The notes under the pieces: model-generated
What the model saw: the letters and a program-made list of their open reading frames with translations, nothing else
The model's database searches: none
Told to the model about the DNA's origin: nothing
Made by a program: the position numbers and the translations under genes
Part shown: piece by piece, positions 1 to 64,000 of the stretch
Position numbering within the stretch: position 1 is the first letter of the stretch
Layout: every line of letters starts with the position of its first letter
Assembly (NCBI GenBank): GCA_022450155.1
Contig: JAKUQR010000006.1
Location: forward strand, 1-64,000
Origin: Gammaproteobacteria bacterium
GTDB taxonomy: Bacteria; Pseudomonadota; Gammaproteobacteria; Arenicellales; UBA868
Direction: 5' to 3'
DNA length: 64,000 nt

Positions 1-182
1 ATCAACTGATCCACCGTCATGTTGACTCGCGGTTTGAATTCCCCGCGTTCCATGTCGATTTCAGTGGCCTTGATCCACTGCTTGGCGACGGTCTTACTGC
101 TGAAGGATTTACTGAGTGGCGCGTGGCCTTTGCGTCTTACTTGTGCCTCGTGCCGACCGTTTCTAAATCGTATACTTGCCAT
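1..182 (-). CDS. Tyrosine recombinase / phage-type integrase, N-terminal part (cut by window edge)
   Basis: This reading frame starts at the CAT read on the minus strand at 180-182 and runs off the left edge; about 60 residues are visible. The start MASIRFRNGRHEAQVRRKGH, followed by an S-K-S-F-x-S-K-x-x-A-x-x-W segment and E-x-D-M-E-R-G-E-F, is the layout of the N-terminal Arm-type DNA-binding domain of phage/island integrases. That family catalyses site-specific integration and excision using a C-terminal R-H-R-Y active site, which lies outside the window. The 5' end points at the aminotransferase remnant on its right, about 80 bases away, the usual placement of an integrase beside its att site. 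The family call is an inference from the N-terminal domain alone. Confidence 0.8.
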   Translation of the reverse strand, partial: MASIRFRNGRHEAQVRRKGHAPLSKSFSSKTVAKQWIKATEIDMERGEFKPRVNMTVDQL

Positions 183-235
183 GATCTGATCTCCATATGT
201 GGATATAGTGTGGATTTCAGATTTATGACGAGAGA

Positions 236-418
236 ATGAATATTCATATCAGTCACTTATGGACATCACGCATTGCCCACATGGGTCACGTCAATGCCCC
301 GACGATGCTTGGGGCGTTGGGGGTTATCGAGATGGGATTGATTGCCTTGGACATTCCACATGGTTCAGGTGGCACACAAAAGGCCATTGAATACCTTGGG
401 AAAAATGTCAAAGCGTGA
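236..418 (+). pseudogene. 3' remnant of a class V (alanine/serine-glyoxylate type) aminotransferase gene
   Basis: From about 266 the frame encodes S-R-I-A-H-M-G-H-V-N-A-P-T-M-L-G-A-L-G-V, then IEMGL..LDIPHGSGG and a stop. This matches the extreme C-terminus of alanine/serine-glyoxylate aminotransferases, a 380-400 residue PLP family in which R-I-G-H-M-G is the conserved end motif. Only about 50 residues remain. The PLP lysine and substrate domains are absent, and the ten residues upstream of the match are not family-like. The remnant directly faces the integrase 5' end, so the gene was probably split by integration. Whether the rest of the gene survives beyond the left edge cannot be seen. 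Confidence 0.7.
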
Positions 419-561
419 TCAGGCTATCTCAATCTCCATTCGTGTTGTACCGCTTGTCAGCATACACCATGCATTACTGTTGTACCGGTTTGATTCGGTA
501 AAACGTGTGACAAATTGTGACAAGCGGAAAGAGTGAGGCGAATCCATGGAGAATAAATGAA

Positions 562-1014
562 ATGAGTTTTAGCGAACTGGCTTGGGATAGGTTTAGAGAA
601 TTTCAATTAGAAGTGTGGTTCCGGGAAGAGCAAATATCAGAAACAGAGGCAGAGCAAGGAGTTGACGATCTTAAACAGGGAGGATTTAATATTGAGTATT
701 TCTACGACGACTTGGAACGGGAAATCTACAAAGGACTTATAGATGGACGTTTTAGGCAAGAAGAAATATGGGATTTTCATGACAGTTTAGATAACCAAGC
801 ACTAACTTGGTTGGTTAGGTTTATGTTGTTGAGAATGGAAGGACAGTATGAAAGCGTTAGCAGTAATAACGAAAACAGGTATGAAGACTTTCTAGAAAGA
901 GTTCAGTTAATAGCCAAGTGGAAGGACAGAGACACACAAGAAGAAGCCACGCGGGAAAATGTTGTGCCGTTTGCGGCAACGAAGAAGAAGACTACTAAAA
1001 AGGAAAAGCGTTAA
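562..1014 (+). CDS. Hypothetical acidic protein with lysine-rich tail
   Basis: A 150-residue protein that I do not recognise. The ATG at 562 is chosen over an in-frame GTG at 517 because GGAG at 548-551 sits at ribosome-binding distance. The sequence is rich in Glu, Asp, Arg and aromatic residues, predicted mostly helical and soluble, with no signal peptide or membrane segment. It ends in a basic tail, K-K-K-T-T-K-K-E-K-R, which could contact nucleic acid. The gene is AT-rich compared with the rest of the window, consistent with accessory DNA next to the integrase. It stands alone on the strand. No function is claimed. Confidence 0.6.
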   Translation: MSFSELAWDRFREFQLEVWFREEQISETEAEQGVDDLKQGGFNIEYFYDDLEREIYKGLIDGRFRQEEIWDFHDSLDNQALTWLVRFMLLRMEGQYESVSSNNENRYEDFLERVQLIAKWKDRDTQEEATRENVVPFAATKKKTTKKEKR

Positions 1015-1423
1015 AACTCACACAGCTCTACTGCTGTTTTACACAGCGTTAAAAGGGCAGGGCAGATCGAAAAGCCATGAAGGACTGACCCCTACCCACC
1101 CCCATTTTCATTTTTCGTATTACGTTTTGTTGTGCCCGCTCACCATCGGGGGATTTTGAGTAGTCTAAATGTTGGCGGGGTGAAAATTTTTCGGGGTGAA
1201 AAAATTAATGGTAGCAAGCACTGATTGTGGAGTCAGTGTTGAGAGATGCATTACTGTGGTGGGATCGGGTTAGCTTATGGCTCGATGACCCTGAGATAAT
1301 CGTAAAGGGTCTTTTGCATCTCATGCCACCTACTGCCACACCCGTCTAAACGCGTTGCATGCGATTCCGGCTACCGGGCATACTTACCGAGCGTATCAAC
1401 AAAGAATCAACAAGGAGGACTCA
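1015..1423. other. Intergenic stretch without a convincing gene
   Basis: About 400 bases with only short, low-quality frames. It contains one copy of a 34-base imperfect direct repeat (1302-1335, second copy 2507-2540) and the promoter region of the GYD gene at 1424. The G-rich and A-rich runs near 1175-1205 have no partner that would make a clear terminator. Confidence 0.6.
1302..1335 (+). repeat. 34-base intergenic direct repeat, copy 1
   Basis: This segment matches 2507-2540 at 30 of 34 positions by direct comparison; the shared core contains CATCTCATGCC and CCTACTG. Both copies are in non-coding DNA about 1.2 kb apart in the same orientation. It may be part of a genome-wide intergenic repeat family, which cannot be judged from two copies. 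Confidence 0.6.
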
Positions 1424-1759
1424 ATGGCTTTATACATGTTACAGGCTAAATACACCCCGGAGGCAATCCGGAATATCGCCGAATCCGGCAGTAACCGAGA
1501 AGATGTTGCCCGCGCAGTGGTTGAGCAGTGTGGCGGCAAACTTATTGGCTTCTACGGCATGCTGGGGCAGGACTATCATATTGCAATAATCGTTGAATAC
1601 GACGACCTGCCGAGCTATCTGGGTACTGTGTTAACAACTGTACTGGGCGGCGCAATAGCGGACTTCAAAACTATTGCTCTGTACAGCTCAGACGATGTGG
1701 TAAAGGCGAGCGCGGTATACCAAGCCAATAAGGCGGCTTATTCACCACCGTCGTCGTAG
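1424..1759 (+). CDS. GYD-domain protein
   Basis: A 111-residue protein starting MALYMLQAKYTPEAIRNIAE. The start is fixed by AAGGAGG at 1412-1418, and the longer upstream frame has no such site. The N-terminal beta strand, the T-x-E-A-I/L-R-N motif, the centre G-G-K-L-I-G-F-Y and the Y-x-I-A-I-I strand are the signature of the GYD family, small ferredoxin-like dimeric alpha/beta-barrel proteins of unknown function. It is monocistronic and followed by a strong hairpin. It is one of five proteins of this general fold in the first 7.4 kb. Family assignment is firm; the biochemical role is unknown. Confidence 0.85.
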   Translation: MALYMLQAKYTPEAIRNIAESGSNREDVARAVVEQCGGKLIGFYGMLGQDYHIAIIVEYDDLPSYLGTVLTTVLGGAIADFKTIALYSSDDVVKASAVYQANKAAYSPPSS

Positions 1760-1803
1760 TCTCGTATCAATAATCAGTTCATAAACTGATTCTGACTCTC
1801 AAT

Positions 1804-1833
1804 GCTTAACACCCGCTTCGGCGGGTGTTAAGC
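1804..1833. terminator. Perfect 13-bp hairpin with TTCG loop
   Basis: Arms 1804-1816 and 1821-1833 are perfectly complementary around a stable TTCG tetraloop. It lies between the GYD gene and the convergent MORN lipoprotein gene and probably serves both. There is no long T tract on either side, so it may act more as an mRNA 3' stabiliser than as a classical terminator. Confidence 0.75.
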
Positions 1834-1903
1834 GATTAGAAACAGCTCTCAGCAGGAACAGACAGAGGAATGTGTAGATGTGATTCATTTCAAGACCAAT
1901 GCC

Positions 1904-2401
1904 CTACTGATTCTCTGTCCTAACACCTTCCAAATAGAACGCAACTACTTCCCCATTTTCGTCGTATACGTTTCCGTGCCAAGGGTTACCATCTTTCCAT
2001 TGCCCGATATATTTTCTTCCAGCATACGACGTAAAGATGCCCTGACCATGAATAGTTCCATTCTTCCATTCACCCACATATTCTGCATTGGAATGGGTCC
2101 AAGTTCCTTGACCATGCGGTTTACCGTCGAGCAGTACGCCTGAGTAAGTACCCCCCTTGTAGTCGTGTAGTACTCCTGTGTAGAGGTCATCCATATCGTC
2201 AACAATTGCCACCTGTTTGTCGACAGGTGCCGATTGACTTGTTTCTCTCTGTTTAATGCCTCCTTGAGAACTAGAGCTGGATTCAGTAGACGACGAACTT
2301 GCTGACGGAAAAATATTTTTGTAGGCAGTCGTAAGCGCACAACCGGTAAACAGAAACAGGCTAATTAAGATAATCGGGAGACTACATAGAAACTTTTTCA
2401 T
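1904..2401 (-). CDS. MORN-repeat lipoprotein
   Basis: A 165-residue protein. It begins with a lipoprotein signal peptide: MKK, a hydrophobic stretch, then lipobox L-F-T-G-C with Cys21 as lipidation site. A Ser/Gln-rich linker (about residues 33-60) follows. About three MORN repeats (about 85-150) show the spacing Y-x-G-x-x-x-x-G-K-P-H-G-Q-G-T and Y-x-G-E-W-K-x-G-x-x-H-G-Q-G. MORN repeats form a beta sheet used for lipid or protein contacts. The protein is likely anchored in the outer membrane facing the periplasm. It is monocistronic, and its upstream region holds both intergenic repeat types described here. Confidence 0.85.
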   Translation of the reverse strand: MKKFLCSLPIILISLFLFTGCALTTAYKNIFPSASSSSTESSSSSQGGIKQRETSQSAPVDKQVAIVDDMDDLYTGVLHDYKGGTYSGVLLDGKPHGQGTWTHSNAEYVGEWKNGTIHGQGIFTSYAGRKYIGQWKDGNPWHGNVYDENGEVVAFYLEGVRTENQ

Positions 2402-2461
2402 GATGACCTCGACATAAAATCATCTATCTCTCTAGGCAAACACTTAATAACGCCTATCCTA

Positions 2462-2497
2462 CTCCCAACACCCCACTAAAACCGTAAACCTCTCTGC
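2462..2497 (-). repeat. 36-base upstream motif, copy 1
   Basis: Matches 2948-2983 at 28 of 36 positions, sharing CACTAAAAC, GTAAA and CTCTGC. Both copies lie upstream of a minus-strand gene (MORN lipoprotein and NTF2-like protein), so this may be a duplicated promoter or leader segment. Spacing to the start codons differs (about 60 and 19 bases). Confidence 0.45.
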
Positions 2498-2506
2498 AAG
2501 ACTATT

Positions 2507-2540
2507 GTTAAGGATCTTTTCCATCTCATGCCGCCTACTG
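2507..2540 (+). repeat. 34-base intergenic direct repeat, copy 2
   Basis: Second copy of the repeat at 1302-1335, with four mismatches in 34. It sits just beyond the 3' end of the NTF2-like gene and upstream of the MORN gene. Confidence 0.6.
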
Positions 2541-2554
2541 ATTTCTGTGGTGTT

Positions 2555-2929
2555 CTAGGACGAATTACTGTTCCCAGTTCGATCAAAATAGGTGATTCGT
2601 TCAAAGAACACTCCATCATCCCTAGTCTTTACTATGGCCATCCCACAAAGTTCTGTACCAGTAAGCTCCCACCATTCCCAATCCGTCAAGATCCCATCTT
2701 TATCTTGACGCACCCTGTCTGACAAATCCCATTCATTGGTCGCACCAAGTAATCGAGTTCGTTTGTCCCAACGGATCATATATTCTGCCAATGACTCCCG
2801 ATTCACTGGTGCTAACTCGGCAGGATCATCAAACATGAAGTCATACGAAGTTGCTGAAACCAGCTTATCAGCGTCAAGCTCGTACCATCCTTCGATATAC
2901 CTTGCTCTTAATTCGAATCTCGTAGTCAT
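2555..2929 (-). CDS. SnoaL/NTF2-like protein
   Basis: A 124-residue protein with the order typical of SnoaL-like NTF2 folds: an N-terminal helix with R-A-R-Y-I-E-G-W-Y-x-L-D, then D-F-M-F-D-D-P, then a curved sheet with W-E-W-W-E-L-T-G-T-E and F-x-E-R-I-T-Y-F-D at the end. This fold forms a conical pocket in many small enzymes and binding proteins. The substrate cannot be predicted. No Shine-Dalgarno is obvious before the ATG at 2929, so the start rests on the fold. It is monocistronic and AT-rich like its neighbours. Confidence 0.65.
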   Translation of the reverse strand: MTTRFELRARYIEGWYELDADKLVSATSYDFMFDDPAELAPVNRESLAEYMIRWDKRTRLLGATNEWDLSDRVRQDKDGILTDWEWWELTGTELCGMAIVKTRDDGVFFERITYFDRTGNSNSS

Positions 2930-2947
2930 TAATTTTGTATTCGTTCT

Positions 2948-2983
2948 ATTCCCAATATGACACTAAAACTGTAAATCGCTCTG
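2948..2983 (-). repeat. 36-base upstream motif, copy 2
   Basis: Partner of 2462-2497 (28 of 36 identical), lying immediately upstream of the NTF2-like gene on the minus strand. Confidence 0.45.
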
Positions 2984-3158
2984 CCTTCTCAGCAACATCT
3001 GGAAGCACAAGCCTCTCTGTTGACGCTACTTTGAAAATGAAACATTGTTGGAAGACAGGAAGCCCTCAATGGGATAAGACTTAACCGCAAAGTTGACATT
3101 CTGCGCTATTCGGCTCGACTGATCCGCTGTACTTTCAAAAACTCGTTGATCGAAAATT

Positions 3159-3593
3159 TCAGTAGATAGAGAGTTGTATCAAAGTCATCATTGAGGCTGC
3201 TTCCTCTATATCTTTTCGTATTGGCTTTCCATTTTCATAACCGACTTTAGCAAAAAAACCGTCAATTCTACTGTGTGAACAAAGGGCTTCTAGTTGATCG
3301 GCAATCATCTTATTGTTCTCATACTCAACGGTAACTAGTGCATCAGTTAGTCTACCTTTATACAAAATTTTTATTTTAGACGGTTGAAGAAGATTCCTCC
3401 ACCAGATACTTCGTCTATCGGTTACACAACTTAGTTTTCCCTCTGGTTCTTCAAAATAACTTACTGGAACTGCATAATTCTTACCGGTTTTTATTCCTAT
3501 AAAATTCAATACAACAAGGTTCTGACTGATCAGGAAATGTAGAGGCGATTTTGCAATCGCTATGGTAATTGGGTTTATTGTTCTCCAAAACAT
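3159..3593 (-). CDS. Deazaflavin-dependent nitroreductase family protein
   Basis: A 144-residue protein. The segment N-L-V-V-L-N-F-I-G-I-K-T-G-K-N-Y, followed by V-P-V-S-Y-F-E-E, then S-C-V-T-D-R-R-S-I-W-W-R-N-L, is the core of the Ddn-like flavin/deazaflavin-dependent nitroreductase family, a split beta-barrel that binds F420 or FMN. It carries no signal peptide. It is monocistronic with a low-GC coding sequence, consistent with acquisition. In proteobacteria the actual cofactor of such proteins is often unknown, so the F420 link is family-based only. Confidence 0.7.
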   Translation of the reverse strand: MFWRTINPITIAIAKSPLHFLISQNLVVLNFIGIKTGKNYAVPVSYFEEPEGKLSCVTDRRSIWWRNLLQPSKIKILYKGRLTDALVTVEYENNKMIADQLEALCSHSRIDGFFAKVGYENGKPIRKDIEEAASMMTLIQLSIY

Positions 3594-3698
3594 ATTGAAA
3601 ATAGTTACAACTAGCTTATTGGCTTAGCTTAATTTCAGACGTTTCATCCCGCTATCTTAAACCCAAATAACAGCCAGGACACCGCGATCTGTCTAAGT

Positions 3699-3818
3699 TT
3701 ATAGTCGGGCGCGGATTCTGAAATAGCCAATCAGCAGTAAAACGGTATAACAAAGACCGCCTAGTAGGTAAATGCCTAGGCAGATTGCTGCAGGGGTGTC
3801 ATTGTCCTTCTGGAACAT
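3699..3818 (-). CDS. Small single-span membrane protein, 39 aa
   Basis: A 39-residue frame starts with ATG at 3816-3818, preceded on the minus strand by AGGAGA. It begins MFQKDNDTPAA, continues with a hydrophobic stretch of about 20 residues containing L-L-G-G-L and T-V-L-L-L-I-G-Y, and ends basic (F-R-I-R-A-R-L). The charge pattern suggests a periplasmic N-terminus and cytoplasmic C-terminus. The neighbours are oriented differently and give no functional hint. Evidence is the ribosome-binding site plus membrane-protein composition. Confidence 0.55.
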   Translation of the reverse strand: MFQKDNDTPAAICLGIYLLGGLCYTVLLLIGYFRIRARL

Positions 3819-3968
3819 TGGGGGTCTCCTACTGGGGTGTAAAAACAATTGTGTCGCAATCCTATAAGTGAGGCCCGCTGCATGGCGAATTGGATCTATC
3901 CTGATCGCTCCGTTTTGGATTTAATCTAAGTAGAATGAACTCAGCAGTGAGTTGACTCAGGCAACCGT

Positions 3969-4475
3969 ATGGAAAATCGAAAAACTCTGGTGAGCGACGA
4001 TTTCATCGTTCCTTCCGAACTGGCGACAGCTCAGTTCAGATTACGGATGTTGACCATTAACGATTTGATCAAAGATTATGATGCTGTGATGTCTAGCGTT
4101 GACCATCTTCGAAATACCTACAGCCTCATCTCTGGTTCTAACTGGCCCATGGGACTTACACTTGAGGAAGATCTCATTGACCTTGGTTGGCACCAGAGGG
4201 AGTTTATGCTTCGTTATTCTTTTGCTTACACGGTAATGACACTGGATGAAACACGATGCCTTGGTTGTGTCTACCTGGATCCTAGCCGGAAAAGCAGCTT
4301 TGATGTGGTGATTTCAATGTGGGTGAGAGCATCGGAGCTGGGCAACGGTTTGGATTCGGATCTCTACGGTACTGTCAAAAAGTGGATCAGCGAAGTTTGG
4401 CCCTTCGCTAAGTCCGCCTATCCCGGCAGGGAAATCACAATCGAGGAATGGAAAAACATTCCAAATGACCTTTGA
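3969..4475 (+). CDS. GNAT-like N-acetyltransferase
   Basis: A 168-residue protein. The N-terminal half contains F-R-L-R-M-L-T-I-N-D-L-I-K-D-Y-D-A-V. The C-terminal half has F-A-Y-T-V-M-T, then C-L-G-C-V-Y-L-D-P-S, then a segment equivalent to strands 4-5 of the GNAT fold. The usual Q/R-x-x-G-x-G/A pyrophosphate-binding loop is not clearly present, so acetyl-CoA binding is not certain. A terminator hairpin follows 65 bases downstream, making the gene monocistronic. I am confident of a GNAT-superfamily relationship and not of the substrate. Confidence 0.65.
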   Translation: MENRKTLVSDDFIVPSELATAQFRLRMLTINDLIKDYDAVMSSVDHLRNTYSLISGSNWPMGLTLEEDLIDLGWHQREFMLRYSFAYTVMTLDETRCLGCVYLDPSRKSSFDVVISMWVRASELGNGLDSDLYGTVKKWISEVWPFAKSAYPGREITIEEWKNIPNDL

Positions 4476-4540
4476 TAAATCAAAAACCAGGTAAATGATG
4501 GCTGTAATCGGTCGAGAGTGAAGCCGACCGGACTAACAAA

Positions 4541-4558
4541 GCCCCGCTTCTGCGGGGC
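4541..4558 (+). terminator. Rho-independent terminator
   Basis: Seven-base GC arms 4541-4547 and 4552-4558 around a TTCT loop, followed by GTTTCTTATTT. It lies between the GNAT gene and the convergent ABM-like gene. Confidence 0.8.
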
Positions 4559-4582
4559 GTTTCTTATTTGCCCGCTGCAGGC

Positions 4583-4867
4583 TTACATTTCCCAGATAAC
4601 AGTGCCGCCTTTGATATCGGGCGGACTGGTCATGAATTCAGCCATCTGTGCAAAAATGCCCTGGATTGCCGGCTGTGCTGCCGTTGCGGATGCCTCGCTG
4701 TCATAGCGTGCGACGATCATTCCCTGTCCTTCGCTAATTTCGCACGTGTGGACAGTTTCAAGGCCCGCTACGGCTTTCAGATCATCTCGCAACGTCTCGT
4801 TGGCCTTCGCGAGAAATTCATCAAGCCGGCTGGGGTCAAACCCATAGGTGGTTACTCTGAAGTACAT
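4583..4867 (-). CDS. Antibiotic-biosynthesis-monooxygenase-like (ABM) small protein
   Basis: A 94-residue protein. The start at 4867 follows AAGGAGAA at ideal distance; the frame could extend upstream but that part has no family match. It begins MYFRVTTYGFDPSRLDEF and contains G-L-E-T-V-H-T-C, G-Q-G-M-I-V-A-R-Y-D-S and A-x-x-P-x-I-Q-x-I-F. This is the beta-alpha-beta repeat of dimeric ferredoxin-like ABM domains. Relatives include heme- or cofactor-free quinol monooxygenases and non-catalytic proteins. It is monocistronic and converges on the terminator at 4541. Confidence 0.75.
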   Translation of the reverse strand: MYFRVTTYGFDPSRLDEFLAKANETLRDDLKAVAGLETVHTCEISEGQGMIVARYDSEASATAAQPAIQGIFAQMAEFMTSPPDIKGGTVIWEM

Positions 4868-5222
4868 TCGTCTTCTCCTTTGGAAATTGGTGAACCAGAC
4901 ACTACCAGATTTGGAATAGTAGAAAAAGTAGACGGCTGACACTAACACCTGACGTCGTGATCTCCGGACTAAAATCGGTGTAAAACCGAAACTGTCGCTA
5001 AAAAAATAGAATGTTGGTCAGCCCATAGCTGGATGAGATATACAAATTCCGGAACAGTTTCACCCCATATATGATCAATGGCTGGGGCCACATATTGTTC
5101 AATTATGTGGTGCAATTAATGAGGTTGTAAGAACCATCACTGAACAGTTGTCCAAGTATATTATGGGATCTATAGGCCCGATAGAGGTTGATTTAAATTA
5201 ACTTAATGGAGGAGGGTTGATA
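4868..5222. other. Intergenic region upstream of the Cys-rich gene
   Basis: AT-rich, without a convincing coding frame. It must contain divergent promoters for the ABM-like gene (minus) and the Cys-rich gene (plus). GGAGGAGGG at 5206-5214 is a strong ribosome-binding site for the ATG at 5223. Confidence 0.5.
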
Positions 5223-5618
5223 ATGAAGAAGATGCTGATTGTATTGTTTGGAGTGTTGGCCTTTCAGAGCTATGTCTTTGCCGAAACGTGAGAAGACCGG
5301 GCCGCAAATAAAGCTGCTTGGAGTGCCGAAAACCCAGATGATCCTGCCTGCTGGAATCGGCCTGTCGGATGGAATACTGACAATCCTTGGATTGTGGGGA
5401 AGGGTGATCACGAGGCCTATTACGGACTTGCCAACTGTTGTAGGGCCTGCGCCGAAAATGACACCTGTTACAAAGATGGTTGGCAGGATAAGGCTGCAGC
5501 GTTAGCGACATGTGAGTTGTGGGGTATTGATCAATTTAGACATGTTTGTGTGTTAGAAACAGACTGCGATGATTACGAACCTGGCCCGCCATGGTGGAAA
5601 GCTACAACGGCTTTATAA
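5223..5618 (+). pseudogene. Secreted Cys-rich protein gene interrupted by an in-frame TGA
   Basis: A strong Shine-Dalgarno (5206-5214) precedes ATG 5223, which encodes a signal peptide: MKKMLIVLFGVLAFQSYVFA, with cleavage after A-x-A-like F-A. The frame then meets TGA at 5289-5291 and continues open in the same frame to TAA at 5616-5618, 131 codons in all including the TGA. The downstream part contains eight Cys (P-A-C-W, N-C-C-R-A-C, D-T-C, A-T-C, H-V-C, T-D-C) and many Trp, like a disulfide-rich periplasmic protein. I do not recognise the family. The likely reading is a recent nonsense mutation. Readthrough or a selenocysteine codon is less likely, as I see no clear SECIS hairpin after the TGA. 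Confidence 0.6.
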
Positions 5619-5727
5619 TCGATTTTAAAGGGATTTGCGCCGACTGGTCAGCCGCGAAAATTATATGCCCCGCTTTCCCAGATGTAGATTATTGCCGCCC
5701 TCACTGGGAGCAGATAGAGCAGTTACC

Positions 5728-5997
5728 TCAACATTCTTCCAGGAAGGTAATTTCTGGTGGTGAGGTTATCACGCCGCTGTCTTGAATTGCCTGTCTATCC
5801 GGCGAGGTAAAAAACTCAACAAACACGTCTTTCGACGGTGCAGTGCCAATGACATAGCTGGTGTTCGGGTCATCTGGCTTGCGATAGGCTCTCGCATTGA
5901 TGCCAGCAGCAACTCGTTGATCTTCAAGTCCATCGAACTTCGATTTCCATTGATCAAAATCTGAAACCTGGGCTGATATCACCACGGTGATACTCAT
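5728..5997 (-). CDS. Small dimeric alpha/beta-barrel (ABM-like) protein
   Basis: An 89-residue protein starting MSITVVISAQVSDFDQWKSKF after AAGGAG. The strand/helix pattern, the W-K-S-K-F-D motif in the first helix, A-Y-R-K-P-D-D-P-N and the F-F-T-S-P-D-R-Q helix start resemble small ABM/EthD-like proteins that dimerise. No catalytic residues can be named. It is separated from the next minus-strand gene upstream by a terminator hairpin, so it has its own promoter. Function unknown. Confidence 0.65.
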   Translation of the reverse strand: MSITVVISAQVSDFDQWKSKFDGLEDQRVAAGINARAYRKPDDPNTSYVIGTAPSKDVFVEFFTSPDRQAIQDSGVITSPPEITFLEEC

Positions 5998-6047
5998 AGG
6001 ATGCTCCTTCTATAGATGATGCGATAGTTATACATTGATATATAAAT

Positions 6048-6070
6048 TAAGCCCCGACTGGCGGGGCTTA
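6048..6070 (-). terminator. Rho-independent terminator hairpin
   Basis: Arms 6048-6056 and 6062-6070 form nine pairs around ACTGG. On the minus strand the stem is followed by an A/T-rich tract (ATTTATATATC). It ends the transcript of the ABM-like gene at 6107-6490. Confidence 0.75.
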
Positions 6071-6106
6071 TGACGAGGTTGGTGTATTAAATTAACACAT
6101 CACCAG

Positions 6107-6490
6107 CTATCCATTCATGGAATGAATGACAGATCCCCCACCGATGAGTACTTTCCCATATTGCATTAAGGTGCCCGCAAAAGCTTCAAGACTTTCCCAT
6201 TGCATGGCTTGTGCCATGTGCTGTTCAATGCCATCCGCTTCGACATAGACCTCGTTGATGCAATACAAAATATTACCGGTTGTACCTTTACTTGGATCCA
6301 ACAGGTCGTTGGCTTCTTCACCCTTGGCCACGTGATAGTCGACAAGATGGATTCCGTTGCCAGCCTCCAGCGAGTGGGTTTCTTTCATCCAGGCCGCATG
6401 CGTCGCAATGATCTCTTCGACTGGGCCGGTATTTTCAGCGGGTACAAGCAGTGCGAAATTGAAGGTCACCTGTCCGTTTTTCGAAGCCAT
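6107..6490 (-). CDS. ABM-superfamily small protein
   Basis: A 127-residue protein. The start at 6490 is preceded by AAGGAGATA; the longer frame to 6556 lacks a comparable site. It starts MASKNGQVTFNFALLVPAEN and contains A-T-H-A-A-W-M-K-E-T-H, L-L-D-P-S-K-G-T-T-G-N-I-L-Y, I-N-E-V-Y-V-E-A-D-G-I and H-M-A-Q-A. This order resembles longer ABM-type dimeric alpha/beta-barrel proteins that carry a conserved His in the second helix. Monocistronic. The role is not known. Confidence 0.65.
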   Translation of the reverse strand: MASKNGQVTFNFALLVPAENTGPVEEIIATHAAWMKETHSLEAGNGIHLVDYHVAKGEEANDLLDPSKGTTGNILYCINEVYVEADGIEQHMAQAMQWESLEAFAGTLMQYGKVLIGGGSVIHSMNG

Positions 6491-6685
6491 GTCTATCTCC
6501 TTAGGTTTTATTGTGTGGGGAAAAAATCTAATGTTCCCAAAGATCCAATAATGCATACTTCAGTGATCAGCATAGCAGAAGTTCAAGGTATGTGAATAAA
6601 TTTGGTATCCGGAAGTGACAAAAGTAAACTGAGATCTAGATAAAATAGGTTAAACAATCTTTTGGTTGGTAATACAATTGCAGGC

Positions 6686-6868
6686 ATGAACGCAAATCTA
6701 GAAAAACAACTGACCTATGAAGAGGAACGGCAGATTGCGCAGAAGAACAACACTTATTTGCCGAAAAGGAAACTCAATCGATGGATGATCATGGGCGTGC
6801 TCCTGATGGAGTTCAGCGCAGCTGCAGGACTCCTATACCTGGCGTATAGAATCTATACTGCTTCTTGA
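6686..6868 (+). CDS. Small single-span membrane protein, 60 aa
   Basis: A 60-residue protein starting MNANLEKQLTYEEERQ. A charged N-terminal segment ends in P-K-R-K-L-N-R, followed by one hydrophobic helix (W-M-I-M-G-V-L-L-M-E-F through G-L-L-Y-L-A-Y). The positive-inside rule places the N-terminal domain in the cytoplasm. The ribosome-binding site is weak; an in-frame TTG at 6662 would add eight residues. No family recognised. Confidence 0.5.
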   Translation: MNANLEKQLTYEEERQIAQKNNTYLPKRKLNRWMIMGVLLMEFSAAAGLLYLAYRIYTAS

Positions 6869-7033
6869 CCATTGCTGACTATAAATCGAAGGAACAACCA
6901 ATTGGGTAATGGTCTCAGTACAACCTAAACAGAGAACCTCGGTTGTCTATGGGTTAGACTTCTAGACGGAAAGCGGAATTTGCATTTGATACAGCGCTAT
7001 CTCACCGATAGCGGCCAGCTTGAGGGAGAACTA

Positions 7034-7351
7034 ATGGCTAAATTCATGAACGTTGTTCGGTATGTTGTAAAAGCCGATTGCCACGACGAATTTATTGAGC
7101 TCCACTCTAGCTCTGTAAAAAAGGGAGATGGCTTATATGGACGATTAGATGGAATGCTCAGTCAATTCCTGATCAAGACCGGCGAATACAGCTATTGTTT
7201 TGTGGCTATTTGGGAGTCAGAGAGTGCTTTGGCTGAAGCACGACCTTTGATGATAGAGAGCCTGAACTCAATGCGTCATGCGCTGGAGGAGATCACATCG
7301 GAGTTGGGTGTTACTGATGCGGTTTCCGGTTCGGTCGTTTTCGAGCAATAG
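7034..7351 (+). CDS. ABM-like small protein
   Basis: A 105-residue protein. ATG 7034 follows GAGGGAGAA; the upstream extension to 6980 is not needed. MAKFMNVVRYVVKADCHDEF, then Y-S-Y-C-F-V-A-I-W-E-S, then M-I-E-S-L-N-S-M-R-H-A-L-E-E match the beta-alpha-beta arrangement of ABM-domain proteins. The tiny membrane protein gene at 7368 follows after 16 bases with its own strong ribosome-binding site, so the two are likely co-transcribed. No catalytic assignment is possible. Confidence 0.65.
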   Translation: MAKFMNVVRYVVKADCHDEFIELHSSSVKKGDGLYGRLDGMLSQFLIKTGEYSYCFVAIWESESALAEARPLMIESLNSMRHALEEITSELGVTDAVSGSVVFEQ

Positions 7352-7367
7352 TTATTGAGGAGGCACT

Positions 7368-7454
7368 ATGGGCACTTTCTTAAGTTTCGTGTTTGCGCTA
7401 GCCTGCTGGGCTTCGATCCTGATCGCAATGGCGTATATATTTCCCAGTACTTAG
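7368..7454 (+). CDS. Tiny membrane protein, 28 aa
   Basis: A 28-residue frame, MGTFLSFVFALACWASILIA followed by M-A-Y-I-F-P-S-T and a stop. It is essentially one transmembrane helix. GAGGAGG ends at 7363, five bases before the ATG. It follows the ABM-like gene by 16 bases and precedes a 12-bp terminator, so the pair forms a compact operon. The strong ribosome-binding site and operon position argue that it is real. Confidence 0.65.
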   Translation: MGTFLSFVFALACWASILIAMAYIFPST

Positions 7455-7484
7455 AATCGTCTTTGTAGACTGTTGTAAACAAAA

Positions 7485-7514
7485 CCGCGGTAGAACTTTT
7501 GTGTTCTACCGCGG
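7485..7514 (+). terminator. 12-bp terminator hairpin
   Basis: Arms 7485-7496 and 7503-7514 are perfectly complementary around TTTTGT. It closes the 7034-7454 operon. Confidence 0.75.
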
Positions 7515-7770
7515 CACAATGACAACTGTCTAGCCTAGAGTATCCGTAGCGGCTGAATGACCGCAAACAAATAATTTTTATCAGGCAGGTCAACTGTTTT
7601 TATCAGCTGCTATATTGAGTAGTGTGATCTCTGCTGCACCAGGTTCTGGGATACATGGCGCAGGTTTGCGGACGACGGTGTCTCAGCGGTTCAGAGTTTT
7701 TTTCAAGAGGGGTTTGAGGCTAAATTTCTTGTGTGCAGGGCGGAATCCGATCGCAGACAACGTTTAAGAA

Positions 7771-8406
7771 TCATTGCTTTCGCTCAGCTGCTGATGGTAC
7801 TGCGGTCAGGCGCTGCATCTCGGATGTCTGCAGAAGAGTAGGATCTTTGAGGTACTCCAGCAGCATATCTGTGCGGTCGAATCCCCAAAACAGCACATCA
7901 TTGATGACAAAGGTCGGAATTCCATAAACACCCGTCGCCACTGCTCGTTCTGTGTTGTCGCGGAGTGTTTGCTTGATGGTATCTGAGGAGACGAGGTTTT
8001 CTGCGTTGCTGACACCGAGGCTTGAAGCCAGAATCTGAAATCCGTGATCCGTATGTATGTCGTTACCCTTGCCCCAGATGTGGTCGAAGATCACGGCGAT
8101 TGCGTTGTGGTCGGCATTCAGTGCGATCGCCAATCGCAGAACCTTGAGTGGATTAAATGGATGGGCTGGTGGCGTTTTAAAGGGAATATCATTCTGCTGG
8201 GCACACCAGTGACAATAACGGTACATCTCGATCCGCTTGGCAGGAATTTCTGCAGGGCCTTTCTGGCCCCAATGGTTCAGCAGTCCGGCAAACAGAACAG
8301 GTACCAGTCGGATTTCCAGAGAATCGGGCAGCCTACCGAAGTGCTTAAATTGCAGATAAGAAAATGGCGAGATGAAGTCGAAATACCACTCAGCCGAATG
8401 AGTCAT
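7771..8406 (-). CDS. DsbA-family protein, 2-hydroxychromene-2-carboxylate isomerase-like
   Basis: A 211-residue protein with the kappa-class GST/DsbA fold. The motif F-D-F-I-S-P-F-S-Y-L near residues 9-18 carries the Ser that positions glutathione in HCCA isomerases, and G-V-Y-G-I-P-T-F-V-I-N-D provides the cis-Pro loop, with F-W-G-F-D-R-T-D following. There is no CxxC, so it is an isomerase-like enzyme rather than a disulfide oxidoreductase. Length fits the family (about 200). Known members isomerise aromatic-degradation intermediates with glutathione. It stands alone, divergent from the acyl-CoA ligase gene, so its substrate is open. Confidence 0.85.
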   Translation of the reverse strand: MTHSAEWYFDFISPFSYLQFKHFGRLPDSLEIRLVPVLFAGLLNHWGQKGPAEIPAKRIEMYRYCHWCAQQNDIPFKTPPAHPFNPLKVLRLAIALNADHNAIAVIFDHIWGKGNDIHTDHGFQILASSLGVSNAENLVSSDTIKQTLRDNTERAVATGVYGIPTFVINDVLFWGFDRTDMLLEYLKDPTLLQTSEMQRLTAVPSAAERKQ

Positions 8407-8557
8407 AACCAGCCCCGGGGTTTTGAGCTACCGAACACAATTCTATATTCTTTGCTGGATAGTTTCAGTCTGGAATGTTGATGTGGCTATTGTGAGGTTC
8501 GTTTAAAGTGAACAGTGCCGATTTCTATATTTCCGGCTGGATCCGATTAGGCCGACA

Positions 8558-10123
8558 ATGCCAGCACAGTCCATAAATACTTTCGATCAGATCATCCGGC
8601 ACAACGCGCAGATGATTCCGGACAGAGTAGCATCCCAATTTGACGGGAGTGTCGTCACTTACGGTGCGCTGGACCGACGGTCGAATAGAATTGTCAATGC
8701 TTTGAGTGAACTCGGTCTTGCGAAAGGTGACAGAATCGCTTTCCTTTCTCGCAACAGTCACATCTATATCGAGGGTATCCTGGCGGCAGCCACAGGCGGT
8801 TTTGTGCTGACCACGTTGAATTTCCTGCTTAAACCTGATGAGCTGTCCTACATACTGCGGCACTCCGGCGCCCGGGTAATATTCTTTCAACCGGAGTTTG
8901 CAGAAGCTGTTGGCGCAATTCGGTCGAATTGTCCTGAGCTCAAGTACTTTATTTCTCTGGGTGACCCGGTCAATTTTGCTTGGGACTACAGCGCGTTTCT
9001 TGCAGCCGCATCCGACAAGGGGCCGCCGGTGGTGGTTTACGAAGACGATCTGCTGTTATTGGTGTACACGAGCGGCACCACGGGGCAGCCAAAAGGTGTG
9101 ATGCTGAACCATCGAAACGTCTGTACGAACGTGATCGATTCGGCCCGTGGTGTCGAGCTCTCCGATGATACGGTAAACCTTAACGTCTGTCCGTTGTACC
9201 ACGTTGCTGCTACCGTTTTTCAGACACTCACGACCTATTACCTCGGCGGTACCAGCGTTACTCTGGATCGATTCGATCCGGTGACGGTGTTGGAAACCAT
9301 TGAGCGAGAAAAGATTACCTATCTGTTTCTGGTGCCGACCATGTTGTTTCGGATGTTGGAAGTACCCGACGCTGATCGGTACGATCTCTCCAGCCTGCGG
9401 CGAGTCGGTTACGGCGCAGCACCTATGCCACTGGACCGATTAAAGAGAGCCATTGCACTTTTTGGACCGACTCTATTTCAGGGATACGGTCTGACAGAAA
9501 GTACAGCCAACATCGTCATACTGGGACCCGAAATCCATGATCTCAGAGCACCTGCACGAGATCTGGAACGCCTTAAATCCTGCGGACGTGCTCATTCGGG
9601 CCATGAACTTTCAATCATGGATGACAACGGTGTTGAAGTGCCGTACAGGGAAATCGGTGAGATTTGTGTTCGAAGTGATAGCGTGATGGCCGGTTACTGG
9701 AGGGATCCGGAGAACACCGCCAAGGCAATTCGTGACGGTTGGTTACGTACAGGGGACATGGCTTATATGGACGAGGAACGATATATCTTTATCGTTGGTC
9801 GAAGGAACGACATGATCAAACGTGGTGGTGAAAAAATCTACCCGCAGGAGATCGAGGATATCCTTTTCGATCATCCAGCGGTGCTCGAAGCCGCCGTCTG
9901 CGGTGTCGCTGATGCACATTGGGGCGAAAGCCCTAGGGCCTACATCGTCGTACGCCCGGGTTATCAGGTATCCGATCACGATCTATTGGCCCACTGCGCC
10001 GATCGACTGCCGAGATTCAAGTGCCCTCAAGGCGTTGTGTTTCTACCCGAGTTGCCCAAGACTTCATCGGGCAAGATCACGCGTACAGGGCTTGAACAGT
10101 TGAAAATCAGTTGCAGTAACTGA
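8558..10123 (+). CDS. AMP-forming acyl-CoA synthetase
   Basis: A 521-residue ANL-superfamily enzyme that activates a carboxylic acid to an acyl-adenylate and then a CoA thioester. Motifs in order are the P-loop-like Y-T-S-G-T-T-G-Q-P-K-G-V near residue 170, G-Y-G-L-T-E-S near 310, T-G-D-M-A-Y near 402, the hinge G-R-R-N-D-M-I-K-R-G-G-E and the C-terminal catalytic Lys in T-S-S-G-K-I-T-R. All key residues are present. It is followed after 36 bases by an enoate reductase on the same strand, suggesting activation of an acid whose unsaturated CoA ester is then reduced. Substrate chain length cannot be read from the sequence. Confidence 0.9.
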   Translation: MPAQSINTFDQIIRHNAQMIPDRVASQFDGSVVTYGALDRRSNRIVNALSELGLAKGDRIAFLSRNSHIYIEGILAAATGGFVLTTLNFLLKPDELSYILRHSGARVIFFQPEFAEAVGAIRSNCPELKYFISLGDPVNFAWDYSAFLAAASDKGPPVVVYEDDLLLLVYTSGTTGQPKGVMLNHRNVCTNVIDSARGVELSDDTVNLNVCPLYHVAATVFQTLTTYYLGGTSVTLDRFDPVTVLETIEREKITYLFLVPTMLFRMLEVPDADRYDLSSLRRVGYGAAPMPLDRLKRAIALFGPTLFQGYGLTESTANIVILGPEIHDLRAPARDLERLKSCGRAHSGHELSIMDDNGVEVPYREIGEICVRSDSVMAGYWRDPENTAKAIRDGWLRTGDMAYMDEERYIFIVGRRNDMIKRGGEKIYPQEIEDILFDHPAVLEAAVCGVADAHWGESPRAYIVVRPGYQVSDHDLLAHCADRLPRFKCPQGVVFLPELPKTSSGKITRTGLEQLKISCSN

Positions 10124-10159
10124 ACGATGGTCAGTCGGCAACAGAATCTGCCGTAGCGC

Positions 10160-12082
10160 ATGACACTTTTTCAGAGTACGGCCATCGGTTCGCTTACGCT
10201 TCGCAATCGGATCGTGATGCCGCCCATGGCAACGTTGTACGGCGCGCCTGACGGGAGTGTGTCATCCCAACTCTACGAATACTACAGTCGGCGAGCCCGG
10301 GGGGGAGTTGGTCTCATTATCGTCGAGAACACAGCTGTGACTCCGAGATCGGTGAATTATCCAAACACGCTTGAGATTCATCACGCGGGGTATGAGGAAG
10401 GTCTTACGCGGTTGGCGTCGGGTATAAAAAGCACTGGTGCAGGGGCTGGAATACAGTTGTTTCATCCGGGTCGACAGATGCATCCGAAATATACGGGGAA
10501 TTCGTTGGTGGCTCCATCCGCGATTCCTTGCCCGGTGATGAAAGCTGCACCTTCAGTACTGAGCGGTGCAGAAATTCGTCAGCTGGTTGCTGACTTTGTA
10601 GAAGGCGCAGTTCGGGCCAAGCAGGTCGGTTTCGATGCGGTCGAGATTCACGCCGCTCATGGCTATCTCGGGGCACAGTTTCTGTCACCACTGTCCAATA
10701 ACCGGACAGATGCCTACGGCGGTAGCAGCGAACGTCGGGCCCGGTTTGTTCTCGAAATCGGTAGGGGCATTCGTGAAGCGGTCGGTGATGATTTCCCGGT
10801 TCTGTTGCGTTTTTCGGCTGACGAAAAACTCAAAGGTGGTCTGACCTTAGATGCGGCACGCTGCCTGGTGCCCTTGTTTGAGAAGGCGGGATTTTCTGCG
10901 TTGCACGTGTCTGCTGGGTGTTATTCGAGTATGGAATGGATCGTACAGCCTTACCTGCAGGAGCGTGCGTGCCTTGGCGATCTGGCTAAGGCGATTCGTC
11001 AGGAGACTGATCTTCCTGTGATTGCGGTAGGCCGTATAGTCGATCTGGATGCAGCCGAACGCCTCCTCAGAGACGGATCTGCAGATCTGGTATCAATGGG
11101 ACGGGCCTTGATTGCCGATCCCGACCTTCCGCGTAAAGCAACGGAGAAGAGCGCCTCGGCAATACGACCGTGTCTGGGTTGCAACGTCTGCATCCAGTTT
11201 GTTGGCGTTAAACAGACACGCTGTGCTGTCAATCCGGAAATGGGTCAAGAAACGGCCTATATGAAGGAAGTGAAACCGGGCCATATCGTCGTGATCGGCG
11301 GTGGACCTGCGGGCCTGGAAGCGGCACTGGCAGCTGCTGATCGCGGTCGGCAGGTGACATTGCTTGAACGCGAAAGTGCTCTGGGGGGGCAACTCAAGCT
11401 GGCAGCCGGTTTTGCGTCCAAGCCGCAGTTTCAACGGTTGTTGGACTATTATGTAGAAGAAGTCGACCGTGCGGATATCCAGATTGTTTTGGACACGGTG
11501 GTGAATCTGGATCTGATCCGGTCGCTCCAGCCTGACTATCTGATTGTTGCGACCGGGAGCGTGCCAAGGTCACTGATGTTGGACGACAGTACACCGCACG
11601 AACATGTGGTTCAGGCGATCGAAGTTCTTACCACACGCGAGTCGCTGACCGGTGACGTGGTGGTTGTGGGTGGTGGGCTTGTAGGGCTGGATGTTGCCGA
11701 GGTTCTGTCAACGACCGCTGATCGGGTGACCATCGTCGAGAAGAGGTCACGGGCCGGTAGTGTATTGGAATGGAATCTACGTAAAATGCGTCTGGCGTCG
11801 CTCAGGCACTACGGCGTGAACATGATGTTGCAGTCACAGCTGATACGGTGCGAGAGATCGGCTGTTATGGTTTGTAACCCGTCGGGAGACGAGGAACGAA
11901 TACAGGCTGACGTCTTGGTTCTTGCCCTGGGATCAGTGCCCGATAACCCACTCCCTCAATTGGCAGAGGCTTTGTCCTACCCACAAACATTTATCGGTGA
12001 CTGTCGAAACCCGGCTGGACTCACCGAGGCACTGAGTCAGGGCCGGTCGGCCGGGCGGATGAACATCAGCCACAACGCTTAA
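10160..12082 (+). CDS. OYE-type 2,4-dienoyl-CoA reductase-like NADH:flavin oxidoreductase
   Basis: A 640-residue fusion with the layout of FadH-type reductases. It has an FMN TIM barrel (about 1-330, with I-H-A-A-H-G-Y-L and F-L-S-P-L-S-N-N-R-T-D), a 4Fe-4S site near 335-355 (C-L-G-C-N-V-C-I then C at about 356), then an FAD domain (V-V-I-G-G-G-P-A-G-L-E) and a pyridine-nucleotide domain (V-V-V-G-G-G-L-V-G-L-D). Such enzymes pass NAD(P)H electrons through FAD and the cluster to FMN and reduce C=C bonds. It lies 36 bases after the acyl-CoA ligase gene, so both likely share a transcript. Confidence 0.88.
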   Translation: MTLFQSTAIGSLTLRNRIVMPPMATLYGAPDGSVSSQLYEYYSRRARGGVGLIIVENTAVTPRSVNYPNTLEIHHAGYEEGLTRLASGIKSTGAGAGIQLFHPGRQMHPKYTGNSLVAPSAIPCPVMKAAPSVLSGAEIRQLVADFVEGAVRAKQVGFDAVEIHAAHGYLGAQFLSPLSNNRTDAYGGSSERRARFVLEIGRGIREAVGDDFPVLLRFSADEKLKGGLTLDAARCLVPLFEKAGFSALHVSAGCYSSMEWIVQPYLQERACLGDLAKAIRQETDLPVIAVGRIVDLDAAERLLRDGSADLVSMGRALIADPDLPRKATEKSASAIRPCLGCNVCIQFVGVKQTRCAVNPEMGQETAYMKEVKPGHIVVIGGGPAGLEAALAAADRGRQVTLLERESALGGQLKLAAGFASKPQFQRLLDYYVEEVDRADIQIVLDTVVNLDLIRSLQPDYLIVATGSVPRSLMLDDSTPHEHVVQAIEVLTTRESLTGDVVVVGGGLVGLDVAEVLSTTADRVTIVEKRSRAGSVLEWNLRKMRLASLRHYGVNMMLQSQLIRCERSAVMVCNPSGDEERIQADVLVLALGSVPDNPLPQLAEALSYPQTFIGDCRNPAGLTEALSQGRSAGRMNISHNA

Positions 12083-12123
12083 CCTGATTTCGGAACGACT
12101 CGAATACTGACCAGATTGCCTTA

Positions 12124-13359
12124 TCAGCTGGTCATCAAGGCCCGCGGGACCAGGCGCTCGTTGTCCCGAAATTGACGACCGGTTTTCGACATCGGCGCCC
12201 CGTCCAGTTTCACCACGTCTGCGGTGAAATCGAAACTACCTCTCATAAAGGCAGAGCCAACGCCATACGCGTCGGTAGGTACTTGTTCCGATTCAAATGA
12301 TGCAATCTTTTCGACGTCAAAACCGCCAGAAACCACGATCCGTACACGTCTGAACCCGGCATCGTCCAATGCCTGACGTACGTTGCGAACCAACGCTGGG
12401 TTTACGCCGGCCTTATCGGTAAGGCTGTCTGCACTTTTGAGTGACACATCTACCATCGATTCAGAGGTATCGAGTCGGACACCCCAGAGGCGATCCCCCA
12501 TCGCATGAGCCACTTCCAGTGAGGTTTTGACGCAATCGTTGTCAAAATCAACCAGTGCCACCAGTGATGTGTCCGGAAAGGTCTCCGCGAACGAGCGTGT
12601 TGCCTCGACCGTGCTCCCGTCGCAAGCGGCGATCAGGCAATGCGGTATGGTGCCCGCACCCTTCATTCCCCACCACTCGCCCTGTGCATCTGTGGAGACG
12701 GAGGCCGCACCACCGATCGAGGCCGCATAGCCATCTCCGCCTTGTACAGCCCAGTGGTCGAAACGCGCCGGAAAAAAGAAAACCGGCTTGGTGTTGGCGG
12801 CGTGGGCAACCCGTGCGACGTTGGTTGAAATTCGCGTCCGCCGTGCAAGTACCCCCAGATAAAGAGTTTCCAAGTGTATAAATTCCGAAAGAGGTCCCTC
12901 AATCAGCAGTACGGTCTCCCACGGCGCAATCGTGTCACCGTCACGTAGAGAGCTGACGCTGATCTGGCCGAGTTCGCGGACCCATTCCTCATCCAGCGCA
13001 AATTCGATTCGATTTCGCTCCTCCAGGGCTTCCTGAAGCTGCTCTGGATCAGCGCGATAGAGCGAACGGATCCGTCTTTTCTGCTCGATGTACCGATCGA
13101 ATAGTTCAAATGCGTGGGTGGAATCCCGGTAATGGCCAATCCCAAGCATCAGTATTGCCAGTGCTTCCTCGATTCCGCACACCACCGCCTCACCTTTCTG
13201 AAACACCTGTACAGCTGCTGTATTACTGCGATGATTGGCCTCAAGTGTTCGTTTGGCACGCCAGAAGTAAACATCGCTTCGATAACCCCTGCGGACCTCG
13301 TGAACCGGGATGTCAAAAACCTCCGTAGGAATCGTGATTGGCAGGGCTGTAGGGGTCAT
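12124..13359 (-). CDS. Nicotinate phosphoribosyltransferase family protein
   Basis: A 411-residue protein. The motifs F-F-P-A-R-F-D-H-W, G-G-A-A-S-V-S-T-D, G-T-I-P-H-C-L-I-A and L-V-D-F-D-N-D-C-V, plus V-S-G-G-F-D at the phosphate-binding strand, match the nicotinate/quinolinate phosphoribosyltransferase fold. The family makes nicotinate mononucleotide from nicotinate and PRPP in the NAD salvage pathway. It converges on the enoate reductase gene and is divergent from the cupin gene, so it is likely monocistronic. I leave the pncB symbol out because this is a divergent subfamily. Confidence 0.85.
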   Translation of the reverse strand: MTPTALPITIPTEVFDIPVHEVRRGYRSDVYFWRAKRTLEANHRSNTAAVQVFQKGEAVVCGIEEALAILMLGIGHYRDSTHAFELFDRYIEQKRRIRSLYRADPEQLQEALEERNRIEFALDEEWVRELGQISVSSLRDGDTIAPWETVLLIEGPLSEFIHLETLYLGVLARRTRISTNVARVAHAANTKPVFFFPARFDHWAVQGGDGYAASIGGAASVSTDAQGEWWGMKGAGTIPHCLIAACDGSTVEATRSFAETFPDTSLVALVDFDNDCVKTSLEVAHAMGDRLWGVRLDTSESMVDVSLKSADSLTDKAGVNPALVRNVRQALDDAGFRRVRIVVSGGFDVEKIASFESEQVPTDAYGVGSAFMRGSFDFTADVVKLDGAPMSKTGRQFRDNERLVPRALMTS

Positions 13360-13574
13360 GATCGGTAAACTCGGGAACGGCGTTACTGCGCAAACCGGTT
13401 GCTATCGTGGTCAGCTGGCCTGATCGACGAACGTAACAACAGAAAGGCTTATCATATGGCGTATCATAGCGTTCATCCACATTCGGTTCATTGGTATCCT
13501 GAATGTGTTTGTGCCGGCAGGAGGTTCTACACCATGACGGTGGCATCGCTGTTTGTGATTCAAGAGAGATCGAC
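13360..13574. other. Divergent promoter region between phosphoribosyltransferase and cupin genes
   Basis: About 215 bases separating two divergently transcribed genes. A weak plus-strand frame of about 44 codons (from 13456) overlaps the cupin start and has no protein-like signature, so I do not call it a gene. Confidence 0.4.
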
Positions 13575-14171
13575 ATGTCTTTTTCATTGAATAGGTTTGT
13601 GCGATGTGCGCGCTCTGCGGCGGCTGGCACACGGCCTATGGCGGCTGTTAAAGCGCTTATATCGCAGACATTCGCAGATCCTCAGGGCATCGCCAAGGCG
13701 GTCGGTTCCTTTATTTCGGCGGATGAATGTCTGTACGAGGACGACGAGGTCTCGGTTTACTGGGTGCGTTTCGCACCACACGAGCTGGTGCCTCCCCACA
13801 ATCATCGGATGCACGCATTTCTGGGTGTCTATGAAGGCATCGAGGTTAATCTGCTTTACCGGCAGGCAGAATCAGGCCAGTTGGAACTGGTTAAGCGCCG
13901 GGTTCTGAATCCTGGAGACACGATGGTGCTAGGCGGTGATGGCATACACGCAGTTCATACCGAGGGTGCGATGCCAAGTCTTGGGTTACATATTTACCTG
14001 GGGCGACTGAGCACGGTTTCGCGTGAGCTTTTTGACACGGAAACAGGCCGGTCCATGCCGTTTACCGATGAAAATTATCAGATGCTCCTGCGACCCTTAG
14101 GTGTGACCGCGGCGGGTTCAGGGTCAGCTGACACGATGCTGGGCAAGCCAGAGGAATACCGGGGAACATGA
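13575..14171 (+). CDS. Cupin-type metal-dependent protein, cysteine-dioxygenase-like
   Basis: A 198-residue protein starting MSFSLNRFVRCARS. The core V-Y-W-V-R-F-A-P-H-E-L-V-P-P-H-N-H-R-M-H holds the His pair of cupin motif 1, and G-D-G-I-H-A-V-H provides the motif 2 His. This is the thiol-dioxygenase/double-stranded beta-helix arrangement that binds one Fe(II). Substrates of the family include cysteine, cysteamine and mercaptopropionate. The stop codon overlaps the next start by four bases, so it is translationally coupled to the chimeric ORF and then the TauD gene. A shared pathway on a small sulfur or nitrogen compound is an inference. Confidence 0.75.
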   Translation: MSFSLNRFVRCARSAAAGTRPMAAVKALISQTFADPQGIAKAVGSFISADECLYEDDEVSVYWVRFAPHELVPPHNHRMHAFLGVYEGIEVNLLYRQAESGQLELVKRRVLNPGDTMVLGGDGIHAVHTEGAMPSLGLHIYLGRLSTVSRELFDTETGRSMPFTDENYQMLLRPLGVTAAGSGSADTMLGKPEEYRGT

Positions 14172-14581
14172 TAGACCGAACGGTGACAGGGTTGTCGCTA
14201 CAAACTGTGGAGACCGTTGAGGCGGGTGTTCGAACGGTCTGGAATGATGGCCGGGAGTCGTTTTTCCACTCGATCTGGCTTCGAGACAACTGTTACTGTG
14301 GTCAATGTGGTGACGCAACCATCGGTTGCCGTAAAACACGGTTGTCTGAAATTCCGTTAACCATATCAGTGGATACGGTTTGTATCGATGATACCGGCAG
14401 TCTGAGCATCGAGCAGATCCCGATGCGTCGGCCAGCCCAGGTCGACGAAATTGCCCGTGCCGCCATCTTCCTGTTGTCTGATGATTCTTCTTACGTGACC
14501 GGTGCCACGCTGGATGTTTGTGGCGGCAGGCTAAGCCCCTGGCAGACCGCGATCGGCCCAAAGAGCATTCCATGCCAGTAA
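14168..14581 (+). CDS. Chimeric ORF: gamma-butyrobetaine-dioxygenase N-domain fused to an SDR C-terminus
   Basis: A 137-residue frame. Residues about 20-75 contain W-N-D-G-R-E-S-F-F-H-S-I-W-L-R-D-N-C, then C-G-Q-C, the zinc-binding N-terminal domain of gamma-butyrobetaine/trimethyllysine dioxygenases. Residues about 83-122 read R-P-A-Q-V-D-E-I-A-R-A-A-I-F-L-L and S-Y-V-T-G-A-T-L-D-V-C-G-G-R, the standard C-terminal end of short-chain dehydrogenases. Neither catalytic core is present. Start and stop overlap both neighbours (ATGA at 14168; the TauD start at 14572 lies inside), so the frame is kept in the operon. A deletion joining two genes in frame is the simplest origin. Function unknown, possibly none. 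Confidence 0.75.
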   Translation: MIDRTVTGLSLQTVETVEAGVRTVWNDGRESFFHSIWLRDNCYCGQCGDATIGCRKTRLSEIPLTISVDTVCIDDTGSLSIEQIPMRRPAQVDEIARAAIFLLSDDSSYVTGATLDVCGGRLSPWQTAIGPKSIPCQ

Positions 14582-15501
14582 CAAATTCGAAGATTAATGT
14601 TCGACCGATGTCTGTACACATCGGTGCGGAGATCGAAGATGTTGATCTTACTCAGCCGCTCTTAGCGGGAACAGTCAGCGAGATCCGCCAGGCACTTCTG
14701 AAATGGAAAGTCGTGTTTTTCCGAGACCAGCATCTCGATCATTTCCAGCAGGTTCAGTTTGCGCGCCATTTTGGCGCTTTAACACCGGGGCACGTCGTTT
14801 TCGGCCATGACGAGACCTATCCTGAAATCTACTCGGTGAGCAAATTCAGAACGGCAACCCAGAATGCGGCTCCACCCACGACCCGACCGTGGTCTGGTTG
14901 GCACACCGACGTTACTGCTGCACTCAACCCACCCGCAGCGTCTATTCTTCGCGGTGATGTCGTGCCGCCCTATGGCGGCGATACTCAGTGGACCAATCTA
15001 GTCACAGCCTACGAAAATTTGTCACCAACTTTCCGGGAGATGCTTGATAAGTTACGCGGGGTTCACCGATTCGAAGCGAAAGCTACTGCGGACGGGGAAA
15101 GTGTTAAGGAATTTGAGACGCGTGTTAAAAGGCGACTGATGGTCAGCGAACACCCGCTGGTCACTGTTCATCCGGAAACCGGCGAGCGGGTGCTGTACTG
15201 TAGCCCGAGTTATATTAAATCCATTACCGGCTTGACTCCCCGTGAAAGCCAGCAAATCATGGAACTGCTCTGGGAGCACGCGGTGCGCCCTGAGTTCACA
15301 GTGCGCTTCAGGTGGGAAAAAGGCAGCATTGCTTTCTGGGACAACCGTGCAACGGCTCATCTGGCACCCAGCGACATTTACCAGACTGATTTTGACCGAC
15401 AGTTCTATCGAGTCACGCTACTGGGAGAGGTGCCTACGGCAGTAGATGGATCGACGTCCCGAGCAATTGAGGGGGAGCCGATTGAAGCCGTGTTGTCGTG
15501 A
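14572..15501 (+). CDS. TauD/TfdA-family Fe(II)/2-oxoglutarate dioxygenase
   Basis: A 309-residue protein starting MPVTNSKINVRPMSVHIGAE. The pattern G-A-E-I-E-D-V-D-L, F-F-R-D-Q at about 50, the iron ligands W-H-T-D (H-x-D), D-N-R-A-T-A-H as distal His, and F-Y-R-V-T-L with the 2OG-binding Arg are all present, so it should be active. The family hydroxylates small organic acids, sulfonates or ethers, releasing succinate and CO2. It overlaps the chimeric ORF by ten bases. A YczE-like membrane protein follows after 31 bases. The substrate is not assignable. Confidence 0.9.
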   Translation: MPVTNSKINVRPMSVHIGAEIEDVDLTQPLLAGTVSEIRQALLKWKVVFFRDQHLDHFQQVQFARHFGALTPGHVVFGHDETYPEIYSVSKFRTATQNAAPPTTRPWSGWHTDVTAALNPPAASILRGDVVPPYGGDTQWTNLVTAYENLSPTFREMLDKLRGVHRFEAKATADGESVKEFETRVKRRLMVSEHPLVTVHPETGERVLYCSPSYIKSITGLTPRESQQIMELLWEHAVRPEFTVRFRWEKGSIAFWDNRATAHLAPSDIYQTDFDRQFYRVTLLGEVPTAVDGSTSRAIEGEPIEAVLS

Positions 15502-15532
15502 CAAGCCATGAACTGATGTTGATGCACTCTTA

Positions 15533-16231
15533 ATGCAACAGAAACAGCGGGCGTTATTTCAGTTGGCCCGGGCTGTGCCGACCACAACCTGGAGCGCGGT
15601 GGATCCGATGACCCTGCGTCCCGGGTTCAAGAGTGTGTTTTTCCTGTTGGTCGGGTTATGGATCTTCGGCATGGGTCACGCCTCGCTCATTGTGTCAGGA
15701 CTGGGTGTCAGCCCGTGGACAACCCTCGCGCAAGGTGTCTCTGCACAGACCGGGTGGTCTATCGGAGCCTGCGTATTGGTTGTGGGTATTCTGGTTCTGA
15801 CGACCTGGATTCCGCTACGAGAGCGACCGGGGATGGGCACGATTGCGAACATCATCGTGGTCGCGATTGCGATCGACGTAACTATACCGATGCTACCACA
15901 GCCAACCGGCTTCGCTATGGCAATGGCGCAGAGTTTGCTCGGTATTTTTCTACTGGCTTTTGGCAGTGCTTTGTACCTCACAGCCAACCTTGGCCCCGGC
16001 CCTCGCGATGGACTGATGACCGGGATCCAGAAGCGCACAAATTATCCGATCGGTTGGGTTCGAACCGGACTTGAGATCACGGTGCTGATCGTTGGCTGGC
16101 AACTCGGTGGCGTGGTCGGTATCGGTACACTGATGATGGCCTTTGGGGTCGGGCCTCTGGTTGCCGTTTGCCTGTCAGTGGTTGACCGCTTTGGTGGTGT
16201 TGCCGGTGGGAGATCAGAAACCAACCGATGA
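15533..16231 (+). CDS. YczE/YitT-like membrane protein
   Basis: A 232-residue polytopic protein; start at 15533, with an alternative in-frame ATG at 15608. It has five or six hydrophobic spans. The motifs G-L-G-V-S-P-W-T-T-L near the first span and L-G-P-G-P-R-D-G-L-M-T-G in the middle are the conserved pair of the YczE family (COG2364). The cargo is unproven. The gene follows the TauD gene by 31 bases on the same strand and may be in the same operon, which would fit export or import of a related compound (inference). Confidence 0.8.
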   Translation: MQQKQRALFQLARAVPTTTWSAVDPMTLRPGFKSVFFLLVGLWIFGMGHASLIVSGLGVSPWTTLAQGVSAQTGWSIGACVLVVGILVLTTWIPLRERPGMGTIANIIVVAIAIDVTIPMLPQPTGFAMAMAQSLLGIFLLAFGSALYLTANLGPGPRDGLMTGIQKRTNYPIGWVRTGLEITVLIVGWQLGGVVGIGTLMMAFGVGPLVAVCLSVVDRFGGVAGGRSETNR

Positions 16232-16318
16232 CCACTTAAGCCTGCGTCGGTATGGAATCTGCCATCGGTGCCTGTGTGGCAAATCCTGAAATCGGATCTG
16301 GACCATACGTAATCGACG

Positions 16319-18523
16319 TCAGGACTTGTGTTCTGTGATGACACGGTTCGCGATACGCAGGCGCTTGGACAACTCACTGGCGATTCCCATGCTCAGCCGG
16401 TGATCGAGTTCTGGATATTCCTTGCGCAATCTTGACAGTGCCTCGTCTCGAAGGTGCATCGCTGTCACGGTGGTATTCGCGACTACGTTTGCAGCTCTGG
16501 GTTTTCGATCAATAATCGCCATTTCGCCAAAGATGGTGCCAGCGCACAGGCTGAGGAGTTTTTTTTCGCCGCCTTGTCCTGGTAAATCGATCACCACATC
16601 GACTCGCCCACGGATCAGGATACAGAGTCGATCACCTGCTTCACCCTGGTGCAGAATGACTTCGCCCTGATCGTGTTCGTGTTGTTCGAGATAGGCGGCA
16701 AGCACTGCGATCTCCTGGCTGGAGTAGTCTTGAAGCAGGTCTGTCTCATTCAGTGAGAGAACATGTTGTTCACGGTTAATACCGAACGCCTTGTCCAGGA
16801 GCCAGTCTTCTGCGCGAGCCAGCGCATCATCGATAGTTTTAAATACATAGGATTGATCCGGATGGGGAGTACGGTTAGATACGGAAAGTGCAGTCGATAA
16901 CACCTCGTTGTCGCGTATCAGATCCAGCGAACTGAGCAACAGTTTTTTGTCCTTGGCCAGACATCGGTCACGTATGCGCAGAAGAATCTGCGCCCCTGTA
17001 CTGTCTACATCCGCGACATGGCCCAGGTCGACAATGACCGTATCAATGTTTTCCGAAAGGGAGTCTTCGATGGTGTTGGCGACTTTATCGGCGGTGCCAA
17101 AAAATAGCGAACCCTCGAGTTCGTATACCTGGATCTTGTCGCCATTTTGCTCAAGATAGATGATATCCTTGTCGGGCCGGTAGACGTTGGAGCGAATTCT
17201 TGACGCGTTGTATTCCCGGCGTACGATGTCCTTGCTCATCCGGACCACGAAAAAAATAATCGAGATAAGTACGCCAATCGAGATGGCAACGAGTATGTCG
17301 ATAAATACGAATACGCAGGCGACGAGCACCACCACGACGAGATCGGAAACCACCTGTCCCCGGTCTTGCCGTTCACGAAGTTTCGGTAGCAGGGTAAGAC
17401 TCCAGCGGTTTACACCCTGAAGTGCCACGATCACCAGGATGCCAGCCAACACAACCCGCGGTACGGGTGACAGAACTGGCCCCAGAAAAAGAACAACAGC
17501 CAAGGCCACAAGACCGGCAAACAGCCGCGCGTAGAGGGTAGAGCCGCCGAACTGGAACATTTCTGTTGTCGCAGTCTGGTCGCCAGCAACGGCAAGACCG
17601 CCGAACAGAGATGAGGTGATGTTCCCGAAACCCTGACTGATCAGTTCCCAATTTGAATCTGAGCGCTCCCGAAGCAGGTTATCCGCCGTCACCGATACCA
17701 CCAGTGATTTGAGCGAAGCCATGGTGGCGAGTCCCAGTGCCATCGGCGTAACTTCAATCAACACTTTGCCGAGGGTGCTCGACGAAAGCAGTTCCCAGAA
17801 ATCCGGAGCATATACAGGCATTGGCACAGTGAGCGGAATCGTTCCGAGTGTTTCGCCGAGGTGTTCGCCCTGACCGATCAGAACGAACAGATAGTACATG
17901 GCCGCACCTGCAACCATGCCGAGCAAAGGCGCAGGGATTCGGATTCTGAGTTTCGGGGCGAAGGCTACTGTGAGAATCGTTACGCTGCCAGTCACGAATG
18001 TCAGAAACTTGATGTGTTCGAATGCCCAGATGGGTGTATCGAAGTCCAGTCCCAGCATCGGTCGGATCTGGCTGATTAGAAGGAGTATGGCCATACCATT
18101 GAACAAACCAGCGGATACCGGATAGGGAATGTACTTCGCCAGAACCCCAACTTTGAACAACCCGAACAGCGTCTGAAAGAATCCACACAATAAAACAATA
18201 AAAAACAACAGCGTTAATATGGTGTCGAGGTGCGCACCTGGATGGGATGCGGCAAGATTCGCAGAGAACGCAACCATCATCAGAGACAGCATGGGATCTG
18301 GCATGTTCACCTGGTTGCGAACACTGCCAGGTAGCTTGGTGAATACGTTGGCGCAGAACACTGCTATCACTCCAGCAATGACACCCTGTGGGATGTATTC
18401 CAGGCCAAAGGGTGCGAATACCATGGCGCCGTACACCACGGCCTCGGGGATGGCGAATGCCATGGCCATAGCACCACCAGTTAGGTCACCTGGAAACTGG
18501 GGGCGAGTAAAACTAGACATCAC
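16319..18523 (-). CDS. SulP (SLC26-type) anion transporter with STAS and cyclic-nucleotide-binding domains
   Basis: A 734-residue protein. Residues about 1-420 form the SulP membrane core (D-L-T-G-G-A-M-A-M-A-F-A-I-P-E at the start). Residues about 448-560 form a STAS domain with D-S-T-G-A-Q. Residues about 601-725 are a cNMP-binding domain with the phosphate-binding cassette F-G-E-M-A-I-I-D-R-K-P-R-A-A-N, including the Glu and Arg that hold the cyclic phosphate. SulP proteins move sulfate, bicarbonate, dicarboxylates or other anions. The C-terminal domain implies gating by cAMP or cGMP. The gene is 210 bases downstream of a nucleotide cyclase gene on the same strand. Confidence 0.9.
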   Translation of the reverse strand: MMSSFTRPQFPGDLTGGAMAMAFAIPEAVVYGAMVFAPFGLEYIPQGVIAGVIAVFCANVFTKLPGSVRNQVNMPDPMLSLMMVAFSANLAASHPGAHLDTILTLLFFIVLLCGFFQTLFGLFKVGVLAKYIPYPVSAGLFNGMAILLLISQIRPMLGLDFDTPIWAFEHIKFLTFVTGSVTILTVAFAPKLRIRIPAPLLGMVAGAAMYYLFVLIGQGEHLGETLGTIPLTVPMPVYAPDFWELLSSSTLGKVLIEVTPMALGLATMASLKSLVVSVTADNLLRERSDSNWELISQGFGNITSSLFGGLAVAGDQTATTEMFQFGGSTLYARLFAGLVALAVVLFLGPVLSPVPRVVLAGILVIVALQGVNRWSLTLLPKLRERQDRGQVVSDLVVVVLVACVFVFIDILVAISIGVLISIIFFVVRMSKDIVRREYNASRIRSNVYRPDKDIIYLEQNGDKIQVYELEGSLFFGTADKVANTIEDSLSENIDTVIVDLGHVADVDSTGAQILLRIRDRCLAKDKKLLLSSLDLIRDNEVLSTALSVSNRTPHPDQSYVFKTIDDALARAEDWLLDKAFGINREQHVLSLNETDLLQDYSSQEIAVLAAYLEQHEHDQGEVILHQGEAGDRLCILIRGRVDVVIDLPGQGGEKKLLSLCAGTIFGEMAIIDRKPRAANVVANTTVTAMHLRDEALSRLRKEYPELDHRLSMGIASELSKRLRIANRVITEHKS

Positions 18524-18733
18524 GTGTATTGTCTGCGTGTGAAAAGTAAAACAGTTTGCCGCGTGATCCTACGACAATAATGATACGCCGGGCGTGGGTG
18601 GGCGAATGGCCGGCTATCGCTATACAGAATCTGGTAGATCTGAGTACGCATCTTAACCAACACCGTGCATTAATTATTGTTAGCTGGGGGTGATGCGTGT
18701 TGTTGCTGGCTGAATGGTTGCAGCCGGATTAAA

Positions 18734-20476
18734 TCAGACAACAATGGGTTCCAGTGTCTGGAGAAGTTCGTCCCGCTTTTCTTGGTCTTTGTAACCCTGG
18801 GCACTTACAAATCGTTCCACAGTCATGTCCATGGTGGTAATCGCCTGTTTCAGGGTATCCGACGCCTTTTCCGTTTGTTCAGCTTTGGCCAGCGCAGCGG
18901 CAAGGTAAAACAGGCTGTTTCGGGTCGGTACTTTGACTTTACGTAAACTTTCAATCGCGTTTCCGTAGTTTCCCAGCCAGTAGTAGCTCATGCCTTCGTC
19001 CTCGAACAGCACATCCGGGCAGAATGGGTCTACTCGCATCGCCCGGTGGATCTCGTCCAGTGCCTGCTGTGGTTCTCCCAGATAAATCAGTAACGATGCG
19101 TAGCGAGACCGGATGTAAGCATCACTGGGACAGAGTTCGACGGCGCGTTCGTGATGATACGTCGCAAGGTCGAAATCTCCTGTTTTTAGTTTGATAGCAC
19201 CCATGATTCGATGTGCTTCCGGGTCGTTGGAGTCGATCTCAAGTGCTCGGGTCACGCTGGCCGTACAGTCGTCAAACCAGCTGTCGTCAAAATCCTGCGG
19301 ATACCATTCAGCTGTGTTTGCCATCGAACAGGCTCGCCAGGCATGAGCACGGGCGTAGTTGGGGTCAATCTCGATGGCTTTGTTAAAAAGCTCATACGCT
19401 TTACGGGCATTTTCTCCGGCGGTCATGCTGCGTCGGTGGTATTCCAATCCCTGTAGGACAACATCATAAGCCGCCAGATTCTCGGGTCGGTTACTGCTGA
19501 GTTCCTGAAGTGCATCTGCTTCTACCCGGCCAACAATTGTGGATACAATGGTTTCGACCAATTCGTCCTGAATGTCGAAGATCTCATCCATGGTGGTGTC
19601 GAAGTTGTTTGACCATACTGTGTTTTCTCGATCGGCTGCGATCAGGCTCGTACTGATCCGAATTTTGGGCCCCAGTTTTCTGACACTGCCTTCCAGTATG
19701 TAGCGCACACCGAGTTCCCGACCGATCTCTTTCGGGCTTCGGGATTTATCCCGGTAGGCAAAACTGGCATTACCCGATACCACCATCAGCTTGCGAAACC
19801 GTGACAGGGCCGAGATCAGGTCTTCTGAAAATCCTTCGCAGAAATAGGCCTGTTCTTCATCCTTGCTCAGGTTCTTAAATAACATGACAGCGAGTGAGCC
19901 CGCCTCAGTACGCTCGACTTTCACCTGGGGTGCATCGGTATGCTGGACGTAGCGCGTCGCGCCCTTGCTCTGAATCACAAAATAAGCCTGGACGGGCTGC
20001 TCGATGTTTTTCAGTTCAAGTTCACCGGCATCCTGGTAGGAGACCTGTAACTTTTGACTGACCATGTCGAGTACCGACTTTGAAATGCAGATACCATCAG
20101 GTTTCGCTTCGGCTTCCAGGCGCGCGGCAATGTTGACGGCATCACCAAAAAGATTGTCGTCGGATACCATGACGTCACCGATATTGATGCCGACGCGGAA
20201 CACCATCCGCTGTTCTTTTGGCACATCTTCATTCATGGCCTGCATCTTGCCCTGCATCTGGACCGCACATTGGGTGGCTCTGATGGGGCTTGCAAATTCG
20301 GCGATCACGCTGTCACCGGCAGTGCCGAATATGCTGCCGTCATGTTCAGCGATGACCCCATCGATAACCAGCCGGCGTTGCTGCAGTAATTCAAGCGTCA
20401 TTTCCTCGTTAGCGGCCATCATCTTGCTGAATCCGACCACGTCAGAGGCAAATATTGTGCTCAGCTTTCTTTCCAT
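18734..20476 (-). CDS. Class III adenylate/guanylate cyclase with TolB-like and TPR regions
   Basis: A 580-residue cytoplasmic protein. Residues about 1-170 are a class III cyclase domain with metal-binding Asp in A-S-D-V-V-G-F-S and A-G-D-S-V-I-A-E-F, and N-I-A-A-R for transition-state stabilisation. The usual substrate Lys before the second motif is Gly/Thr here, as in a common proteobacterial subgroup, so ATP versus GTP use is open. Residues about 190-330 resemble the TolB N-domain-like module of such cyclases, and about 340-580 carry TPR repeats. It lies just upstream of a transporter with a cyclic-nucleotide-binding domain, its probable effector. Confidence 0.88.
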   Translation of the reverse strand: MERKLSTIFASDVVGFSKMMAANEEMTLELLQQRRLVIDGVIAEHDGSIFGTAGDSVIAEFASPIRATQCAVQMQGKMQAMNEDVPKEQRMVFRVGINIGDVMVSDDNLFGDAVNIAARLEAEAKPDGICISKSVLDMVSQKLQVSYQDAGELELKNIEQPVQAYFVIQSKGATRYVQHTDAPQVKVERTEAGSLAVMLFKNLSKDEEQAYFCEGFSEDLISALSRFRKLMVVSGNASFAYRDKSRSPKEIGRELGVRYILEGSVRKLGPKIRISTSLIAADRENTVWSNNFDTTMDEIFDIQDELVETIVSTIVGRVEADALQELSSNRPENLAAYDVVLQGLEYHRRSMTAGENARKAYELFNKAIEIDPNYARAHAWRACSMANTAEWYPQDFDDSWFDDCTASVTRALEIDSNDPEAHRIMGAIKLKTGDFDLATYHHERAVELCPSDAYIRSRYASLLIYLGEPQQALDEIHRAMRVDPFCPDVLFEDEGMSYYWLGNYGNAIESLRKVKVPTRNSLFYLAAALAKAEQTEKASDTLKQAITTMDMTVERFVSAQGYKDQEKRDELLQTLEPIVV

Positions 20477-20633
20477 TTCGATCCAATTACAGATAGGTGC
20501 CTAACAGCCAGTGTTTTTTGTCGCACAGTTTGCACACCCAGTCAACCTGCCAGTAGAAAGCATCAGTGTCAGGGCGAGTTTGTCGGTGGGTGAGACATTG
20601 AAACATCTGACCAATTACGCCACAGAATTTCTT

Positions 20634-21848
20634 CTAGTTTTGTGATGTCTGAGTAACATCACGTCCTGCCCAGAGCACGAGAAGCAGGCCTATTGCACCC
20701 AGTACGGCGAAACCTGCGATGAGAGGAAGTTGGGTGCCGTCATAGGCACGGCCGAGCGGAATACCGACCAGAATCGCGACGAACGAGGAAAAGAAACCCA
20801 CAACAGCAGCGCCCAGGCCCGCAATCTGGCCAAGCGGTTCCATGGCGAGTGCGTTGATATTGCCGATACAAAGACCTATGCCAAAAAAGCACAGCGCACC
20901 CCAGACCATGAACCCGATCAAGCCCGGATCATCGACTGAAAGACAAATAACAAGGTACGCCAGCGACACTACGGGACTGCAGGTCATAGCCAGTGTGACG
21001 ATTTTTCGCATACCAAAGCGCATCACGATTCTCGAATTAAGAAGTGACGCGATGCCTAGGAAAATGGCCAGTACGGCAAACAGGTAGGGAAACCATGTCC
21101 CAACGCCGAAAGCATCCTGAAAGATCTGCTGGACTGAACTCAAAAATCCGATAAACGCGCCGAACATGGTCCCGATCGCCAGGCTGTATCCCAATGCGGC
21201 GCGACTGCGGTAGACGGTGACAAAGCCGCTAACTAGCGTTGCGGGCCGCATCGGGCGGCGATGTTCGCTCGCCAGTGTTTCGGGCTGGCGTAACAGTAAC
21301 CAGAACAGACCCAGCACACCAAATACAATGAAGGTGCCAAAAATGTAGCGCCAGCCCACAAGCAGCATGATGGCCTGACCCAGTGCCGGCGCGAGGGTGG
21401 GCACCAGAATAAAAATACTCATCGAGATCGACATGATCCGTGCCATTGACCGGCCGGAGTAAAGATCACGCACCATGGACATGCTCACAGTTCGTGGTCC
21501 AGATGCACCGACACCCTGCAGCACACGTCCTACCAGCAATGCAGAGAAGCTCTCAGCGATCACCGACACGAAGCAGCCAATCAGAAACAGCAAGAGCCCT
21601 GCAACGATGACACGTTTACGGCCAAAGGCATCTGACAGGGGTCCGAACAACAGCTGGCCAAAAGCATTGCCGAGCAGAAAGAGGCCGATCACGAGTTGGG
21701 CATCGTTCGGATCGTTGACGGCCAAGTCGGCCGCGATCTGCGGCAGGGCTGGGAGCATCGCGTCAATGGAAAGCGCTACCAGACTGGTCAGCAGCGCGAC
21801 GAGCGATGCAAACTCCGCGACCCTCATGGGTTCACGAGAAGGACTCAT
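20634..21848 (-). CDS. Bcr/CflA-type MFS exporter
   Basis: A 404-residue, 12-span MFS transporter. The first span carries D-A-M-L-P-A-L-P-Q-I-A, and the loop 2-3 motif A is G-P-L-S-D-A-F-G-R-K-R. G-V-G-A-S-G-P-R-T in span 4-5 marks the drug:H+ antiporter subgroup (Bcr/CflA). The family exports drugs, sulfonamides or amino acid derivatives such as cysteine pathway products. Monocistronic, located between the cyclase and a class IV aminotransferase. Substrate not predictable. Confidence 0.88.
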   Translation of the reverse strand: MSPSREPMRVAEFASLVALLTSLVALSIDAMLPALPQIAADLAVNDPNDAQLVIGLFLLGNAFGQLLFGPLSDAFGRKRVIVAGLLLFLIGCFVSVIAESFSALLVGRVLQGVGASGPRTVSMSMVRDLYSGRSMARIMSISMSIFILVPTLAPALGQAIMLLVGWRYIFGTFIVFGVLGLFWLLLRQPETLASEHRRPMRPATLVSGFVTVYRSRAALGYSLAIGTMFGAFIGFLSSVQQIFQDAFGVGTWFPYLFAVLAIFLGIASLLNSRIVMRFGMRKIVTLAMTCSPVVSLAYLVICLSVDDPGLIGFMVWGALCFFGIGLCIGNINALAMEPLGQIAGLGAAVVGFFSSFVAILVGIPLGRAYDGTQLPLIAGFAVLGAIGLLLVLWAGRDVTQTSQN

Positions 21849-21913
21849 TGTGTTCCAGGCACTGCGATCGGTCAGCGACCGGTCGCAAATACGATGATGA
21901 AGTACGGGGTATG

Positions 21914-22834
21914 TTAAGCGGTGCTGGCTTTACGCACAGGCGATTCCAGAATCTCGTCTATCCGGGTACCGTGCCAGCCTTGCTCGCGTTTTTCCCAGTA
22001 TCGCGTTTGTAATTGACGGGTTAGAGTGCCTGCTTCGCCATTGGCTACGGGTTTGTTACTGATACGGATCACCGGCATGATACCGCCTGCAGTCGTGCTG
22101 GCAAACACCTCGTCCGCGTCGCTGAGTTCGTCGGGATGGATCTTGCGCAGTTCAAATGCAATACCTTCGAGTGCACACAGTTCCGAGACGACACTGCGTG
22201 TCACACCTTCCAGAACGTTGTGATCAGGACTGGCCACTTTGCCGTCCTTTACCAGTAGAATGTTGTAGCCAGAGCCCTCGGTCAGGTAGCCGTCAGGTCC
22301 GCACAGAATGGAATCATCACAGCCTTCATCGAGTGCCTGGAAGCGGGCCTGAACAAGGTCCGCGCGGTTGTAGTTCTTGATCCGCTGGTCCACGGCTTTT
22401 GACGATACTCGCTCGAAGGTGCTGAGATACAGGTTTGCACCGTCACGGCATTTCTCTTCGCCCCATATCCAGACATAAGGGATTGCATACGCAACAAATT
22501 TACTGTCAGTTAATCTGGGATCTACGGTCCGGCTTGAAAGTACACCGCGGGACATCTGCAGTTTTACGTAGGCGTTTGAGTGACCGGAACGCTGGACACA
22601 CTCGGCACAAATCGTACGGATCTCGTCGCGGCTGTACGGGCTTTTCAGCTGAAATCGGTCGACCGACTTTTGAAACCGGTCGAGGTGTTCCTCGAGCATG
22701 AAGAACCAGTTGTTCCAGGTGGAGGTCACGTCATAGGCAGTGTCACCCCAGATAAATCCCACATCAAAGATCGACATTTTTGCATCGGCCGGTGAAACAA
22801 AGTCATTGTCGATAAAAACGGTTCCCTCAGACAT
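21914..22834 (-). CDS. Class IV PLP aminotransferase (BCAT/D-amino-acid/omega-transaminase type)
   Basis: A 306-residue fold-type IV protein. F-D-V-G-F-I-W-G-D-T-A-Y opens the small domain, the PLP Lys lies in R-I-K-N-Y-N-R, Y-L-T-E-G-S-G-Y-N provides the conserved Glu, and S-T-T-A-G-G-I-M-P is the phosphate loop. These enzymes transaminate branched-chain or D-amino acids or primary amines. The arrangement does not settle the specificity; Y-V-W-I-W-G replaces the usual R-x-x-x-R carboxylate trap, which points towards an amine transaminase (inference). Confidence 0.85.
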   Translation of the reverse strand: MSEGTVFIDNDFVSPADAKMSIFDVGFIWGDTAYDVTSTWNNWFFMLEEHLDRFQKSVDRFQLKSPYSRDEIRTICAECVQRSGHSNAYVKLQMSRGVLSSRTVDPRLTDSKFVAYAIPYVWIWGEEKCRDGANLYLSTFERVSSKAVDQRIKNYNRADLVQARFQALDEGCDDSILCGPDGYLTEGSGYNILLVKDGKVASPDHNVLEGVTRSVVSELCALEGIAFELRKIHPDELSDADEVFASTTAGGIMPVIRISNKPVANGEAGTLTRQLQTRYWEKREQGWHGTRIDEILESPVRKASTA

Positions 22835-22886
22835 TGCGCCCCCTCAAGTTTGAAATACGCTGTTGATCTGCAGTCTCTATTCGGCA

Positions 22887-23867
22887 TCATAACAGAGCCC
22901 ACCAATTATGCCCCTCCACCAAGTCCGGCCGCCGCACTGCCAGTTCATTGCGGATACGGTCCCGCGCACCGCGGGTGCCAACAGCCACCAGCAATACGTC
23001 GAGTTCGAGGTCCAGGAGCGCGGCGGGGGGTAAAACAGGAACGCCAGAACGAACGGTCGACTTTGTAATATCGATTACTGCAACGATCTGATGGCCACCG
23101 GTTTTCAACCAGCGTAGCCACGGCCGCCCACCCCGTACACCTGCCCACAGAACAACCCTACACGGTCCGGCCAGAGCTGTTGCCTGAAGAAATTTGCGCC
23201 GACAGCTGTCGAATGCGGTTCGACTGTACCGTGGATCGGTACGCGTCAGGCGACCGGCATGATCCCGAATCGATACGACCTCATACGGCACATTAGCAAT
23301 GCGGTGGCCATTTACCACCAGCCTAAGCCATAAGTCATAGTCTTCAGGTATTTCGCCGCTGCGATAACCACCGGCGTGTTCCACGTGGGCAGTTCTGAAT
23401 GTGACTGCAGGATGAAGTAACGGACTTTCGACCAGAAGTTCACGGTGTGGGTCATCGAGATTATTGATCCAGTCAACATAGCATTGCATGCCTTTGGCTA
23501 CCGGCCCACTGTCTGTAAAAAGTCTGGCGCGACCGCCGACCGCAGCGAGGTTTGGGTCAGTATCGAGCGCCGCAATCTGATGGTCCAGTCGACCGGGTAG
23601 CGCGATGTCGTCGGCATCCAGTCGAGCGATATATTGGCCGCGGCACTGTCCCCGCCCGTGTTCAAGCGCGGCAACCAGACCGCGTTTCGGTTGGTGTAGT
23701 GTCCTCAGTTTCGGATGAGGTGTGAGGGCCTCAACTGCACCGTCAACGCTGCCGTCGTCGACGAGTACGACTTCATCCTCGTCACTGCACCCGGCTAGCG
23801 CGGACCTCACGGCCTCAGCAAGCCAGGTGCCGCCGTCACGTACAGGGATCAGCCATGAACAGCGCAT
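22887..23867 (-). CDS. Family 2 glycosyltransferase with C-terminal Rossmann-like domain
   Basis: A 326-residue protein. The GT-A domain (about 1-230) begins MRCSWLIPVRDGGTWLAEAV, has D-D-G-S-V-D-G-A, the metal-binding L-D-A-D-D and E-I-P-E-D-Y-D-L-W. The last 95 residues (L-W-A-G-V-R-G-G-R-P-W-L-R-W-L, then V-A-V-I-D-I, then G-V-P-V-L-P, then V-A-V-G-T-R-G-A-R) form a small nucleotide-binding-like domain of the type seen fused to a subset of GT2 proteins. No other polysaccharide gene is nearby, so the acceptor is unknown. Confidence 0.82.
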   Translation of the reverse strand: MRCSWLIPVRDGGTWLAEAVRSALAGCSDEDEVVLVDDGSVDGAVEALTPHPKLRTLHQPKRGLVAALEHGRGQCRGQYIARLDADDIALPGRLDHQIAALDTDPNLAAVGGRARLFTDSGPVAKGMQCYVDWINNLDDPHRELLVESPLLHPAVTFRTAHVEHAGGYRSGEIPEDYDLWLRLVVNGHRIANVPYEVVSIRDHAGRLTRTDPRYSRTAFDSCRRKFLQATALAGPCRVVLWAGVRGGRPWLRWLKTGGHQIVAVIDITKSTVRSGVPVLPPAALLDLELDVLLVAVGTRGARDRIRNELAVRRPDLVEGHNWWALL

Positions 23868-23906
23868 CGAGCAGCCTTCTCCATCTGGATACGGCTTAAA
23901 CCGATC

Positions 23907-25091
23907 TCAATAGTTATGATATCCCAATAACCCGTCGGCATCATCAAGCCCGTCGACTAATGTACGCCCGACCAGGTTTGAAAGCGTTTCAGTGGTCCCT
24001 CCACCGAGTGAACCATAACGTGCGCAGCAGTACTGGCGGGCTACCAAGAACTCCTCGACAAATCCATAGCCGCCATGGATCTGTACGGCCTCGCTGGTCA
24101 CTCGCAGGGACATTTGGTTGCACGTCATCTTGGCCAACGCCGCAAGTATGGGGTCTGGAAACGGATTGGCACTGACACAGGCACGATAAAGCAGACTCCG
24201 CGACGCTTCAATGTCGCGATACATTTCCGCGACTTTCCAGCGCATGCCCTGAAAATCCCCAATGCGCTGATCGTAGGCTTTACGCTCTCGCATATAGCGT
24301 ATTGACTCTTCCAGGGCGCCTTCACCCAGGCCCAGTGAAATACTGGCATTCAAGCAGCGTTGAATGTTAAACGCCGAAATCAGGTCTTTAAAACCGCCGC
24401 TGTCGACCAGCAGGTGAGTCGATGGGATACGGCACTGATCAAAAACCACCTCCGAGAGGTACTCGCCACCGATTGTGTGGTAGGCGGTGTTGACGGTCAT
24501 GCCGGGAGTATCCCGTTCAACGTAGACACCGCCTATGCCTCCGACACCCGGTGTATCACCGATCCGGGCAAATACGACGAATCCTTCGGCAACATCGGCC
24601 CGGCTGATCAGTGTTTTAGTGCCCGAAAGTATCAGTTCGTTGTCGTCGCGCGTGACCTTGGTGCGTATCCGGCCCAGATCGGTACCTGCGTCGGGTTCGG
24701 TCATACAGATCGACAGTACGGCCGACCCTGCAGCGACCCGGGGGAGTATGTCGCGCTTGATATTCTCTGGTGCAAAGTGGGCGATCATCCAGGTTTGTGT
24801 CCCCACTTCACCCAGTACCGCCATGGCGGTCACATAGCAGACCTTCGCGATCTCTTCCAGGATCAGAGCGGCGTCCAGCACCGACATCGAGAGACCACCG
24901 TAGGCTTTTGGTACAGACATACTGAGCACGCCGATCTCGGCTAGATCGCGCATGTTTTCCCAGGGAAAGGTACCGTCCTGCCATTGCCGCCATCGATCCT
25001 TGAACCGTTGCTGCGCCAGTCGTCGCACGGACATCACCATCTCGCGTTGGGTCTCAGTCAACCCGAATGTGAGGGTGTCTTCATCCATCAT
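23907..25091 (-). CDS. Acyl-CoA dehydrogenase
   Basis: A 394-residue flavoprotein. M-T-E-P-D-A-G-T-D-L contacts FAD and substrate, R-K-A-Y-D-Q-R-I-G-D-F-Q-G-M-R lies in the C-terminal helical domain, and H-G-G-Y-G-F-V-E-E plus the G-G-G-T-T-E-T region hold the FAD. It oxidises an acyl-CoA at C2-C3 and passes electrons to ETF. It lies downstream of and on the same strand as the SucC/SucD-like CoA ligase pair (gap 34 bases), suggesting a unit that makes a CoA ester and then dehydrogenates it. Confidence 0.88.
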   Translation of the reverse strand: MMDEDTLTFGLTETQREMVMSVRRLAQQRFKDRWRQWQDGTFPWENMRDLAEIGVLSMSVPKAYGGLSMSVLDAALILEEIAKVCYVTAMAVLGEVGTQTWMIAHFAPENIKRDILPRVAAGSAVLSICMTEPDAGTDLGRIRTKVTRDDNELILSGTKTLISRADVAEGFVVFARIGDTPGVGGIGGVYVERDTPGMTVNTAYHTIGGEYLSEVVFDQCRIPSTHLLVDSGGFKDLISAFNIQRCLNASISLGLGEGALEESIRYMRERKAYDQRIGDFQGMRWKVAEMYRDIEASRSLLYRACVSANPFPDPILAALAKMTCNQMSLRVTSEAVQIHGGYGFVEEFLVARQYCCARYGSLGGGTTETLSNLVGRTLVDGLDDADGLLGYHNY

Positions 25092-25125
25092 ATCGTTCCA
25101 GTTGACAAGCGTAAGTATATAAACC

Positions 25126-25995
25126 TCAGGTAGTTATTACGCTGACCATGCTGTCGATATTCCGATGCACCACTGCGCCGGCCCCCTCCAGCGCGGTGAC
25201 CTTCGCAGCAAAGCTGCCATGATGACCATGAACCAGGGCACCGGCATGACCCAGTGTTTTGCCAGCAGGGGCACTGGCACCGGCGATCAGGCAATGGCAA
25301 GGTTTATCAAAGGCACTGTCGCTCAGCGCCGCAGCCAGTTCTTCCTCTTCAGCACCACCGATTTCGCCGACCACAACGACCGATTCAGTATTGGGGTCAG
25401 TTGTAAAGTAGTCTAGCAGTTCTGCAAACCGTGTCCCCTTGACCGGATCTCCGCCGACGCCGATCCAACTGCTTTGGCCGAGGCCCTCGCACACCAGGCG
25501 GTAGCAGACCTCATAGGCCAAGGTGCCGCTTTTGGACATTACGCCCACCGATCCGCGGGCTAAAGCAATGTCCGGCATGAACCCCAGTTTAATAACCCCA
25601 GGCACCGCGATGCCAGGCGTCGAAGGGCCAATCCAGACGGCCCCTGAGTCGATGGCCTTTCGGCGAATGCGGGCGCAATCATGTACCGGCACACCCTCGG
25701 TTACAGTAACCAGCAGCTTAATGCCGGATTCCAGTGCGTCGCACGCCGCGTCAGCAACCGTGCTTGCCGGTACAAACTGAATCGCAGTCACGGCTCCAGT
25801 GGCATCAACAGCACCCCCACAGGTGGGATAGATCTCGACTTCGTCATCCGGCCCGGACCTCCGGCCTGGTGATACCCCAGCCACAATACAGGTACCATAC
25901 TCCTTCATCACTGCGATTTGACGTCTTGCCGTGCGGCCGGTCGCGCCCTGAACGATCACCGGTGTGTCAGCACAAAGCAGATCGTTCAGGATCAC
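25126..25995 (-). CDS. Succinyl-CoA synthetase-like alpha subunit (acid-CoA ligase, SucD type)
   Basis: A 289-residue protein matching SucD length. V-Q-G-A-T-G-R-T-A is the CoA-binding Rossmann start, and I-G-P-S-T-P-G-I-A-V-P-G-V-I-K-L-G-F is typical of the family. The phosphohistidine loop reads L-G-H-A-G-A-L-V-H-G, so the catalytic His is kept. Its stop/start overlap with the beta subunit gene is four bases, indicating coupling. Because it sits with an acyl-CoA dehydrogenase rather than TCA-cycle genes, a ligase for malate or another dicarboxylate is as likely as succinate. Confidence 0.85.
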   Translation of the reverse strand: MILNDLLCADTPVIVQGATGRTARRQIAVMKEYGTCIVAGVSPGRRSGPDDEVEIYPTCGGAVDATGAVTAIQFVPASTVADAACDALESGIKLLVTVTEGVPVHDCARIRRKAIDSGAVWIGPSTPGIAVPGVIKLGFMPDIALARGSVGVMSKSGTLAYEVCYRLVCEGLGQSSWIGVGGDPVKGTRFAELLDYFTTDPNTESVVVVGEIGGAEEEELAAALSDSAFDKPCHCLIAGASAPAGKTLGHAGALVHGHHGSFAAKVTALEGAGAVVHRNIDSMVSVITT

Positions 25996-27146
25996 GATAC
26001 CTCCCTACTGACCAGTGCGCCGACCTCGTCGAGGGCCGGGGACAGGTTCTGGTGTACCGAAATCTCGAGTGATGAGGCTGTCAGTATGTCAGTTGCCATC
26101 GCTTGGTTCGGTCCGATCAGCCGGGCAATCATCGGCAAATTCTGCTCCGTCACCTGATCCATGGCTTGCACCAGCAGGCGAGCGAACACACCCAGGTCAG
26201 TAATTCCGCCGAAAATGTTGATCAGAATGACCTTGGTACACGGTCCCTGGCAAAGCCAACTGAGTACGTCGACCAGGCGCTGCGGGTCATCGCGCAAGCC
26301 GCCGGTACGAACATCGCAAAAGTTGTACGGTGCCAGGCCACGCGCGCGTAATTCGTCACACAGCATCATGCTGAGCCCGGCACCGGTTGTCAGCAGGCCG
26401 ACCGTGCCCTGGGGGTTGGTCACAATGAAATCAAACCCATGATGGAGTTTGAGGACAGCCTCAGGATAATCGATTACACGATCTACAAGAAATCGCTCAA
26501 GGTGCGGTTGTCGAGTGAACGCATTGGCGTCGAGTATGACCTTGGCATCACCCAGCAGACAACTTTGATCGGGCAATATGAATAAAGGATTAATCTCAAC
26601 CAGCAGTGCTTCAAGTTCGAGGAACGCGTCAGCCAGACGTTCAAGGACTGTAGCCAGTGTCTGCTTATCAGCCTCAAGCGCGTTGAGGAGTGGTGTGCCC
26701 GCTGTGACGATAGCTGTCGAGTCGGGCAGTGCAGAGGCTCGGCGCAATGCTCCCCCTTTAGACACTGAGGATTCGATCTCAACTCCTCCGGCTGGCGAGA
26801 CCAGAATATCTACCAGACCTGTAATTGGATTGAGTGACAGGCTGAGGTAACACTCACGAGTGGTGCAAATTTTCGATTCGATCCGGCAGCCCTGGACTGG
26901 TACGCCATTGATAAGCCGTGAACAGAGTTCTTGAACGGTACTTTCGAGTTGTGCTCGATCTTCACAGGTGCGGATGCCGCCCGCTTTTCCACGTCCGCCG
27001 GTCGCAGCTTGCGCCTTGACGATCCAGGGGCCGTCCGGCAGCCTGTTGTCGGTAACCCGATCCCCTGCTTTGACCAAAATGCCTGGAGGAATCGCCAGTC
27101 CATACCGACCTAGCAGTGTCTTGGCGTCGTGTTCAAGCAGTAACAT
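25992..27146 (-). CDS. Succinyl-CoA synthetase-like beta subunit (ATP-grasp, SucC type)
   Basis: A 384-residue protein when started at the ATG at 27144-27146 (MLLLEHDAKTLLGRYG), the usual SucC length and beginning. The frame extends upstream to 27404 but that part is not family-like. V-K-A-Q-A-A-T-G-G-R-G-K-A-G-G is the ATP-grasp loop, L-V-E-I-N-P-L-F holds metal/nucleotide ligands, and N-I-F-G-G-I-T-D lies in the C-terminal domain that contacts the alpha subunit. It is the first gene of the SucC-like / SucD-like / acyl-CoA dehydrogenase run and is divergent from the ThDP enzyme gene. Confidence 0.83.
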   Translation of the reverse strand: MLLLEHDAKTLLGRYGLAIPPGILVKAGDRVTDNRLPDGPWIVKAQAATGGRGKAGGIRTCEDRAQLESTVQELCSRLINGVPVQGCRIESKICTTRECYLSLSLNPITGLVDILVSPAGGVEIESSVSKGGALRRASALPDSTAIVTAGTPLLNALEADKQTLATVLERLADAFLELEALLVEINPLFILPDQSCLLGDAKVILDANAFTRQPHLERFLVDRVIDYPEAVLKLHHGFDFIVTNPQGTVGLLTTGAGLSMMLCDELRARGLAPYNFCDVRTGGLRDDPQRLVDVLSWLCQGPCTKVILINIFGGITDLGVFARLLVQAMDQVTEQNLPMIARLIGPNQAMATDILTASSLEISVHQNLSPALDEVGALVSREVS

Positions 27147-27295
27147 ACAGTGGTGCGTATGATCAGCGGTGAAATTCAGTATTATGGGTGAGCCGGCCAG
27201 AATCTGCCGCAGAGACTCGAATCTGGCCGGTGTGCTGGATAATGCACACCCAGGCGTTCTGTCAACATGATACGGGGTTGAAAAGGAGTAAGGTG

Positions 27296-28933
27296 ATGCC
27301 AAAGCTAAATGGTGCTCAAGCGATAGTTGAAGGACTGCTCGCGCACGGTGTCGATACGGTGTTCGGTATTCCAGGTATCCAACTCGACCCATTGTTTGAC
27401 GCACTTCACGGGTGCCGGGACAGGATCCGTACGGTCCACACTCGCCATGAGCAGGGGGCCGCTTTTATGGCCATGGGTTATGCCCAGGCGACGGGGCGAC
27501 CTGGCGTGTTCATGGCCGTTCCGGGCCCGGGTATGCTTAATGCGATGGCGGCTGTGTCGACTGCGGTTGCTGCCGGACAACCGGTGCTGTGTATTACCGG
27601 TCAGATCCCGTCCTACCAGATCGGTGAAGGACTGGGTATTGCCCACGAACTACGCGACCAGCTGGCTGTGTCGCGTGGCGTGGTGAGCTGGTCCGAGCGG
27701 GCCGACCATCCGCACCAGGTGCCCGAGCTGCTGGAGGAGGCGTTCCGGGCAATGACCCAAGGCAGACCCGGCCCCGCGGTCCTCGAGATGGCGCCAGATC
27801 GACTGGCGCTTGCAGAAGAAGTAACCCTACGGGAAGCACCGTCAGGTGAAAGTACCGCCGAACCGGATCCCGTGCTGATCGAGCGGGCGGTGAAAAGTCT
27901 GTGTGCAGCGCAGCACCCTGTCATTGTGGTAGGCGGTGGTGCACTGACGGCCGGCGGGCCGCTTAAACAGTTGGCAGAAAAACTCCGTATCCCGGTGATT
28001 TCTACTATCAGCGCCCGGGGTGTGTTGCCCGACGACCACCCGTTGTCTTTTACCTTCCTCACCGGGCAGTATATCTGGGAACGCGTAGATGTTGCGCTGG
28101 TGGTCGGGACACGGTTTACCGCACCGGCGCTTGCCTGGGGGCGGCAGCAAGATGTCGAGGTAATACGGATCGATATCGAGGAAGCCGCGATCAGGCGTCC
28201 GTTGCCGGCTGATATCGAACTGATGACTTCAGCGGATAAAGGGCTACAGGCGATTGTCGATACGGTACCAGCCACAGATGTCGATCGAGCCTCATATCTC
28301 GATTTTTGCAATCAGGCCGCACAAGCAGTCGCTGGCAAGCTGTCGACCCTGGAGCCGTTACCAGCACTTGCCGGTGCACTGCGAGCGGCATTGCCCGAAG
28401 ATGGCATCGTTGTCGCGGATGTAACTCAGTTGGGTTCGTATGTTCGTTATGCACTGCCGGCTTATCAGCCACGCACTATCATGGGTCCCGGATTCCAGGC
28501 AACCCTGGGCTACGCTCTGCCGGCTGCACTGGGAGTGAAAGTAGCCGATCCTGCCCGCCAGGTAGTTGCAGTGTGTGGTGATGGGGGATTTATGTTCACG
28601 TTGCAGGAACTTGCCACCGCAGTGCACCATAACATTTCAATAGTGATTGTTATTCTTGACAATGCCAGTTACGGCAACGTGAAGACCATACAAGCAGCGA
28701 GTTATGGCGGTCGGCACATTGCTGTCGACCTGACCAACCCAGATTTCGTGGCGTTGGGCGAGTCCTTTGGGATTCGCTCATGCTCTGTTGAATCAGCGGA
28801 GGTTTTCGAAGTCGAACTGACACAGGCGCTGGCAGCTAACAGCCCTCGACTAATCGTGGTACCGATCGGGGCAGTACCGAGCATCTGGGATCTGGTCAGG
28901 CGACCGCCTTCTCAGGGTGTGGCTACGCACTGA
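27296..28933 (+). CDS. Thiamin-diphosphate-dependent enzyme, acetolactate-synthase-large-subunit-like
   Basis: A 545-residue protein; ATG 27296 follows AAAAGGAG, fixing the start. H-E-Q-G-A-A-F-M-A-M-G-Y contains the catalytic Glu that activates ThDP. C-G-D-G-G-F-M-F-T-L-Q-E-L with D-N-A-S-Y-G-N is the GDG-N metal/diphosphate motif. The order PYR, central and PP domain matches acetolactate synthase and benzoylformate decarboxylase relatives. No small regulatory subunit (ilvH type) is adjacent, so biosynthetic acetolactate synthase is unlikely and a catabolic decarboxylase or lyase is plausible. Confidence 0.85.
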   Translation: MPKLNGAQAIVEGLLAHGVDTVFGIPGIQLDPLFDALHGCRDRIRTVHTRHEQGAAFMAMGYAQATGRPGVFMAVPGPGMLNAMAAVSTAVAAGQPVLCITGQIPSYQIGEGLGIAHELRDQLAVSRGVVSWSERADHPHQVPELLEEAFRAMTQGRPGPAVLEMAPDRLALAEEVTLREAPSGESTAEPDPVLIERAVKSLCAAQHPVIVVGGGALTAGGPLKQLAEKLRIPVISTISARGVLPDDHPLSFTFLTGQYIWERVDVALVVGTRFTAPALAWGRQQDVEVIRIDIEEAAIRRPLPADIELMTSADKGLQAIVDTVPATDVDRASYLDFCNQAAQAVAGKLSTLEPLPALAGALRAALPEDGIVVADVTQLGSYVRYALPAYQPRTIMGPGFQATLGYALPAALGVKVADPARQVVAVCGDGGFMFTLQELATAVHHNISIVIVILDNASYGNVKTIQAASYGGRHIAVDLTNPDFVALGESFGIRSCSVESAEVFEVELTQALAANSPRLIVVPIGAVPSIWDLVRRPPSQGVATH

Positions 28934-28954
28934 ACAACAGGCACTGATCAGGTA

Positions 28955-29254
28955 TCAGGCCGCGTCGCGGATCGATCGGACCTCGCGGCGGATATCCTCC
29001 TCGCTCAGTTGCCAGTCATTGTCGAGTTCGGCTATCACCCGTGTCATAAATACGGTCGACAGGTTACGGGCGTCGTCATCTCCGATGCAGTCTGCGATGA
29101 GTGCCAGGGCCAGTTGTCGAGGCGAATCGCCCTCATAAGACCACTCGAAGCCAAGATCGGTGAACTGCCCAAGGTCATACCGTGTGTCAAGCGGCTCGCC
29201 GTCCACGGTGACCATGATGCCATCAATAGTCCGGCGGCCTTCGTAGTACTTCAT
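28955..29254 (-). CDS. DUF6166-like small protein
   Basis: A 99-residue protein starting MKYYEGRRTIDGIMVTVDGE. The pattern G-x-R-x-I-D-G-x-x-V-x-V-D-G-x-x-L, D-L-G-Q-F, F-E-W-S-Y-E-G-D-S-P-R-Q-L-A-L-A-L-I-A and the C-terminal helices fit the DUF6166 family of unknown function. The shorter start is preferred to a TTG at 29350 because that extension overlaps the small membrane protein gene in another frame. It probably forms a two-gene unit with it. Confidence 0.65.
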   Translation of the reverse strand: MKYYEGRRTIDGIMVTVDGEPLDTRYDLGQFTDLGFEWSYEGDSPRQLALALIADCIGDDDARNLSTVFMTRVIAELDNDWQLSEEDIRREVRSIRDAA

Positions 29255-29267
29255 ACCGAGTGAAAGG

Positions 29268-29441
29268 TCAGGCGCGCCGCCCTGGTTCACGAAACATCCA
29301 CATTGCAATAACCATAAACACAGCCAGGCCGGCGCCAACGAGCCCGACAAAGACTTGACCGTAACGATTTTCGAAGTACAGGAACAGTGCGCCGACGATC
29401 AATGTGATGATGGAAACAATGATTTTGATATGAACCGGCAT
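29268..29441 (-). CDS. Small two-span membrane protein, 57 aa
   Basis: A 57-residue frame beginning MPVHIKIIVSIITLIVGALF, with two hydrophobic helices separated by Y-F-E-N-R-Y-G-Q and a basic end (F-R-E-P-G-R-R-A). It starts at the CAT at 29439-29441 on the minus strand and ends 13 bases before the DUF6166-like gene. There is no strong ribosome-binding site. The membrane composition, positive C-terminus and position argue for a real gene. Confidence 0.55.
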   Translation of the reverse strand: MPVHIKIIVSIITLIVGALFLYFENRYGQVFVGLVGAGLAVFMVIAMWMFREPGRRA

Positions 29442-29468
29442 GGTACGTGCTGGAACGGTTGCTGTCTG

Positions 29469-30236
29469 TCAGTGTGTGATGGGATGAGCCGCGGCAATAT
29501 CCGGCCGCTGGGGTCGGCCTCGGAGGTTGGTTTTCAGGTGCCGCTCACTGTAGCCGTTGAAAAGATGACCCAGCAGTCCTCGATCCAGGTCAGAGGTGCC
29601 AAATAACCAGTCCGCGACCGGAAAGGTCAGGTTCATGTTTTTTTCCATCATCAGTCGTGAATGATGATGGGCCGTATGATGACGGCGAAGCGTATTGACC
29701 AGCGGCATGTATCTAACAAAACGATTTTCATCAATATGGCAGCAAAAGTGCATGAACTCATAAATCAGGTAGATACTCGTGGTGGTCGAAATATAAAGCC
29801 AGCCGATGTTGGGGGTTAGCAGGTAGTAGAACAGCACGGCGCCTGGAATTGAGATCAGGATAAACACGACCAATGCATAAGGCGGAAAGAAAGTCACGCG
29901 CCAGTCTTTCTGGTCGCGAAAGCGCATCTCTGAGTCGGTGAAGAACTGGTGGTGCTGAAGCGTGTGTCGGTTGTAGATAGCACGCAGGGCTTTTGATTTC
30001 TGTGGCCGGTGCATGATCTTGAGGTGCAGGTACCACTCGAAGATATTACAGCCGAGCAGAAATATCGGCACCGACAGCCATTCCCACCAGCGTACACTCT
30101 CAAGATGTTGGGCGAACAGCCACATCGCCGTGAGTCCGATCACATAAATCAGGAGTATGTGGACCGGACCGTTGTACCAGCTGTCGATCCGTGACCGGTA
30201 TTCCTGCCGATAATTACGTTGCCGTTCACTTAGCAT
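29469..30236 (-). CDS. Fatty acid hydroxylase / sterol desaturase family membrane protein
   Basis: A 255-residue integral membrane diiron enzyme with four hydrophobic spans. His clusters are W-Y-L-H-L-K-I-M-H, H-T-L-Q-H-H-Q-F-F and H-H-T-A-H-H-H-S-R, the HX(3-4)H / HX(2-3)HH pattern that binds the diiron centre. The family hydroxylates or desaturates lipids, sterols or carotenoids at the membrane. The terminal gene-internal stretch L-R-G-R-P-Q-R-P is basic and cytoplasmic. Substrate unknown; it stands alone. Confidence 0.85.
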   Translation of the reverse strand: MLSERQRNYRQEYRSRIDSWYNGPVHILLIYVIGLTAMWLFAQHLESVRWWEWLSVPIFLLGCNIFEWYLHLKIMHRPQKSKALRAIYNRHTLQHHQFFTDSEMRFRDQKDWRVTFFPPYALVVFILISIPGAVLFYYLLTPNIGWLYISTTTSIYLIYEFMHFCCHIDENRFVRYMPLVNTLRRHHTAHHHSRLMMEKNMNLTFPVADWLFGTSDLDRGLLGHLFNGYSERHLKTNLRGRPQRPDIAAAHPITH

Positions 30237-30466
30237 GTGAGGCTTCTCCTGTAGGGTTACCAGTTCAGGTTTGGCGGTACTCTGGCTCGTAAGATTAGTG
30301 GTGACCTATCAAATATATCAATTAGCGGGGTCCAGGAAAACACGCCTGCCAGGGCTTCTTCATAGACAGGTGATCGGCTGGCATCGGGCGCCGTAATTCC
30401 GGTGTGTCCCGTGCAGACTGATCTAAAAAGTCGACCGGCAGACAGGCTGAAATCTCACAGTACCGG

Positions 30467-31411
30467 CTAAGGTGCTTGTGAACAGATTTCCTCACGGAAT
30501 TGTGCCATGCGCTCCAGTGTTTCATTCAGTGCATCGGAGCGAAAGTCGAAAATCAACTCATGCACACCAAGATCTCCGTAAGTACCGATGTCATCGACGA
30601 CCTGTGATGTACTGCCCGAAAACGGACGCCGATCAATGCCTGATACGGTGGTTGTTTCCTTGTCATAGAGAGGCGCCTTGAAGCAGATCGTAAGATCTTC
30701 ATAGCGGCGGCCTTCGAGTTCGGTCAGCCGACGCAGTTCGTCGCAGGACTGGGCGAACTGGTTCGGTTGCAGCGGTACGGCTGGATTGGCACCGACGGGA
30801 TGCCAGCCGTCCGCGAATCGCGCTACCCGTCGTAGTGCTGGCCGGCTGTGGCCGCCGATCCAGATCGGTGGATACGGGATTTGTACCGGCTTGGGTAGAA
30901 AGTGGAGTGCATCAAAGCGGTAGAACTCACCGTCAAAACTGGCGGGTTCCTGCGACCAGAGAATTTTAAAGATCTTAAGATATTCATCAGACAGTGCGCC
31001 GCGACGGTCAAACTCAAAGCATCCCAGCGTCTCAAATTCTTCGCGCAGCCAGCCGACACCCACGCCGACTGTTAGCCGACCTTTAGACAGCACATCGATA
31101 GTCGCCAGCATTTTCGCGGTGACCACGGGATTGCGGTGTGGCAGTATCATGACACTGGTAATCAGCCGGAGGTCCCGTGTTTTGCCGGCAATAAAGGCTA
31201 TCAACGACAACTGCTCCAACGTCTCCCAGCCCCCGGGGAAGTTTCCGCCTACCGTATAAGGGTAGCTTGATTCGATTTGTACCGGAAACACCACATGGTC
31301 CGCAATCACGGTTGAGTCGAAATCCAGCCGTTCTGCTTCTTCAACGATTTTAACCAGAGAATCGGCATCTGAAGTCGGGCCTCTAGTGGGCAGGTAAAAA
31401 CCGTAGCGCAT
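30467..31411 (-). CDS. LLM-class (luciferase-like) flavin/F420-dependent oxidoreductase
   Basis: A 314-residue TIM-barrel protein starting MRYGFYLPTRGPTSDADSLV. V-I-A-D-H-V-V-F-P, T-S-V-M-I-L-P-H-R-N-P-V-V-T-A-K, L-S-K-G-R-L-T-V-G-V-G-V-G-W-L and Y-P-P-I-W-I-G-G-H are signatures of the TIGR03619-like subgroup. The subgroup is annotated as F420-dependent, but FMN use is equally possible in this organism. It is divergent from the small 2OG-oxygenase-like gene and likely monocistronic. Confidence 0.85.
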   Translation of the reverse strand: MRYGFYLPTRGPTSDADSLVKIVEEAERLDFDSTVIADHVVFPVQIESSYPYTVGGNFPGGWETLEQLSLIAFIAGKTRDLRLITSVMILPHRNPVVTAKMLATIDVLSKGRLTVGVGVGWLREEFETLGCFEFDRRGALSDEYLKIFKILWSQEPASFDGEFYRFDALHFLPKPVQIPYPPIWIGGHSRPALRRVARFADGWHPVGANPAVPLQPNQFAQSCDELRRLTELEGRRYEDLTICFKAPLYDKETTTVSGIDRRPFSGSTSQVVDDIGTYGDLGVHELIFDFRSDALNETLERMAQFREEICSQAP

Positions 31412-31497
31412 GGTGTTGTCCCCGTTTATCGCCTTCGATCGGCAAATGATAGATTGCGTAGTCTAAAATTACCGCAACTGCCGTAATCGGGCAACTG

Positions 31498-31938
31498 TTG
31501 CTGGATGAGGCCGGACCCGTTGCTGAACTGGAACAGCTCCTCCGTTCAGCAATTGATGAGTTTTGTTCACAACTGCCAGTCTCGGCTGAGCATCCTTTTG
31601 CGGCACGAAAACCAGATGACTACTGGCTAACGCTCTGGGCGGTCGTGATGCACACGCAGAGTCATCAGGTCCCACATATACATCCATCAGCCTGGTTGAG
31701 TGGTGTGTATTACGTGGAGGTACCGGAAGTCGTGCTGGCCGGCGACTCGAATGGCGGCTGGATCGAGTTTGGCAGTCGACCTTCACATTTTCATGCCCGT
31801 TCGGAACCATTGGTGGAATTTATTCAGCCCGAAGAGGGCCTGTTGCTGTTGTTCCCTTCCTACTTTTACCATCGGACCATCGCCCATGAAGCTGATCAGC
31901 GGCGCATCAGCATAGCGTTCGACGTGGTCCCTGCCTGA
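31498..31938 (+). CDS. TIGR02466-like putative 2OG-Fe(II) oxygenase, short form
   Basis: A 146-residue frame from a TTG codon. P-H-I-H-P-S-A-W-L-S-G-V-Y-Y-V-E supplies the first His ligand, with G-G-W-I-E-F-G and F-P-S-Y-F-Y-H-R-T for the distal His, as in TIGR02466 proteins. Family members are about 200 residues, so roughly 50 N-terminal residues are missing. A stop codon at 31459-31461 in the same frame blocks extension. Either a non-ATG start slightly upstream is used or the gene is 5'-truncated. Confidence 0.6.
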   Translation: MLDEAGPVAELEQLLRSAIDEFCSQLPVSAEHPFAARKPDDYWLTLWAVVMHTQSHQVPHIHPSAWLSGVYYVEVPEVVLAGDSNGGWIEFGSRPSHFHARSEPLVEFIQPEEGLLLLFPSYFYHRTIAHEADQRRISIAFDVVPA

Positions 31939-31979
31939 GGCGTGGGCAAGGGACCCTAGCTCAGTGCAGGTCTCGGTTG

Positions 31980-33047
31980 CTAGAGCCCCGATGCAATCAG
32001 GTCAATACAGGTGATCTCATTGCGTGATCCCAGGCGCATCACAGGTCCCCAGGTCCCTGTGCCGGGAGAAACATAAAGCTGGCAGTGACCGCTTCGGTGC
32101 AGGCCGGTGATCAATTTGAATTGCTGTCTGACCAGGTAGTTAAACGGAAAGATTTGTCCATTGTGGGTATGCCCGGAAAGTGTCAGGTCAATACCCGCTT
32201 TTACCGCTGAGTCCCATCCCAGTGGTCGGTGGTAGAGAAGTACTTTGAAACACTGAGGATCGAGTGTGATGTCGGCAAGCTCACGACCAACCTGATGAAC
32301 ATCATCGGCATCGTCAATACCGATCAGCTGCAGGCCGTCGATATACACACTGTTGTTTCGAAGCACCCTGACGCCAGTATCTTCGAGCAGGGGCACCACC
32401 TTGTCCAGGCCGATATAGCGCTCATGGTTGCCGATCGACAGATACACCGGCATGGCGAGTGTCTTAAGCGCTTTGATATCTTTCGCTCTGATGCGACTTG
32501 AATCCAGAAAGTCACCGGTGATTAGAACCATGTCGGGATGAAGTGTCTGGATGCTCTGCACAATGCGGTCCAGAAACCTGCTGCTGCGTGAGCCAATGTG
32601 CACATCGCTGATCTGGACTAACCGGTAGTCCTTGCGGAGTCGGTGACTGTGGAAACGTAATGTCTTGTGCGTGGTTGTCTGTGCGGTAATAAATGAAAAG
32701 GTCACAAGACCTGCCCCCATCAACAGGATCACGGCTGCAGCGGCTTGGTCGTTGAGTGGATTGATCAGTCGGACAAGATCATAGACCAGGCAGAGTACGC
32801 AAAATACAAACCCGACCCCCAGCCAGTTGAAAAGTATCCACTCAAGCACACGGCTTCTCCGTCGGAAAGACAGCCAGAGGATGGCAATCATCAGCATCCA
32901 CAGACCTACCGTGGAGGGGAGTTTGAGAAGATCCGGGCGGCCAAGCCAGTCGGTCAACCGTTGAACGGGATAGATGTACACAAGGTATGCGGACAGCGTG
33001 ACGAAAAGCCAGAAAAACGCCGCACGCTGCAGTGTCCTTCGGGTCAT
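31980..33047 (-). CDS. Membrane-anchored calcineurin-like metallophosphoesterase
   Basis: A 355-residue protein with ATG at 33045-33047 (MTRRTLQRAAFFWLF). Four N-terminal membrane spans (about 1-130) precede a phosphoesterase domain: I-S-D-V-H-I-G, T-G-D-F-L-D, I-G-N-H-E-R and S-G-H-T-H-N-G-Q, giving all metal ligands of the D-x-H, G-D-x, G-N-H-E and G-H-x-H motifs. The catalytic site likely faces the periplasm. The family includes YkoQ/YaeI-type phosphatases acting on lipids or cell-wall intermediates. It starts 31 bases after the PhyH-family gene ends. Confidence 0.88.
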   Translation of the reverse strand: MTRRTLQRAAFFWLFVTLSAYLVYIYPVQRLTDWLGRPDLLKLPSTVGLWMLMIAILWLSFRRRSRVLEWILFNWLGVGFVFCVLCLVYDLVRLINPLNDQAAAAVILLMGAGLVTFSFITAQTTTHKTLRFHSHRLRKDYRLVQISDVHIGSRSSRFLDRIVQSIQTLHPDMVLITGDFLDSSRIRAKDIKALKTLAMPVYLSIGNHERYIGLDKVVPLLEDTGVRVLRNNSVYIDGLQLIGIDDADDVHQVGRELADITLDPQCFKVLLYHRPLGWDSAVKAGIDLTLSGHTHNGQIFPFNYLVRQQFKLITGLHRSGHCQLYVSPGTGTWGPVMRLGSRNEITCIDLIASGL

Positions 33048-33078
33048 GAGTCGAATTGTGCCCTGGCCTCGAGCGCTT

Positions 33079-33951
33079 TCAGCTGATCGGGTTGAGTTGT
33101 TGTGCGGGCAGCCGTGGGTAGACGGTATCGTCGAGACGGTCGCCATGACGAAGACCTGCGGCGTGCATTTTCTGTGTGTGGTCGGGATCCATACCGTAGG
33201 AACGGAAGCTGACCCGGACATCGTCGCCCAGCCATTGGGTGTTGAACACTTTAAGATCCCGCTCGGGTGGTAGTGCACCGGAGCCGCCGTGTATGATGCG
33301 GCCGTTGAATGCGATACAGTCGCCGGGGTTCATCTCCCAGCTAATTACATCGAATGCGTCTCTGTCGGCATCAATATCAGGGAATGGTTCCCAGTCGTCA
33401 GCAAAATGAACAGTGTCTACATCCGGCTGCCTGTCTGGATTCAGTTCTCCAAAATCCTGTTGACGGTAATGGTTTGGCCATAGGTGGGAGCCGGGTACAA
33501 ACGCCAGAGCACTTTGTCTAGAAACCGGGACCAGCGGCATCCAGATGCTGACTGTATCGAGACCTTCGGCCGACCAGTACGGCTCATCCTGGTGCCAGGG
33601 TGTCGCAAAAGTAACTCCAGGAGAGCGGACGAATACCGCGTCAAAGAAAAAGTTGACGCTGTCGGTATCCAGAAGTGCGGTTGCGACAGATACACACGGA
33701 CTCTCGTAAACAAACTGCCGATACTGGGAGATACGCCGCCAGTTATCAGAGTCGTAGAAAACGGTTCGATTGTTGTCAGTACGATCCCAGATTCGAGAGT
33801 GTTCACCAGGTTCTAAAAGGTTGAGTTCAATACCAGCTGTCAGTAATGTGATCCAGTTCTCATCAAACAGTCCGCGCAGACACACGACACCATCCCGAGC
33901 GAACTGTTGTTTCTGATCCGTAGTGATCTGAATCGGCAGATGTTTGTTCAA
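33079..33951 (-). CDS. Phytanoyl-CoA-dioxygenase (PhyH) family protein
   Basis: A 290-residue Fe(II)/2OG oxygenase. T-P-W-H-Q-D-E-P-Y supplies H-x-D, G-R-I-I-H-G-G-S-G the distal His, and P-E-R-D-L-K-V-F-N-T-Q-W the region of the 2OG-binding Arg. D-G-V-V-C-L-R-G-L-F-D starts the fold. The iron ligands are intact, so activity is expected. Relatives hydroxylate CoA esters, ectoine or secondary metabolites. The metallophosphoesterase gene follows closely, possibly in the same transcript. Confidence 0.85.
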   Translation of the reverse strand: MNKHLPIQITTDQKQQFARDGVVCLRGLFDENWITLLTAGIELNLLEPGEHSRIWDRTDNNRTVFYDSDNWRRISQYRQFVYESPCVSVATALLDTDSVNFFFDAVFVRSPGVTFATPWHQDEPYWSAEGLDTVSIWMPLVPVSRQSALAFVPGSHLWPNHYRQQDFGELNPDRQPDVDTVHFADDWEPFPDIDADRDAFDVISWEMNPGDCIAFNGRIIHGGSGALPPERDLKVFNTQWLGDDVRVSFRSYGMDPDHTQKMHAAGLRHGDRLDDTVYPRLPAQQLNPIS

Positions 33952-34059
33952 GGTAGAAAAGAAAAGCGCTTGTGCCTATGACCGGGCAGTCTGTGGAATA
34001 CATTGATGATGAAGTAATTTACCGTACTGCAGGTAAGTCCATCAAGGCCAGATAACATC

Positions 34060-34599
34060 TTAGTTGCTGATTTCGCCTCGAGCCGGATAGTCTTTCTCAA
34101 TCACAAAAGACACAGCTTTGAGGATGTCGGCAAACGATGGGCGGGCAAAAGGCATTGTTTGGACGGACGCGAAATAAAGAGTGTTATCGGGTCGCACGAG
34201 AAACAGGCCAGGTTCCGGAAAGCGGTCGGGTTCAACCACACCGGCTGACGTTTTACCATTAGAAGATGAAATATAAAGCCCCCATTTGCGTGCAGTTTCT
34301 AGCGACAGGTTATAACCCACGTCCAGGCTGCCGAGCTGCCAGTCATGTTTAGCCTGACTGGCTCGGGCTTCATCGTCACTCGATAGTACCAGCACACTGA
34401 CACCAAGTTCATTGAAGGCCTCAATTCGTCGATTGAGATCAGCCAAGTAGTGTGAGCAGATGGGGCAGTGCAGTCCACGGTAAACCACGATCAGGGTGAA
34501 CTGTTGGGGCGTTTGGTCAGCCAGTGTCCAGGTGCTACCGTCGACAATGGGAACAGTAAGGTTAGGAACAGGCTGTCGGGGAACGAGCGGTGTCTGCAT
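34060..34599 (-). CDS. AhpC/TSA-type peroxiredoxin-like protein
   Basis: A 179-residue protein. The start at 34599 is set by TAGGAGG upstream; the longer frame overlaps the next gene. I-V-V-Y-R-G-L-H-C-P-I-C holds a C-x-x-C in the place of the peroxidatic Cys region, as in the redoxin subgroup with a CPxC motif. V-L-S-S-D-D-E and F-P-E-P-G-L-F-L-V-R-P-D fit the thioredoxin fold. Upstream on the same strand lies a CxxC-type AhpD-like protein (gap 73 bases), a possible reductant. Confidence 0.82.
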   Translation of the reverse strand: MQTPLVPRQPVPNLTVPIVDGSTWTLADQTPQQFTLIVVYRGLHCPICSHYLADLNRRIEAFNELGVSVLVLSSDDEARASQAKHDWQLGSLDVGYNLSLETARKWGLYISSSNGKTSAGVVEPDRFPEPGLFLVRPDNTLYFASVQTMPFARPSFADILKAVSFVIEKDYPARGEISN

Positions 34600-34672
34600 C
34601 AAAAAGCCTCCTATGTGCTTAGAAGAAAAATAGTCCAAAAAAACATTCCTGAGTTTGATCGCATAGCCCAAC

Positions 34673-35317
34673 TCATTGGACTTGGTCAGTGGGAATCGGT
34701 TGCCCGATCGGCGCATTATGTTGTGTCTTCAGCGATCCAGGGTGCGGTAGGTCGTCCATGCTTGAACCCCGGGAAAGCATATCCTCAATTACGCCGGCTT
34801 CCATACCGATCTGCAGGGTATCGTTGAATCGGTTAAAGAAACCGCACAGCGCGGTGCGCAGGGTCAGTTCGACGATCTGCTCTTCACTGAAATGTTGTTT
34901 CAGTCGATCGAAGATGTCGTCACGCAGAATATTTGATCTGAGAGTAACCTCCACAGCAAAGTCGCGAACCAGTCGGTCGATGTCGTCCAGCCCTTCACAG
35001 TCCGGGTCCAGGATGTTGGCAACCGTTTTCGCCGACAACCCCTGATCAACCAGTCGGGGGGCATGGTGGGCAACACAGTAGGTGCACTCATTGAGCTTGG
35101 ACACTGCGACCAGAGCGATCTCCAGGTGGCGTTTAGGCAGCAGGCTTTCGTCGGCCAGGTCCAACAGCAGACCCATGATGTGTTTCAGGGCAGGCGGGCG
35201 GTGGGCAAATACCTTAACCTGGTTTAGGAAAGGCCCGTATTCATTCGAAAACTGTTCGTAGATGGGTCGAATGTTTTCAGGTACTTCACTGATATCAATA
35301 TCGCGAACGCGTGCCAT
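34673..35317 (-). CDS. Carboxymuconolactone-decarboxylase / AhpD-like protein
   Basis: A 214-residue all-helical protein with the AhpD active-site pattern L-N-E-C-T-Y-C-V-A-H-H, that is Glu, C-x-x-C and His in the expected spacing. AhpD-like proteins reduce peroxiredoxins or have peroxidase activity of their own. The gene precedes the peroxiredoxin-like gene on the same strand, so the pair is probably an antioxidant unit. Confidence 0.85.
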   Translation of the reverse strand: MARVRDIDISEVPENIRPIYEQFSNEYGPFLNQVKVFAHRPPALKHIMGLLLDLADESLLPKRHLEIALVAVSKLNECTYCVAHHAPRLVDQGLSAKTVANILDPDCEGLDDIDRLVRDFAVEVTLRSNILRDDIFDRLKQHFSEEQIVELTLRTALCGFFNRFNDTLQIGMEAGVIEDMLSRGSSMDDLPHPGSLKTQHNAPIGQPIPTDQVQ

Positions 35318-35475
35318 GAGAATCTCCTTTTTGTGCGGTCACCTGATCATTTCACACTGGGCTTGGCTGTATATTCTAGATATCATTCTACGCCAACGAT
35401 TAGTCCTCGGGTGCGCTGAGACCTGTGGGCTGCCTTGAAGTCGTTTTATTTGCCAGTGGAGGGCAACGGATCGCC

Positions 35476-36603
35476 ATGAGTGCAGAGCAGTTTCGGGTTG
35501 GGAGTTCCATGCTGGAACGGTGGCAGGATGCCGTCGACCAGTGTGCAGAGCAAATTGCCAGTCAGCCATGGTCCGGGAACCTCGGGTTTATCTATACCAC
35601 CGACAGCCACGTTGATGCACTGGCGGAAATCGTGCCACGTCTTAAGGACAAGACCGGCATACCGCACTGGGTCGGAACGACCGGCATCGGCATACTCCGC
35701 ACCGGTCATGAGGACTACGACCAGCCGGCGATGACCGTCATGGCCTGCGGTTTCCCGGAAACTTCTTTCCGGGTGTTTCCGGCCGTGCAGGACGACCTGG
35801 ATGCTTTTGATCATCAGCATCGAGGGTGGTTTGGCGACAATATCCAGAACTTTGCGGTGGTCCACGCGGCACCGGAGAGCCCCGATCTCCAGCAATTAAT
35901 TCCCGATCTTTCCGAGATGTTAAACGGTGGATACCTGGTCGGTGGGCTGACGTCTTCACGCAGCCGCAACCTGCAGATTGCCGATACCGTTACGTCCGGG
36001 GGTGTCTCAGGGGTGCTGTTCTCGGAAAAGGTGCCGGTGTGCACCGGCCTGACCCAGGGCTGTTCTCCAATCGGGCCGAAGCGGACGATTACCGAAGTCA
36101 GCCGCAACATTGTGCTGCGCATCGATGGACGCCCCGCACTGGAGATCTTCAAGGAGGATATTGGAGAGACGTTGGCAGCTGACCTGGCTCGAACGGCAGG
36201 GTACATATTTGCGGCGCTGCCCGTCGTAGGCTCTGATACCGGCGACTACCTGGTGCGCAACATTGTCGGTATTGATGCAGAAAACGGGCTCATCGCGATC
36301 GGTGATTTGCCGCAGAAAGGTACGCAGATCATGTTCTGTCGGCGAGACGGTACGACCGCTCGGGATGACCTGGTCCGAATGCTCAAACAGATTAAGGACC
36401 GGACAACCAAGGCCAAGCCCAGGGGGGCGCTCTATTTCTCTTGCCTGGGGCGCGGCCGCCACACCTTCGGCACGAACTCGGAAGAACTTGGCTTCATCCA
36501 GGAGGAATTCGGCGATCTGCCACTGGTTGGGTTCTTCGCCAATGGCGAGATCTCACACCAGCGCCTCTACGGATACACGGGCGTCCTGACGATGTTCCTG
36601 TAA
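35476..36603 (+). CDS. FIST-domain protein
   Basis: A 375-residue protein from ATG 35476 (an upstream in-frame GTG at 35425 is less likely). The N-terminal FIST domain has W-V-G-T-T-G-I-G-I-L and a Y-D-Q-P-A-M-T-V-M-A strand. The C-terminal FIST_C domain has V-R-N-I-V-G-I-D and the characteristic Y-F-S-C-L-G-R-G, ending F-F-A-N-G-E-I. FIST proteins are sensory modules proposed to bind small ligands such as amino acids; no signalling output domain is fused here. It stands alone. Confidence 0.85.
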   Translation: MSAEQFRVGSSMLERWQDAVDQCAEQIASQPWSGNLGFIYTTDSHVDALAEIVPRLKDKTGIPHWVGTTGIGILRTGHEDYDQPAMTVMACGFPETSFRVFPAVQDDLDAFDHQHRGWFGDNIQNFAVVHAAPESPDLQQLIPDLSEMLNGGYLVGGLTSSRSRNLQIADTVTSGGVSGVLFSEKVPVCTGLTQGCSPIGPKRTITEVSRNIVLRIDGRPALEIFKEDIGETLAADLARTAGYIFAALPVVGSDTGDYLVRNIVGIDAENGLIAIGDLPQKGTQIMFCRRDGTTARDDLVRMLKQIKDRTTKAKPRGALYFSCLGRGRHTFGTNSEELGFIQEEFGDLPLVGFFANGEISHQRLYGYTGVLTMFL

Positions 36604-36658
36604 CGTCTGCGTTCGACCCGGGTTCTGGAAGGAGCGCTTACACCTTATAAGAGATTTT

Positions 36659-37048
36659 TCAGCCTTTGGGCTGGACCGACTCAGGGAGAATCCGGTAAGT
36701 GACCCGGACCTCTCCCTCGGTATGGTCAAAGGGTTCTCCCCGGTATTTGTCGGAGAGGTGATCGATCATGTCGTAGGCACCTTCTTCAGTGATATCGACG
36801 ACCTTGCCCCGGATCTGGATATAGCGGTAGGGGTTATCCGGATCAGATATCGCCAGGGCCACCTGCGGGGCACGCCGCATGGCCCGGTCCTTGACCCGGC
36901 CAAGGGCGCTGTTGATGATGACGTGGGTGCCATCGTAGTCGAACCACAGTGGTGTGCACTGGGGTGTTCCATCGGCCAAAGTTAGCGCGAGGTGGACAAA
37001 TGCTTTCTTCTCCCAGGACATCAGGTCGGCAGCACTTTCTGGAATCAT
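36659..37048 (-). CDS. PPOX-class (pyridoxamine-phosphate-oxidase-like) F420/FMN-dependent protein
   Basis: A 129-residue split-barrel protein. F-V-H-L-A-L-T-L-A-D-G-T-P-Q-C-T-P-L-W-F, then V-K-D-R-A-M-R-R-A-P-Q-V-A-L-A-I, then Y-I-Q-I-R-G-K-V, is the signature order of the PPOX-class F420-dependent family. The family includes F420-dependent reductases and heme-utilisation relatives. Cofactor in this organism unknown. Monocistronic. Confidence 0.83.
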   Translation of the reverse strand: MIPESAADLMSWEKKAFVHLALTLADGTPQCTPLWFDYDGTHVIINSALGRVKDRAMRRAPQVALAISDPDNPYRYIQIRGKVVDITEEGAYDMIDHLSDKYRGEPFDHTEGEVRVTYRILPESVQPKG

Positions 37049-37187
37049 CTTAAGGGTACTCCTGTCGATAAATGTTGGTGGTCACTTTATCCGGGCGGTG
37101 AAAATGAACATAGTAATGGGGCCTGTCGGGTCATCTCAGTACGCCCGGCATGCTGCAGACCTATGTGCGCAAAGTATGTGCACAGGC

Positions 37188-37961
37188 TTATCCGGCCAAA
37201 TGCCGTGGATCGGCAGTGATGCCATTGTACTCGCGCGGTAGCAGTCCTGACTGAAACCAGCTGATAAACGAGATGCCGCTGAAAATCGGAATGCCAAGCT
37301 CACGTCGCAGTTCGGGGGCATAGGGTCCCATGTTGGTGCATTCGAGTACAACCGCACCAACATCCGGGTGGTCGCTGACAAGTTGTCTACCCGCATCAAG
37401 CAGATCGAGTCTGCAGGCGCTCACATTCATCGTCGGCCGGTTTTCCATAATAAAATGGAAAAACTCCCGGCCAGTTTCTGTCCCCACAATCGGAGTATCA
37501 AGGGCCGCGCCTGCGGCGGCCAGATGATCGGGAGTCAGATTTTCTCGGGACACCGCCATCACCCCCACCCGCTTGCCCGGAGGCAGGAGTTTTTCAACCA
37601 GGGGTACCTGCATCAATGAAGATGCGGCGACGGGCACGTCTACTGCACGTGCCAGCTCATCCTGAAACAGCGATAGAAAACCGCAGGTTGTGGTCAAGCC
37701 ATCGACGCCGTCGGCGACCAATTGTTTGCCTGATTCGATAAATGCATCGAGCAACCCGTCTGCACGCTCTCGAACCACGCGGTGAGGTGATGCACCGCGG
37801 ATGACACGATACATCACGGGAAACGGCCAGGTAGCGGCATTGCCAAAATCCCCGGGTATGCGCGGGAAAATGGTATCCAGCATGAGAATTCCGACACTGG
37901 CACCGTAGACAGTCTTGCCGCCGCCAGCCATCGGATGTTCGGTGTTGTGGTTATCAGGCAT
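37188..37961 (-). CDS. Aspartate/glutamate racemase superfamily protein
   Basis: A 257-residue protein. L-T-T-T-C-G-F-L contains the first catalytic Cys (as in T-x-C-x), and V-V-L-E-C-T-N-M-G-P-Y the second, in the arrangement of the Asp/Glu/hydantoin racemase superfamily. The spacing and 250-residue length fit. A cofactor-independent racemase or a maleate-isomerase-like lyase is expected. It sits upstream of the TPP riboswitch region on the opposite strand and shares the intergenic stretch. Confidence 0.8.
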   Translation of the reverse strand: MPDNHNTEHPMAGGGKTVYGASVGILMLDTIFPRIPGDFGNAATWPFPVMYRVIRGASPHRVVRERADGLLDAFIESGKQLVADGVDGLTTTCGFLSLFQDELARAVDVPVAASSLMQVPLVEKLLPPGKRVGVMAVSRENLTPDHLAAAGAALDTPIVGTETGREFFHFIMENRPTMNVSACRLDLLDAGRQLVSDHPDVGAVVLECTNMGPYAPELRRELGIPIFSGISFISWFQSGLLPREYNGITADPRHLAG

Positions 37962-38084
37962 TCTGAAAGCTCCCTATTTAAGCATAGCCTACATCAGTGT
38001 ATGAGGTCACTGGTGCACGCTCAGCGGTCTTAGGGGTCGGGATGTGTTGTCTTGGTGCTTAACGACTGCTATTCTAGAAGCCGC

Positions 38085-38175
38085 TATCCGTTGGGGTGCC
38101 TAAAGGCTGAGAAGCGAACGCTGACCCATCGAACCTGAACCGGGTAATGCCGGCGAAGGAAACGGACTCCCGCCT
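38085..38175 (+). promoter_or_regulatory. TPP (thiamin pyrophosphate) riboswitch
   Basis: The sequence contains GGGGTGCC, CTGAGA, GACCC, GAACCTGA, CCGGGTAATGCCGGCGAAGG in the order and spacing of the THI element. Pairing segments flank the conserved core. It lies about 220 bases upstream of the ThiY-type gene, so a long leader holds the expression platform. High TPP should shut down translation or transcription of the uptake operon. Confidence 0.92.
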
Positions 38176-38395
38176 GCAGTCTCGAGCGCGGTTTCAGATT
38201 TCCAGAGCCGGAAGGAGAGATCTGAATTGCGCATCACATTCCAGATTCACAGTCTTAATGGCATTGATTGCTTGCCTGCAGCGTCTGGATGTTCATCCTC
38301 TGTGTGTCCTGACACGGTGCGGCCATTCGGATTCAGATGGGCCAGCAGATTGATCTTTAATTTAACGTAATACACAAGGGGGTTGGAAAACCGTG

Positions 38396-39331
38396 ATGAA
38401 GAGAACACTACTATTTGTTCTGATTCTGATCATACCGTCGCTGGCGGCTGCCGCTAAGCTTTCCGTGATACTGGATTGGTTTGTGAACCCTAATCACGGG
38501 CCTATTATCATTGCCCAGGAGAACGGTTATTTCGCTGAGCAAGGTCTGGAAGTGGAGATCATTGCTCCGGCCGATGCTGCGGACCCGCCGAAACTGGTGG
38601 CCGCTGGCAAGTTCGATCTGGCGATCTCCTACCAGCCGCAGCTGCATCTTCAGGTGCATGCGGGGCTGCCTCTGGTCCGGGTCGGCACGCTGATAGCGAC
38701 GCCACTGAACTGCCTGCTGGTGCTGGATGAGGGGCCTATTAGAAGCATCGCCGATCTGAAAGGTCGAAAAATCGGCTATTCAGTTGCTGGGGTTGAAGAG
38801 GCACTGCTGACGGCGATTCTCGGCCGCTACGATCTATCGTTGGCTGATGTCGAACTGGTTAACGTTAACTGGTCACTGTCGCCGTCGTTGATGTCTGGCC
38901 AAGTGGATGCCGTGATCGGTGCCTACCGAAATTTTGAACTCAACCAGATGGCGATCGAAGGCATCAAGGGGCGTTGTTTCTATCTTGAAGAGGAAGGGCT
39001 CCCACCGTACGACGAGCTGATCTACGTGGCCCACCGGACCGAACATAATAAGGATGCAATCAGGCGCTTTCTCACCGCAACAGAGAAAGCCACTCAGTAC
39101 ATCGTCAATCATCCGCAACAGAGCTGGGAAATCTTCTCGGCGACAGCCAAGGAACTCCAGGACGAGCTGAATCGGAAGGCCTGGGCCGATACACTGTCGC
39201 GCTTTGCGCTGCGTCCTGCTGCTCTGGATGCTGGGCGCTACCGGAATATGGAGGTCTTTCTCAAATCGGCAGGCCTTATAGCCAATATCAAACCGGTTCA
39301 GGCGTTGGCGATCGACATCACAGGTGAGTAG
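38396..39331 (+). CDS. thiY: ThiY-type substrate-binding protein for thiamin pyrimidine precursor
   Basis: A 311-residue periplasmic protein with a signal peptide (MKRTLLFVLILIIPSLAAAA). The NMT1/THI5-like core starts D-W-F-V-N-P-N-H-G-P-I, with N-G-Y-F-A-E-Q-G-L-E, then P-P-K-L-V-A-A-G-K-F-D, as in ThiY proteins that bind N-formyl-4-amino-5-aminomethyl-2-methylpyrimidine. It lies behind a TPP riboswitch and is followed by the ATPase and permease genes. The start is chosen at ATG 38396; a GTG lies just before it. Specificity rests on family and riboswitch context. Confidence 0.85.
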   Translation: MKRTLLFVLILIIPSLAAAAKLSVILDWFVNPNHGPIIIAQENGYFAEQGLEVEIIAPADAADPPKLVAAGKFDLAISYQPQLHLQVHAGLPLVRVGTLIATPLNCLLVLDEGPIRSIADLKGRKIGYSVAGVEEALLTAILGRYDLSLADVELVNVNWSLSPSLMSGQVDAVIGAYRNFELNQMAIEGIKGRCFYLEEEGLPPYDELIYVAHRTEHNKDAIRRFLTATEKATQYIVNHPQQSWEIFSATAKELQDELNRKAWADTLSRFALRPAALDAGRYRNMEVFLKSAGLIANIKPVQALAIDITGE

Positions 39332-39394
39332 GTCATGAACCGCAGCCGTCGCGGGGGTTAACTTGGGATAAACCATCCCAATGCTGCACCTGAA

Positions 39395-40096
39395 TTGCAA
39401 ATCCGGGGACGATTCCGTCACGGGGATGTAATTCTGTTCGACGAGCTTGACCTTGTGCTTGAAGGTGGGCAGTGGACCTGCCTGCTTGGCCCTTCCGGGG
39501 TCGGGAAGTCAACCATACTCAGGCTGATAGCCGGACTGCATACCGGCGGTGAATTTAATGGATCCATAGAGAGCACTGATGGTCGGCCCCTGCGAGAACA
39601 GGTTGCCTACATGGCCCAGGCTGATCTTCTCCTGCCATGGCTTGATGTTCGTGCAAACGTCATGCTGGGTGCCTCGTTGCGCGGCGAAGAGCCGATGTCT
39701 GAACGGGCAGGTCAGCTTATCAGTCAAGTGGGTCTGAGTAATCATGCGGATAAGCGACCACATGAACTCTCGGGAGGTATGCGTCAACGCGCTGCTCTGG
39801 CGCGAACGTTAATGGAAGATAAACCCTTGTTGCTACTTGACGAACCGTTTTCGTCACTGGATGCCCGGACCCGCAGCGAGATGCAAGAGCTTGCCTTTGA
39901 AGTGCTCTTGGGTCGGACGGTCATGCTGGTGACGCATGATCCGGCCGAGGCTGCACGCATTGCTCATCAAGTGTTTCTGCTGACTGAATCCGGGCTGCAG
40001 AAAACCCAGATCGCTGCCCAGCCACCTATTCGCGGATTCAATGCTCCGGACACAGTGGATATACAGTCGCGCTTGTTCGACGCATTGCGGTCATGA
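39395..40096 (+). CDS. thiZ: ABC transporter ATPase of the thiamin-precursor system (ThiZ type)
   Basis: A 233-residue nucleotide-binding subunit. Walker A is G-P-S-G-V-G-K-S-T, the Q-loop is Y-M-A-Q-A-D-L, the signature motif L-S-G-G-M-R-Q-R-A-A, and Walker B L-L-L-L-D-E-P-F. It begins from a TTG at 39395 (a stop codon lies at 39359-39361 in frame), since no ATG in frame precedes the domain. Its last codons overlap the permease start by four bases. Couples ATP hydrolysis to uptake by the ThiY/ThiX partners. Confidence 0.85.
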   Translation: MQIRGRFRHGDVILFDELDLVLEGGQWTCLLGPSGVGKSTILRLIAGLHTGGEFNGSIESTDGRPLREQVAYMAQADLLLPWLDVRANVMLGASLRGEEPMSERAGQLISQVGLSNHADKRPHELSGGMRQRAALARTLMEDKPLLLLDEPFSSLDARTRSEMQELAFEVLLGRTVMLVTHDPAEAARIAHQVFLLTESGLQKTQIAAQPPIRGFNAPDTVDIQSRLFDALRS

Positions 40097-40839
40097 TTAA
40101 AAAAATTCGAGATATCGCGATCGTGGTATTGGTTGCCCTGACCGTCTGGGAGTTGCTTGTGCGGGTTACGGGAGTGCCATCATTCATCTTACCTGGCCCA
40201 TTGCGGGTTGGCCGCGCCGCAGTCGATCATGCAGAGTTAATCGGCGAACATGCACTGGTCACATTGTCAGAGGTCCTTGCCGGGTTGCTGCTGGGCACCG
40301 TTCTTGGTATCAGCACTTCGCTTTATCTGATGGTTTCGGGATCTGCCCGCAGACTGTTACTGCCGTTAATGCTTTTCAGTCAGACCGTGCCCATATTTGC
40401 ATTGGCACCGTTGCTGACCCTGTGGCTGGGGTATGGGGTGGGTTCAAAGATCGTCATGACGTTGCTGATTATTTACTTTCCAGTCGCCTCGACATTCTAC
40501 GATGGATTGAGAAACACGCCCCGCGGATTTCTTGACCTTGCGACAACCATGAATGCGTCCAGCAGCCGGACTCTGTTCAGAATTCGGGTGCCGGCCGCAC
40601 TGCCATCGTTGGCTTCGGGACTTACGCTGGCCGCCGTCTATGCACCGATCGGGGCTGTGATTGGAGAATGGGTTGGTGCTTCCCGCGGACTGGGCTACCT
40701 GATGCTGTTGGCCAACGGCCGGGTGAAGATCGATCTGATGTTTGCAGCATTGTTTGCCCTTGTAGCAATGACGATTGCTTTGCATACCCTGGTCAATCGG
40801 GTCGGCCGGCGGCTGACCCGATGGTCCGTTGGCACCTGA
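40093..40839 (+). CDS. thiX: ABC transporter permease of the thiamin-precursor system (ThiX type)
   Basis: A 248-residue membrane protein with about six spans, of the SsuC/TauC/ThiX branch. The EAA-like cytoplasmic loop is A-T-T-M-N-A-S-S-S-R-T-L-F-R-I-R-V-P-A-A, then L-P-S-L-A-S-G-L. It is coupled to the ATPase gene by a four-base overlap. The organism thus appears to import the pyrimidine moiety, with TPP feedback. No thiamin biosynthesis gene is in the window. Confidence 0.85.
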   Translation: MIKKIRDIAIVVLVALTVWELLVRVTGVPSFILPGPLRVGRAAVDHAELIGEHALVTLSEVLAGLLLGTVLGISTSLYLMVSGSARRLLLPLMLFSQTVPIFALAPLLTLWLGYGVGSKIVMTLLIIYFPVASTFYDGLRNTPRGFLDLATTMNASSSRTLFRIRVPAALPSLASGLTLAAVYAPIGAVIGEWVGASRGLGYLMLLANGRVKIDLMFAALFALVAMTIALHTLVNRVGRRLTRWSVGT

Positions 40840-40935
40840 GGATCATCGACACTAAACAACCTGTCGTAACACCGCTAAACTAAGGCACTGTATTCCCTGC
40901 TGAGGCCCCGTGGGGATTCACCGAACAAACTTGAG

Positions 40936-42117
40936 GTGGTTTTGTCCATACTGGCGATGGACCAAAAGCTCCAAACAGCCCTGGTACATGATGTGCTACA
41001 GCACATCGATGCTGGGACGACCCAGCTCGCTGCTGAAACTTACTGTAATCCAGTGAGTCATTACACATCGCCGGAACGGTTATCGAAGGAACGCAAAGTA
41101 CTTTTTCGACAGCGACCCTTATTGGTCGGGCTGTCATGCCAGTTGCCCAAACCGGGAGACTTTCTGACCTGTGACCATACTGGTGTTCCCCAGTTGGTTG
41201 TCCGTGGGGAGGACGGAACAGTTAGAGCATTTATGAATGTGTGCAGGCATCGGGGTGCCCGGGTCGCGGAGGGGCACGGCACTACTGGAAAACGATTCCG
41301 CTGCCCATATCACGGTTGGAATTATGATACCAGGGGCAATCTGGTGGGTATACCGGACAAGCAGAGTTTTCCCGGCATAGACAGATCCGACTGCGGGTTG
41401 ATATCTCTGCCTGCGACGGAATCAGATGGCATGATTTGGGCGTCTGCGACGCCTGCTCAAACCGGTGATGTATCGAGCGAGATCGATATGCGAAGTCAAT
41501 TGGGAGGATTAGGGCCCGAACTCGGCAGTTACAATTTAGCGAGCCATTATCACTATGCCTCACGCTCGCTTCATCTCAAGATGAACTGGAAACTCGCTAT
41601 CGATACTTTTCTCGAGCCTTATCACTTTGGCGTACTGCACAAGAATTCGATCTCCCCGATATTCTTCAGTAACCTGTGCTTGTTTCATCCCTTTGGTCCT
41701 CATTTGCGGGTCACTTATCCGCGTCGAAGCATCGAATCGTTGCGTGACCTGTCTGAGGAGGAATGGGATCTTGTGACCCATACCGCACTGGTCTACGTGC
41801 TCTTCCCGAATACTGTCTTTGTGGTCCAGGCCGACCACCTGGAAATCTGGCGAATCTATCCGCTGGACAATGCTGTTGATCGGTCTGTGATTATTCTGGA
41901 TTTTCTGGTGCCAGAGCCCGTTATCAGCGAGAGTGCCGGAGCGCACTGGGAGCGTAATCTTGAACTGGTAATCGGTACCGTATCGAATGAGGATTTTCCA
42001 ACCGGTGAGGGCATACAGTTTGGCTTTGACTCTGGCGCACAATCACACCTGACCTATGGCCGTAATGAACCGGCACTGGCCTATTTTGAACAGACCGTAA
42101 GCGAGATGGTCCAATAA
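40936..42117 (+). CDS. Rieske non-heme iron oxygenase, alpha-subunit type
   Basis: A 393-residue protein. The Rieske cluster motif reads C-R-H-R-G-A then C-P-Y-H-G-W with the required C-x-H...C-x2-H spacing. The mononuclear iron site has E-P-Y-H-F-G-V-L-H. The protein resembles aromatic-ring and quaternary-amine oxygenases. The start is uncertain: GTG at 40936, TTG 40942 or ATG 40957. No ferredoxin or reductase partner gene is adjacent, so electrons must come from elsewhere. Substrate unknown. Confidence 0.87.
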   Translation: MVLSILAMDQKLQTALVHDVLQHIDAGTTQLAAETYCNPVSHYTSPERLSKERKVLFRQRPLLVGLSCQLPKPGDFLTCDHTGVPQLVVRGEDGTVRAFMNVCRHRGARVAEGHGTTGKRFRCPYHGWNYDTRGNLVGIPDKQSFPGIDRSDCGLISLPATESDGMIWASATPAQTGDVSSEIDMRSQLGGLGPELGSYNLASHYHYASRSLHLKMNWKLAIDTFLEPYHFGVLHKNSISPIFFSNLCLFHPFGPHLRVTYPRRSIESLRDLSEEEWDLVTHTALVYVLFPNTVFVVQADHLEIWRIYPLDNAVDRSVIILDFLVPEPVISESAGAHWERNLELVIGTVSNEDFPTGEGIQFGFDSGAQSHLTYGRNEPALAYFEQTVSEMVQ

Positions 42118-42145
42118 GTTCGTGCCAGGTTTTTCACCGCCAGAT

Positions 42146-42162
42146 CAGGCAAATGTTGCCTG
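42146..42162. terminator. Possible terminator hairpin between convergent genes
   Basis: Seven-base arms 42146-42152 and 42156-42162 around ATG, located between the Rieske oxygenase gene and the convergent Coq4-like gene. The T tract is weak, so confidence is low. Confidence 0.4.
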
Positions 42163-42179
42163 GTAACTTAAGCTTTGTC

Positions 42180-42674
42180 TTAAGACTGTGCGGTATCGAT
42201 CAGTCGAATTCCGAATTCAACCCTGATGTCCTTCAGTGATCGGGTGAGGTAAGCCTCGGGATGGTGCCAGGGCCATTTCCTGGTCATCTTGAACGCGCGT
42301 ACAACTGTGACACAGGATATGGGAATCTGTCTGACCATTTCCCAGTAAACACTAAACTTGTTGCCATAGCGGGGAATATAACTCTCGATGATCGTGTTAT
42401 AGCTGATCTGGGTCGCTGAGAAAAACTGCATATAGCCTTTCAACGTGACGTCCGACCCAAAGATCGTCCACAGGTCATTGATGGTTTCCCCCCGAATCTC
42501 GAATGGCAGCGTACCGAAAACCACATGCGTCAGGTCGTGTTTTCTGAACCAGGCGCTCGCTTCGGTTTTTCCGTCATTATTGTTAAGAAAAGAATAGGCT
42601 GACGTATATTCGTCAAGACCCTCTGCCAGGGTCATTTCGCAGTCGGGACTGAGATACCAAAATCGTTTAGCCAT
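42180..42674 (-). CDS. Coq4-family-like protein
   Basis: A 164-residue protein. The stretch K-H-D-L-T-H-V-V-F-G-T-L-P-F-E-I-R-G-E is close to the COQ4 zinc-binding pattern HDxxHx11E, with one extra residue before the Glu. The downstream E-M-V-R-Q-I-P-I and K-D-I-R-V-E-F-G-I-R segments also fit the Coq4 fold. Coq4 in mitochondria supports ubiquinone biosynthesis as an oxidative decarboxylase/scaffold. Here it lies beside an enoyl-CoA hydratase gene and no ubi genes, so its role is open. Confidence 0.65.
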   Translation of the reverse strand: MAKRFWYLSPDCEMTLAEGLDEYTSAYSFLNNNDGKTEASAWFRKHDLTHVVFGTLPFEIRGETINDLWTIFGSDVTLKGYMQFFSATQISYNTIIESYIPRYGNKFSVYWEMVRQIPISCVTVVRAFKMTRKWPWHHPEAYLTRSLKDIRVEFGIRLIDTAQS

Positions 42675-42694
42675 TGCGTTCGCCTGCCGTCGTG

Positions 42695-43492
42695 CTATTT
42701 TCCCCTGAACACAGCATCACGTTTCTCACGAAACGAAAGATTACCTTCAGCCAGATCTTCGGTGTCCGCAAGACTTCGGAATGACAGTGATTCGATACGA
42801 AGGGCTTCATCCATGGTCAAACCATGGGTACGGTACATCACTTCCTTGGCAAGTTGTTGTGCAAGGGGTGCGCGCGATGCGAGTTTTTCAGCATAGGTCA
42901 TGGTTTCTGGCAGCAGTTCGCTTTGTTCAACAATTCGGTTGACAAGTCCTGTGCGGTAGGCGAACTCAGCGTCGAAGCGGTCGCCGGAGAGGATCATCTC
43001 CATGGCGTGACCCAGACCGATGATTTCACGCAGGCGAATCAGAGCGCCATCACAGGCGTGGAAACCCCAGCGGACATCCTGCAGTCCAAATTCAGCATTG
43101 GGTGAACAAAACCGTATATCACAGGCCAGGGCAATTTCCAGTCCACCCGAGATGGCATAGCCATTGATTGCTCCAACAATCGGTTTGAAAACATTAACGT
43201 TTCGGGTGATCCCCCCAAGACCGGGGCCATTGGTATACACGCGGGTGAATTCCGGTGCCGGTGTCGTCGCAAACGGCATGGTGTAAGTCTTGAGATCAGC
43301 GCCAGCACAAAAAGCCGCTTCGCCGGTACCCGTCAGCACTGCTACCCGCGCATCGGCATCAGCATTGAATTCGCGCCAGATCTCGACCATTAGCTCGTGG
43401 GCTGCAAAGTCCAGTGAATTCATCTTGGCGGCGCGATTGATCGTGATCAGGCGGACGTGCCCGTGATGCTCATACAGGATATCGTTCTCCAT
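42695..43492 (-). CDS. Enoyl-CoA hydratase/isomerase family protein
   Basis: A 265-residue crotonase. A-F-C-A-G-A-D-L-K-T and I-S-G-G-L-E-I-A-L-A-C-D build the oxyanion hole. The segment usually reading F-G-x-P-E-V is F-G-L-Q-D-V, so one catalytic Glu position is Asp, which can alter the reaction from hydration to isomerisation or hydrolysis. It precedes the Coq4-like gene on the same strand by 20 bases, a likely operon. Confidence 0.87.
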   Translation of the reverse strand: MENDILYEHHGHVRLITINRAAKMNSLDFAAHELMVEIWREFNADADARVAVLTGTGEAAFCAGADLKTYTMPFATTPAPEFTRVYTNGPGLGGITRNVNVFKPIVGAINGYAISGGLEIALACDIRFCSPNAEFGLQDVRWGFHACDGALIRLREIIGLGHAMEMILSGDRFDAEFAYRTGLVNRIVEQSELLPETMTYAEKLASRAPLAQQLAKEVMYRTHGLTMDEALRIESLSFRSLADTEDLAEGNLSFREKRDAVFRGK

Positions 43493-43627
43493 GAAGTTTC
43501 AGGGCTCAATCAAAAATTGGCCAGTTGTACCAGTGGCGTCAGTACAGTAGCCAACTTTAGCAGTCATCTTATTTTTTACACCAGGTAACAAATACCCAGG
43601 AGCGGTTTACTTGAGCGGAAAACAGTC

Positions 43628-44074
43628 TCAGTGACAGGCCTTACCGAACGCCTTGAGTCTCCAGTAGTTGTACGGGACCGCGGCCATAAAACCTGCTGCA
43701 AACATGATCGGTAAAATCCACCAGATAAGCATCGCGCCGCCTGTGATTGCAACGTCGACCAGATTCATGGCGATCTCCATGGACAGCATTGAGATGAGTG
43801 ACATTCCAATAGCTGTTTTAAATGCGGTAGCTATGGTCATCTGTCGGGACAGGATGATGGTTTCGAGTGCAATTGAAGTCAGTATGCCGTTGACGATTGC
43901 CATCAACATGATGGCAATCGTAGACCAGCTGATACCAGTCAGCTGAAAGAAAAGGATAGTGCCCCAGTCGCCGATCGAACAACCGGCAAGACACCAGAGT
44001 GTATTCTTGGAGGCACTCCGCCAGGTGTGTTGGCAGGACCAGATAAAAGAAGCAGGCTGAGCCGTTGTCGCCAT
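43628..44074 (-). CDS. DUF4396 membrane protein
   Basis: A 148-residue protein with about four hydrophobic spans. S-A-S-K-N-T-L-W-C-L-A-G-C-S-I-G-D-W-G is the conserved entry motif of DUF4396, with paired Cys; W-W-I-L-P-I-M-F-A-A-G-F-M-A-A closes the protein. The family is often near copper or heavy-metal genes, but nothing of that kind is adjacent here. It lies 34 bases upstream of the Baeyer-Villiger-type gene end, on the same strand. Confidence 0.75.
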   Translation of the reverse strand: MATTAQPASFIWSCQHTWRSASKNTLWCLAGCSIGDWGTILFFQLTGISWSTIAIMLMAIVNGILTSIALETIILSRQMTIATAFKTAIGMSLISMLSMEIAMNLVDVAITGGAMLIWWILPIMFAAGFMAAVPYNYWRLKAFGKACH

Positions 44075-44107
44075 GCGCTGAGTATATGCCGAATAGCCTA
44101 ACCAGGT

Positions 44108-45784
44108 TTACGTGGTCAGTGTGAATCCAAGGTAATTCTGTGTGGCAACCTCGTTGCATTTTTCGACGTAAAGCGGAAATCCACCAACGTAGGGCATGAA
44201 CACCCGTGGTTTGCCTTCAATGTTGCCACCCACGTACCAGGAACTGCAGGAATTTCGCATGTGATCGTCGGCTACGGCGTCGTTGTGTGCCACCCAATCA
44301 TCCTCAGCTGACTGGGTGGCCTCAATGGCGGCAATATTGTGGGTTCGGAGGTGTTCCAGACACGCGACGATCCAGTCCACATGCTGCTCGATCGACTGCA
44401 TCATGTTGGTGAGTACGGACGGACTGCCGGGGCCTGTAATCATAAACAAGTTAGGAAATCCGGAGATTCCCAGCCCAAGATACCCCTTGGGTCCCTCTGC
44501 CCACTTTTCTTTAAGCGTGAGACCGTCACGACCGCGGATGTCGATTTTGAGCAGGGTGCCGGTCATGGCGTCAAATCCAGTCGCCATGATCAAGGAATCG
44601 AGGTTGTATTCCTGGTCCAGTGCATAGACGCCTTGTTGTGTAATTTTCTGAATAGGGGACTGACTCACATCTACCAGCGTGACATTGGATCGGTTGTAGG
44701 TTTCATAGTAGTTGGTATCAACGGCGAGTCGCTTACAGCCGATGGTGTAGGTGGGTACCAGAGTTTCGGCAACCACCGGGTCATTGACAGTCTGCCGGAT
44801 TTTCTCGCGTATGAACTCGGCTGCTGTCTCATTGGCCTCAAGGCTTTTAGCGAGGTCGGTATAGGCACCCAGAAACACTACACCACCGCGCTGCCAGAAT
44901 CCTTCGTACTCGACCTGCCGTTCGGATTCATCGACTTCCAGGGCTGACTTGCGGTTAGGGATGAATGCGAGAGCGTTAAACATCCTGCGCGCGCGTTTGC
45001 GAAGACCGGCGTAATCGGCCTTTATCTCCTCGATCGTGAGGTCCGCATCATAGCCGTAGGCTTTTCTTCCCGATTTGCGTGACGCTGGATCGCTCTCAAG
45101 CATTCGATTCCACGCAGGTACCGTGTAATGTGGGGTGCGCTGAAAAACATACAGATGTTCGGCCTGTTCAGCGATGATGGGAATCGACTGTATTGCCGAA
45201 GAACCCGTTCCAATCACGCCTACCTTCTGCCCGGTAAAGTCTACCGCCTTGTGTGGCCACTCTCCGGTGTGGTAGACCGGACCAGCAAAAGAATCCTGTC
45301 CCTCAAACATCGGTGTGTTCGTGGTTGATAAACAACCGGTGGCCATGATACAGAAGTCTGCGGATATTGATCGACCGTCACTGGTTTCAGCGAGCCACCG
45401 ATGTCTGGATTCGTCGAATACGGCCGACGTCACGGTGGTATTGAACTCAATATCCCGTCTTAGATCAAAACGCTCTGCAACGTGGTGTGCATATCGGAGT
45501 ATTTCGGGTTGTGTCGCATATTTTTCGGTCCAGACCCATTCCTGTTCGAGTTCCGGTGAAAAGCTGTAGGCATACTGTACGCTTTCTACGTCGCATCGTG
45601 CACCGGGGTAGCGGTTCCAGTGCCAGGTACCGCCGACATCCGGCGCGCGGTCGACGACTCGGACCCTAAAGCCAGAACCACGTAATCGGTATAGCAGATA
45701 GAGGCCTGAAAACCCGGCACCGACAACAAGAACGTCGTAATCGCTGATTCTACGTTGTCTGTTCGTGTGCTGTTTGGACGACAT
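44108..45784 (-). CDS. Baeyer-Villiger-type flavin monooxygenase
   Basis: A 558-residue FAD/NADPH monooxygenase. V-V-G-A-G-F-S-G-L-Y binds FAD, the type I BVMO fingerprint is F-A-G-P-V-Y-H-T-G-E-W-P (F-x-G-x-x-x-H-T-x-x-W-P), and V-I-G-T-G-S-S-A-I-Q binds NADPH. W-H-W-N-R-Y-P-G-A-R-C-D is typical of cyclohexanone-monooxygenase-like enzymes. The reaction is insertion of oxygen next to a ketone. The start is set at the ATG at 45782-45784 (MSSKQHTNRQRR). Confidence 0.9.
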   Translation of the reverse strand: MSSKQHTNRQRRISDYDVLVVGAGFSGLYLLYRLRGSGFRVRVVDRAPDVGGTWHWNRYPGARCDVESVQYAYSFSPELEQEWVWTEKYATQPEILRYAHHVAERFDLRRDIEFNTTVTSAVFDESRHRWLAETSDGRSISADFCIMATGCLSTTNTPMFEGQDSFAGPVYHTGEWPHKAVDFTGQKVGVIGTGSSAIQSIPIIAEQAEHLYVFQRTPHYTVPAWNRMLESDPASRKSGRKAYGYDADLTIEEIKADYAGLRKRARRMFNALAFIPNRKSALEVDESERQVEYEGFWQRGGVVFLGAYTDLAKSLEANETAAEFIREKIRQTVNDPVVAETLVPTYTIGCKRLAVDTNYYETYNRSNVTLVDVSQSPIQKITQQGVYALDQEYNLDSLIMATGFDAMTGTLLKIDIRGRDGLTLKEKWAEGPKGYLGLGISGFPNLFMITGPGSPSVLTNMMQSIEQHVDWIVACLEHLRTHNIAAIEATQSAEDDWVAHNDAVADDHMRNSCSSWYVGGNIEGKPRVFMPYVGGFPLYVEKCNEVATQNYLGFTLTT

Positions 45785-45975
45785 AATGCGGTGGTAGCAA
45801 AAAGAGGTAATCAAGAAAGTATAAAGCCTCTATCTTGCTGGCGTTGTGATCTCGGCCAGACATTGATCAGATGGATCAATGAGGTTGGAGCGCGTGTGTT
45901 GTGGGCGTAGAATGACTTGGTCAAATTCTGTAAAAGATATAGCGACTGACGCGACAGCGCATCGAGGATCACTGT

Positions 45976-46851
45976 GTGGATGACATGAGTACTGACGATA
46001 CGTGTTACCAGCTTATTCAGGTCAGACCACTCAGCAGTGCTGTTGGCGCTGAGATTTCAGGCGTAGACCTCGCGGATTGTGATACTCCGACCTTCAGCGA
46101 GATTCACCAGGCGTTTCTTGATCATCACGTAATCTTCTTTCGTGATCAGGATCTGAGCTTGGAAAGTCATAAAGCGTTCGGACGCCGGTTTGGCACGCTT
46201 AATGTGCATCCTCAGTATGTACCGCTGGATGGCCATCCAGAAATATTGCCCATCGTCAAGGAAGCAGATGCCGAGCACAACATTGGCGGGGTCTGGCATT
46301 CAGATATTACGTTTCTAGAACGTCCCGCGTTAGGCTCAATTCTCTATGCGATTGATGTGCCGGACAGTGGCGGGGACACGCTGTTTGCCAATCAGGAACT
46401 TGCGTTTGAAGGGTTGTCGACCGGTCTTCGGCAGTTGCTGTGCGGTCTTCGGGCTGTGCATTCTGATCACACTCTGTCCGATCGAACCGAAGCAGAGCAA
46501 CGCAATATGACCCGCTCGACCAAGTTGTCCGAGGAAGCTATGCGCCAACCTACTGTCGAAAACCTGCATCCCGTAATCCGCACCCATCCGGAGACAGGTT
46601 GTAAGAGTCTTTTTGTTAACCGGGCATTTACGGTTCGCTTTGAAAACATGACCGAGGACGAAAGCAAACCATTGCTTGAGTTTCTTTATAAACAAGCCAC
46701 AAAGCCCGAATTCACGTGCCGGTTTCACTGGGAAAATGGTTCGGTGGCGATGTGGGACAACCGCTGCGTACAGCATTACGCACTGAATGATTATCACGGT
46801 CAGCGTCGATACATGCACCGGGTGACGGTTAATGGGGATCGGCCGACGTAA
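45976..46851 (+). CDS. TauD/TfdA-family Fe(II)/2-oxoglutarate dioxygenase, second copy
   Basis: A 291-residue protein with V-G-A-E-I-S-G-V-D-L, F-F-R-D-Q-D-L, the iron ligands W-H-S-D and W-D-N-R-C-V-Q-H, and R-R-Y-M-H-R-V-T containing the 2OG-binding Arg. GAGG at 45964 favours the GTG at 45976; ATG 45985 is the alternative. It is unlike the copy at 14572 in sequence. It lies upstream of the CaiB/VOC/amidase group but with its own promoter gap. Confidence 0.9.
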   Translation: MDDMSTDDTCYQLIQVRPLSSAVGAEISGVDLADCDTPTFSEIHQAFLDHHVIFFRDQDLSLESHKAFGRRFGTLNVHPQYVPLDGHPEILPIVKEADAEHNIGGVWHSDITFLERPALGSILYAIDVPDSGGDTLFANQELAFEGLSTGLRQLLCGLRAVHSDHTLSDRTEAEQRNMTRSTKLSEEAMRQPTVENLHPVIRTHPETGCKSLFVNRAFTVRFENMTEDESKPLLEFLYKQATKPEFTCRFHWENGSVAMWDNRCVQHYALNDYHGQRRYMHRVTVNGDRPT

Positions 46852-46951
46852 ACCCTTACGTATTTAACCATCGAACGTCATCGACCGGTCGCCTGCCTAA
46901 TTATCGGGGCGTAAACTGTAACGATTGTTTCCTCACCCAGTGGGTTCGGTT

Positions 46952-46970
46952 ATTCTATCGTAGATAGAAT
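46952..46970. promoter_or_regulatory. Perfect inverted repeat, probable operator
   Basis: Arms ATTCTATC (46952-46959) and GATAGAAT (46963-46970) are perfectly complementary around GTA. The site ends 24 bases before the CaiB start codon, at or downstream of the likely transcription start. This is the position of a repressor operator (TetR/GntR/FadR-like). No regulator gene is adjacent, so the regulator is unknown. Confidence 0.6.
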
Positions 46971-46994
46971 TGAAGTCATCAATGAAGTGTAACC

Positions 46995-48203
46995 ATGCCG
47001 TTACCTCTAGAAGGAATTCGAATACTCGACCTGACGCGGGCTCTCGCCGGTCCTTTTTGTACGATGATTCTCGGTGATCTGGGAGCAACAGTAATTAAAA
47101 CCGAGCCCACTCAGGGTGGGGATATGTCCCGCAGCTGGGGACCCTATCACGACGGAATTAGCGTTTTTTACCTCAGCATCAACCGTAATAAGCAAAGTTT
47201 AGCAGTTAATTTTCGAGAGCCACGAGGCCTTGAGCTTTTACAACAACTGGCTCGGGATGCCGATGTAGTGGTCGAAAATTTCAAACCAGGAACAACGAAA
47301 AACATCGGTCTTGACTACGATACGCTTGTTAAGGACGCGCCACGGCTTATCTACACAAGTATCACAGGTTTTGGTACCGACGGTCCTTATGGTCAGTGGC
47401 CGGGTTATGATCAGATTGCCCAAGGCATGTCAGGCATGATGAGCATTACCGGGCAGGCAGACGGCCTGCCAACGCGTCTTGGAGTGCCACTTGCCGATCT
47501 CGTTTCCGGAATCTGGAGTGCCTTGGGAACGATTACTGCACTTCATCAGAGAGAGCGCACAGGGAGCGGTCAAAAAGTCGAAACGTCGCTTCTGGCTGGG
47601 GTCGTGGGGATGCTTTGTGTACAGGGCCAGCGTTACCTCAGCCTGGGTGAAATACCACAACGAATTGGTAACGAACACCCCGTGATCTATCCATATGGTG
47701 CCTTTGAAGCAGCTGATGGCATAATTAACATAGCAGCGGCGACCCAGTCTCAATGGGAGAATCTTTGTCACTTGCTCGATCTTGACCATCTGGTCCAGCA
47801 GAGTGAGTTCGTCGACAACGACGCTCGTTCCAGTCATCGAGAACAATTGCGTAAAATTTTAAATTCACGGCTATGTTCGCGTAGTGCAATAGAGTGGACC
47901 ACGATTCTGATGGAGAACGGTGTTCCAGCGGGCCCTGTTTTCGATTTACAACAATTGTTCGAAGACCCGCACGTGGCAGCCACGGGACTGGTTGAGTTGG
48001 TGGACCATCCACAACTAGGTGAAATAAAGCAGTTATCAAATCCTCTCCGGCTAGAATCCATAGGCTCAAAGACAGTGCGCTCGCCACCTCCACTACTGGG
48101 ACAACATACCGATGGAATCTTGAAAGAATTGGGGCTGAAGTCACAGGCGCTGGTTAAACTGAAAGAAGATGGCATAATTTTTCAGAGTACGGAGTCGACA
48201 TGA
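46995..48203 (+). CDS. CaiB/BaiF-type CoA-transferase (class III)
   Basis: A 402-residue protein. G-I-R-I-L-D-L-T-R-A-L-A-G-P-F-C is the N-terminal motif, V-V-E-N-F-K-P-G-T follows, and the catalytic Asp lies in G-V-P-L-A-D-L-V-S-G. Class III enzymes exchange CoA between acids (carnitine, oxalate, bile acids, mesaconate). The stop overlaps the start of the VOC gene by four bases, indicating co-translation. A palindrome upstream suggests repressor control. Confidence 0.9.
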   Translation: MPLPLEGIRILDLTRALAGPFCTMILGDLGATVIKTEPTQGGDMSRSWGPYHDGISVFYLSINRNKQSLAVNFREPRGLELLQQLARDADVVVENFKPGTTKNIGLDYDTLVKDAPRLIYTSITGFGTDGPYGQWPGYDQIAQGMSGMMSITGQADGLPTRLGVPLADLVSGIWSALGTITALHQRERTGSGQKVETSLLAGVVGMLCVQGQRYLSLGEIPQRIGNEHPVIYPYGAFEAADGIINIAAATQSQWENLCHLLDLDHLVQQSEFVDNDARSSHREQLRKILNSRLCSRSAIEWTTILMENGVPAGPVFDLQQLFEDPHVAATGLVELVDHPQLGEIKQLSNPLRLESIGSKTVRSPPPLLGQHTDGILKELGLKSQALVKLKEDGIIFQSTEST

Positions 48204-49123
48204 ATCCACACTTAGCTTATATAGCCCTGTCAACATCCGATCCTGAAAGTCTTTCGGCGTTTTTTAACGATACGCTTGAATTAACCAGTCGTTCTATTCC
48301 ACACCCGGATGGTTCGCTTCGACTGTTTGCTATTGGTGAGTGTTGCCTGTGCGTTGTAGAACAAGGGCACGGGTTTCTAGGCTCTCCGGATAGAACAGGC
48401 CTGGATCATATGGCTCTAAACGTATCTGAGTCCGATCTTCTCTCAGTAGCAACAGGTTTGGCTCTCCAAGCAACGCCAATTCAGACTGTAGCGGGCAACT
48501 GGAAGGAGGTGCAGGTTGATCGGTCTGCTACCTGTGGGGCTGCCGTTCGGTTCTGTTGCAACCTGGATTTACAGCCAGCGACCTCCAACTGGGTCGAGCG
48601 CATTGACCACATTGGCATAGCCAGCGCAGACACCGCAAATGAGGAAGCGTTCTTTCACAATCACTTGGGCTGTCGAATTGAGAGTCGTCAGACCGACTAT
48701 GAAACTCAGTTGGCTGTGGAAAATTTTGTTTCAGATCGGTACGGGATCGTCCAACACCAGAGGGCGCCGCAGCAGGTAGGCGGACTTCGTGTGCTCTTTC
48801 TGAATGTCGGAGATTGCGAACTTGAGGTTCTGTCGGAACTTGATAGCAACTCACCTCGGTTGATTGATCGTCACGACCCCGGCAATACACGGCAAGACCG
48901 AAGCGCAATCGGCCGTTTCGTTGAACGACGGGGTCCTGGATTACATCACGTGGCGTTGAAAGTACCCGACATCAATGGTTTGTTAAAACACCTCGACAGA
49001 CGTAAATATCGGTTAATCGATTCAGTTGGCCGACCTGGTTCCCGTCGAGCCCTGATCGGGTTTGTTCATCCTGCGGAGTTAGGTGGGGTGCTGATTCATT
49101 TTGTTGAGCGGGACGACGTCTGA
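48200..49123 (+). CDS. Double VOC-domain protein, methylmalonyl-CoA-epimerase-like C-terminus
   Basis: A 307-residue protein with two vicinal-oxygen-chelate modules. The first (1-125) reads H-L-A-Y-I-A-L-S-T-S-D-P-E-S-L and ends around C-C-N-L-D. The second (about 130-305) has I-D-H-I-G-I-A, G-P-G-L-H-H-V-A-L-K-V-P-D and ends G-G-V-L-I-H-F-V-E, matching epimerase/HPPD-type metal sites (H...E). It is coupled to the CaiB gene, so it likely acts on the same CoA ester. The exact reaction is not clear. Confidence 0.78.
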   Translation: MNPHLAYIALSTSDPESLSAFFNDTLELTSRSIPHPDGSLRLFAIGECCLCVVEQGHGFLGSPDRTGLDHMALNVSESDLLSVATGLALQATPIQTVAGNWKEVQVDRSATCGAAVRFCCNLDLQPATSNWVERIDHIGIASADTANEEAFFHNHLGCRIESRQTDYETQLAVENFVSDRYGIVQHQRAPQQVGGLRVLFLNVGDCELEVLSELDSNSPRLIDRHDPGNTRQDRSAIGRFVERRGPGLHHVALKVPDINGLLKHLDRRKYRLIDSVGRPGSRRALIGFVHPAELGGVLIHFVERDDV

Positions 49124-49202
49124 CGGGTTAGTTCGTATCGATATTAGACTCAGACTCAGTTAGCAATTCTAATTTTCGGTAGTAGCCGAAACTTCATCAG
49201 TT

Positions 49203-50597
49203 ATGAAAGAGCTAGCCTATAAGAGTGCTTCCGAGCTCATCAGAGGATACAAGGCAGGTCATTTCTCACCGCTTGAGGTTCTCGACGCTGTTCTCGACCG
49301 GGTAGATGAGTGTGAGGATAGTCTCAATGCGTGGCGGCTGATTGACAGAAGACGAGCGCGTCGTCGTGCCCGGGCGTCGGAAGCACGGTGGGCTAAAGGT
49401 GTGCCGCGTGGACTCCTTGATGGTGTGCCGACCGCCATCAAGGACGTTACTGAAACAAAAGACTGGCCAACCCTGAATGGCTCACTCGCGATTAACGCCA
49501 GTGGACCCTGGTCTGTCGATGCGATCGTGGTTGAACGGCTTAAGGCCCACGGTGCGGTCATACTGGGCAAGACCGAGACCCCGGAATACGCATGGCGTGG
49601 AGTCACTGAAAGTGAGCTGCATGGTGTTACGCGCAATCCCTGGAATCTTGACTGGACCCCCGGTGGTTCGAGTGGTGGGGCAGGTGCGGCTGTATCGACT
49701 GGGATGGTTGCCATCGCCACGGGTACCGATTCAGGCGGTTCTATACGGGGACCTGCCAGTTTTTGCAGTGTAGTGGGATTTAAACCCTCGTTTGGCCGCG
49801 TCCCCGTGTGGCCGGCCAGTCCGATGATGATGATGGAGCATTGTGGACCACTTACCCGCACCGTGCGTGATGCAGCCCTTGCTTTCAGTGTGATGGCAGG
49901 TGGTGATGCTCGGGATGGTTATGCGATACAGGAGGCAGCACCAAATGTACTGTCCCAACTGGGCCGGGGTGTGAAGGGTTTGAAAATCGGGTTTTCGCCT
50001 GATCTCGGTGTTGCTCGAGTGGACGATGACGTCCGCCAGGTCACGGCGCGCAGCAGGAAGATTTTTGCAGACCTGGGTGCCGGTGTCTCCACGGTACGGC
50101 TTAATCTCAGTTCTGCTCATGCGCTTTCTGATGTGGTGTGCGATCCGATAGCTGCTCGCATTCGCAGGCGCCTGGGTGTAAAAGCAAAACAGCTGACTAA
50201 TGCAGCCCTGCTGCGCTGTGCCAATCGGGGTGACGCGATGGGTGCAGTGGATTTTCTCGATGGTGAAGCCGGGCGAATTGAGTTGCGCGCGCGCATGGCA
50301 GCCTTCCATCAGAAGTATGATCTTCTCGTCGCGCCGACTCTGACCTGCGCACCGTTCCCAGTTGGGTATGACCAGCCCCCACACCGTGAGAGTAGTGATG
50401 GTGAGTTTATGGCGACTGTTGCGCCGTTTGATCTCACCGGCCAGCCGGCAATCTCGGTACCGTGTGGATTCAGTGCAGCCGGGGGACCGATTGGGTTGCA
50501 GATCGTGGGTCCGCTTGGCAGTGATGCGCTGGTACTGCGAGCCGCCCTTGCCTTTGAAAAAGCCCATCCAGTGGGCAGCTTACGGCCGCCGCTATAG
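49203..50597 (+). CDS. Amidase signature family enzyme
   Basis: A 464-residue amidase. The Ser-cisSer-Lys triad is visible: Lys in T-A-I-K-D-V, and the Ser pair in T-P-G-G-S-S-G-G-A-G and T-D-S-G-G-S-I-R. It hydrolyses amides or acts as an amidotransferase subunit. The gene follows the CaiB/VOC pair by 79 bases on the same strand and may serve the same substrate, for example by releasing an acid for CoA transfer (inference). Confidence 0.9.
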   Translation: MKELAYKSASELIRGYKAGHFSPLEVLDAVLDRVDECEDSLNAWRLIDRRRARRRARASEARWAKGVPRGLLDGVPTAIKDVTETKDWPTLNGSLAINASGPWSVDAIVVERLKAHGAVILGKTETPEYAWRGVTESELHGVTRNPWNLDWTPGGSSGGAGAAVSTGMVAIATGTDSGGSIRGPASFCSVVGFKPSFGRVPVWPASPMMMMEHCGPLTRTVRDAALAFSVMAGGDARDGYAIQEAAPNVLSQLGRGVKGLKIGFSPDLGVARVDDDVRQVTARSRKIFADLGAGVSTVRLNLSSAHALSDVVCDPIAARIRRRLGVKAKQLTNAALLRCANRGDAMGAVDFLDGEAGRIELRARMAAFHQKYDLLVAPTLTCAPFPVGYDQPPHRESSDGEFMATVAPFDLTGQPAISVPCGFSAAGGPIGLQIVGPLGSDALVLRAALAFEKAHPVGSLRPPL

Positions 50598-50666
50598 CCG
50601 ATTCCAGCAGATTCGGTTAGGGCGTGCAGCGCCCATCACCTTGGATCGCAGGATCACCGCAGGAGG

Positions 50667-51764
50667 TCAGTCAAATACGATGATGCTGCGCGCGACTTCC
50701 CCGGCTGCAAGTGCGTCGTAGGCGGTATTGATCTCATCAAGTCCGTAAGTGCGGCTGATCATGGGGTCGATCTTCAGTTTGCCGCTTAGGTAAAGATCGC
50801 TGATCAGTGGCAGGTCGACCCAAGGTCGTGCACCACCATACCAGGAGCCTACAATTGATTTTTCTGTTCGCGGGAAGGATAGAGCATTGATCGATACCTC
50901 GTCGTTTTCCGGGGCCATGCCGACGACGACGGCTGTACCGCCGGGTGCCAGCATCTCGTAGGCCTGGTGGATGGTGTGGGCGTTGCCGATCGCTTCAAAG
51001 GCATAGTCAACTCCACCCGCTGTCAGTTCCATGACCTCGGCCACGGCGTCGCCGTTGCTGGCATTGATCATATCGGTGGCGCCGAATGTCTTGGCATATT
51101 CGAGTTTGTTGTCGCGCAGGTCCACTGCGATTATCCGGCCCGCACCAGCTAGCACGGCGCCCTGTACGGCGTTGAGACCGATACCACCGCAGCCAATGAC
51201 CGCTACTGATGAGCCGGCTTCGATCTTGGCGGTATTGATCACAGCGCCAACCCCGGTCATCACCGAACAGCCAACAAGACAGGCTTTATCCAGCGGCATG
51301 TCGGCGCGAATCGCAACAGCGCCCGATTCGGGTACAACCACGTACTCCGCAAAGCATGATGTACGCGCAAAATGGTGAATCGTCTTGCCGTCTTTGCTCA
51401 AGCGACTGCTGCCATCGAACATCGTGTTCCTGGGGGCATCCACGCCGTTACACAGCACCGGGCGACCGATGATGCAGTAGTGGCAAGTCCCGCAGTTAGC
51501 GCGAAAATTCAGAATGACCGACTGGCCCGGTGTAAGTCGTGAGACACCAGGCCCCACTTGCTCAACCACGCCGGCGCCTTCATGCCCGAGTACAACAGGC
51601 AGGAGGTGAGTCCATTCCCCCAACATGATGTGGTAATCGGAATAACAGACACCTGCTGCAACGATGCGAACCAGCACTTCCCCCTCTTTGGGTTCCTCCA
51701 GATCGATGGCTTCCACAACCATGGGTTTATTTGGCTCGTACAGTACAGCGGCTTTTATTTTCAT
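50667..51764 (-). CDS. Zinc-dependent alcohol dehydrogenase (class III-like)
   Basis: A 365-residue MDR-family protein. G-V-C-Y-S-D-Y-H and L-G-H-E-G-A-G-V-V provide catalytic zinc ligands, C-G-T-C-H-Y-C-I-I-G-R-P-V-L-C the structural zinc cluster, and V-I-G-C-G-G-I-G-L the NAD-binding fold. Relatives include mycothiol- or glutathione-dependent formaldehyde dehydrogenases and benzyl alcohol dehydrogenases. It is the first gene downstream of the thiolase/HMGCS-like pair on the same strand, separated by 38 bases. Confidence 0.88.
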   Translation of the reverse strand: MKIKAAVLYEPNKPMVVEAIDLEEPKEGEVLVRIVAAGVCYSDYHIMLGEWTHLLPVVLGHEGAGVVEQVGPGVSRLTPGQSVILNFRANCGTCHYCIIGRPVLCNGVDAPRNTMFDGSSRLSKDGKTIHHFARTSCFAEYVVVPESGAVAIRADMPLDKACLVGCSVMTGVGAVINTAKIEAGSSVAVIGCGGIGLNAVQGAVLAGAGRIIAVDLRDNKLEYAKTFGATDMINASNGDAVAEVMELTAGGVDYAFEAIGNAHTIHQAYEMLAPGGTAVVVGMAPENDEVSINALSFPRTEKSIVGSWYGGARPWVDLPLISDLYLSGKLKIDPMISRTYGLDEINTAYDALAAGEVARSIIVFD

Positions 51765-51802
51765 TTTCGGCTCATCCTTAAAAAGATTAGATCGGACACG
51801 TG

Positions 51803-53008
51803 TTAGGCACCTTCACGACCCACGATCGTGACCGAGGAGACATTCTGGTGTGGATAGCCACCGAGGTTATGGGTCATGCCCAGCACTGGATCCTGCTCGC
51901 GTTGTCGTTCTCCGGCGCGGCCAGTCATCTGCAGGTACATCTCGTAGATCATCCGCAGGCCCGAGGCCCCGATAGGGTGTCCAAAGCATTTCAAACCACC
52001 ATCGATTTGGCAGGGCACCTTGCCGTCAGCGTCATAAAATCCATCCATAATGTCTTTGACAGCGCCACCTTCAGGGGAGATGTAAAGATCCTCCATGGTG
52101 ATGACCTCGGTAATCGAGAAGCAGTCATGAACCTCAAACATACTGATCTGATCCCGCGGTTTGGTGATATCGGCCTCCTGATAAGATCGTTCGGCAGCTT
52201 TACGGGTAGTGGCAAAGTAGCTGCCGTCCCAGGAATTGTGTTGTGATTCGGTGCCGTTGGAAACCGCCAGCTGCAGGGCTTTCACCGTAACCAGGTCTTT
52301 CTTGCCCAGCCCTCGAGCGATATCCGGCAGGGTGACGATAGCGCACGCCGCACCATCACTGACGCCGCAACAGTCAAAAAGACCCAGCGGTTCGGCGATC
52401 ATGGGTGCATTCATGACCCTATCTTCGTCAATTTTGTTGCGAAGGTGTGCTTTAGGGTTACGCGATCCGTTGTCATGGCTTTTTACCGAGACATGGGCCA
52501 TCGCACGTTTCAGATCCTTAGCTGGAATGTTGTGTTTTGCCGAGTAAGCCGTTGCCAGCTGGGCGAATGAGCCCGGTGCCGATGCATTTGCCCAAAATAG
52601 ATCATTGACAGAGCCGCGACCTCGCTGTGGCAGCCCGCCGTAGCCCGTATCTTTGAGTTTTTCAACACCAACAGCGAGTGCGATATCACAGGCACCGGAA
52701 GCTACAGCATAGACTGCACCGCGGAATGCCTCGGTACCGCTGGCACAGAAGTTCTCCACTCGCGTCACAGGGATATAGGGAAGTCGAAGCGCCATTGCCA
52801 GCGGGATGCCGGATTTGCCGACATGTTGTTCCTCGATGGCAGTGCCCAACCAGGCAGCTTCGATTTGGTTTGTCTCGATACCGCTGTCTTCCAGGGCTTC
52901 GGCGTAAGCCTCGACCATCAAGTCTTCAGCATTGTCGTTCCAGCGCTCGCCAAATTTGGAGCATCCCATACCCAGGATGGCCACTTTGTCTTTGATGCCT
53001 GATGCCAT
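51803..53008 (-). CDS. Thiolase (SCP-x / acetyl-CoA acetyltransferase type)
   Basis: A 401-residue protein. The acyl-enzyme Cys is in V-E-N-F-C-A-S-G-T-E-A, the His in C-F-G-H-P-I-G-A-S-G, and the C-terminal H-N-L-G-G-Y-P-H. The usual second Cys is replaced by Gly-Gly, as in the SCP-x/lipid-transfer branch. It sits 12 bases downstream of a gene fusing an HMG-CoA-synthase-like domain to a DUF35 zinc ribbon. In archaea thiolase, HMG-CoA synthase and a DUF35 protein form one complex; a similar complex is plausible here. Confidence 0.85.
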   Translation of the reverse strand: MASGIKDKVAILGMGCSKFGERWNDNAEDLMVEAYAEALEDSGIETNQIEAAWLGTAIEEQHVGKSGIPLAMALRLPYIPVTRVENFCASGTEAFRGAVYAVASGACDIALAVGVEKLKDTGYGGLPQRGRGSVNDLFWANASAPGSFAQLATAYSAKHNIPAKDLKRAMAHVSVKSHDNGSRNPKAHLRNKIDEDRVMNAPMIAEPLGLFDCCGVSDGAACAIVTLPDIARGLGKKDLVTVKALQLAVSNGTESQHNSWDGSYFATTRKAAERSYQEADITKPRDQISMFEVHDCFSITEVITMEDLYISPEGGAVKDIMDGFYDADGKVPCQIDGGLKCFGHPIGASGLRMIYEMYLQMTGRAGERQREQDPVLGMTHNLGGYPHQNVSSVTIVGREGA

Positions 53009-53020
53009 AGTTGAATCTCC

Positions 53021-54481
53021 TCAATGTGTATCGTTTTGTGGAGTTGCTTTCCAGAAGTAGCGGCGGAAACCGCGCAGCCTATCGTAGTCCTTTACCCGGA
53101 ACACCATCCGCATGGAAATACCCACCTCTAGTTCAACGTCGGGGTCAATGTCGGTGAGATCACTCATCAGCCGGCCGCCACCCTCAAACTGTACCATGCC
53201 GAAATAGGTTGGGGGATCGGGGGAATAAGTCAGGCGATCGGCGGTGTAGGAATTGAGTTTTGCCGCTTTGTCGGCAAAGGGCTCATCTGCCTGACTGTCG
53301 ATCGCACCGCAGCCCGGGTTGACACAGATTTTTGATTTTGGGAACTGGCAGGTCCCGCATTCCGAACACTGTCCACCCAGCAGTTTCTGCGACATCCCTT
53401 TGTTTCGATACAGCGTACTTAGCCCGGTCTGTTTGTCGACTTCTGCCCGGATGCCGCGTTCCATTGTCAGCAGATTGTTGAATGAAAGATAGCGTGTGTA
53501 TCGGTTCTCTGGTCGACCGTTAGCGAGATGTCCACTTATAGCCAGCCGATCACCTGCCGCCTTGATTGTGTCGGTGGCTTCAAAAAGCAGAACATCGCAG
53601 CCCTGGCCAAAACCTGCGACCAGGATCTTCTCGCCCGGCTTGGCCTGCTCCAGGGCATGTACCAGCAGCACGAGTGCATGGGCACTACCGGTCTCGCCGC
53701 AACTGCTTTGTAAGTTATCCGCCACGGACTCTTCTGCAATCCCGATTTTGCGTGCGAGACTCGAGGCCACGCGGCGCATGGCAACGGGGAAGCAGAACGT
53801 GTCGATGTCCTGTGCCGAAACACCGACTTTGTCCAGTAGGTTGTTGATAGCGTTTGGAGCGATCTTCATATAACCCTCATCGCGCACCCACCGTTCTTCC
53901 CAGTTGTAGTCAAAGGCCTCACCTTCACCGCGATAATGGTCGACAAAATCAACAGCCTCTGTATGTCCTCCAATATAGTGGGCGATCGGTTCTCCTTCAC
54001 CGACCAGAACAGCTGCTGCACCGTCGCCGGTGGTCAATTCGAGCGGGCTGGCAGCGCGAGCGCGGCGTTTTTCACTGGCTGAAACCAGAATCGGTCCTTC
54101 AGCACTGTGAACAGACAGTAGTGCGGTCAACAGGGCAGAACTACCGGCCCGTTGCGATGATGAGATGTCCAGGGTCTGGATTCGAGTGGATAGATTGAGT
54201 GCATCGGCAACAATCCCGGCATTTTGCCGGTCTTGAAATGGAAAGCTGGTCGATGCCATATAAATACCAGCGACAATATTGCGATCAATACCAGTCAGGC
54301 AGTCCCGCCCTGCCTCCACAGCCATCGTGACACTGTCTTCATCCCAGTTGGCCATGGTTCGTTCACCGTTGGCCAGGCCTTTAAGCGCGGGGTTGAACCA
54401 GGCGTTGGCATTTGCAATGTCTGTACGCTGCAGACGCGCTTTCGGCAGATATCCGCCAATTGCCAGTATGCCAAGGGCCAT
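53021..54481 (-). CDS. HMG-CoA-synthase/KAS III-like domain fused to a DUF35 zinc-ribbon/OB domain
   Basis: A 486-residue fusion. The first about 330 residues follow the KAS III/HMG-CoA synthase fold (I-G-G-Y-L-P start, N-L-Q-S-S-C-G-E-T-G-S region). The nucleophile position reads D-I-S-S-S-Q-R-A-G-S-S-A, with no Cys, so classical condensing activity is doubtful. The C-terminal part has C-S-E-C-G-T-C-Q-F-P-K-S, then I-C-V-N-P-G-C, the DUF35 zinc ribbon, followed by an OB fold that binds CoA. It is the upstream partner of the thiolase gene (gap 12). Confidence 0.85.
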   Translation of the reverse strand: MALGILAIGGYLPKARLQRTDIANANAWFNPALKGLANGERTMANWDEDSVTMAVEAGRDCLTGIDRNIVAGIYMASTSFPFQDRQNAGIVADALNLSTRIQTLDISSSQRAGSSALLTALLSVHSAEGPILVSASEKRRARAASPLELTTGDGAAAVLVGEGEPIAHYIGGHTEAVDFVDHYRGEGEAFDYNWEERWVRDEGYMKIAPNAINNLLDKVGVSAQDIDTFCFPVAMRRVASSLARKIGIAEESVADNLQSSCGETGSAHALVLLVHALEQAKPGEKILVAGFGQGCDVLLFEATDTIKAAGDRLAISGHLANGRPENRYTRYLSFNNLLTMERGIRAEVDKQTGLSTLYRNKGMSQKLLGGQCSECGTCQFPKSKICVNPGCGAIDSQADEPFADKAAKLNSYTADRLTYSPDPPTYFGMVQFEGGGRLMSDLTDIDPDVELEVGISMRMVFRVKDYDRLRGFRRYFWKATPQNDTH

Positions 54482-54630
54482 TGCGTAACTCCAGTCAGTG
54501 TCAGTGCGGGTTCAACCGCACGATCAAGAGCCTTGGGTGCGGTTGGCTCACACACATTTTACAGTCTATAGTGCTTTGTTACCGACGGCCTTTGGCAGGC
54601 GCCATTCCAGCGCCGACCCTGGTCAAAGAA

Positions 54631-54650
54631 AACCCCGCTCAGCGAGGTTT
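54631..54650 (-). terminator. Terminator of the acyl-CoA dehydrogenase gene
   Basis: On the minus strand the stem pairs 54632-54638 with 54642-54648 (one G-U pair) around TGA, followed by TTTTCTTTG. It lies 38 bases past the stop of the acyl-CoA dehydrogenase gene. Confidence 0.7.
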
Positions 54651-54687
54651 GCCGATCGTTTAATCGCGTGTTACTGGCGATTCAGCA

Positions 54688-55836
54688 CTAAATCTTGCCG
54701 ATCAGGCTGCGGCCGATGATTTCCCGCATGATTTCGCAGGTACCACCGGCGATGCGGGTCATTCGAGCGTCAGCCCAGGCTCGAGCGATAGGATATTCCC
54801 ACATATAGCCGTAACCACCGAACAACTGCAGGCACTTGTCCAGCAGTTCGCCAAGCATCTCTGAGGAGAGCAGTTTGGTGATGGCGGCATCAACCGCGTC
54901 GAGTTTTCCTTCGAGGTGCATCTGTATACAGCGATCCACAAAAACCCGGAGCATCACCGTTTTCGACTTGACGTCTGCCAGCGTAAAACGCGTGTTCTGA
55001 AAGTCTGAGATCAACTGGCCGAAGGCTTTTCGTTCTGAGGTGTATTCGACAGTCCATTCCAGTGCGGCCTCGACGGTAGCGACTGAGCGGATTGCCTGCA
55101 GCAAGCGCTCTTGCGGCAGCTGTTCCATGAGTTGGATAAACCCTCGACCCGTCTCACCGACGAGATTCGCCACGGGTACACGAACGTTGTCGAAGAAAAG
55201 CTCCGAGGTGTCCTGCGCTTTACATCCGATTTTGTCCAGGTTACGGCCACGTTCGAATCCGAGTCGATCGGCTTCCACCAGGATCAGGCTGGTGCCTGAG
55301 GCGCCAGCGTCGGGATCGGTTTTGCAGACAGTGATCACGATGTCACAGAGTTGACCGTTGGTGATAAATACCTTCTGGCCAGAGACTATGAACTCGTCCC
55401 CGTCCCGCGTGGCGGTGGTCCGGATGTTCTGCAGGTCGGATCCGGCTGAGGGCTCTGTCATTGCTATTGCGCCAATCGCCTCACCCGCGGCCATCTTGGG
55501 CAGCCAGTTTTCTTTCAGGTATTTGGAACCGTAGTGAACCAGGTACGGGGCGACAATGTCTGAGTGCAGCGAAAACCCAGGCCCCATCGTGCCGGCTCGT
55601 GCCAGTTCTTCCAGAATCACTACGCTGAACAGAAAGTCAGTGCCTGCACCCCCGTATTGCTCGGGTATGGTGGGGCACAGGAGGCCATTCTGGCCGGCTT
55701 TATGCCAGACCTCCCGGCTGACTTGTCCTTCCTTTTCCCACCGCGAGTGATGGGGCACGATGTGTTCATTGACAAAATAGTTCACTGACCGGCGAAAGAT
55801 CTCGTGTTCGGTAGAAAAGAGTTCTCGTTCAAACAT
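54688..55836 (-). CDS. Acyl-CoA dehydrogenase, second copy
   Basis: A 382-residue flavoprotein with I-A-M-T-E-P-S-A-G-S-D-L, F-I-T-N-G, R-K-A-F-G-Q-L-I-S-D-F-Q and L-F-G-G-Y-G-Y-M-W-E-Y, ending T-C-E-I-M-R-E-I-I-G-R. All FAD/substrate motifs are present. It resembles the medium/short-chain and isovaleryl-CoA dehydrogenase branch. It is terminated separately from the HMGCS-like/thiolase run and is divergent from the Rieske oxygenase gene. Confidence 0.88.
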   Translation of the reverse strand: MFERELFSTEHEIFRRSVNYFVNEHIVPHHSRWEKEGQVSREVWHKAGQNGLLCPTIPEQYGGAGTDFLFSVVILEELARAGTMGPGFSLHSDIVAPYLVHYGSKYLKENWLPKMAAGEAIGAIAMTEPSAGSDLQNIRTTATRDGDEFIVSGQKVFITNGQLCDIVITVCKTDPDAGASGTSLILVEADRLGFERGRNLDKIGCKAQDTSELFFDNVRVPVANLVGETGRGFIQLMEQLPQERLLQAIRSVATVEAALEWTVEYTSERKAFGQLISDFQNTRFTLADVKSKTVMLRVFVDRCIQMHLEGKLDAVDAAITKLLSSEMLGELLDKCLQLFGGYGYMWEYPIARAWADARMTRIAGGTCEIMREIIGRSLIGKI

Positions 55837-56049
55837 GGACCAACACCTCCAGGCTCACTGGTTGAAGAAGCGGTCACGGGCTGTACCAGCCAGCCCGCGT
55901 ACGTACAGGGCACATTTGCGGATTTTCCCAGAAACAACGTTACCAGAAAGTGGATTGCCATTTAGCGCTCTTTGCGTCCATCTGGCTCCGACAGGGAACA
56001 TTGCGGTAAAGTCTCTGCCCGAAATGGCGGATGTACAGGACGCGAAGGG

Positions 56050-57402
56050 ATGCTGAACACAGAACAGAACGAACTTGTCACCCAGACCGGGCCCGGAACA
56101 CCAGCCGGCCAGCTGTTGCGCCATTACTGGCAACCGGTTGCACTGTCCGAGGAACTGGCCGGAGAGCGCCCACTGGTGGCCGTATCGGTGCTTGGTGAAC
56201 GACTCGTTCTTTTCCGGGATGAGCAGGGAAGCCTGGGTCTGATCGATCGGCAGTGTGCGCACCGGGGTGCGGATCTTTGTTTTGGACGGTTGGAAGATGG
56301 TGGTATACGCTGCCCGTTTCATGGCTGGCTGTACGACACCGGCGGTAACTGCCTGGAACAGCCAGCCGAACCAGAGGGCAGCACGTACTTCAGCCAGATT
56401 CAGCAGACAGCCTATTCCTGCGTGGAGCGTAATGGGATCGTTTTCGCTTTCATGGGCGACGGGCCGCCCCCGGCCCTGGACCAAATGGACTGTTTCGAGG
56501 CACCGGAGGAATACACTTTCGCTTTCAAGGGTCACCTGGAGTGCAACTGGCTCCAGGCGTTGGAGATCGGCATCGACCCGGCTCACGCATCGTTCCTGCA
56601 TCGTTACTCACAAGCGGGTGACCCCGGCCACACCTATGGCCAGCAGTTCCGGGATACCGCGGGGGAGGATGCAATTCCGATGACGACCCTGCTGCGCGAG
56701 CATCCCCGGCCTCAGATCGAGGTAGACAAGACCGAATACGGCCTTCGCTTGACGGCGGTACGCGATCTCGGGGACGGTCGCAAGCACGTCAGGGTGACCA
56801 ACCAACTGTTCCCGCAGGCCATCTGTATCCCGATGAGCAGTGAGATGACGATCACTCAGTGGCATGTGCCGGTCGATGACAAAAACTGTTACTGGTATGC
56901 ACTGTTCACCAGTTTCAAAACACCTACTGACAAAAACAAAATGCGTAGTCAGCGGCTGGATCTTTACGAACTACCGAATTATCGGTCGCGGCAGAACAAA
57001 CGAAACAACTACGGTTACGACCCGGAAGAGCAGCGTACACGGACCTATACCGGGATGGGCAATGATATCAACGTACACGACCAATGGGCGGTCGAGTCCA
57101 TGGGAGCGATTCAGGATCGTACCCGGGAACACCTCGGCAGAACAGATGCTGGAATTCGCGAATACCGAAAACTTTTGCTGCGCGCGATCGGTGACCTGGA
57201 GGCGGGTCGTCCGCCTGCCCATGCGACTCAAATTATCGGTAGATTTGGGCCTGAGGCTGTTGATGTCATATCCACAGGAACCCGCGGGCAGGATCACTGG
57301 CGAGAATTAGACCGGAAACGGCGTGTGAAAAGTCCCTGGAATGCCATACTGGCTGGATCAGCGACCTGCGCGAAGACCGGAACAGACCATGGCAGTGACT
57401 GA
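56050..57402 (+). CDS. Rieske oxygenase, phthalate-dioxygenase-like
   Basis: A 450-residue protein. The start at ATG 56050 (GAAGGG upstream) gives M-L-N-T-E-Q-N-E; the longer frame from 55972 is less likely. The Rieske motif is C-A-H-R-G-A then C-P-F-H-G-W, and the mononuclear iron site I-D-P-A-H-A-S-F-L-H. Sequence order follows phthalate 4,5-dioxygenase/aniline oxygenase-like large proteins. It overlaps the GS-like gene by 14 bases and is thus coupled to it. No reductase gene is nearby. Confidence 0.88.
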   Translation: MLNTEQNELVTQTGPGTPAGQLLRHYWQPVALSEELAGERPLVAVSVLGERLVLFRDEQGSLGLIDRQCAHRGADLCFGRLEDGGIRCPFHGWLYDTGGNCLEQPAEPEGSTYFSQIQQTAYSCVERNGIVFAFMGDGPPPALDQMDCFEAPEEYTFAFKGHLECNWLQALEIGIDPAHASFLHRYSQAGDPGHTYGQQFRDTAGEDAIPMTTLLREHPRPQIEVDKTEYGLRLTAVRDLGDGRKHVRVTNQLFPQAICIPMSSEMTITQWHVPVDDKNCYWYALFTSFKTPTDKNKMRSQRLDLYELPNYRSRQNKRNNYGYDPEEQRTRTYTGMGNDINVHDQWAVESMGAIQDRTREHLGRTDAGIREYRKLLLRAIGDLEAGRPPAHATQIIGRFGPEAVDVISTGTRGQDHWRELDRKRRVKSPWNAILAGSATCAKTGTDHGSD

Positions 57403-58849
57403 CTCGACCGGGCAGGAGAATTTCGTAGAGCGCTATGCTCTGTGGTCAGACGAACAGCGGGCTGTAGCTGCCGACGTTGTACAAAGCACCGAAAAAAATC
57501 TCGACACCCTACGGTTGTCGTTTGCCGATCAGCACGGGGTTCTCCGCGGTAAAAGTCTGGTCGCGGACACTATCGATGTTTTGCTTCGCAATGGCTGCCC
57601 GATCACCTCCACACTACTGGCCAAGGATACCTCTCATCGGACGGTTTACCCGGTGTGGTCTGAAGGCGGTGGATTTGGCCTGACTGAAATGACCGGCGCT
57701 CGGGACGTCATCATGGTGCCGGACCCGACCACCTTCCGGATTTTGCCGTGGCTTTCGCGGACCGGCTGGATGCTGTGTGACCTGTATTTTGCCGACGGGT
57801 CAGCGGTGCCGTTTTCGACGCGCCAGGTCTGTAAAGATGCGATTCAGCAGCTGTCATCCAGAGGTTATACCTATCGCAGCGGTCTGGAGATCGAGTTTCA
57901 TGTCCTGAAACTGGATAATGCACGACTCACGTTCGCAGATGCTACACAGCCGGGCACGCCGCCTGAGACTTCACTTCTCGCCCAGGGGTTTCAATACTTG
58001 ACCGAGACCCGGCTGGACGAACTGGAACCGGTCATTGAACTGCTGCGCAGCCAGACGCTCCAGCTCGAACTGCCACTGCGCTCCATGGAGTCCGAATTCG
58101 GTCCCAGCCAGATTGAATTCACGTTTCATCCCCAGGACGGACTGCGTACTGCGGATACCGCGGTCCTGTTTCGCAGTGCGGTCAAGCAGATCTGTCGCCG
58201 GCACGGTTACCACGCCACGTTTATGTGCCGGCCGGCTCTGCCCAACCTGTTTTCCAGTGGTTGGCATTTGCACCAGTCGCTGGTCAAAGATGCCGATGGC
58301 AGCAATGCCTTTGTCCCCGAACAGGTGGGGGAGCGGCTGTCGCCGACGGGTCTGCACTTCCTGGGTGGCATCCTGGCGCATGCCCAGGCCGGCTGCCTGT
58401 TTACCACACCAACCATCAACGGTTACAAACGTTACAGGCCGTTTGCACTTGCCCCGGACCGAGTCGGCTGGGGATGGGGGAACCGTGGGGCGATGCTGCG
58501 CGTGATTGGTGGTCATACCGACCTGGGCACCCGGATCGAAAACCGGATCGGCGATCCGGCCGCAAACCCTTACCTATACCTGTGTTCCCAGATTATCTCC
58601 GGGCTCGACGGGATTGATCGGGCCCTTGACCCCGGCCCGTCGACGGAGACACCCTACCAAACGCAGTCCGAGCCTCTGCCGTCGAGCCTGATGGAGGCCA
58701 TCGCTGCGTTTCGTGCTGATCCGGTCTTTCGTGAAGCGCTGGGAGAGAGCTTTACCGACTACATCCTGACGCTGAAAGAGGCTGAAGTCGCCCGCTTTCT
58801 GTCCGAGGTCACCGACTGGGAACAGAAGGAATACTTCTCACTGTTCTGA
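57389..58849 (+). CDS. Glutamine-synthetase-like gamma-glutamyl ligase
   Basis: A 486-residue protein starting MAVTDSTGQENFVERYALWS. Motifs: G-L-E-I-E-F-H (first metal Glu), S-E-F-G-P-S-Q-I-E (metal Glu), F-S-S-G-W-H-L-H-Q-S-L (ammonia/ATP-site loop) and E-N-R-I-G-D-P-A-A-N-P-Y (Arg, Glu). The beta-Grasp and catalytic domains are both present, at the usual GS length. Tight pairing with a Rieske oxygenase resembles aniline-type gene sets in which a GS-like enzyme gamma-glutamylates an amine before oxygenation. A role other than nitrogen assimilation is therefore likely. Confidence 0.88.
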   Translation: MAVTDSTGQENFVERYALWSDEQRAVAADVVQSTEKNLDTLRLSFADQHGVLRGKSLVADTIDVLLRNGCPITSTLLAKDTSHRTVYPVWSEGGGFGLTEMTGARDVIMVPDPTTFRILPWLSRTGWMLCDLYFADGSAVPFSTRQVCKDAIQQLSSRGYTYRSGLEIEFHVLKLDNARLTFADATQPGTPPETSLLAQGFQYLTETRLDELEPVIELLRSQTLQLELPLRSMESEFGPSQIEFTFHPQDGLRTADTAVLFRSAVKQICRRHGYHATFMCRPALPNLFSSGWHLHQSLVKDADGSNAFVPEQVGERLSPTGLHFLGGILAHAQAGCLFTTPTINGYKRYRPFALAPDRVGWGWGNRGAMLRVIGGHTDLGTRIENRIGDPAANPYLYLCSQIISGLDGIDRALDPGPSTETPYQTQSEPLPSSLMEAIAAFRADPVFREALGESFTDYILTLKEAEVARFLSEVTDWEQKEYFSLF

Positions 58850-58870
58850 CGCGGATGTCCGGTCGTCTGC

Positions 58871-59572
58871 TCAGATGCCCAGGTATCGGTACTTGATGTC
58901 GTCGCTGGTAAGCAGTTCCGACGACTGTCCAGACCAGACGGTCTGCCCCTTCTCGATGATGAAGTGTCGATCGGCAATTTTGGCCAGGTCTGCTACGTTC
59001 TTGTCGATCACGAGTATCGACATCCCATCTTCCTTTAGTTGTAGCAGGCAGGACCAGATCTCTCGCCGTACCAACGGTGCCAGGCCTTCGGTAGCCTCGT
59101 CGAGAATCAGCACTCGAGGGTTGGTCATCAGAGCTCTGCCGATGGCGAGCATCTGCTGTTCACCTCCGGAGAGCAGGTTTCCGAGCCCGTCACGGCGCGC
59201 CGCCAGGGCGGGGAACATCTGAAATACCCGCTCGACATCCCAGCCTTGTGCATGGCCTGTGCCGGACCTGGCTGCCGCTACCAGGTTTTCGATCACGGAG
59301 AGGTTCGGGAAGACTTGTCGACCTTCAGGAACGAGTCCGATGCCAGCCTGCGCAATGCGATGGCTGGGCAGGTTGGTGATGATTTGATCTTCCCAGGTGA
59401 TCCGCCCAGCACTCGTCGGGACAATTCCCATGATGCAGTGGACTGAAGTCGTTTTCCCCATTCCGTTTCGACCCATCAGGGTGACGACCTCACCCGGACT
59501 GACTTCGAGGTGAACTCCGAACAGGGCCTGGCTCGCACCGTAGTGGGCCTCGATATTTTCGACCCTCAACAT
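58871..59572 (-). CDS. livF: Branched-chain-type ABC transporter ATPase (LivF type)
   Basis: A 233-residue ATPase with Walker A G-R-N-G-M-G-K-T-T, the L-S-G-G-E-Q-Q-M-L-A signature and Walker B V-L-I-L-D-E-A-T. The E-G-R-Q-V-F-P-N-L segment is typical of LivF. Last gene of the livKHMGF-order operon, converging on the GS-like gene with a 21-base gap. Energises uptake together with LivG. Confidence 0.88.
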   Translation of the reverse strand: MLRVENIEAHYGASQALFGVHLEVSPGEVVTLMGRNGMGKTTSVHCIMGIVPTSAGRITWEDQIITNLPSHRIAQAGIGLVPEGRQVFPNLSVIENLVAAARSGTGHAQGWDVERVFQMFPALAARRDGLGNLLSGGEQQMLAIGRALMTNPRVLILDEATEGLAPLVRREIWSCLLQLKEDGMSILVIDKNVADLAKIADRHFIIEKGQTVWSGQSSELLTSDDIKYRYLGI

Positions 59573-59599
59573 GTCAGTCGTGACCGGACTGGTGTGCCA

Positions 59600-60382
59600 T
59601 CAGGGCCCGGCCCTGAAGCTGGGCATCTCGTCCAATTCTTCACCGAGATAGGCCTGTCGTACGGCCTTGTCAGATCGAATGGCTTCCGGTTCCCCAGTTG
59701 CGATTACGCGGCCTTCGACCAGTACGGTGATCTTGTCCGCAAGGGCAAATACTGCGTCCATGTCGTGTTCTACCAGGATGATCGTGCGTGACCCCTTCAA
59801 CGCCTGAAGTGTTGCGATCATCCGGGTTGAATCTTCCTGCCCCATGCCAGCCGTGGGTTCGTCAAGCAGTACCAGTACCGGGTCGGTGACCAGCACCATG
59901 GCCATCTCCAGCTGACGGTGTTCACCGTGAGACAAGGGCCCGGCAACCTGCATCGCCTGATCCTGGAGGCCAACCCGTTTCAACGCTTCCATTGCCGGTT
60001 CGGTCAGGTTCTGATCTCTGCTGGCGTTGCGCCAGAAGCGGTAAGAATGGCCTGCTTTCGCCTGTACGGCGAGGACCACGTTCTCGAGCACCGTCATGTC
60101 ATGGATGATGCTGGTGATCTGGAAGGAGCGAGCCATGCCCAGGTGTGGGCGCCGGTAGGCCGGCATACGGGTGATATCTTTGCCCTTGAACGTAATTTGA
60201 CCGGCGTCCGGCATCAACACGCCGGTCAGTTGGGAGACCAGCGTTGTTTTACCGGCGCCGTTGGGGCCGATGATTGCGTGCACCTCGCCTTCGTTAAAAT
60301 CCAGAGTGACCTGGTTGGTCGCGGCAACGCCGCCGAACGCCTTGTACAGGCCCGAGATGCTCAACAGGGCGTTGGTGGACAT
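59600..60382 (-). CDS. livG: Branched-chain-type ABC transporter ATPase (LivG type)
   Basis: A 260-residue ATPase from the ATG at 60380-60382 (MSTNALLSISGLYKAFGG). Walker A is G-P-N-G-A-G-K-T-T, signature L-S-H-G-E-H-R-Q-L-E (the first Gly of LSGG is His-flanked here, as in many LivG), Walker B V-L-L-L-D-E-P-T-A-G-M. Q-I-T-S-I-I is the Q-loop region. Follows LivM by one base. Confidence 0.87.
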   Translation of the reverse strand: MSTNALLSISGLYKAFGGVAATNQVTLDFNEGEVHAIIGPNGAGKTTLVSQLTGVLMPDAGQITFKGKDITRMPAYRRPHLGMARSFQITSIIHDMTVLENVVLAVQAKAGHSYRFWRNASRDQNLTEPAMEALKRVGLQDQAMQVAGPLSHGEHRQLEMAMVLVTDPVLVLLDEPTAGMGQEDSTRMIATLQALKGSRTIILVEHDMDAVFALADKITVLVEGRVIATGEPEAIRSDKAVRQAYLGEELDEMPSFRAGP

Positions 60383-60383
60383 G

Positions 60384-61334
60384 CTATTGCGCTTTGCGCC
60401 TGGAAAGCAAGCTGTCGATACCGCCCTTGGCGAACAGCACCACCAGGATGAGGAATATGCCGAATACCAGTTGCCAGTACAGCCATAACCCGGACAGTAT
60501 CTCCTCAAGCAGCAGGAAGATACTGGCACCAAGAACTGGGCCGAAAATGCTGCCAGCCCCGCCCAGGACCACCATGAAGATCAGTTCACCTGAGCGCGTC
60601 CAGTCCATCATTTCCGGGCTGATGAAATTGGTAAAGTTGCCCAGCAATGCACCGGCGTAACCGCAGATTGTGCCCGCAATGACGTAGCAGGCCAGCTTGT
60701 AACGGAACGTGTCGAATCCCAGTGACTGCATACGCGGTTCATTTCCCCGTGTACCCTGGATCACCATGCCGAATCGTGAGCGGACGATGCGGTGAACCAG
60801 GTATAGAACCGCCAGCAATGAAACAAAACAGACGTAATAAAGAACCGTCGCGTTTTCCAGATTGATGAGACTGCCGAACTCGCTGCGCGTTTCAATCACC
60901 AGTCCATCGTCGCCACCGTACTCCTCGATGGAGACAAAGGCGAAAAACACCATTTGCGCAAATGCCATCGTGATCATGATGAAGTTCACGCCGCGTGTCC
61001 TGAGGCACACGACGCCGGTCACAAGCGCGAACATGGCGGAAACGCTCGTAGCGATCAGTATGTGAAGATATCCGTTGTAAATCTCGTAGTAGGCCGGTAT
61101 GCCGACAGCATACGCCCCGATGCCGATGTAGGCCGCGTGGCCGAAGCTGATCATGCGGCCGTAGCCCAGGATCAGATTGAGGCTGATCGCAGCAATGGCC
61201 AGGATGACAAAGCGGGTCGCAAGATCGAGAAAAAAGGCATTGTCAGTCAGGCTCACTACGAGGGGCACCAGTGCCAGTCCCGTGATCACTGCTCCGGTGA
61301 CCCAGTCCCGAAGCGTCATCTTGTTTACGTTCAT
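60384..61334 (-). CDS. livM: Branched-chain-type ABC transporter permease (LivM type)
   Basis: A 316-residue permease with about nine or ten spans. The N-terminus after ATG 61334 is M-N-V-N-K-M-T-L-R-D-W (a TTG two codons earlier is possible). G-Y-G-R-M-I-S-F-G-H-A-A-Y-I-G-I-G-A-Y and G-A-G-S-I-F-G-P-V-L-G-A are characteristic of LivM. One base separates its stop from the LivG start. Confidence 0.87.
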   Translation of the reverse strand: MNVNKMTLRDWVTGAVITGLALVPLVVSLTDNAFFLDLATRFVILAIAAISLNLILGYGRMISFGHAAYIGIGAYAVGIPAYYEIYNGYLHILIATSVSAMFALVTGVVCLRTRGVNFIMITMAFAQMVFFAFVSIEEYGGDDGLVIETRSEFGSLINLENATVLYYVCFVSLLAVLYLVHRIVRSRFGMVIQGTRGNEPRMQSLGFDTFRYKLACYVIAGTICGYAGALLGNFTNFISPEMMDWTRSGELIFMVVLGGAGSIFGPVLGASIFLLLEEILSGLWLYWQLVFGIFLILVVLFAKGGIDSLLSRRKAQ

Positions 61335-61346
61335 TGCCAAGGTGAC

Positions 61347-62270
61347 TCAGCGCCCACGTGGTCCGAACAGGCCGGTTGGCCGGACAGCTAAGATCACAGC
61401 CATCAGAATATAGATCAGCATTGCCGACACGGCAGGTGCCGAGGTCTCGGCGTTCTGGGCCGACATGAAGAGTTTGAACAGCACATCGAGATAAGATCGC
61501 CCCATCGTGTCAATCAACCCGACGATGATGGCCCCGATGAATGCACCCTTGATCGAGCCAATGCCACCGATCACGATGACAACGAATGCCACAATGATGA
61601 TCTGGTTACCCATCCCGATCGACGCTTCAGTGATTGGGGCGATCATCATCCCAGCAAGGCCGGCGAGTACGGCGCCCAGGACAAATACGATCGAAAACAG
61701 CAATCCGATGTTGATGCCGAGTGCACTGATCATGGTCCGGTTCGATGCGCCGGCACGGATGCGCATTCCCAGTCGGGTCTGGGTGACGAGAACGAAAAGA
61801 CCGAACGCTACCGCGAGACCGGTGACAATGATCGCGATCCGGTAGGTCGGCAGAACGATATCGCTCGTCAGCGCGATCTGCCCATCGAGCCAGGCGGGCA
61901 GGGGAATCACCTGGCCATCCGGACCCCAGATCATCTGCGTGAGGGTATCGAACACCAGGATCAGGCCGAAAGTGGCCAGGACATGATCCAGGTGATCGCG
62001 CTGATAAAGACGCCGCACCACCACCAGTTCAACCAGCAGGCCGATGACGGCGGTGGCCGGCAGCGCGAGTAGGAGTCCCAGAAGAAACGAGTCAAGCCAC
62101 TGGGTGAAGGTGGCGCAGAAGAACGCACCGACCATATACAGCGAACCGTGCGCCAGGTTGACGAAATCCATGATACCGAAGATCAGGGTCAACCCCGAAG
62201 CAAGGAGAAATAGCAGGATACCGAGTTGCAGACCGTTGAGCAGTTGTACGGTCAGCAGTGTCCAGTCCAT
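61347..62270 (-). CDS. livH: Branched-chain-type ABC transporter permease (LivH type)
   Basis: A 307-residue permease with about eight spans. The start MDWTLLTVQLLNGLQLGILL, F-G-I-M-D-F-V-N-L-A-H-G-S-L-Y-M-V-G and G-G-I-G-S-I-K-G-A are LivH signatures. It is 12 bases upstream of LivM and about 100 bases after the binding-protein gene, with a hairpin in the gap. Confidence 0.87.
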   Translation of the reverse strand: MDWTLLTVQLLNGLQLGILLFLLASGLTLIFGIMDFVNLAHGSLYMVGAFFCATFTQWLDSFLLGLLLALPATAVIGLLVELVVVRRLYQRDHLDHVLATFGLILVFDTLTQMIWGPDGQVIPLPAWLDGQIALTSDIVLPTYRIAIIVTGLAVAFGLFVLVTQTRLGMRIRAGASNRTMISALGINIGLLFSIVFVLGAVLAGLAGMMIAPITEASIGMGNQIIIVAFVVIVIGGIGSIKGAFIGAIIVGLIDTMGRSYLDVLFKLFMSAQNAETSAPAVSAMLIYILMAVILAVRPTGLFGPRGR

Positions 62271-62316
62271 GATTTTTCTGATTCAGCGGAGAGTGAGGTC
62301 CGGACCAGCAGAGCTC

Positions 62317-62346
62317 GCCCGGCAGACTCTTGCGGGTCTGCCGGGC
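62317..62346 (-). terminator. Intra-operon hairpin between binding protein and permease genes
   Basis: Eleven perfect base pairs (62317-62327 with 62336-62346) with an eight-base loop. It lies 25 bases past the LivK stop on the minus strand. There is no T tract; it probably stabilises the abundant binding-protein mRNA or partially attenuates the downstream transporter genes. Confidence 0.7.
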
Positions 62347-62370
62347 TGATTTAACGTTGATAGAAGCAGG

Positions 62371-63555
62371 TTACAGATTGCACTGGTCGTGGTAGCTGTC
62401 CTGGTGATCGGTCAGAACGGTTGACACGTGCGACACGAACCAGTCCCCGGCGGCGTCTTCCTTCACCGTGCGCAGATAGAAATTCTGGATCGGGAAGTGA
62501 TTCGGTCCATAGCGGAATTTACCGCGGACACTCGGGAAATCTGCTTTCATCATAGCGGCACGTATACCGTCCTGGTCATCCATATTGCCGTCGACGGCGT
62601 CAACACCGCTCTTGATCAGCATGATGGCATCATAGGATTGCGCGGCGTAGTGGGTCGGGTAGCGCCCGGTCTTGGCTTTGAAGTCCGCAACAAAACGCTT
62701 GTTTGTCGCGTTGTCCAGATCAGGTGCCCAGAACATCGTGTTCCAGGAGCCGAGAACCCCACCGAGTTTAGCTTTCTGCAGACGGCCCAGTGACAGGGCA
62801 TCAACAGTGAACACGGTATAGAGCGGGATCACCCCACGAAGGCCTGCCTGTTGGTATTGCTTGATGAAAGCAGGTCCGGCGGGGCCGGGATAGAATACAA
62901 AAATGGCGTCGGCACCAGATGCCTTGGCCTTCGCCAACTCGGCCGAGAAATCAAGCTGCATATCCTTGCCCCACTTGGTCATGTCTTTGCCGACGATCTC
63001 GCCCTTGAAAGTACGTTGGACTCCGGACACCATGTTCTTGCCGGCGGCATAGTTGGGCGACATGATGTAAAGCTTTTTCACCCCTTTCGCGTTCAGCACT
63101 TCGCCGGTGGCCATCGGGTTCTGGTCGTTCTGCCAGGAAGAGGAGAAGAAATTTTTGTGACATAGCTTACCGGCCAGAAGTGAGGGGCCGGCATTGGCAC
63201 TGATCAGGAACTTGCCCGCGTCGAGCGCAGATTTACGGGAAGCCAGCAGTACGTGTGACCAGATATAGCCGGTGACGAAATGCACGTCATCCTGTTTCAC
63301 CAGCTTGTCGGTTTTCTGCTTGCCGATCTCCGGCTTGAAGCCGTCGTCTTCGACGATGAACTCGACGTCCTTTCCACCCATCTTGTGACCAATGTGATCG
63401 AGCGCAATATTGGCGGCTTCTACCATGTCACGCCCCATAGCACCAGCAGGGGTTGTCAACGTGGTGACGAAACCGATCTTGACCGTACTGGCTGCAGCTG
63501 CGGGCAACGCAACCAGAGCAGCGGCCAATGACAGAAAAACAATTCGAAGTCTCAT
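62371..63555 (-). CDS. livK: Periplasmic substrate-binding protein of Liv-type ABC transporter
   Basis: A 394-residue protein. The start at 63555 follows GGAGGAA; the frame extends to 63876 but without family match. Signal peptide MRLRIVFLSLAAALVALPAA-A, then V-K-I-G-F-V-T-T-L-T-T-P-A-G, A-N-I-A-L-D-H-I-G and Y-Y-like S-Y-D-A-I-M-L-I of the peptide-binding type I fold. The subgroup binds amino acids, amides or aromatic acids as well as Leu/Ile/Val. With the Rieske and GS-like genes converging on this operon, an amide or amine substrate is favoured (inference). Confidence 0.87.
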   Translation of the reverse strand: MRLRIVFLSLAAALVALPAAAASTVKIGFVTTLTTPAGAMGRDMVEAANIALDHIGHKMGGKDVEFIVEDDGFKPEIGKQKTDKLVKQDDVHFVTGYIWSHVLLASRKSALDAGKFLISANAGPSLLAGKLCHKNFFSSSWQNDQNPMATGEVLNAKGVKKLYIMSPNYAAGKNMVSGVQRTFKGEIVGKDMTKWGKDMQLDFSAELAKAKASGADAIFVFYPGPAGPAFIKQYQQAGLRGVIPLYTVFTVDALSLGRLQKAKLGGVLGSWNTMFWAPDLDNATNKRFVADFKAKTGRYPTHYAAQSYDAIMLIKSGVDAVDGNMDDQDGIRAAMMKADFPSVRGKFRYGPNHFPIQNFYLRTVKEDAAGDWFVSHVSTVLTDHQDSYHDQCNL

Positions 63556-63876
63556 ATCCAATTCCTCCCTCTTCGTTCTAATCTGCCCGTTGATCGGGCT
63601 GGGTTTATAGTCGTGGTGAGAGGCGGGCCGGTTTACGATGATCACCACCCTGGAAGCCGTGCCAGCACGCCGATCTCCACAGCGTTCCGCATGTGCATGC
63701 GAATTGTCGAACACTGTAATATGATCTTTTGATCGGTGCAACTTGGCCGTAACCGAACTGCCAGAGTGGATGGAAACCTGCATGCCTGCGTTCGTTACGG
63801 TAATGTTTATCAGAAGGAGTATCCGTTTGAGGTGGTGAAAGGATTCGGTCTGGTTGCCTGTTGCCAGAGAAAACAT
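63556..63876. other. Promoter region of the Liv-type operon and the divergent right-edge gene
   Basis: About 320 bases between divergent genes. GCCCG (63585-63589) pairs with CGGGC (63595-63599) in the likely leader of the binding-protein gene. GATC-TTTT-GATC near 63723-63734 is a small symmetrical site that could be an operator. The frame of the right-edge gene is open from about 63733 through the ATG at 63877. Confidence 0.4.
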
Positions 63877-64000
63877 ATGTCAAAGCTCGAAAAATCAGTC
63901 AACGCAGTAGATGGTCCAGTGGCTGAGGACCTGGTTGGCGAAGTATGGCCCAGTGCTGAACCAGCTGAAGATCCGGTTTTATACGGTTACGCTGTGCTGG
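63877..64000 (+). CDS. 5' part of an unidentified gene (cut by window edge)
   Basis: Forty-one codons from ATG 63877 are visible (M-S-K-L-E-K-S-V-N-A-V-D-G-P-V-A-E-D). I do not recognise the protein. The frame is open upstream to 63733, with a GTG at 63736 as another possible start, so the true N-terminus is unsettled. It is divergent from the Liv-type operon, a position where regulators or the catabolic genes of the transporter substrate are common; that is context only. Confidence 0.4.
   Translation, partial: MSKLEKSVNAVDGPVAEDLVGEVWPSAEPAEDPVLYGYAVL

Follow-up and report, generated by a model that had tools for sequence, protein, structure and literature searches.

A premature stop inside an otherwise open bacterial frame can be met in several described situations. 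Bacterial pseudogenes produced by a recent nonsense mutation have premature stops in a frame that is still recognisable, sense codons at the same positions in intact relatives, and little further decay. Bacterial selenoproteins, which depend on a bSECIS hairpin and on SelA, SelB and SelC, exhibit a lone in-frame TGA, also within Cys-rich frames, and in the codes where TGA stands for Trp, e.g., that of Mycoplasma (table 4), TGA occupies Trp positions. The locus described here, located in a stretch of 64,000 nucleotides (the window), resembles all of these systems in the features just listed. The analysis points, with high confidence, to a young pseudogene of an ordinary kind, which does not differ notably from the known bacterial nonsense-mutation pseudogenes. 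Its parent family, made up of secreted Cys-rich proteins, is narrow, unnamed and lineage-restricted, and matched no named family.

The frame starts with an ATG at position 5223, preceded by a Shine-Dalgarno sequence that was read directly; codons 1-22 translate as a signal peptide, codon 23 is a TGA, and the 108 sense codons that follow contain eight Cys and end at a TAA. The initial annotation had reported the Shine-Dalgarno, the signal peptide, the in-frame TGA and the open eight-Cys frame, all of which are borne out; the downstream frame is indeed open, even though its length, given as 109 codons, has to be corrected to 108. Since the same reading frame is open as genes in other genomes (G007 and G029), it represents more than a chance open frame. 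The relatives that can be aligned are L006 and L009, both from G007, L007 from G029, and a paralogue, L002, located on contig C21 of the genome of the window (G000; 70% identity, E 2.6e-46). The G007 frames share 82-83% identity with the window across all 108 residues, and the G029 frame 55% over residues 1-85. At the nucleotide level, blastn aligned window positions 5155-5667 with L006 (83%) and 5162-5669 with the paralogue L002 (76%). A Pfam search with the mature part retrieved nothing up to E 1. The features of the locus are the following:

5155-5222, + strand, upstream stretch including AGGCCCGATAGAG, common to the G007 relatives and the paralogue, with the 5' limit of homology
5208-5216, + strand, Shine-Dalgarno GGAGGAGGG, from direct reading
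5223-5288, + strand, signal-peptide codons 1-22, MKKMLIVLFGVLAFQSYVFAET, from translation and alignment with four relatives
5289-5291, + strand, premature TGA at codon 23, TGG (Trp) in L006, L009, L007 and L002
5292-5615, + strand, what remains of the mature Cys-rich domain (108 codons, eight Cys), with a new Cys at codon 73 and the C-terminal Cys of the relatives lost
5616-5618, + strand, second premature stop, TAA, AAA in L006, L009, L002 and L007 (L007 being poorly aligned here)
5619-5667, + strand, 3' part of the ancestral gene beyond the TAA, homologous to L006 and L002, the last codons of the relatives being absent after about 5667

In the DNA alignment, the codon corresponding to 5289-5291 is TGG in all four alignable copies, three of which (L006, L009 and L007) are open genes; as L006 and L009 are two G007 contigs that are 98% identical over 2.5 kb, the four copies amount to three independent sequences. 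The count leaves aside the G001 copy (L008), which is gapped at codon 23, and the G003 copy, which is devoid of a leader. The residue aligned with the TGA is therefore Trp in 4/4 homologues and Cys in none of them, which argues against the recoded codon that had been envisaged as one of two readings of the TGA.

The TGA had also been regarded as the only defect of the gene, and this view does not hold, since the TAA at 5616-5618 is premature as well. At this position (codon 136) an AAA is present in L006, L009, L002 and, within a poorly aligned portion, L007. Moreover, the homology of the window fades near 5667, before the stop of the relatives, and the sequence beyond is divergent. The relatives end in ...AWCK-stop (L006 and L009) or ...AWCE-stop (L002), and L007, L008 and L022 also close with CK; the window copy has lost this C-terminal Cys and carries a Cys at codon 73, where L006, L009, L002 and L007 have Phe, so that its eight Cys are the net outcome of one loss and one gain. 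The copy thus harbors multiple disabling changes: the TGA, the TAA replacing AAA, and the lost 3' end. On this basis, the ancestral gene would have encoded a secreted protein some 158 residues long that carried a signal peptide and eight Cys, the latter probably paired in disulfides outside the cytoplasm. A TGG codon lying just past the likely cleavage point of the signal peptide would then have become TGA, the AAA near the 3' end would have turned into TAA, and the last few codons would have been replaced or lost. The order of these events is conjectural. Translation would end after 22 residues, and the protein is presumably no longer produced.

As to the age of the damage, a first polarised count over the whole alignment gave synonymous to amino-acid-changing ratios of 6:19 for the window branch and 11:10 for the G007 branch, with 33 ambiguous sites (Fisher p = 0.068), and the window branch showed no departure from neutral. 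Neutral evolution as read from this count was rejected, most of the changing sites being embedded in the badly aligned 3' part. Five restricted variants were then considered, in which the ratios for the window and for G007 were, respectively, 5:6 and 9:7 (codons 2-111, both outgroups), 5:5 and 9:7 (the same codons without codon 23, both outgroups), 10:10 and 15:11 (codons 2-111, L002 as the only outgroup), 11:13 and 16:14 (codons 2-151 less 112-121, L002 only), and 11:11 and 16:14 (the latter set without the two stops, L002 only). No difference between the window branch and the intact branch of G007 emerged in any of them (Fisher p from 0.70 to 1.0). On the window branch, changing substitutions make up less than the neutral share when L002 is the only outgroup (binomial 0.005-0.011; 0.005 for 11 changing out of 22), whereas with both outgroups this is no more than suggestive (0.055-0.082; 0.082 for 6 out of 11). 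The dS between the window and L006 is 0.53. As amino-acid changes are not in excess on the window branch, the breakage looks recent: the gene probably still worked over most of the branch, and the stops came late. This agrees, together with the TGG of the relatives, with the very recent nonsense mutation that had been proposed as the other reading of the TGA. The number of changing substitutions, lower than under neutrality, is explained by a recent knock-out, but a gene that is still in use would account for it too; it is the presence of a second stop, along with the loss of the C-terminal Cys, rather than the substitution counts, that tells a young pseudogene from a gene used through readthrough.

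The UGA might be read as Trp or as another residue by a suppressor tRNA, under a changed code or by leaky near-cognate decoding, yielding a little full-length protein; the TGA sits exactly at a Trp codon, UGA is known to leak to Trp in bacteria, and the signature of purifying selection on the window branch, seen in some of the counts, would fit as well. However, unlike in the codes where TGA stands for Trp, RF2 (prfB) is over cut-off in the genome of the window and, among the 42 non-overlapping ORFs of the window that reach 200 aa, TGA is the commonest stop (24, against 10 TAA and 8 TAG). In addition, 47 tRNA-like matches of this genome were read with ARAGORN, 38 of which were called as tRNAs and 9 remained uncalled; a single Trp tRNA, with anticodon CCA, was found, and no UCA anticodon occurs among the 38, a set that is incomplete (it contains no Phe or Ile tRNA). 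Even a product of readthrough would stop at the TAA at 5616-5618, without the conserved C-terminal Cys, and this whole group of explanations appears very improbable. A more specific version, in which a trickle of Trp inserted at the TGA by near-cognate decoding gives a throttled secreted protein with a shorter, alternative C-terminus at 5616-5618 and keeps the frame under selection, seems slightly less credible again. An even smaller chance is given to a sequencing or assembly error that would leave the gene intact in the organism. The genome is a draft of 77 contigs, and either one of the two stops may be erroneous, but two independent substitutions to stops and a divergent 3' end would have to be wrong within one gene, which is unlikely, and the paralogue is frameshifted too.

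The single in-frame TGA inside an otherwise open Cys-rich frame is also what would be expected if UGA encoded selenocysteine by means of a bSECIS hairpin placed just downstream. Nevertheless, differently from known bacterial selenoproteins, the relatives have Trp in place of Cys at the TGA, and no component of the machinery is over cut-off in the draft. SelA gave no match in this genome, in a search that retrieved matches in 4 of 14 known control genomes, E. coli included, only one of them over cut-off; SelB gave seven matches, none over cut-off (2/14 controls over). For tRNA-Sec, the scoring covered 150 of 421 first-look candidates and gave 17 matches, none of which reached the 47-bit gathering score (5/14 controls over). 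The best one (44.3 bits) is a tRNA-Ser; ARAGORN called 14 of the 17 as ordinary tRNAs and the remaining three as no tRNA, and for one of these three Rfam at gathering scores was negative as well. Since the genome is 95.5% complete, the relevant genes might lie on a missing contig, and a sel gene or a suppressor tRNA could still have escaped the draft and the incomplete tRNA set. The region after the TGA does not favour the idea either. The bacterial SECIS is described as having a guanosine in a small apical loop (PMC1088965); in the hairpin predicted after the TGA, the apical loop reads AAAUAAA, which is devoid of G and hence unlike that of a bSECIS, and the hairpin does not fold clearly better than shuffled sequences (z of -0.85, -0.19 and +0.48). 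Rfam on positions 4000-7500 gave five matches, all under the gathering scores. Selenocysteine is therefore left with a probability close to nil, and the recoding proposal as a whole finds no backing in the residue of the relatives, in the sel genes, in the 38 tRNAs read or in the hairpin loop, the TAA downstream adding to this. A candidate recoding event is thus closed, and what is left is ordinary genome decay.

The family to which the young pseudogene belongs is narrow. The genome of the window (3.2 Mb) harbors, besides the paralogue, three additional matches with E between 0.02 and 0.08. With this genome counted, matches at E <= 0.001 were retrieved in 4 out of 100 related genomes and, when the alignment of five members was used as a query, in 5 of the 33 genomes of the same taxonomic family. 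Sampling 369 genomes across the class gave two matches, i.e., the genome of the window and a weak one in G380 (E 7.7e-4); the latter, located within an ORF of 327 aa that presumably corresponds to a lipoyl synthase, was discarded as due to chance. The collection of named genomes contained four loci, all in MAG records: two in PBDS01 (Proteobacteria bacterium), one in JAAZYQ01 (Gammaproteobacteria bacterium) and one in NTKC01 (Candidatus Thioglobus sp. MED-G25). No match was found for the family in Pfam, NCBIfam or PHROGs at E < 0.1, nor in the PDB at E <= 1; weak matches of single members (Pfam, E 0.12 and 0.33; PHROGs, E 0.17) were taken as chance. Among viral contigs, 430 stretches fitted a pattern and none was confirmed. 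AlphaFold models of four open relatives had a mean pLDDT of 37.8 and were set aside. From its sequence, the intact protein may at most be described as disulfide-rich and extracytoplasmic.

Within the genus of the window, represented by four genomes, four copies were found, none of them in G002, and three of the four are damaged. The paralogue L002 is one base short just past the start codon and has one extra base near codon 30; L022, in G003, has lost leader and start; L008, in G001, is the sole open copy of the genus. Two of the three copies other than that of the window being broken, copies in this genus decay readily. When the 64-kb window was compared with the sequences retrieved around the other copies, no nucleotide match at E <= 1e-5 was obtained apart from the roughly 0.5-kb stretch and some short repeats, which suggests that the gene moved as a small unit. 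The secreted Cys-rich proteins form a narrow family whose genes seem prone to rapid movement and loss. A match of 42 bp (81%) joins L006 1978-2019, just after the open G007 copy, to window 5840-5881, which belongs to the small gene downstream. It hints weakly at a location common to both genomes and possibly represents a remnant of that small gene beside the G007 copy; of the two genes, the genome of the window and G007 may each be losing the one retained by the other. The window gene at 4586-4867 has a relative in G029 (34% identity), which also adjoins the Cys-rich gene, in a different orientation.

The leader (window 5223-5282, compared with L007 and L008) shows stronger conservation than the rest of the protein, i.e., the mature part, synonymous sites included: the synonymous comparison between the window and L007 at codons for identical residues gave 2/16 in the leader vs. 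22/46 in the mature part. Leader swapping or a constraint at the DNA level are possible reasons.

Several repeats were observed around these genes. In G029, a direct repeat of 49 bp, 100% identical (L007 407-455 and 1863-1911), flanks the Cys-rich gene and its small neighbour, and in the window two copies of a 42-bp direct repeat (1294-1335 and 2499-2540, 83%) lie between small genes. The repeat-rich region raised the idea of an integron; the integron integrase model gave eight matches, none over cut-off, in what is a weak test, as no control genome passed either. For a 60-aa frame at the left edge of the window that resembled an integrase by eye, neither Pfam (E 0.1) nor PHROGs (E 0.01) gave a match. 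A dispersed repeat near CCCAACATCCCACTAAAACTGTAAACC occurs at window 2464-2490, with a more diverged copy at 2951-2977. It has 18 matches with up to three mismatches in the genome of the window (the 2951 copy uncounted) and is present in 6 of the 33 genomes of the family, a reversed control pattern giving 0. Among 33 distinct copies retrieved, 20 have an ATG-started frame of at least 50 codons beginning no more than 150 bp away on one side, against 5 on the other side, which indicates that the repeat is located mostly just upstream of genes, several of which have signal-peptide-like starts. By eye, a second motif, around GCTATCTTAAACCCAAATA (window 3641-3670; L120 and L126), is also found near gene starts, and in L126 it stands beside a relative of the first repeat.
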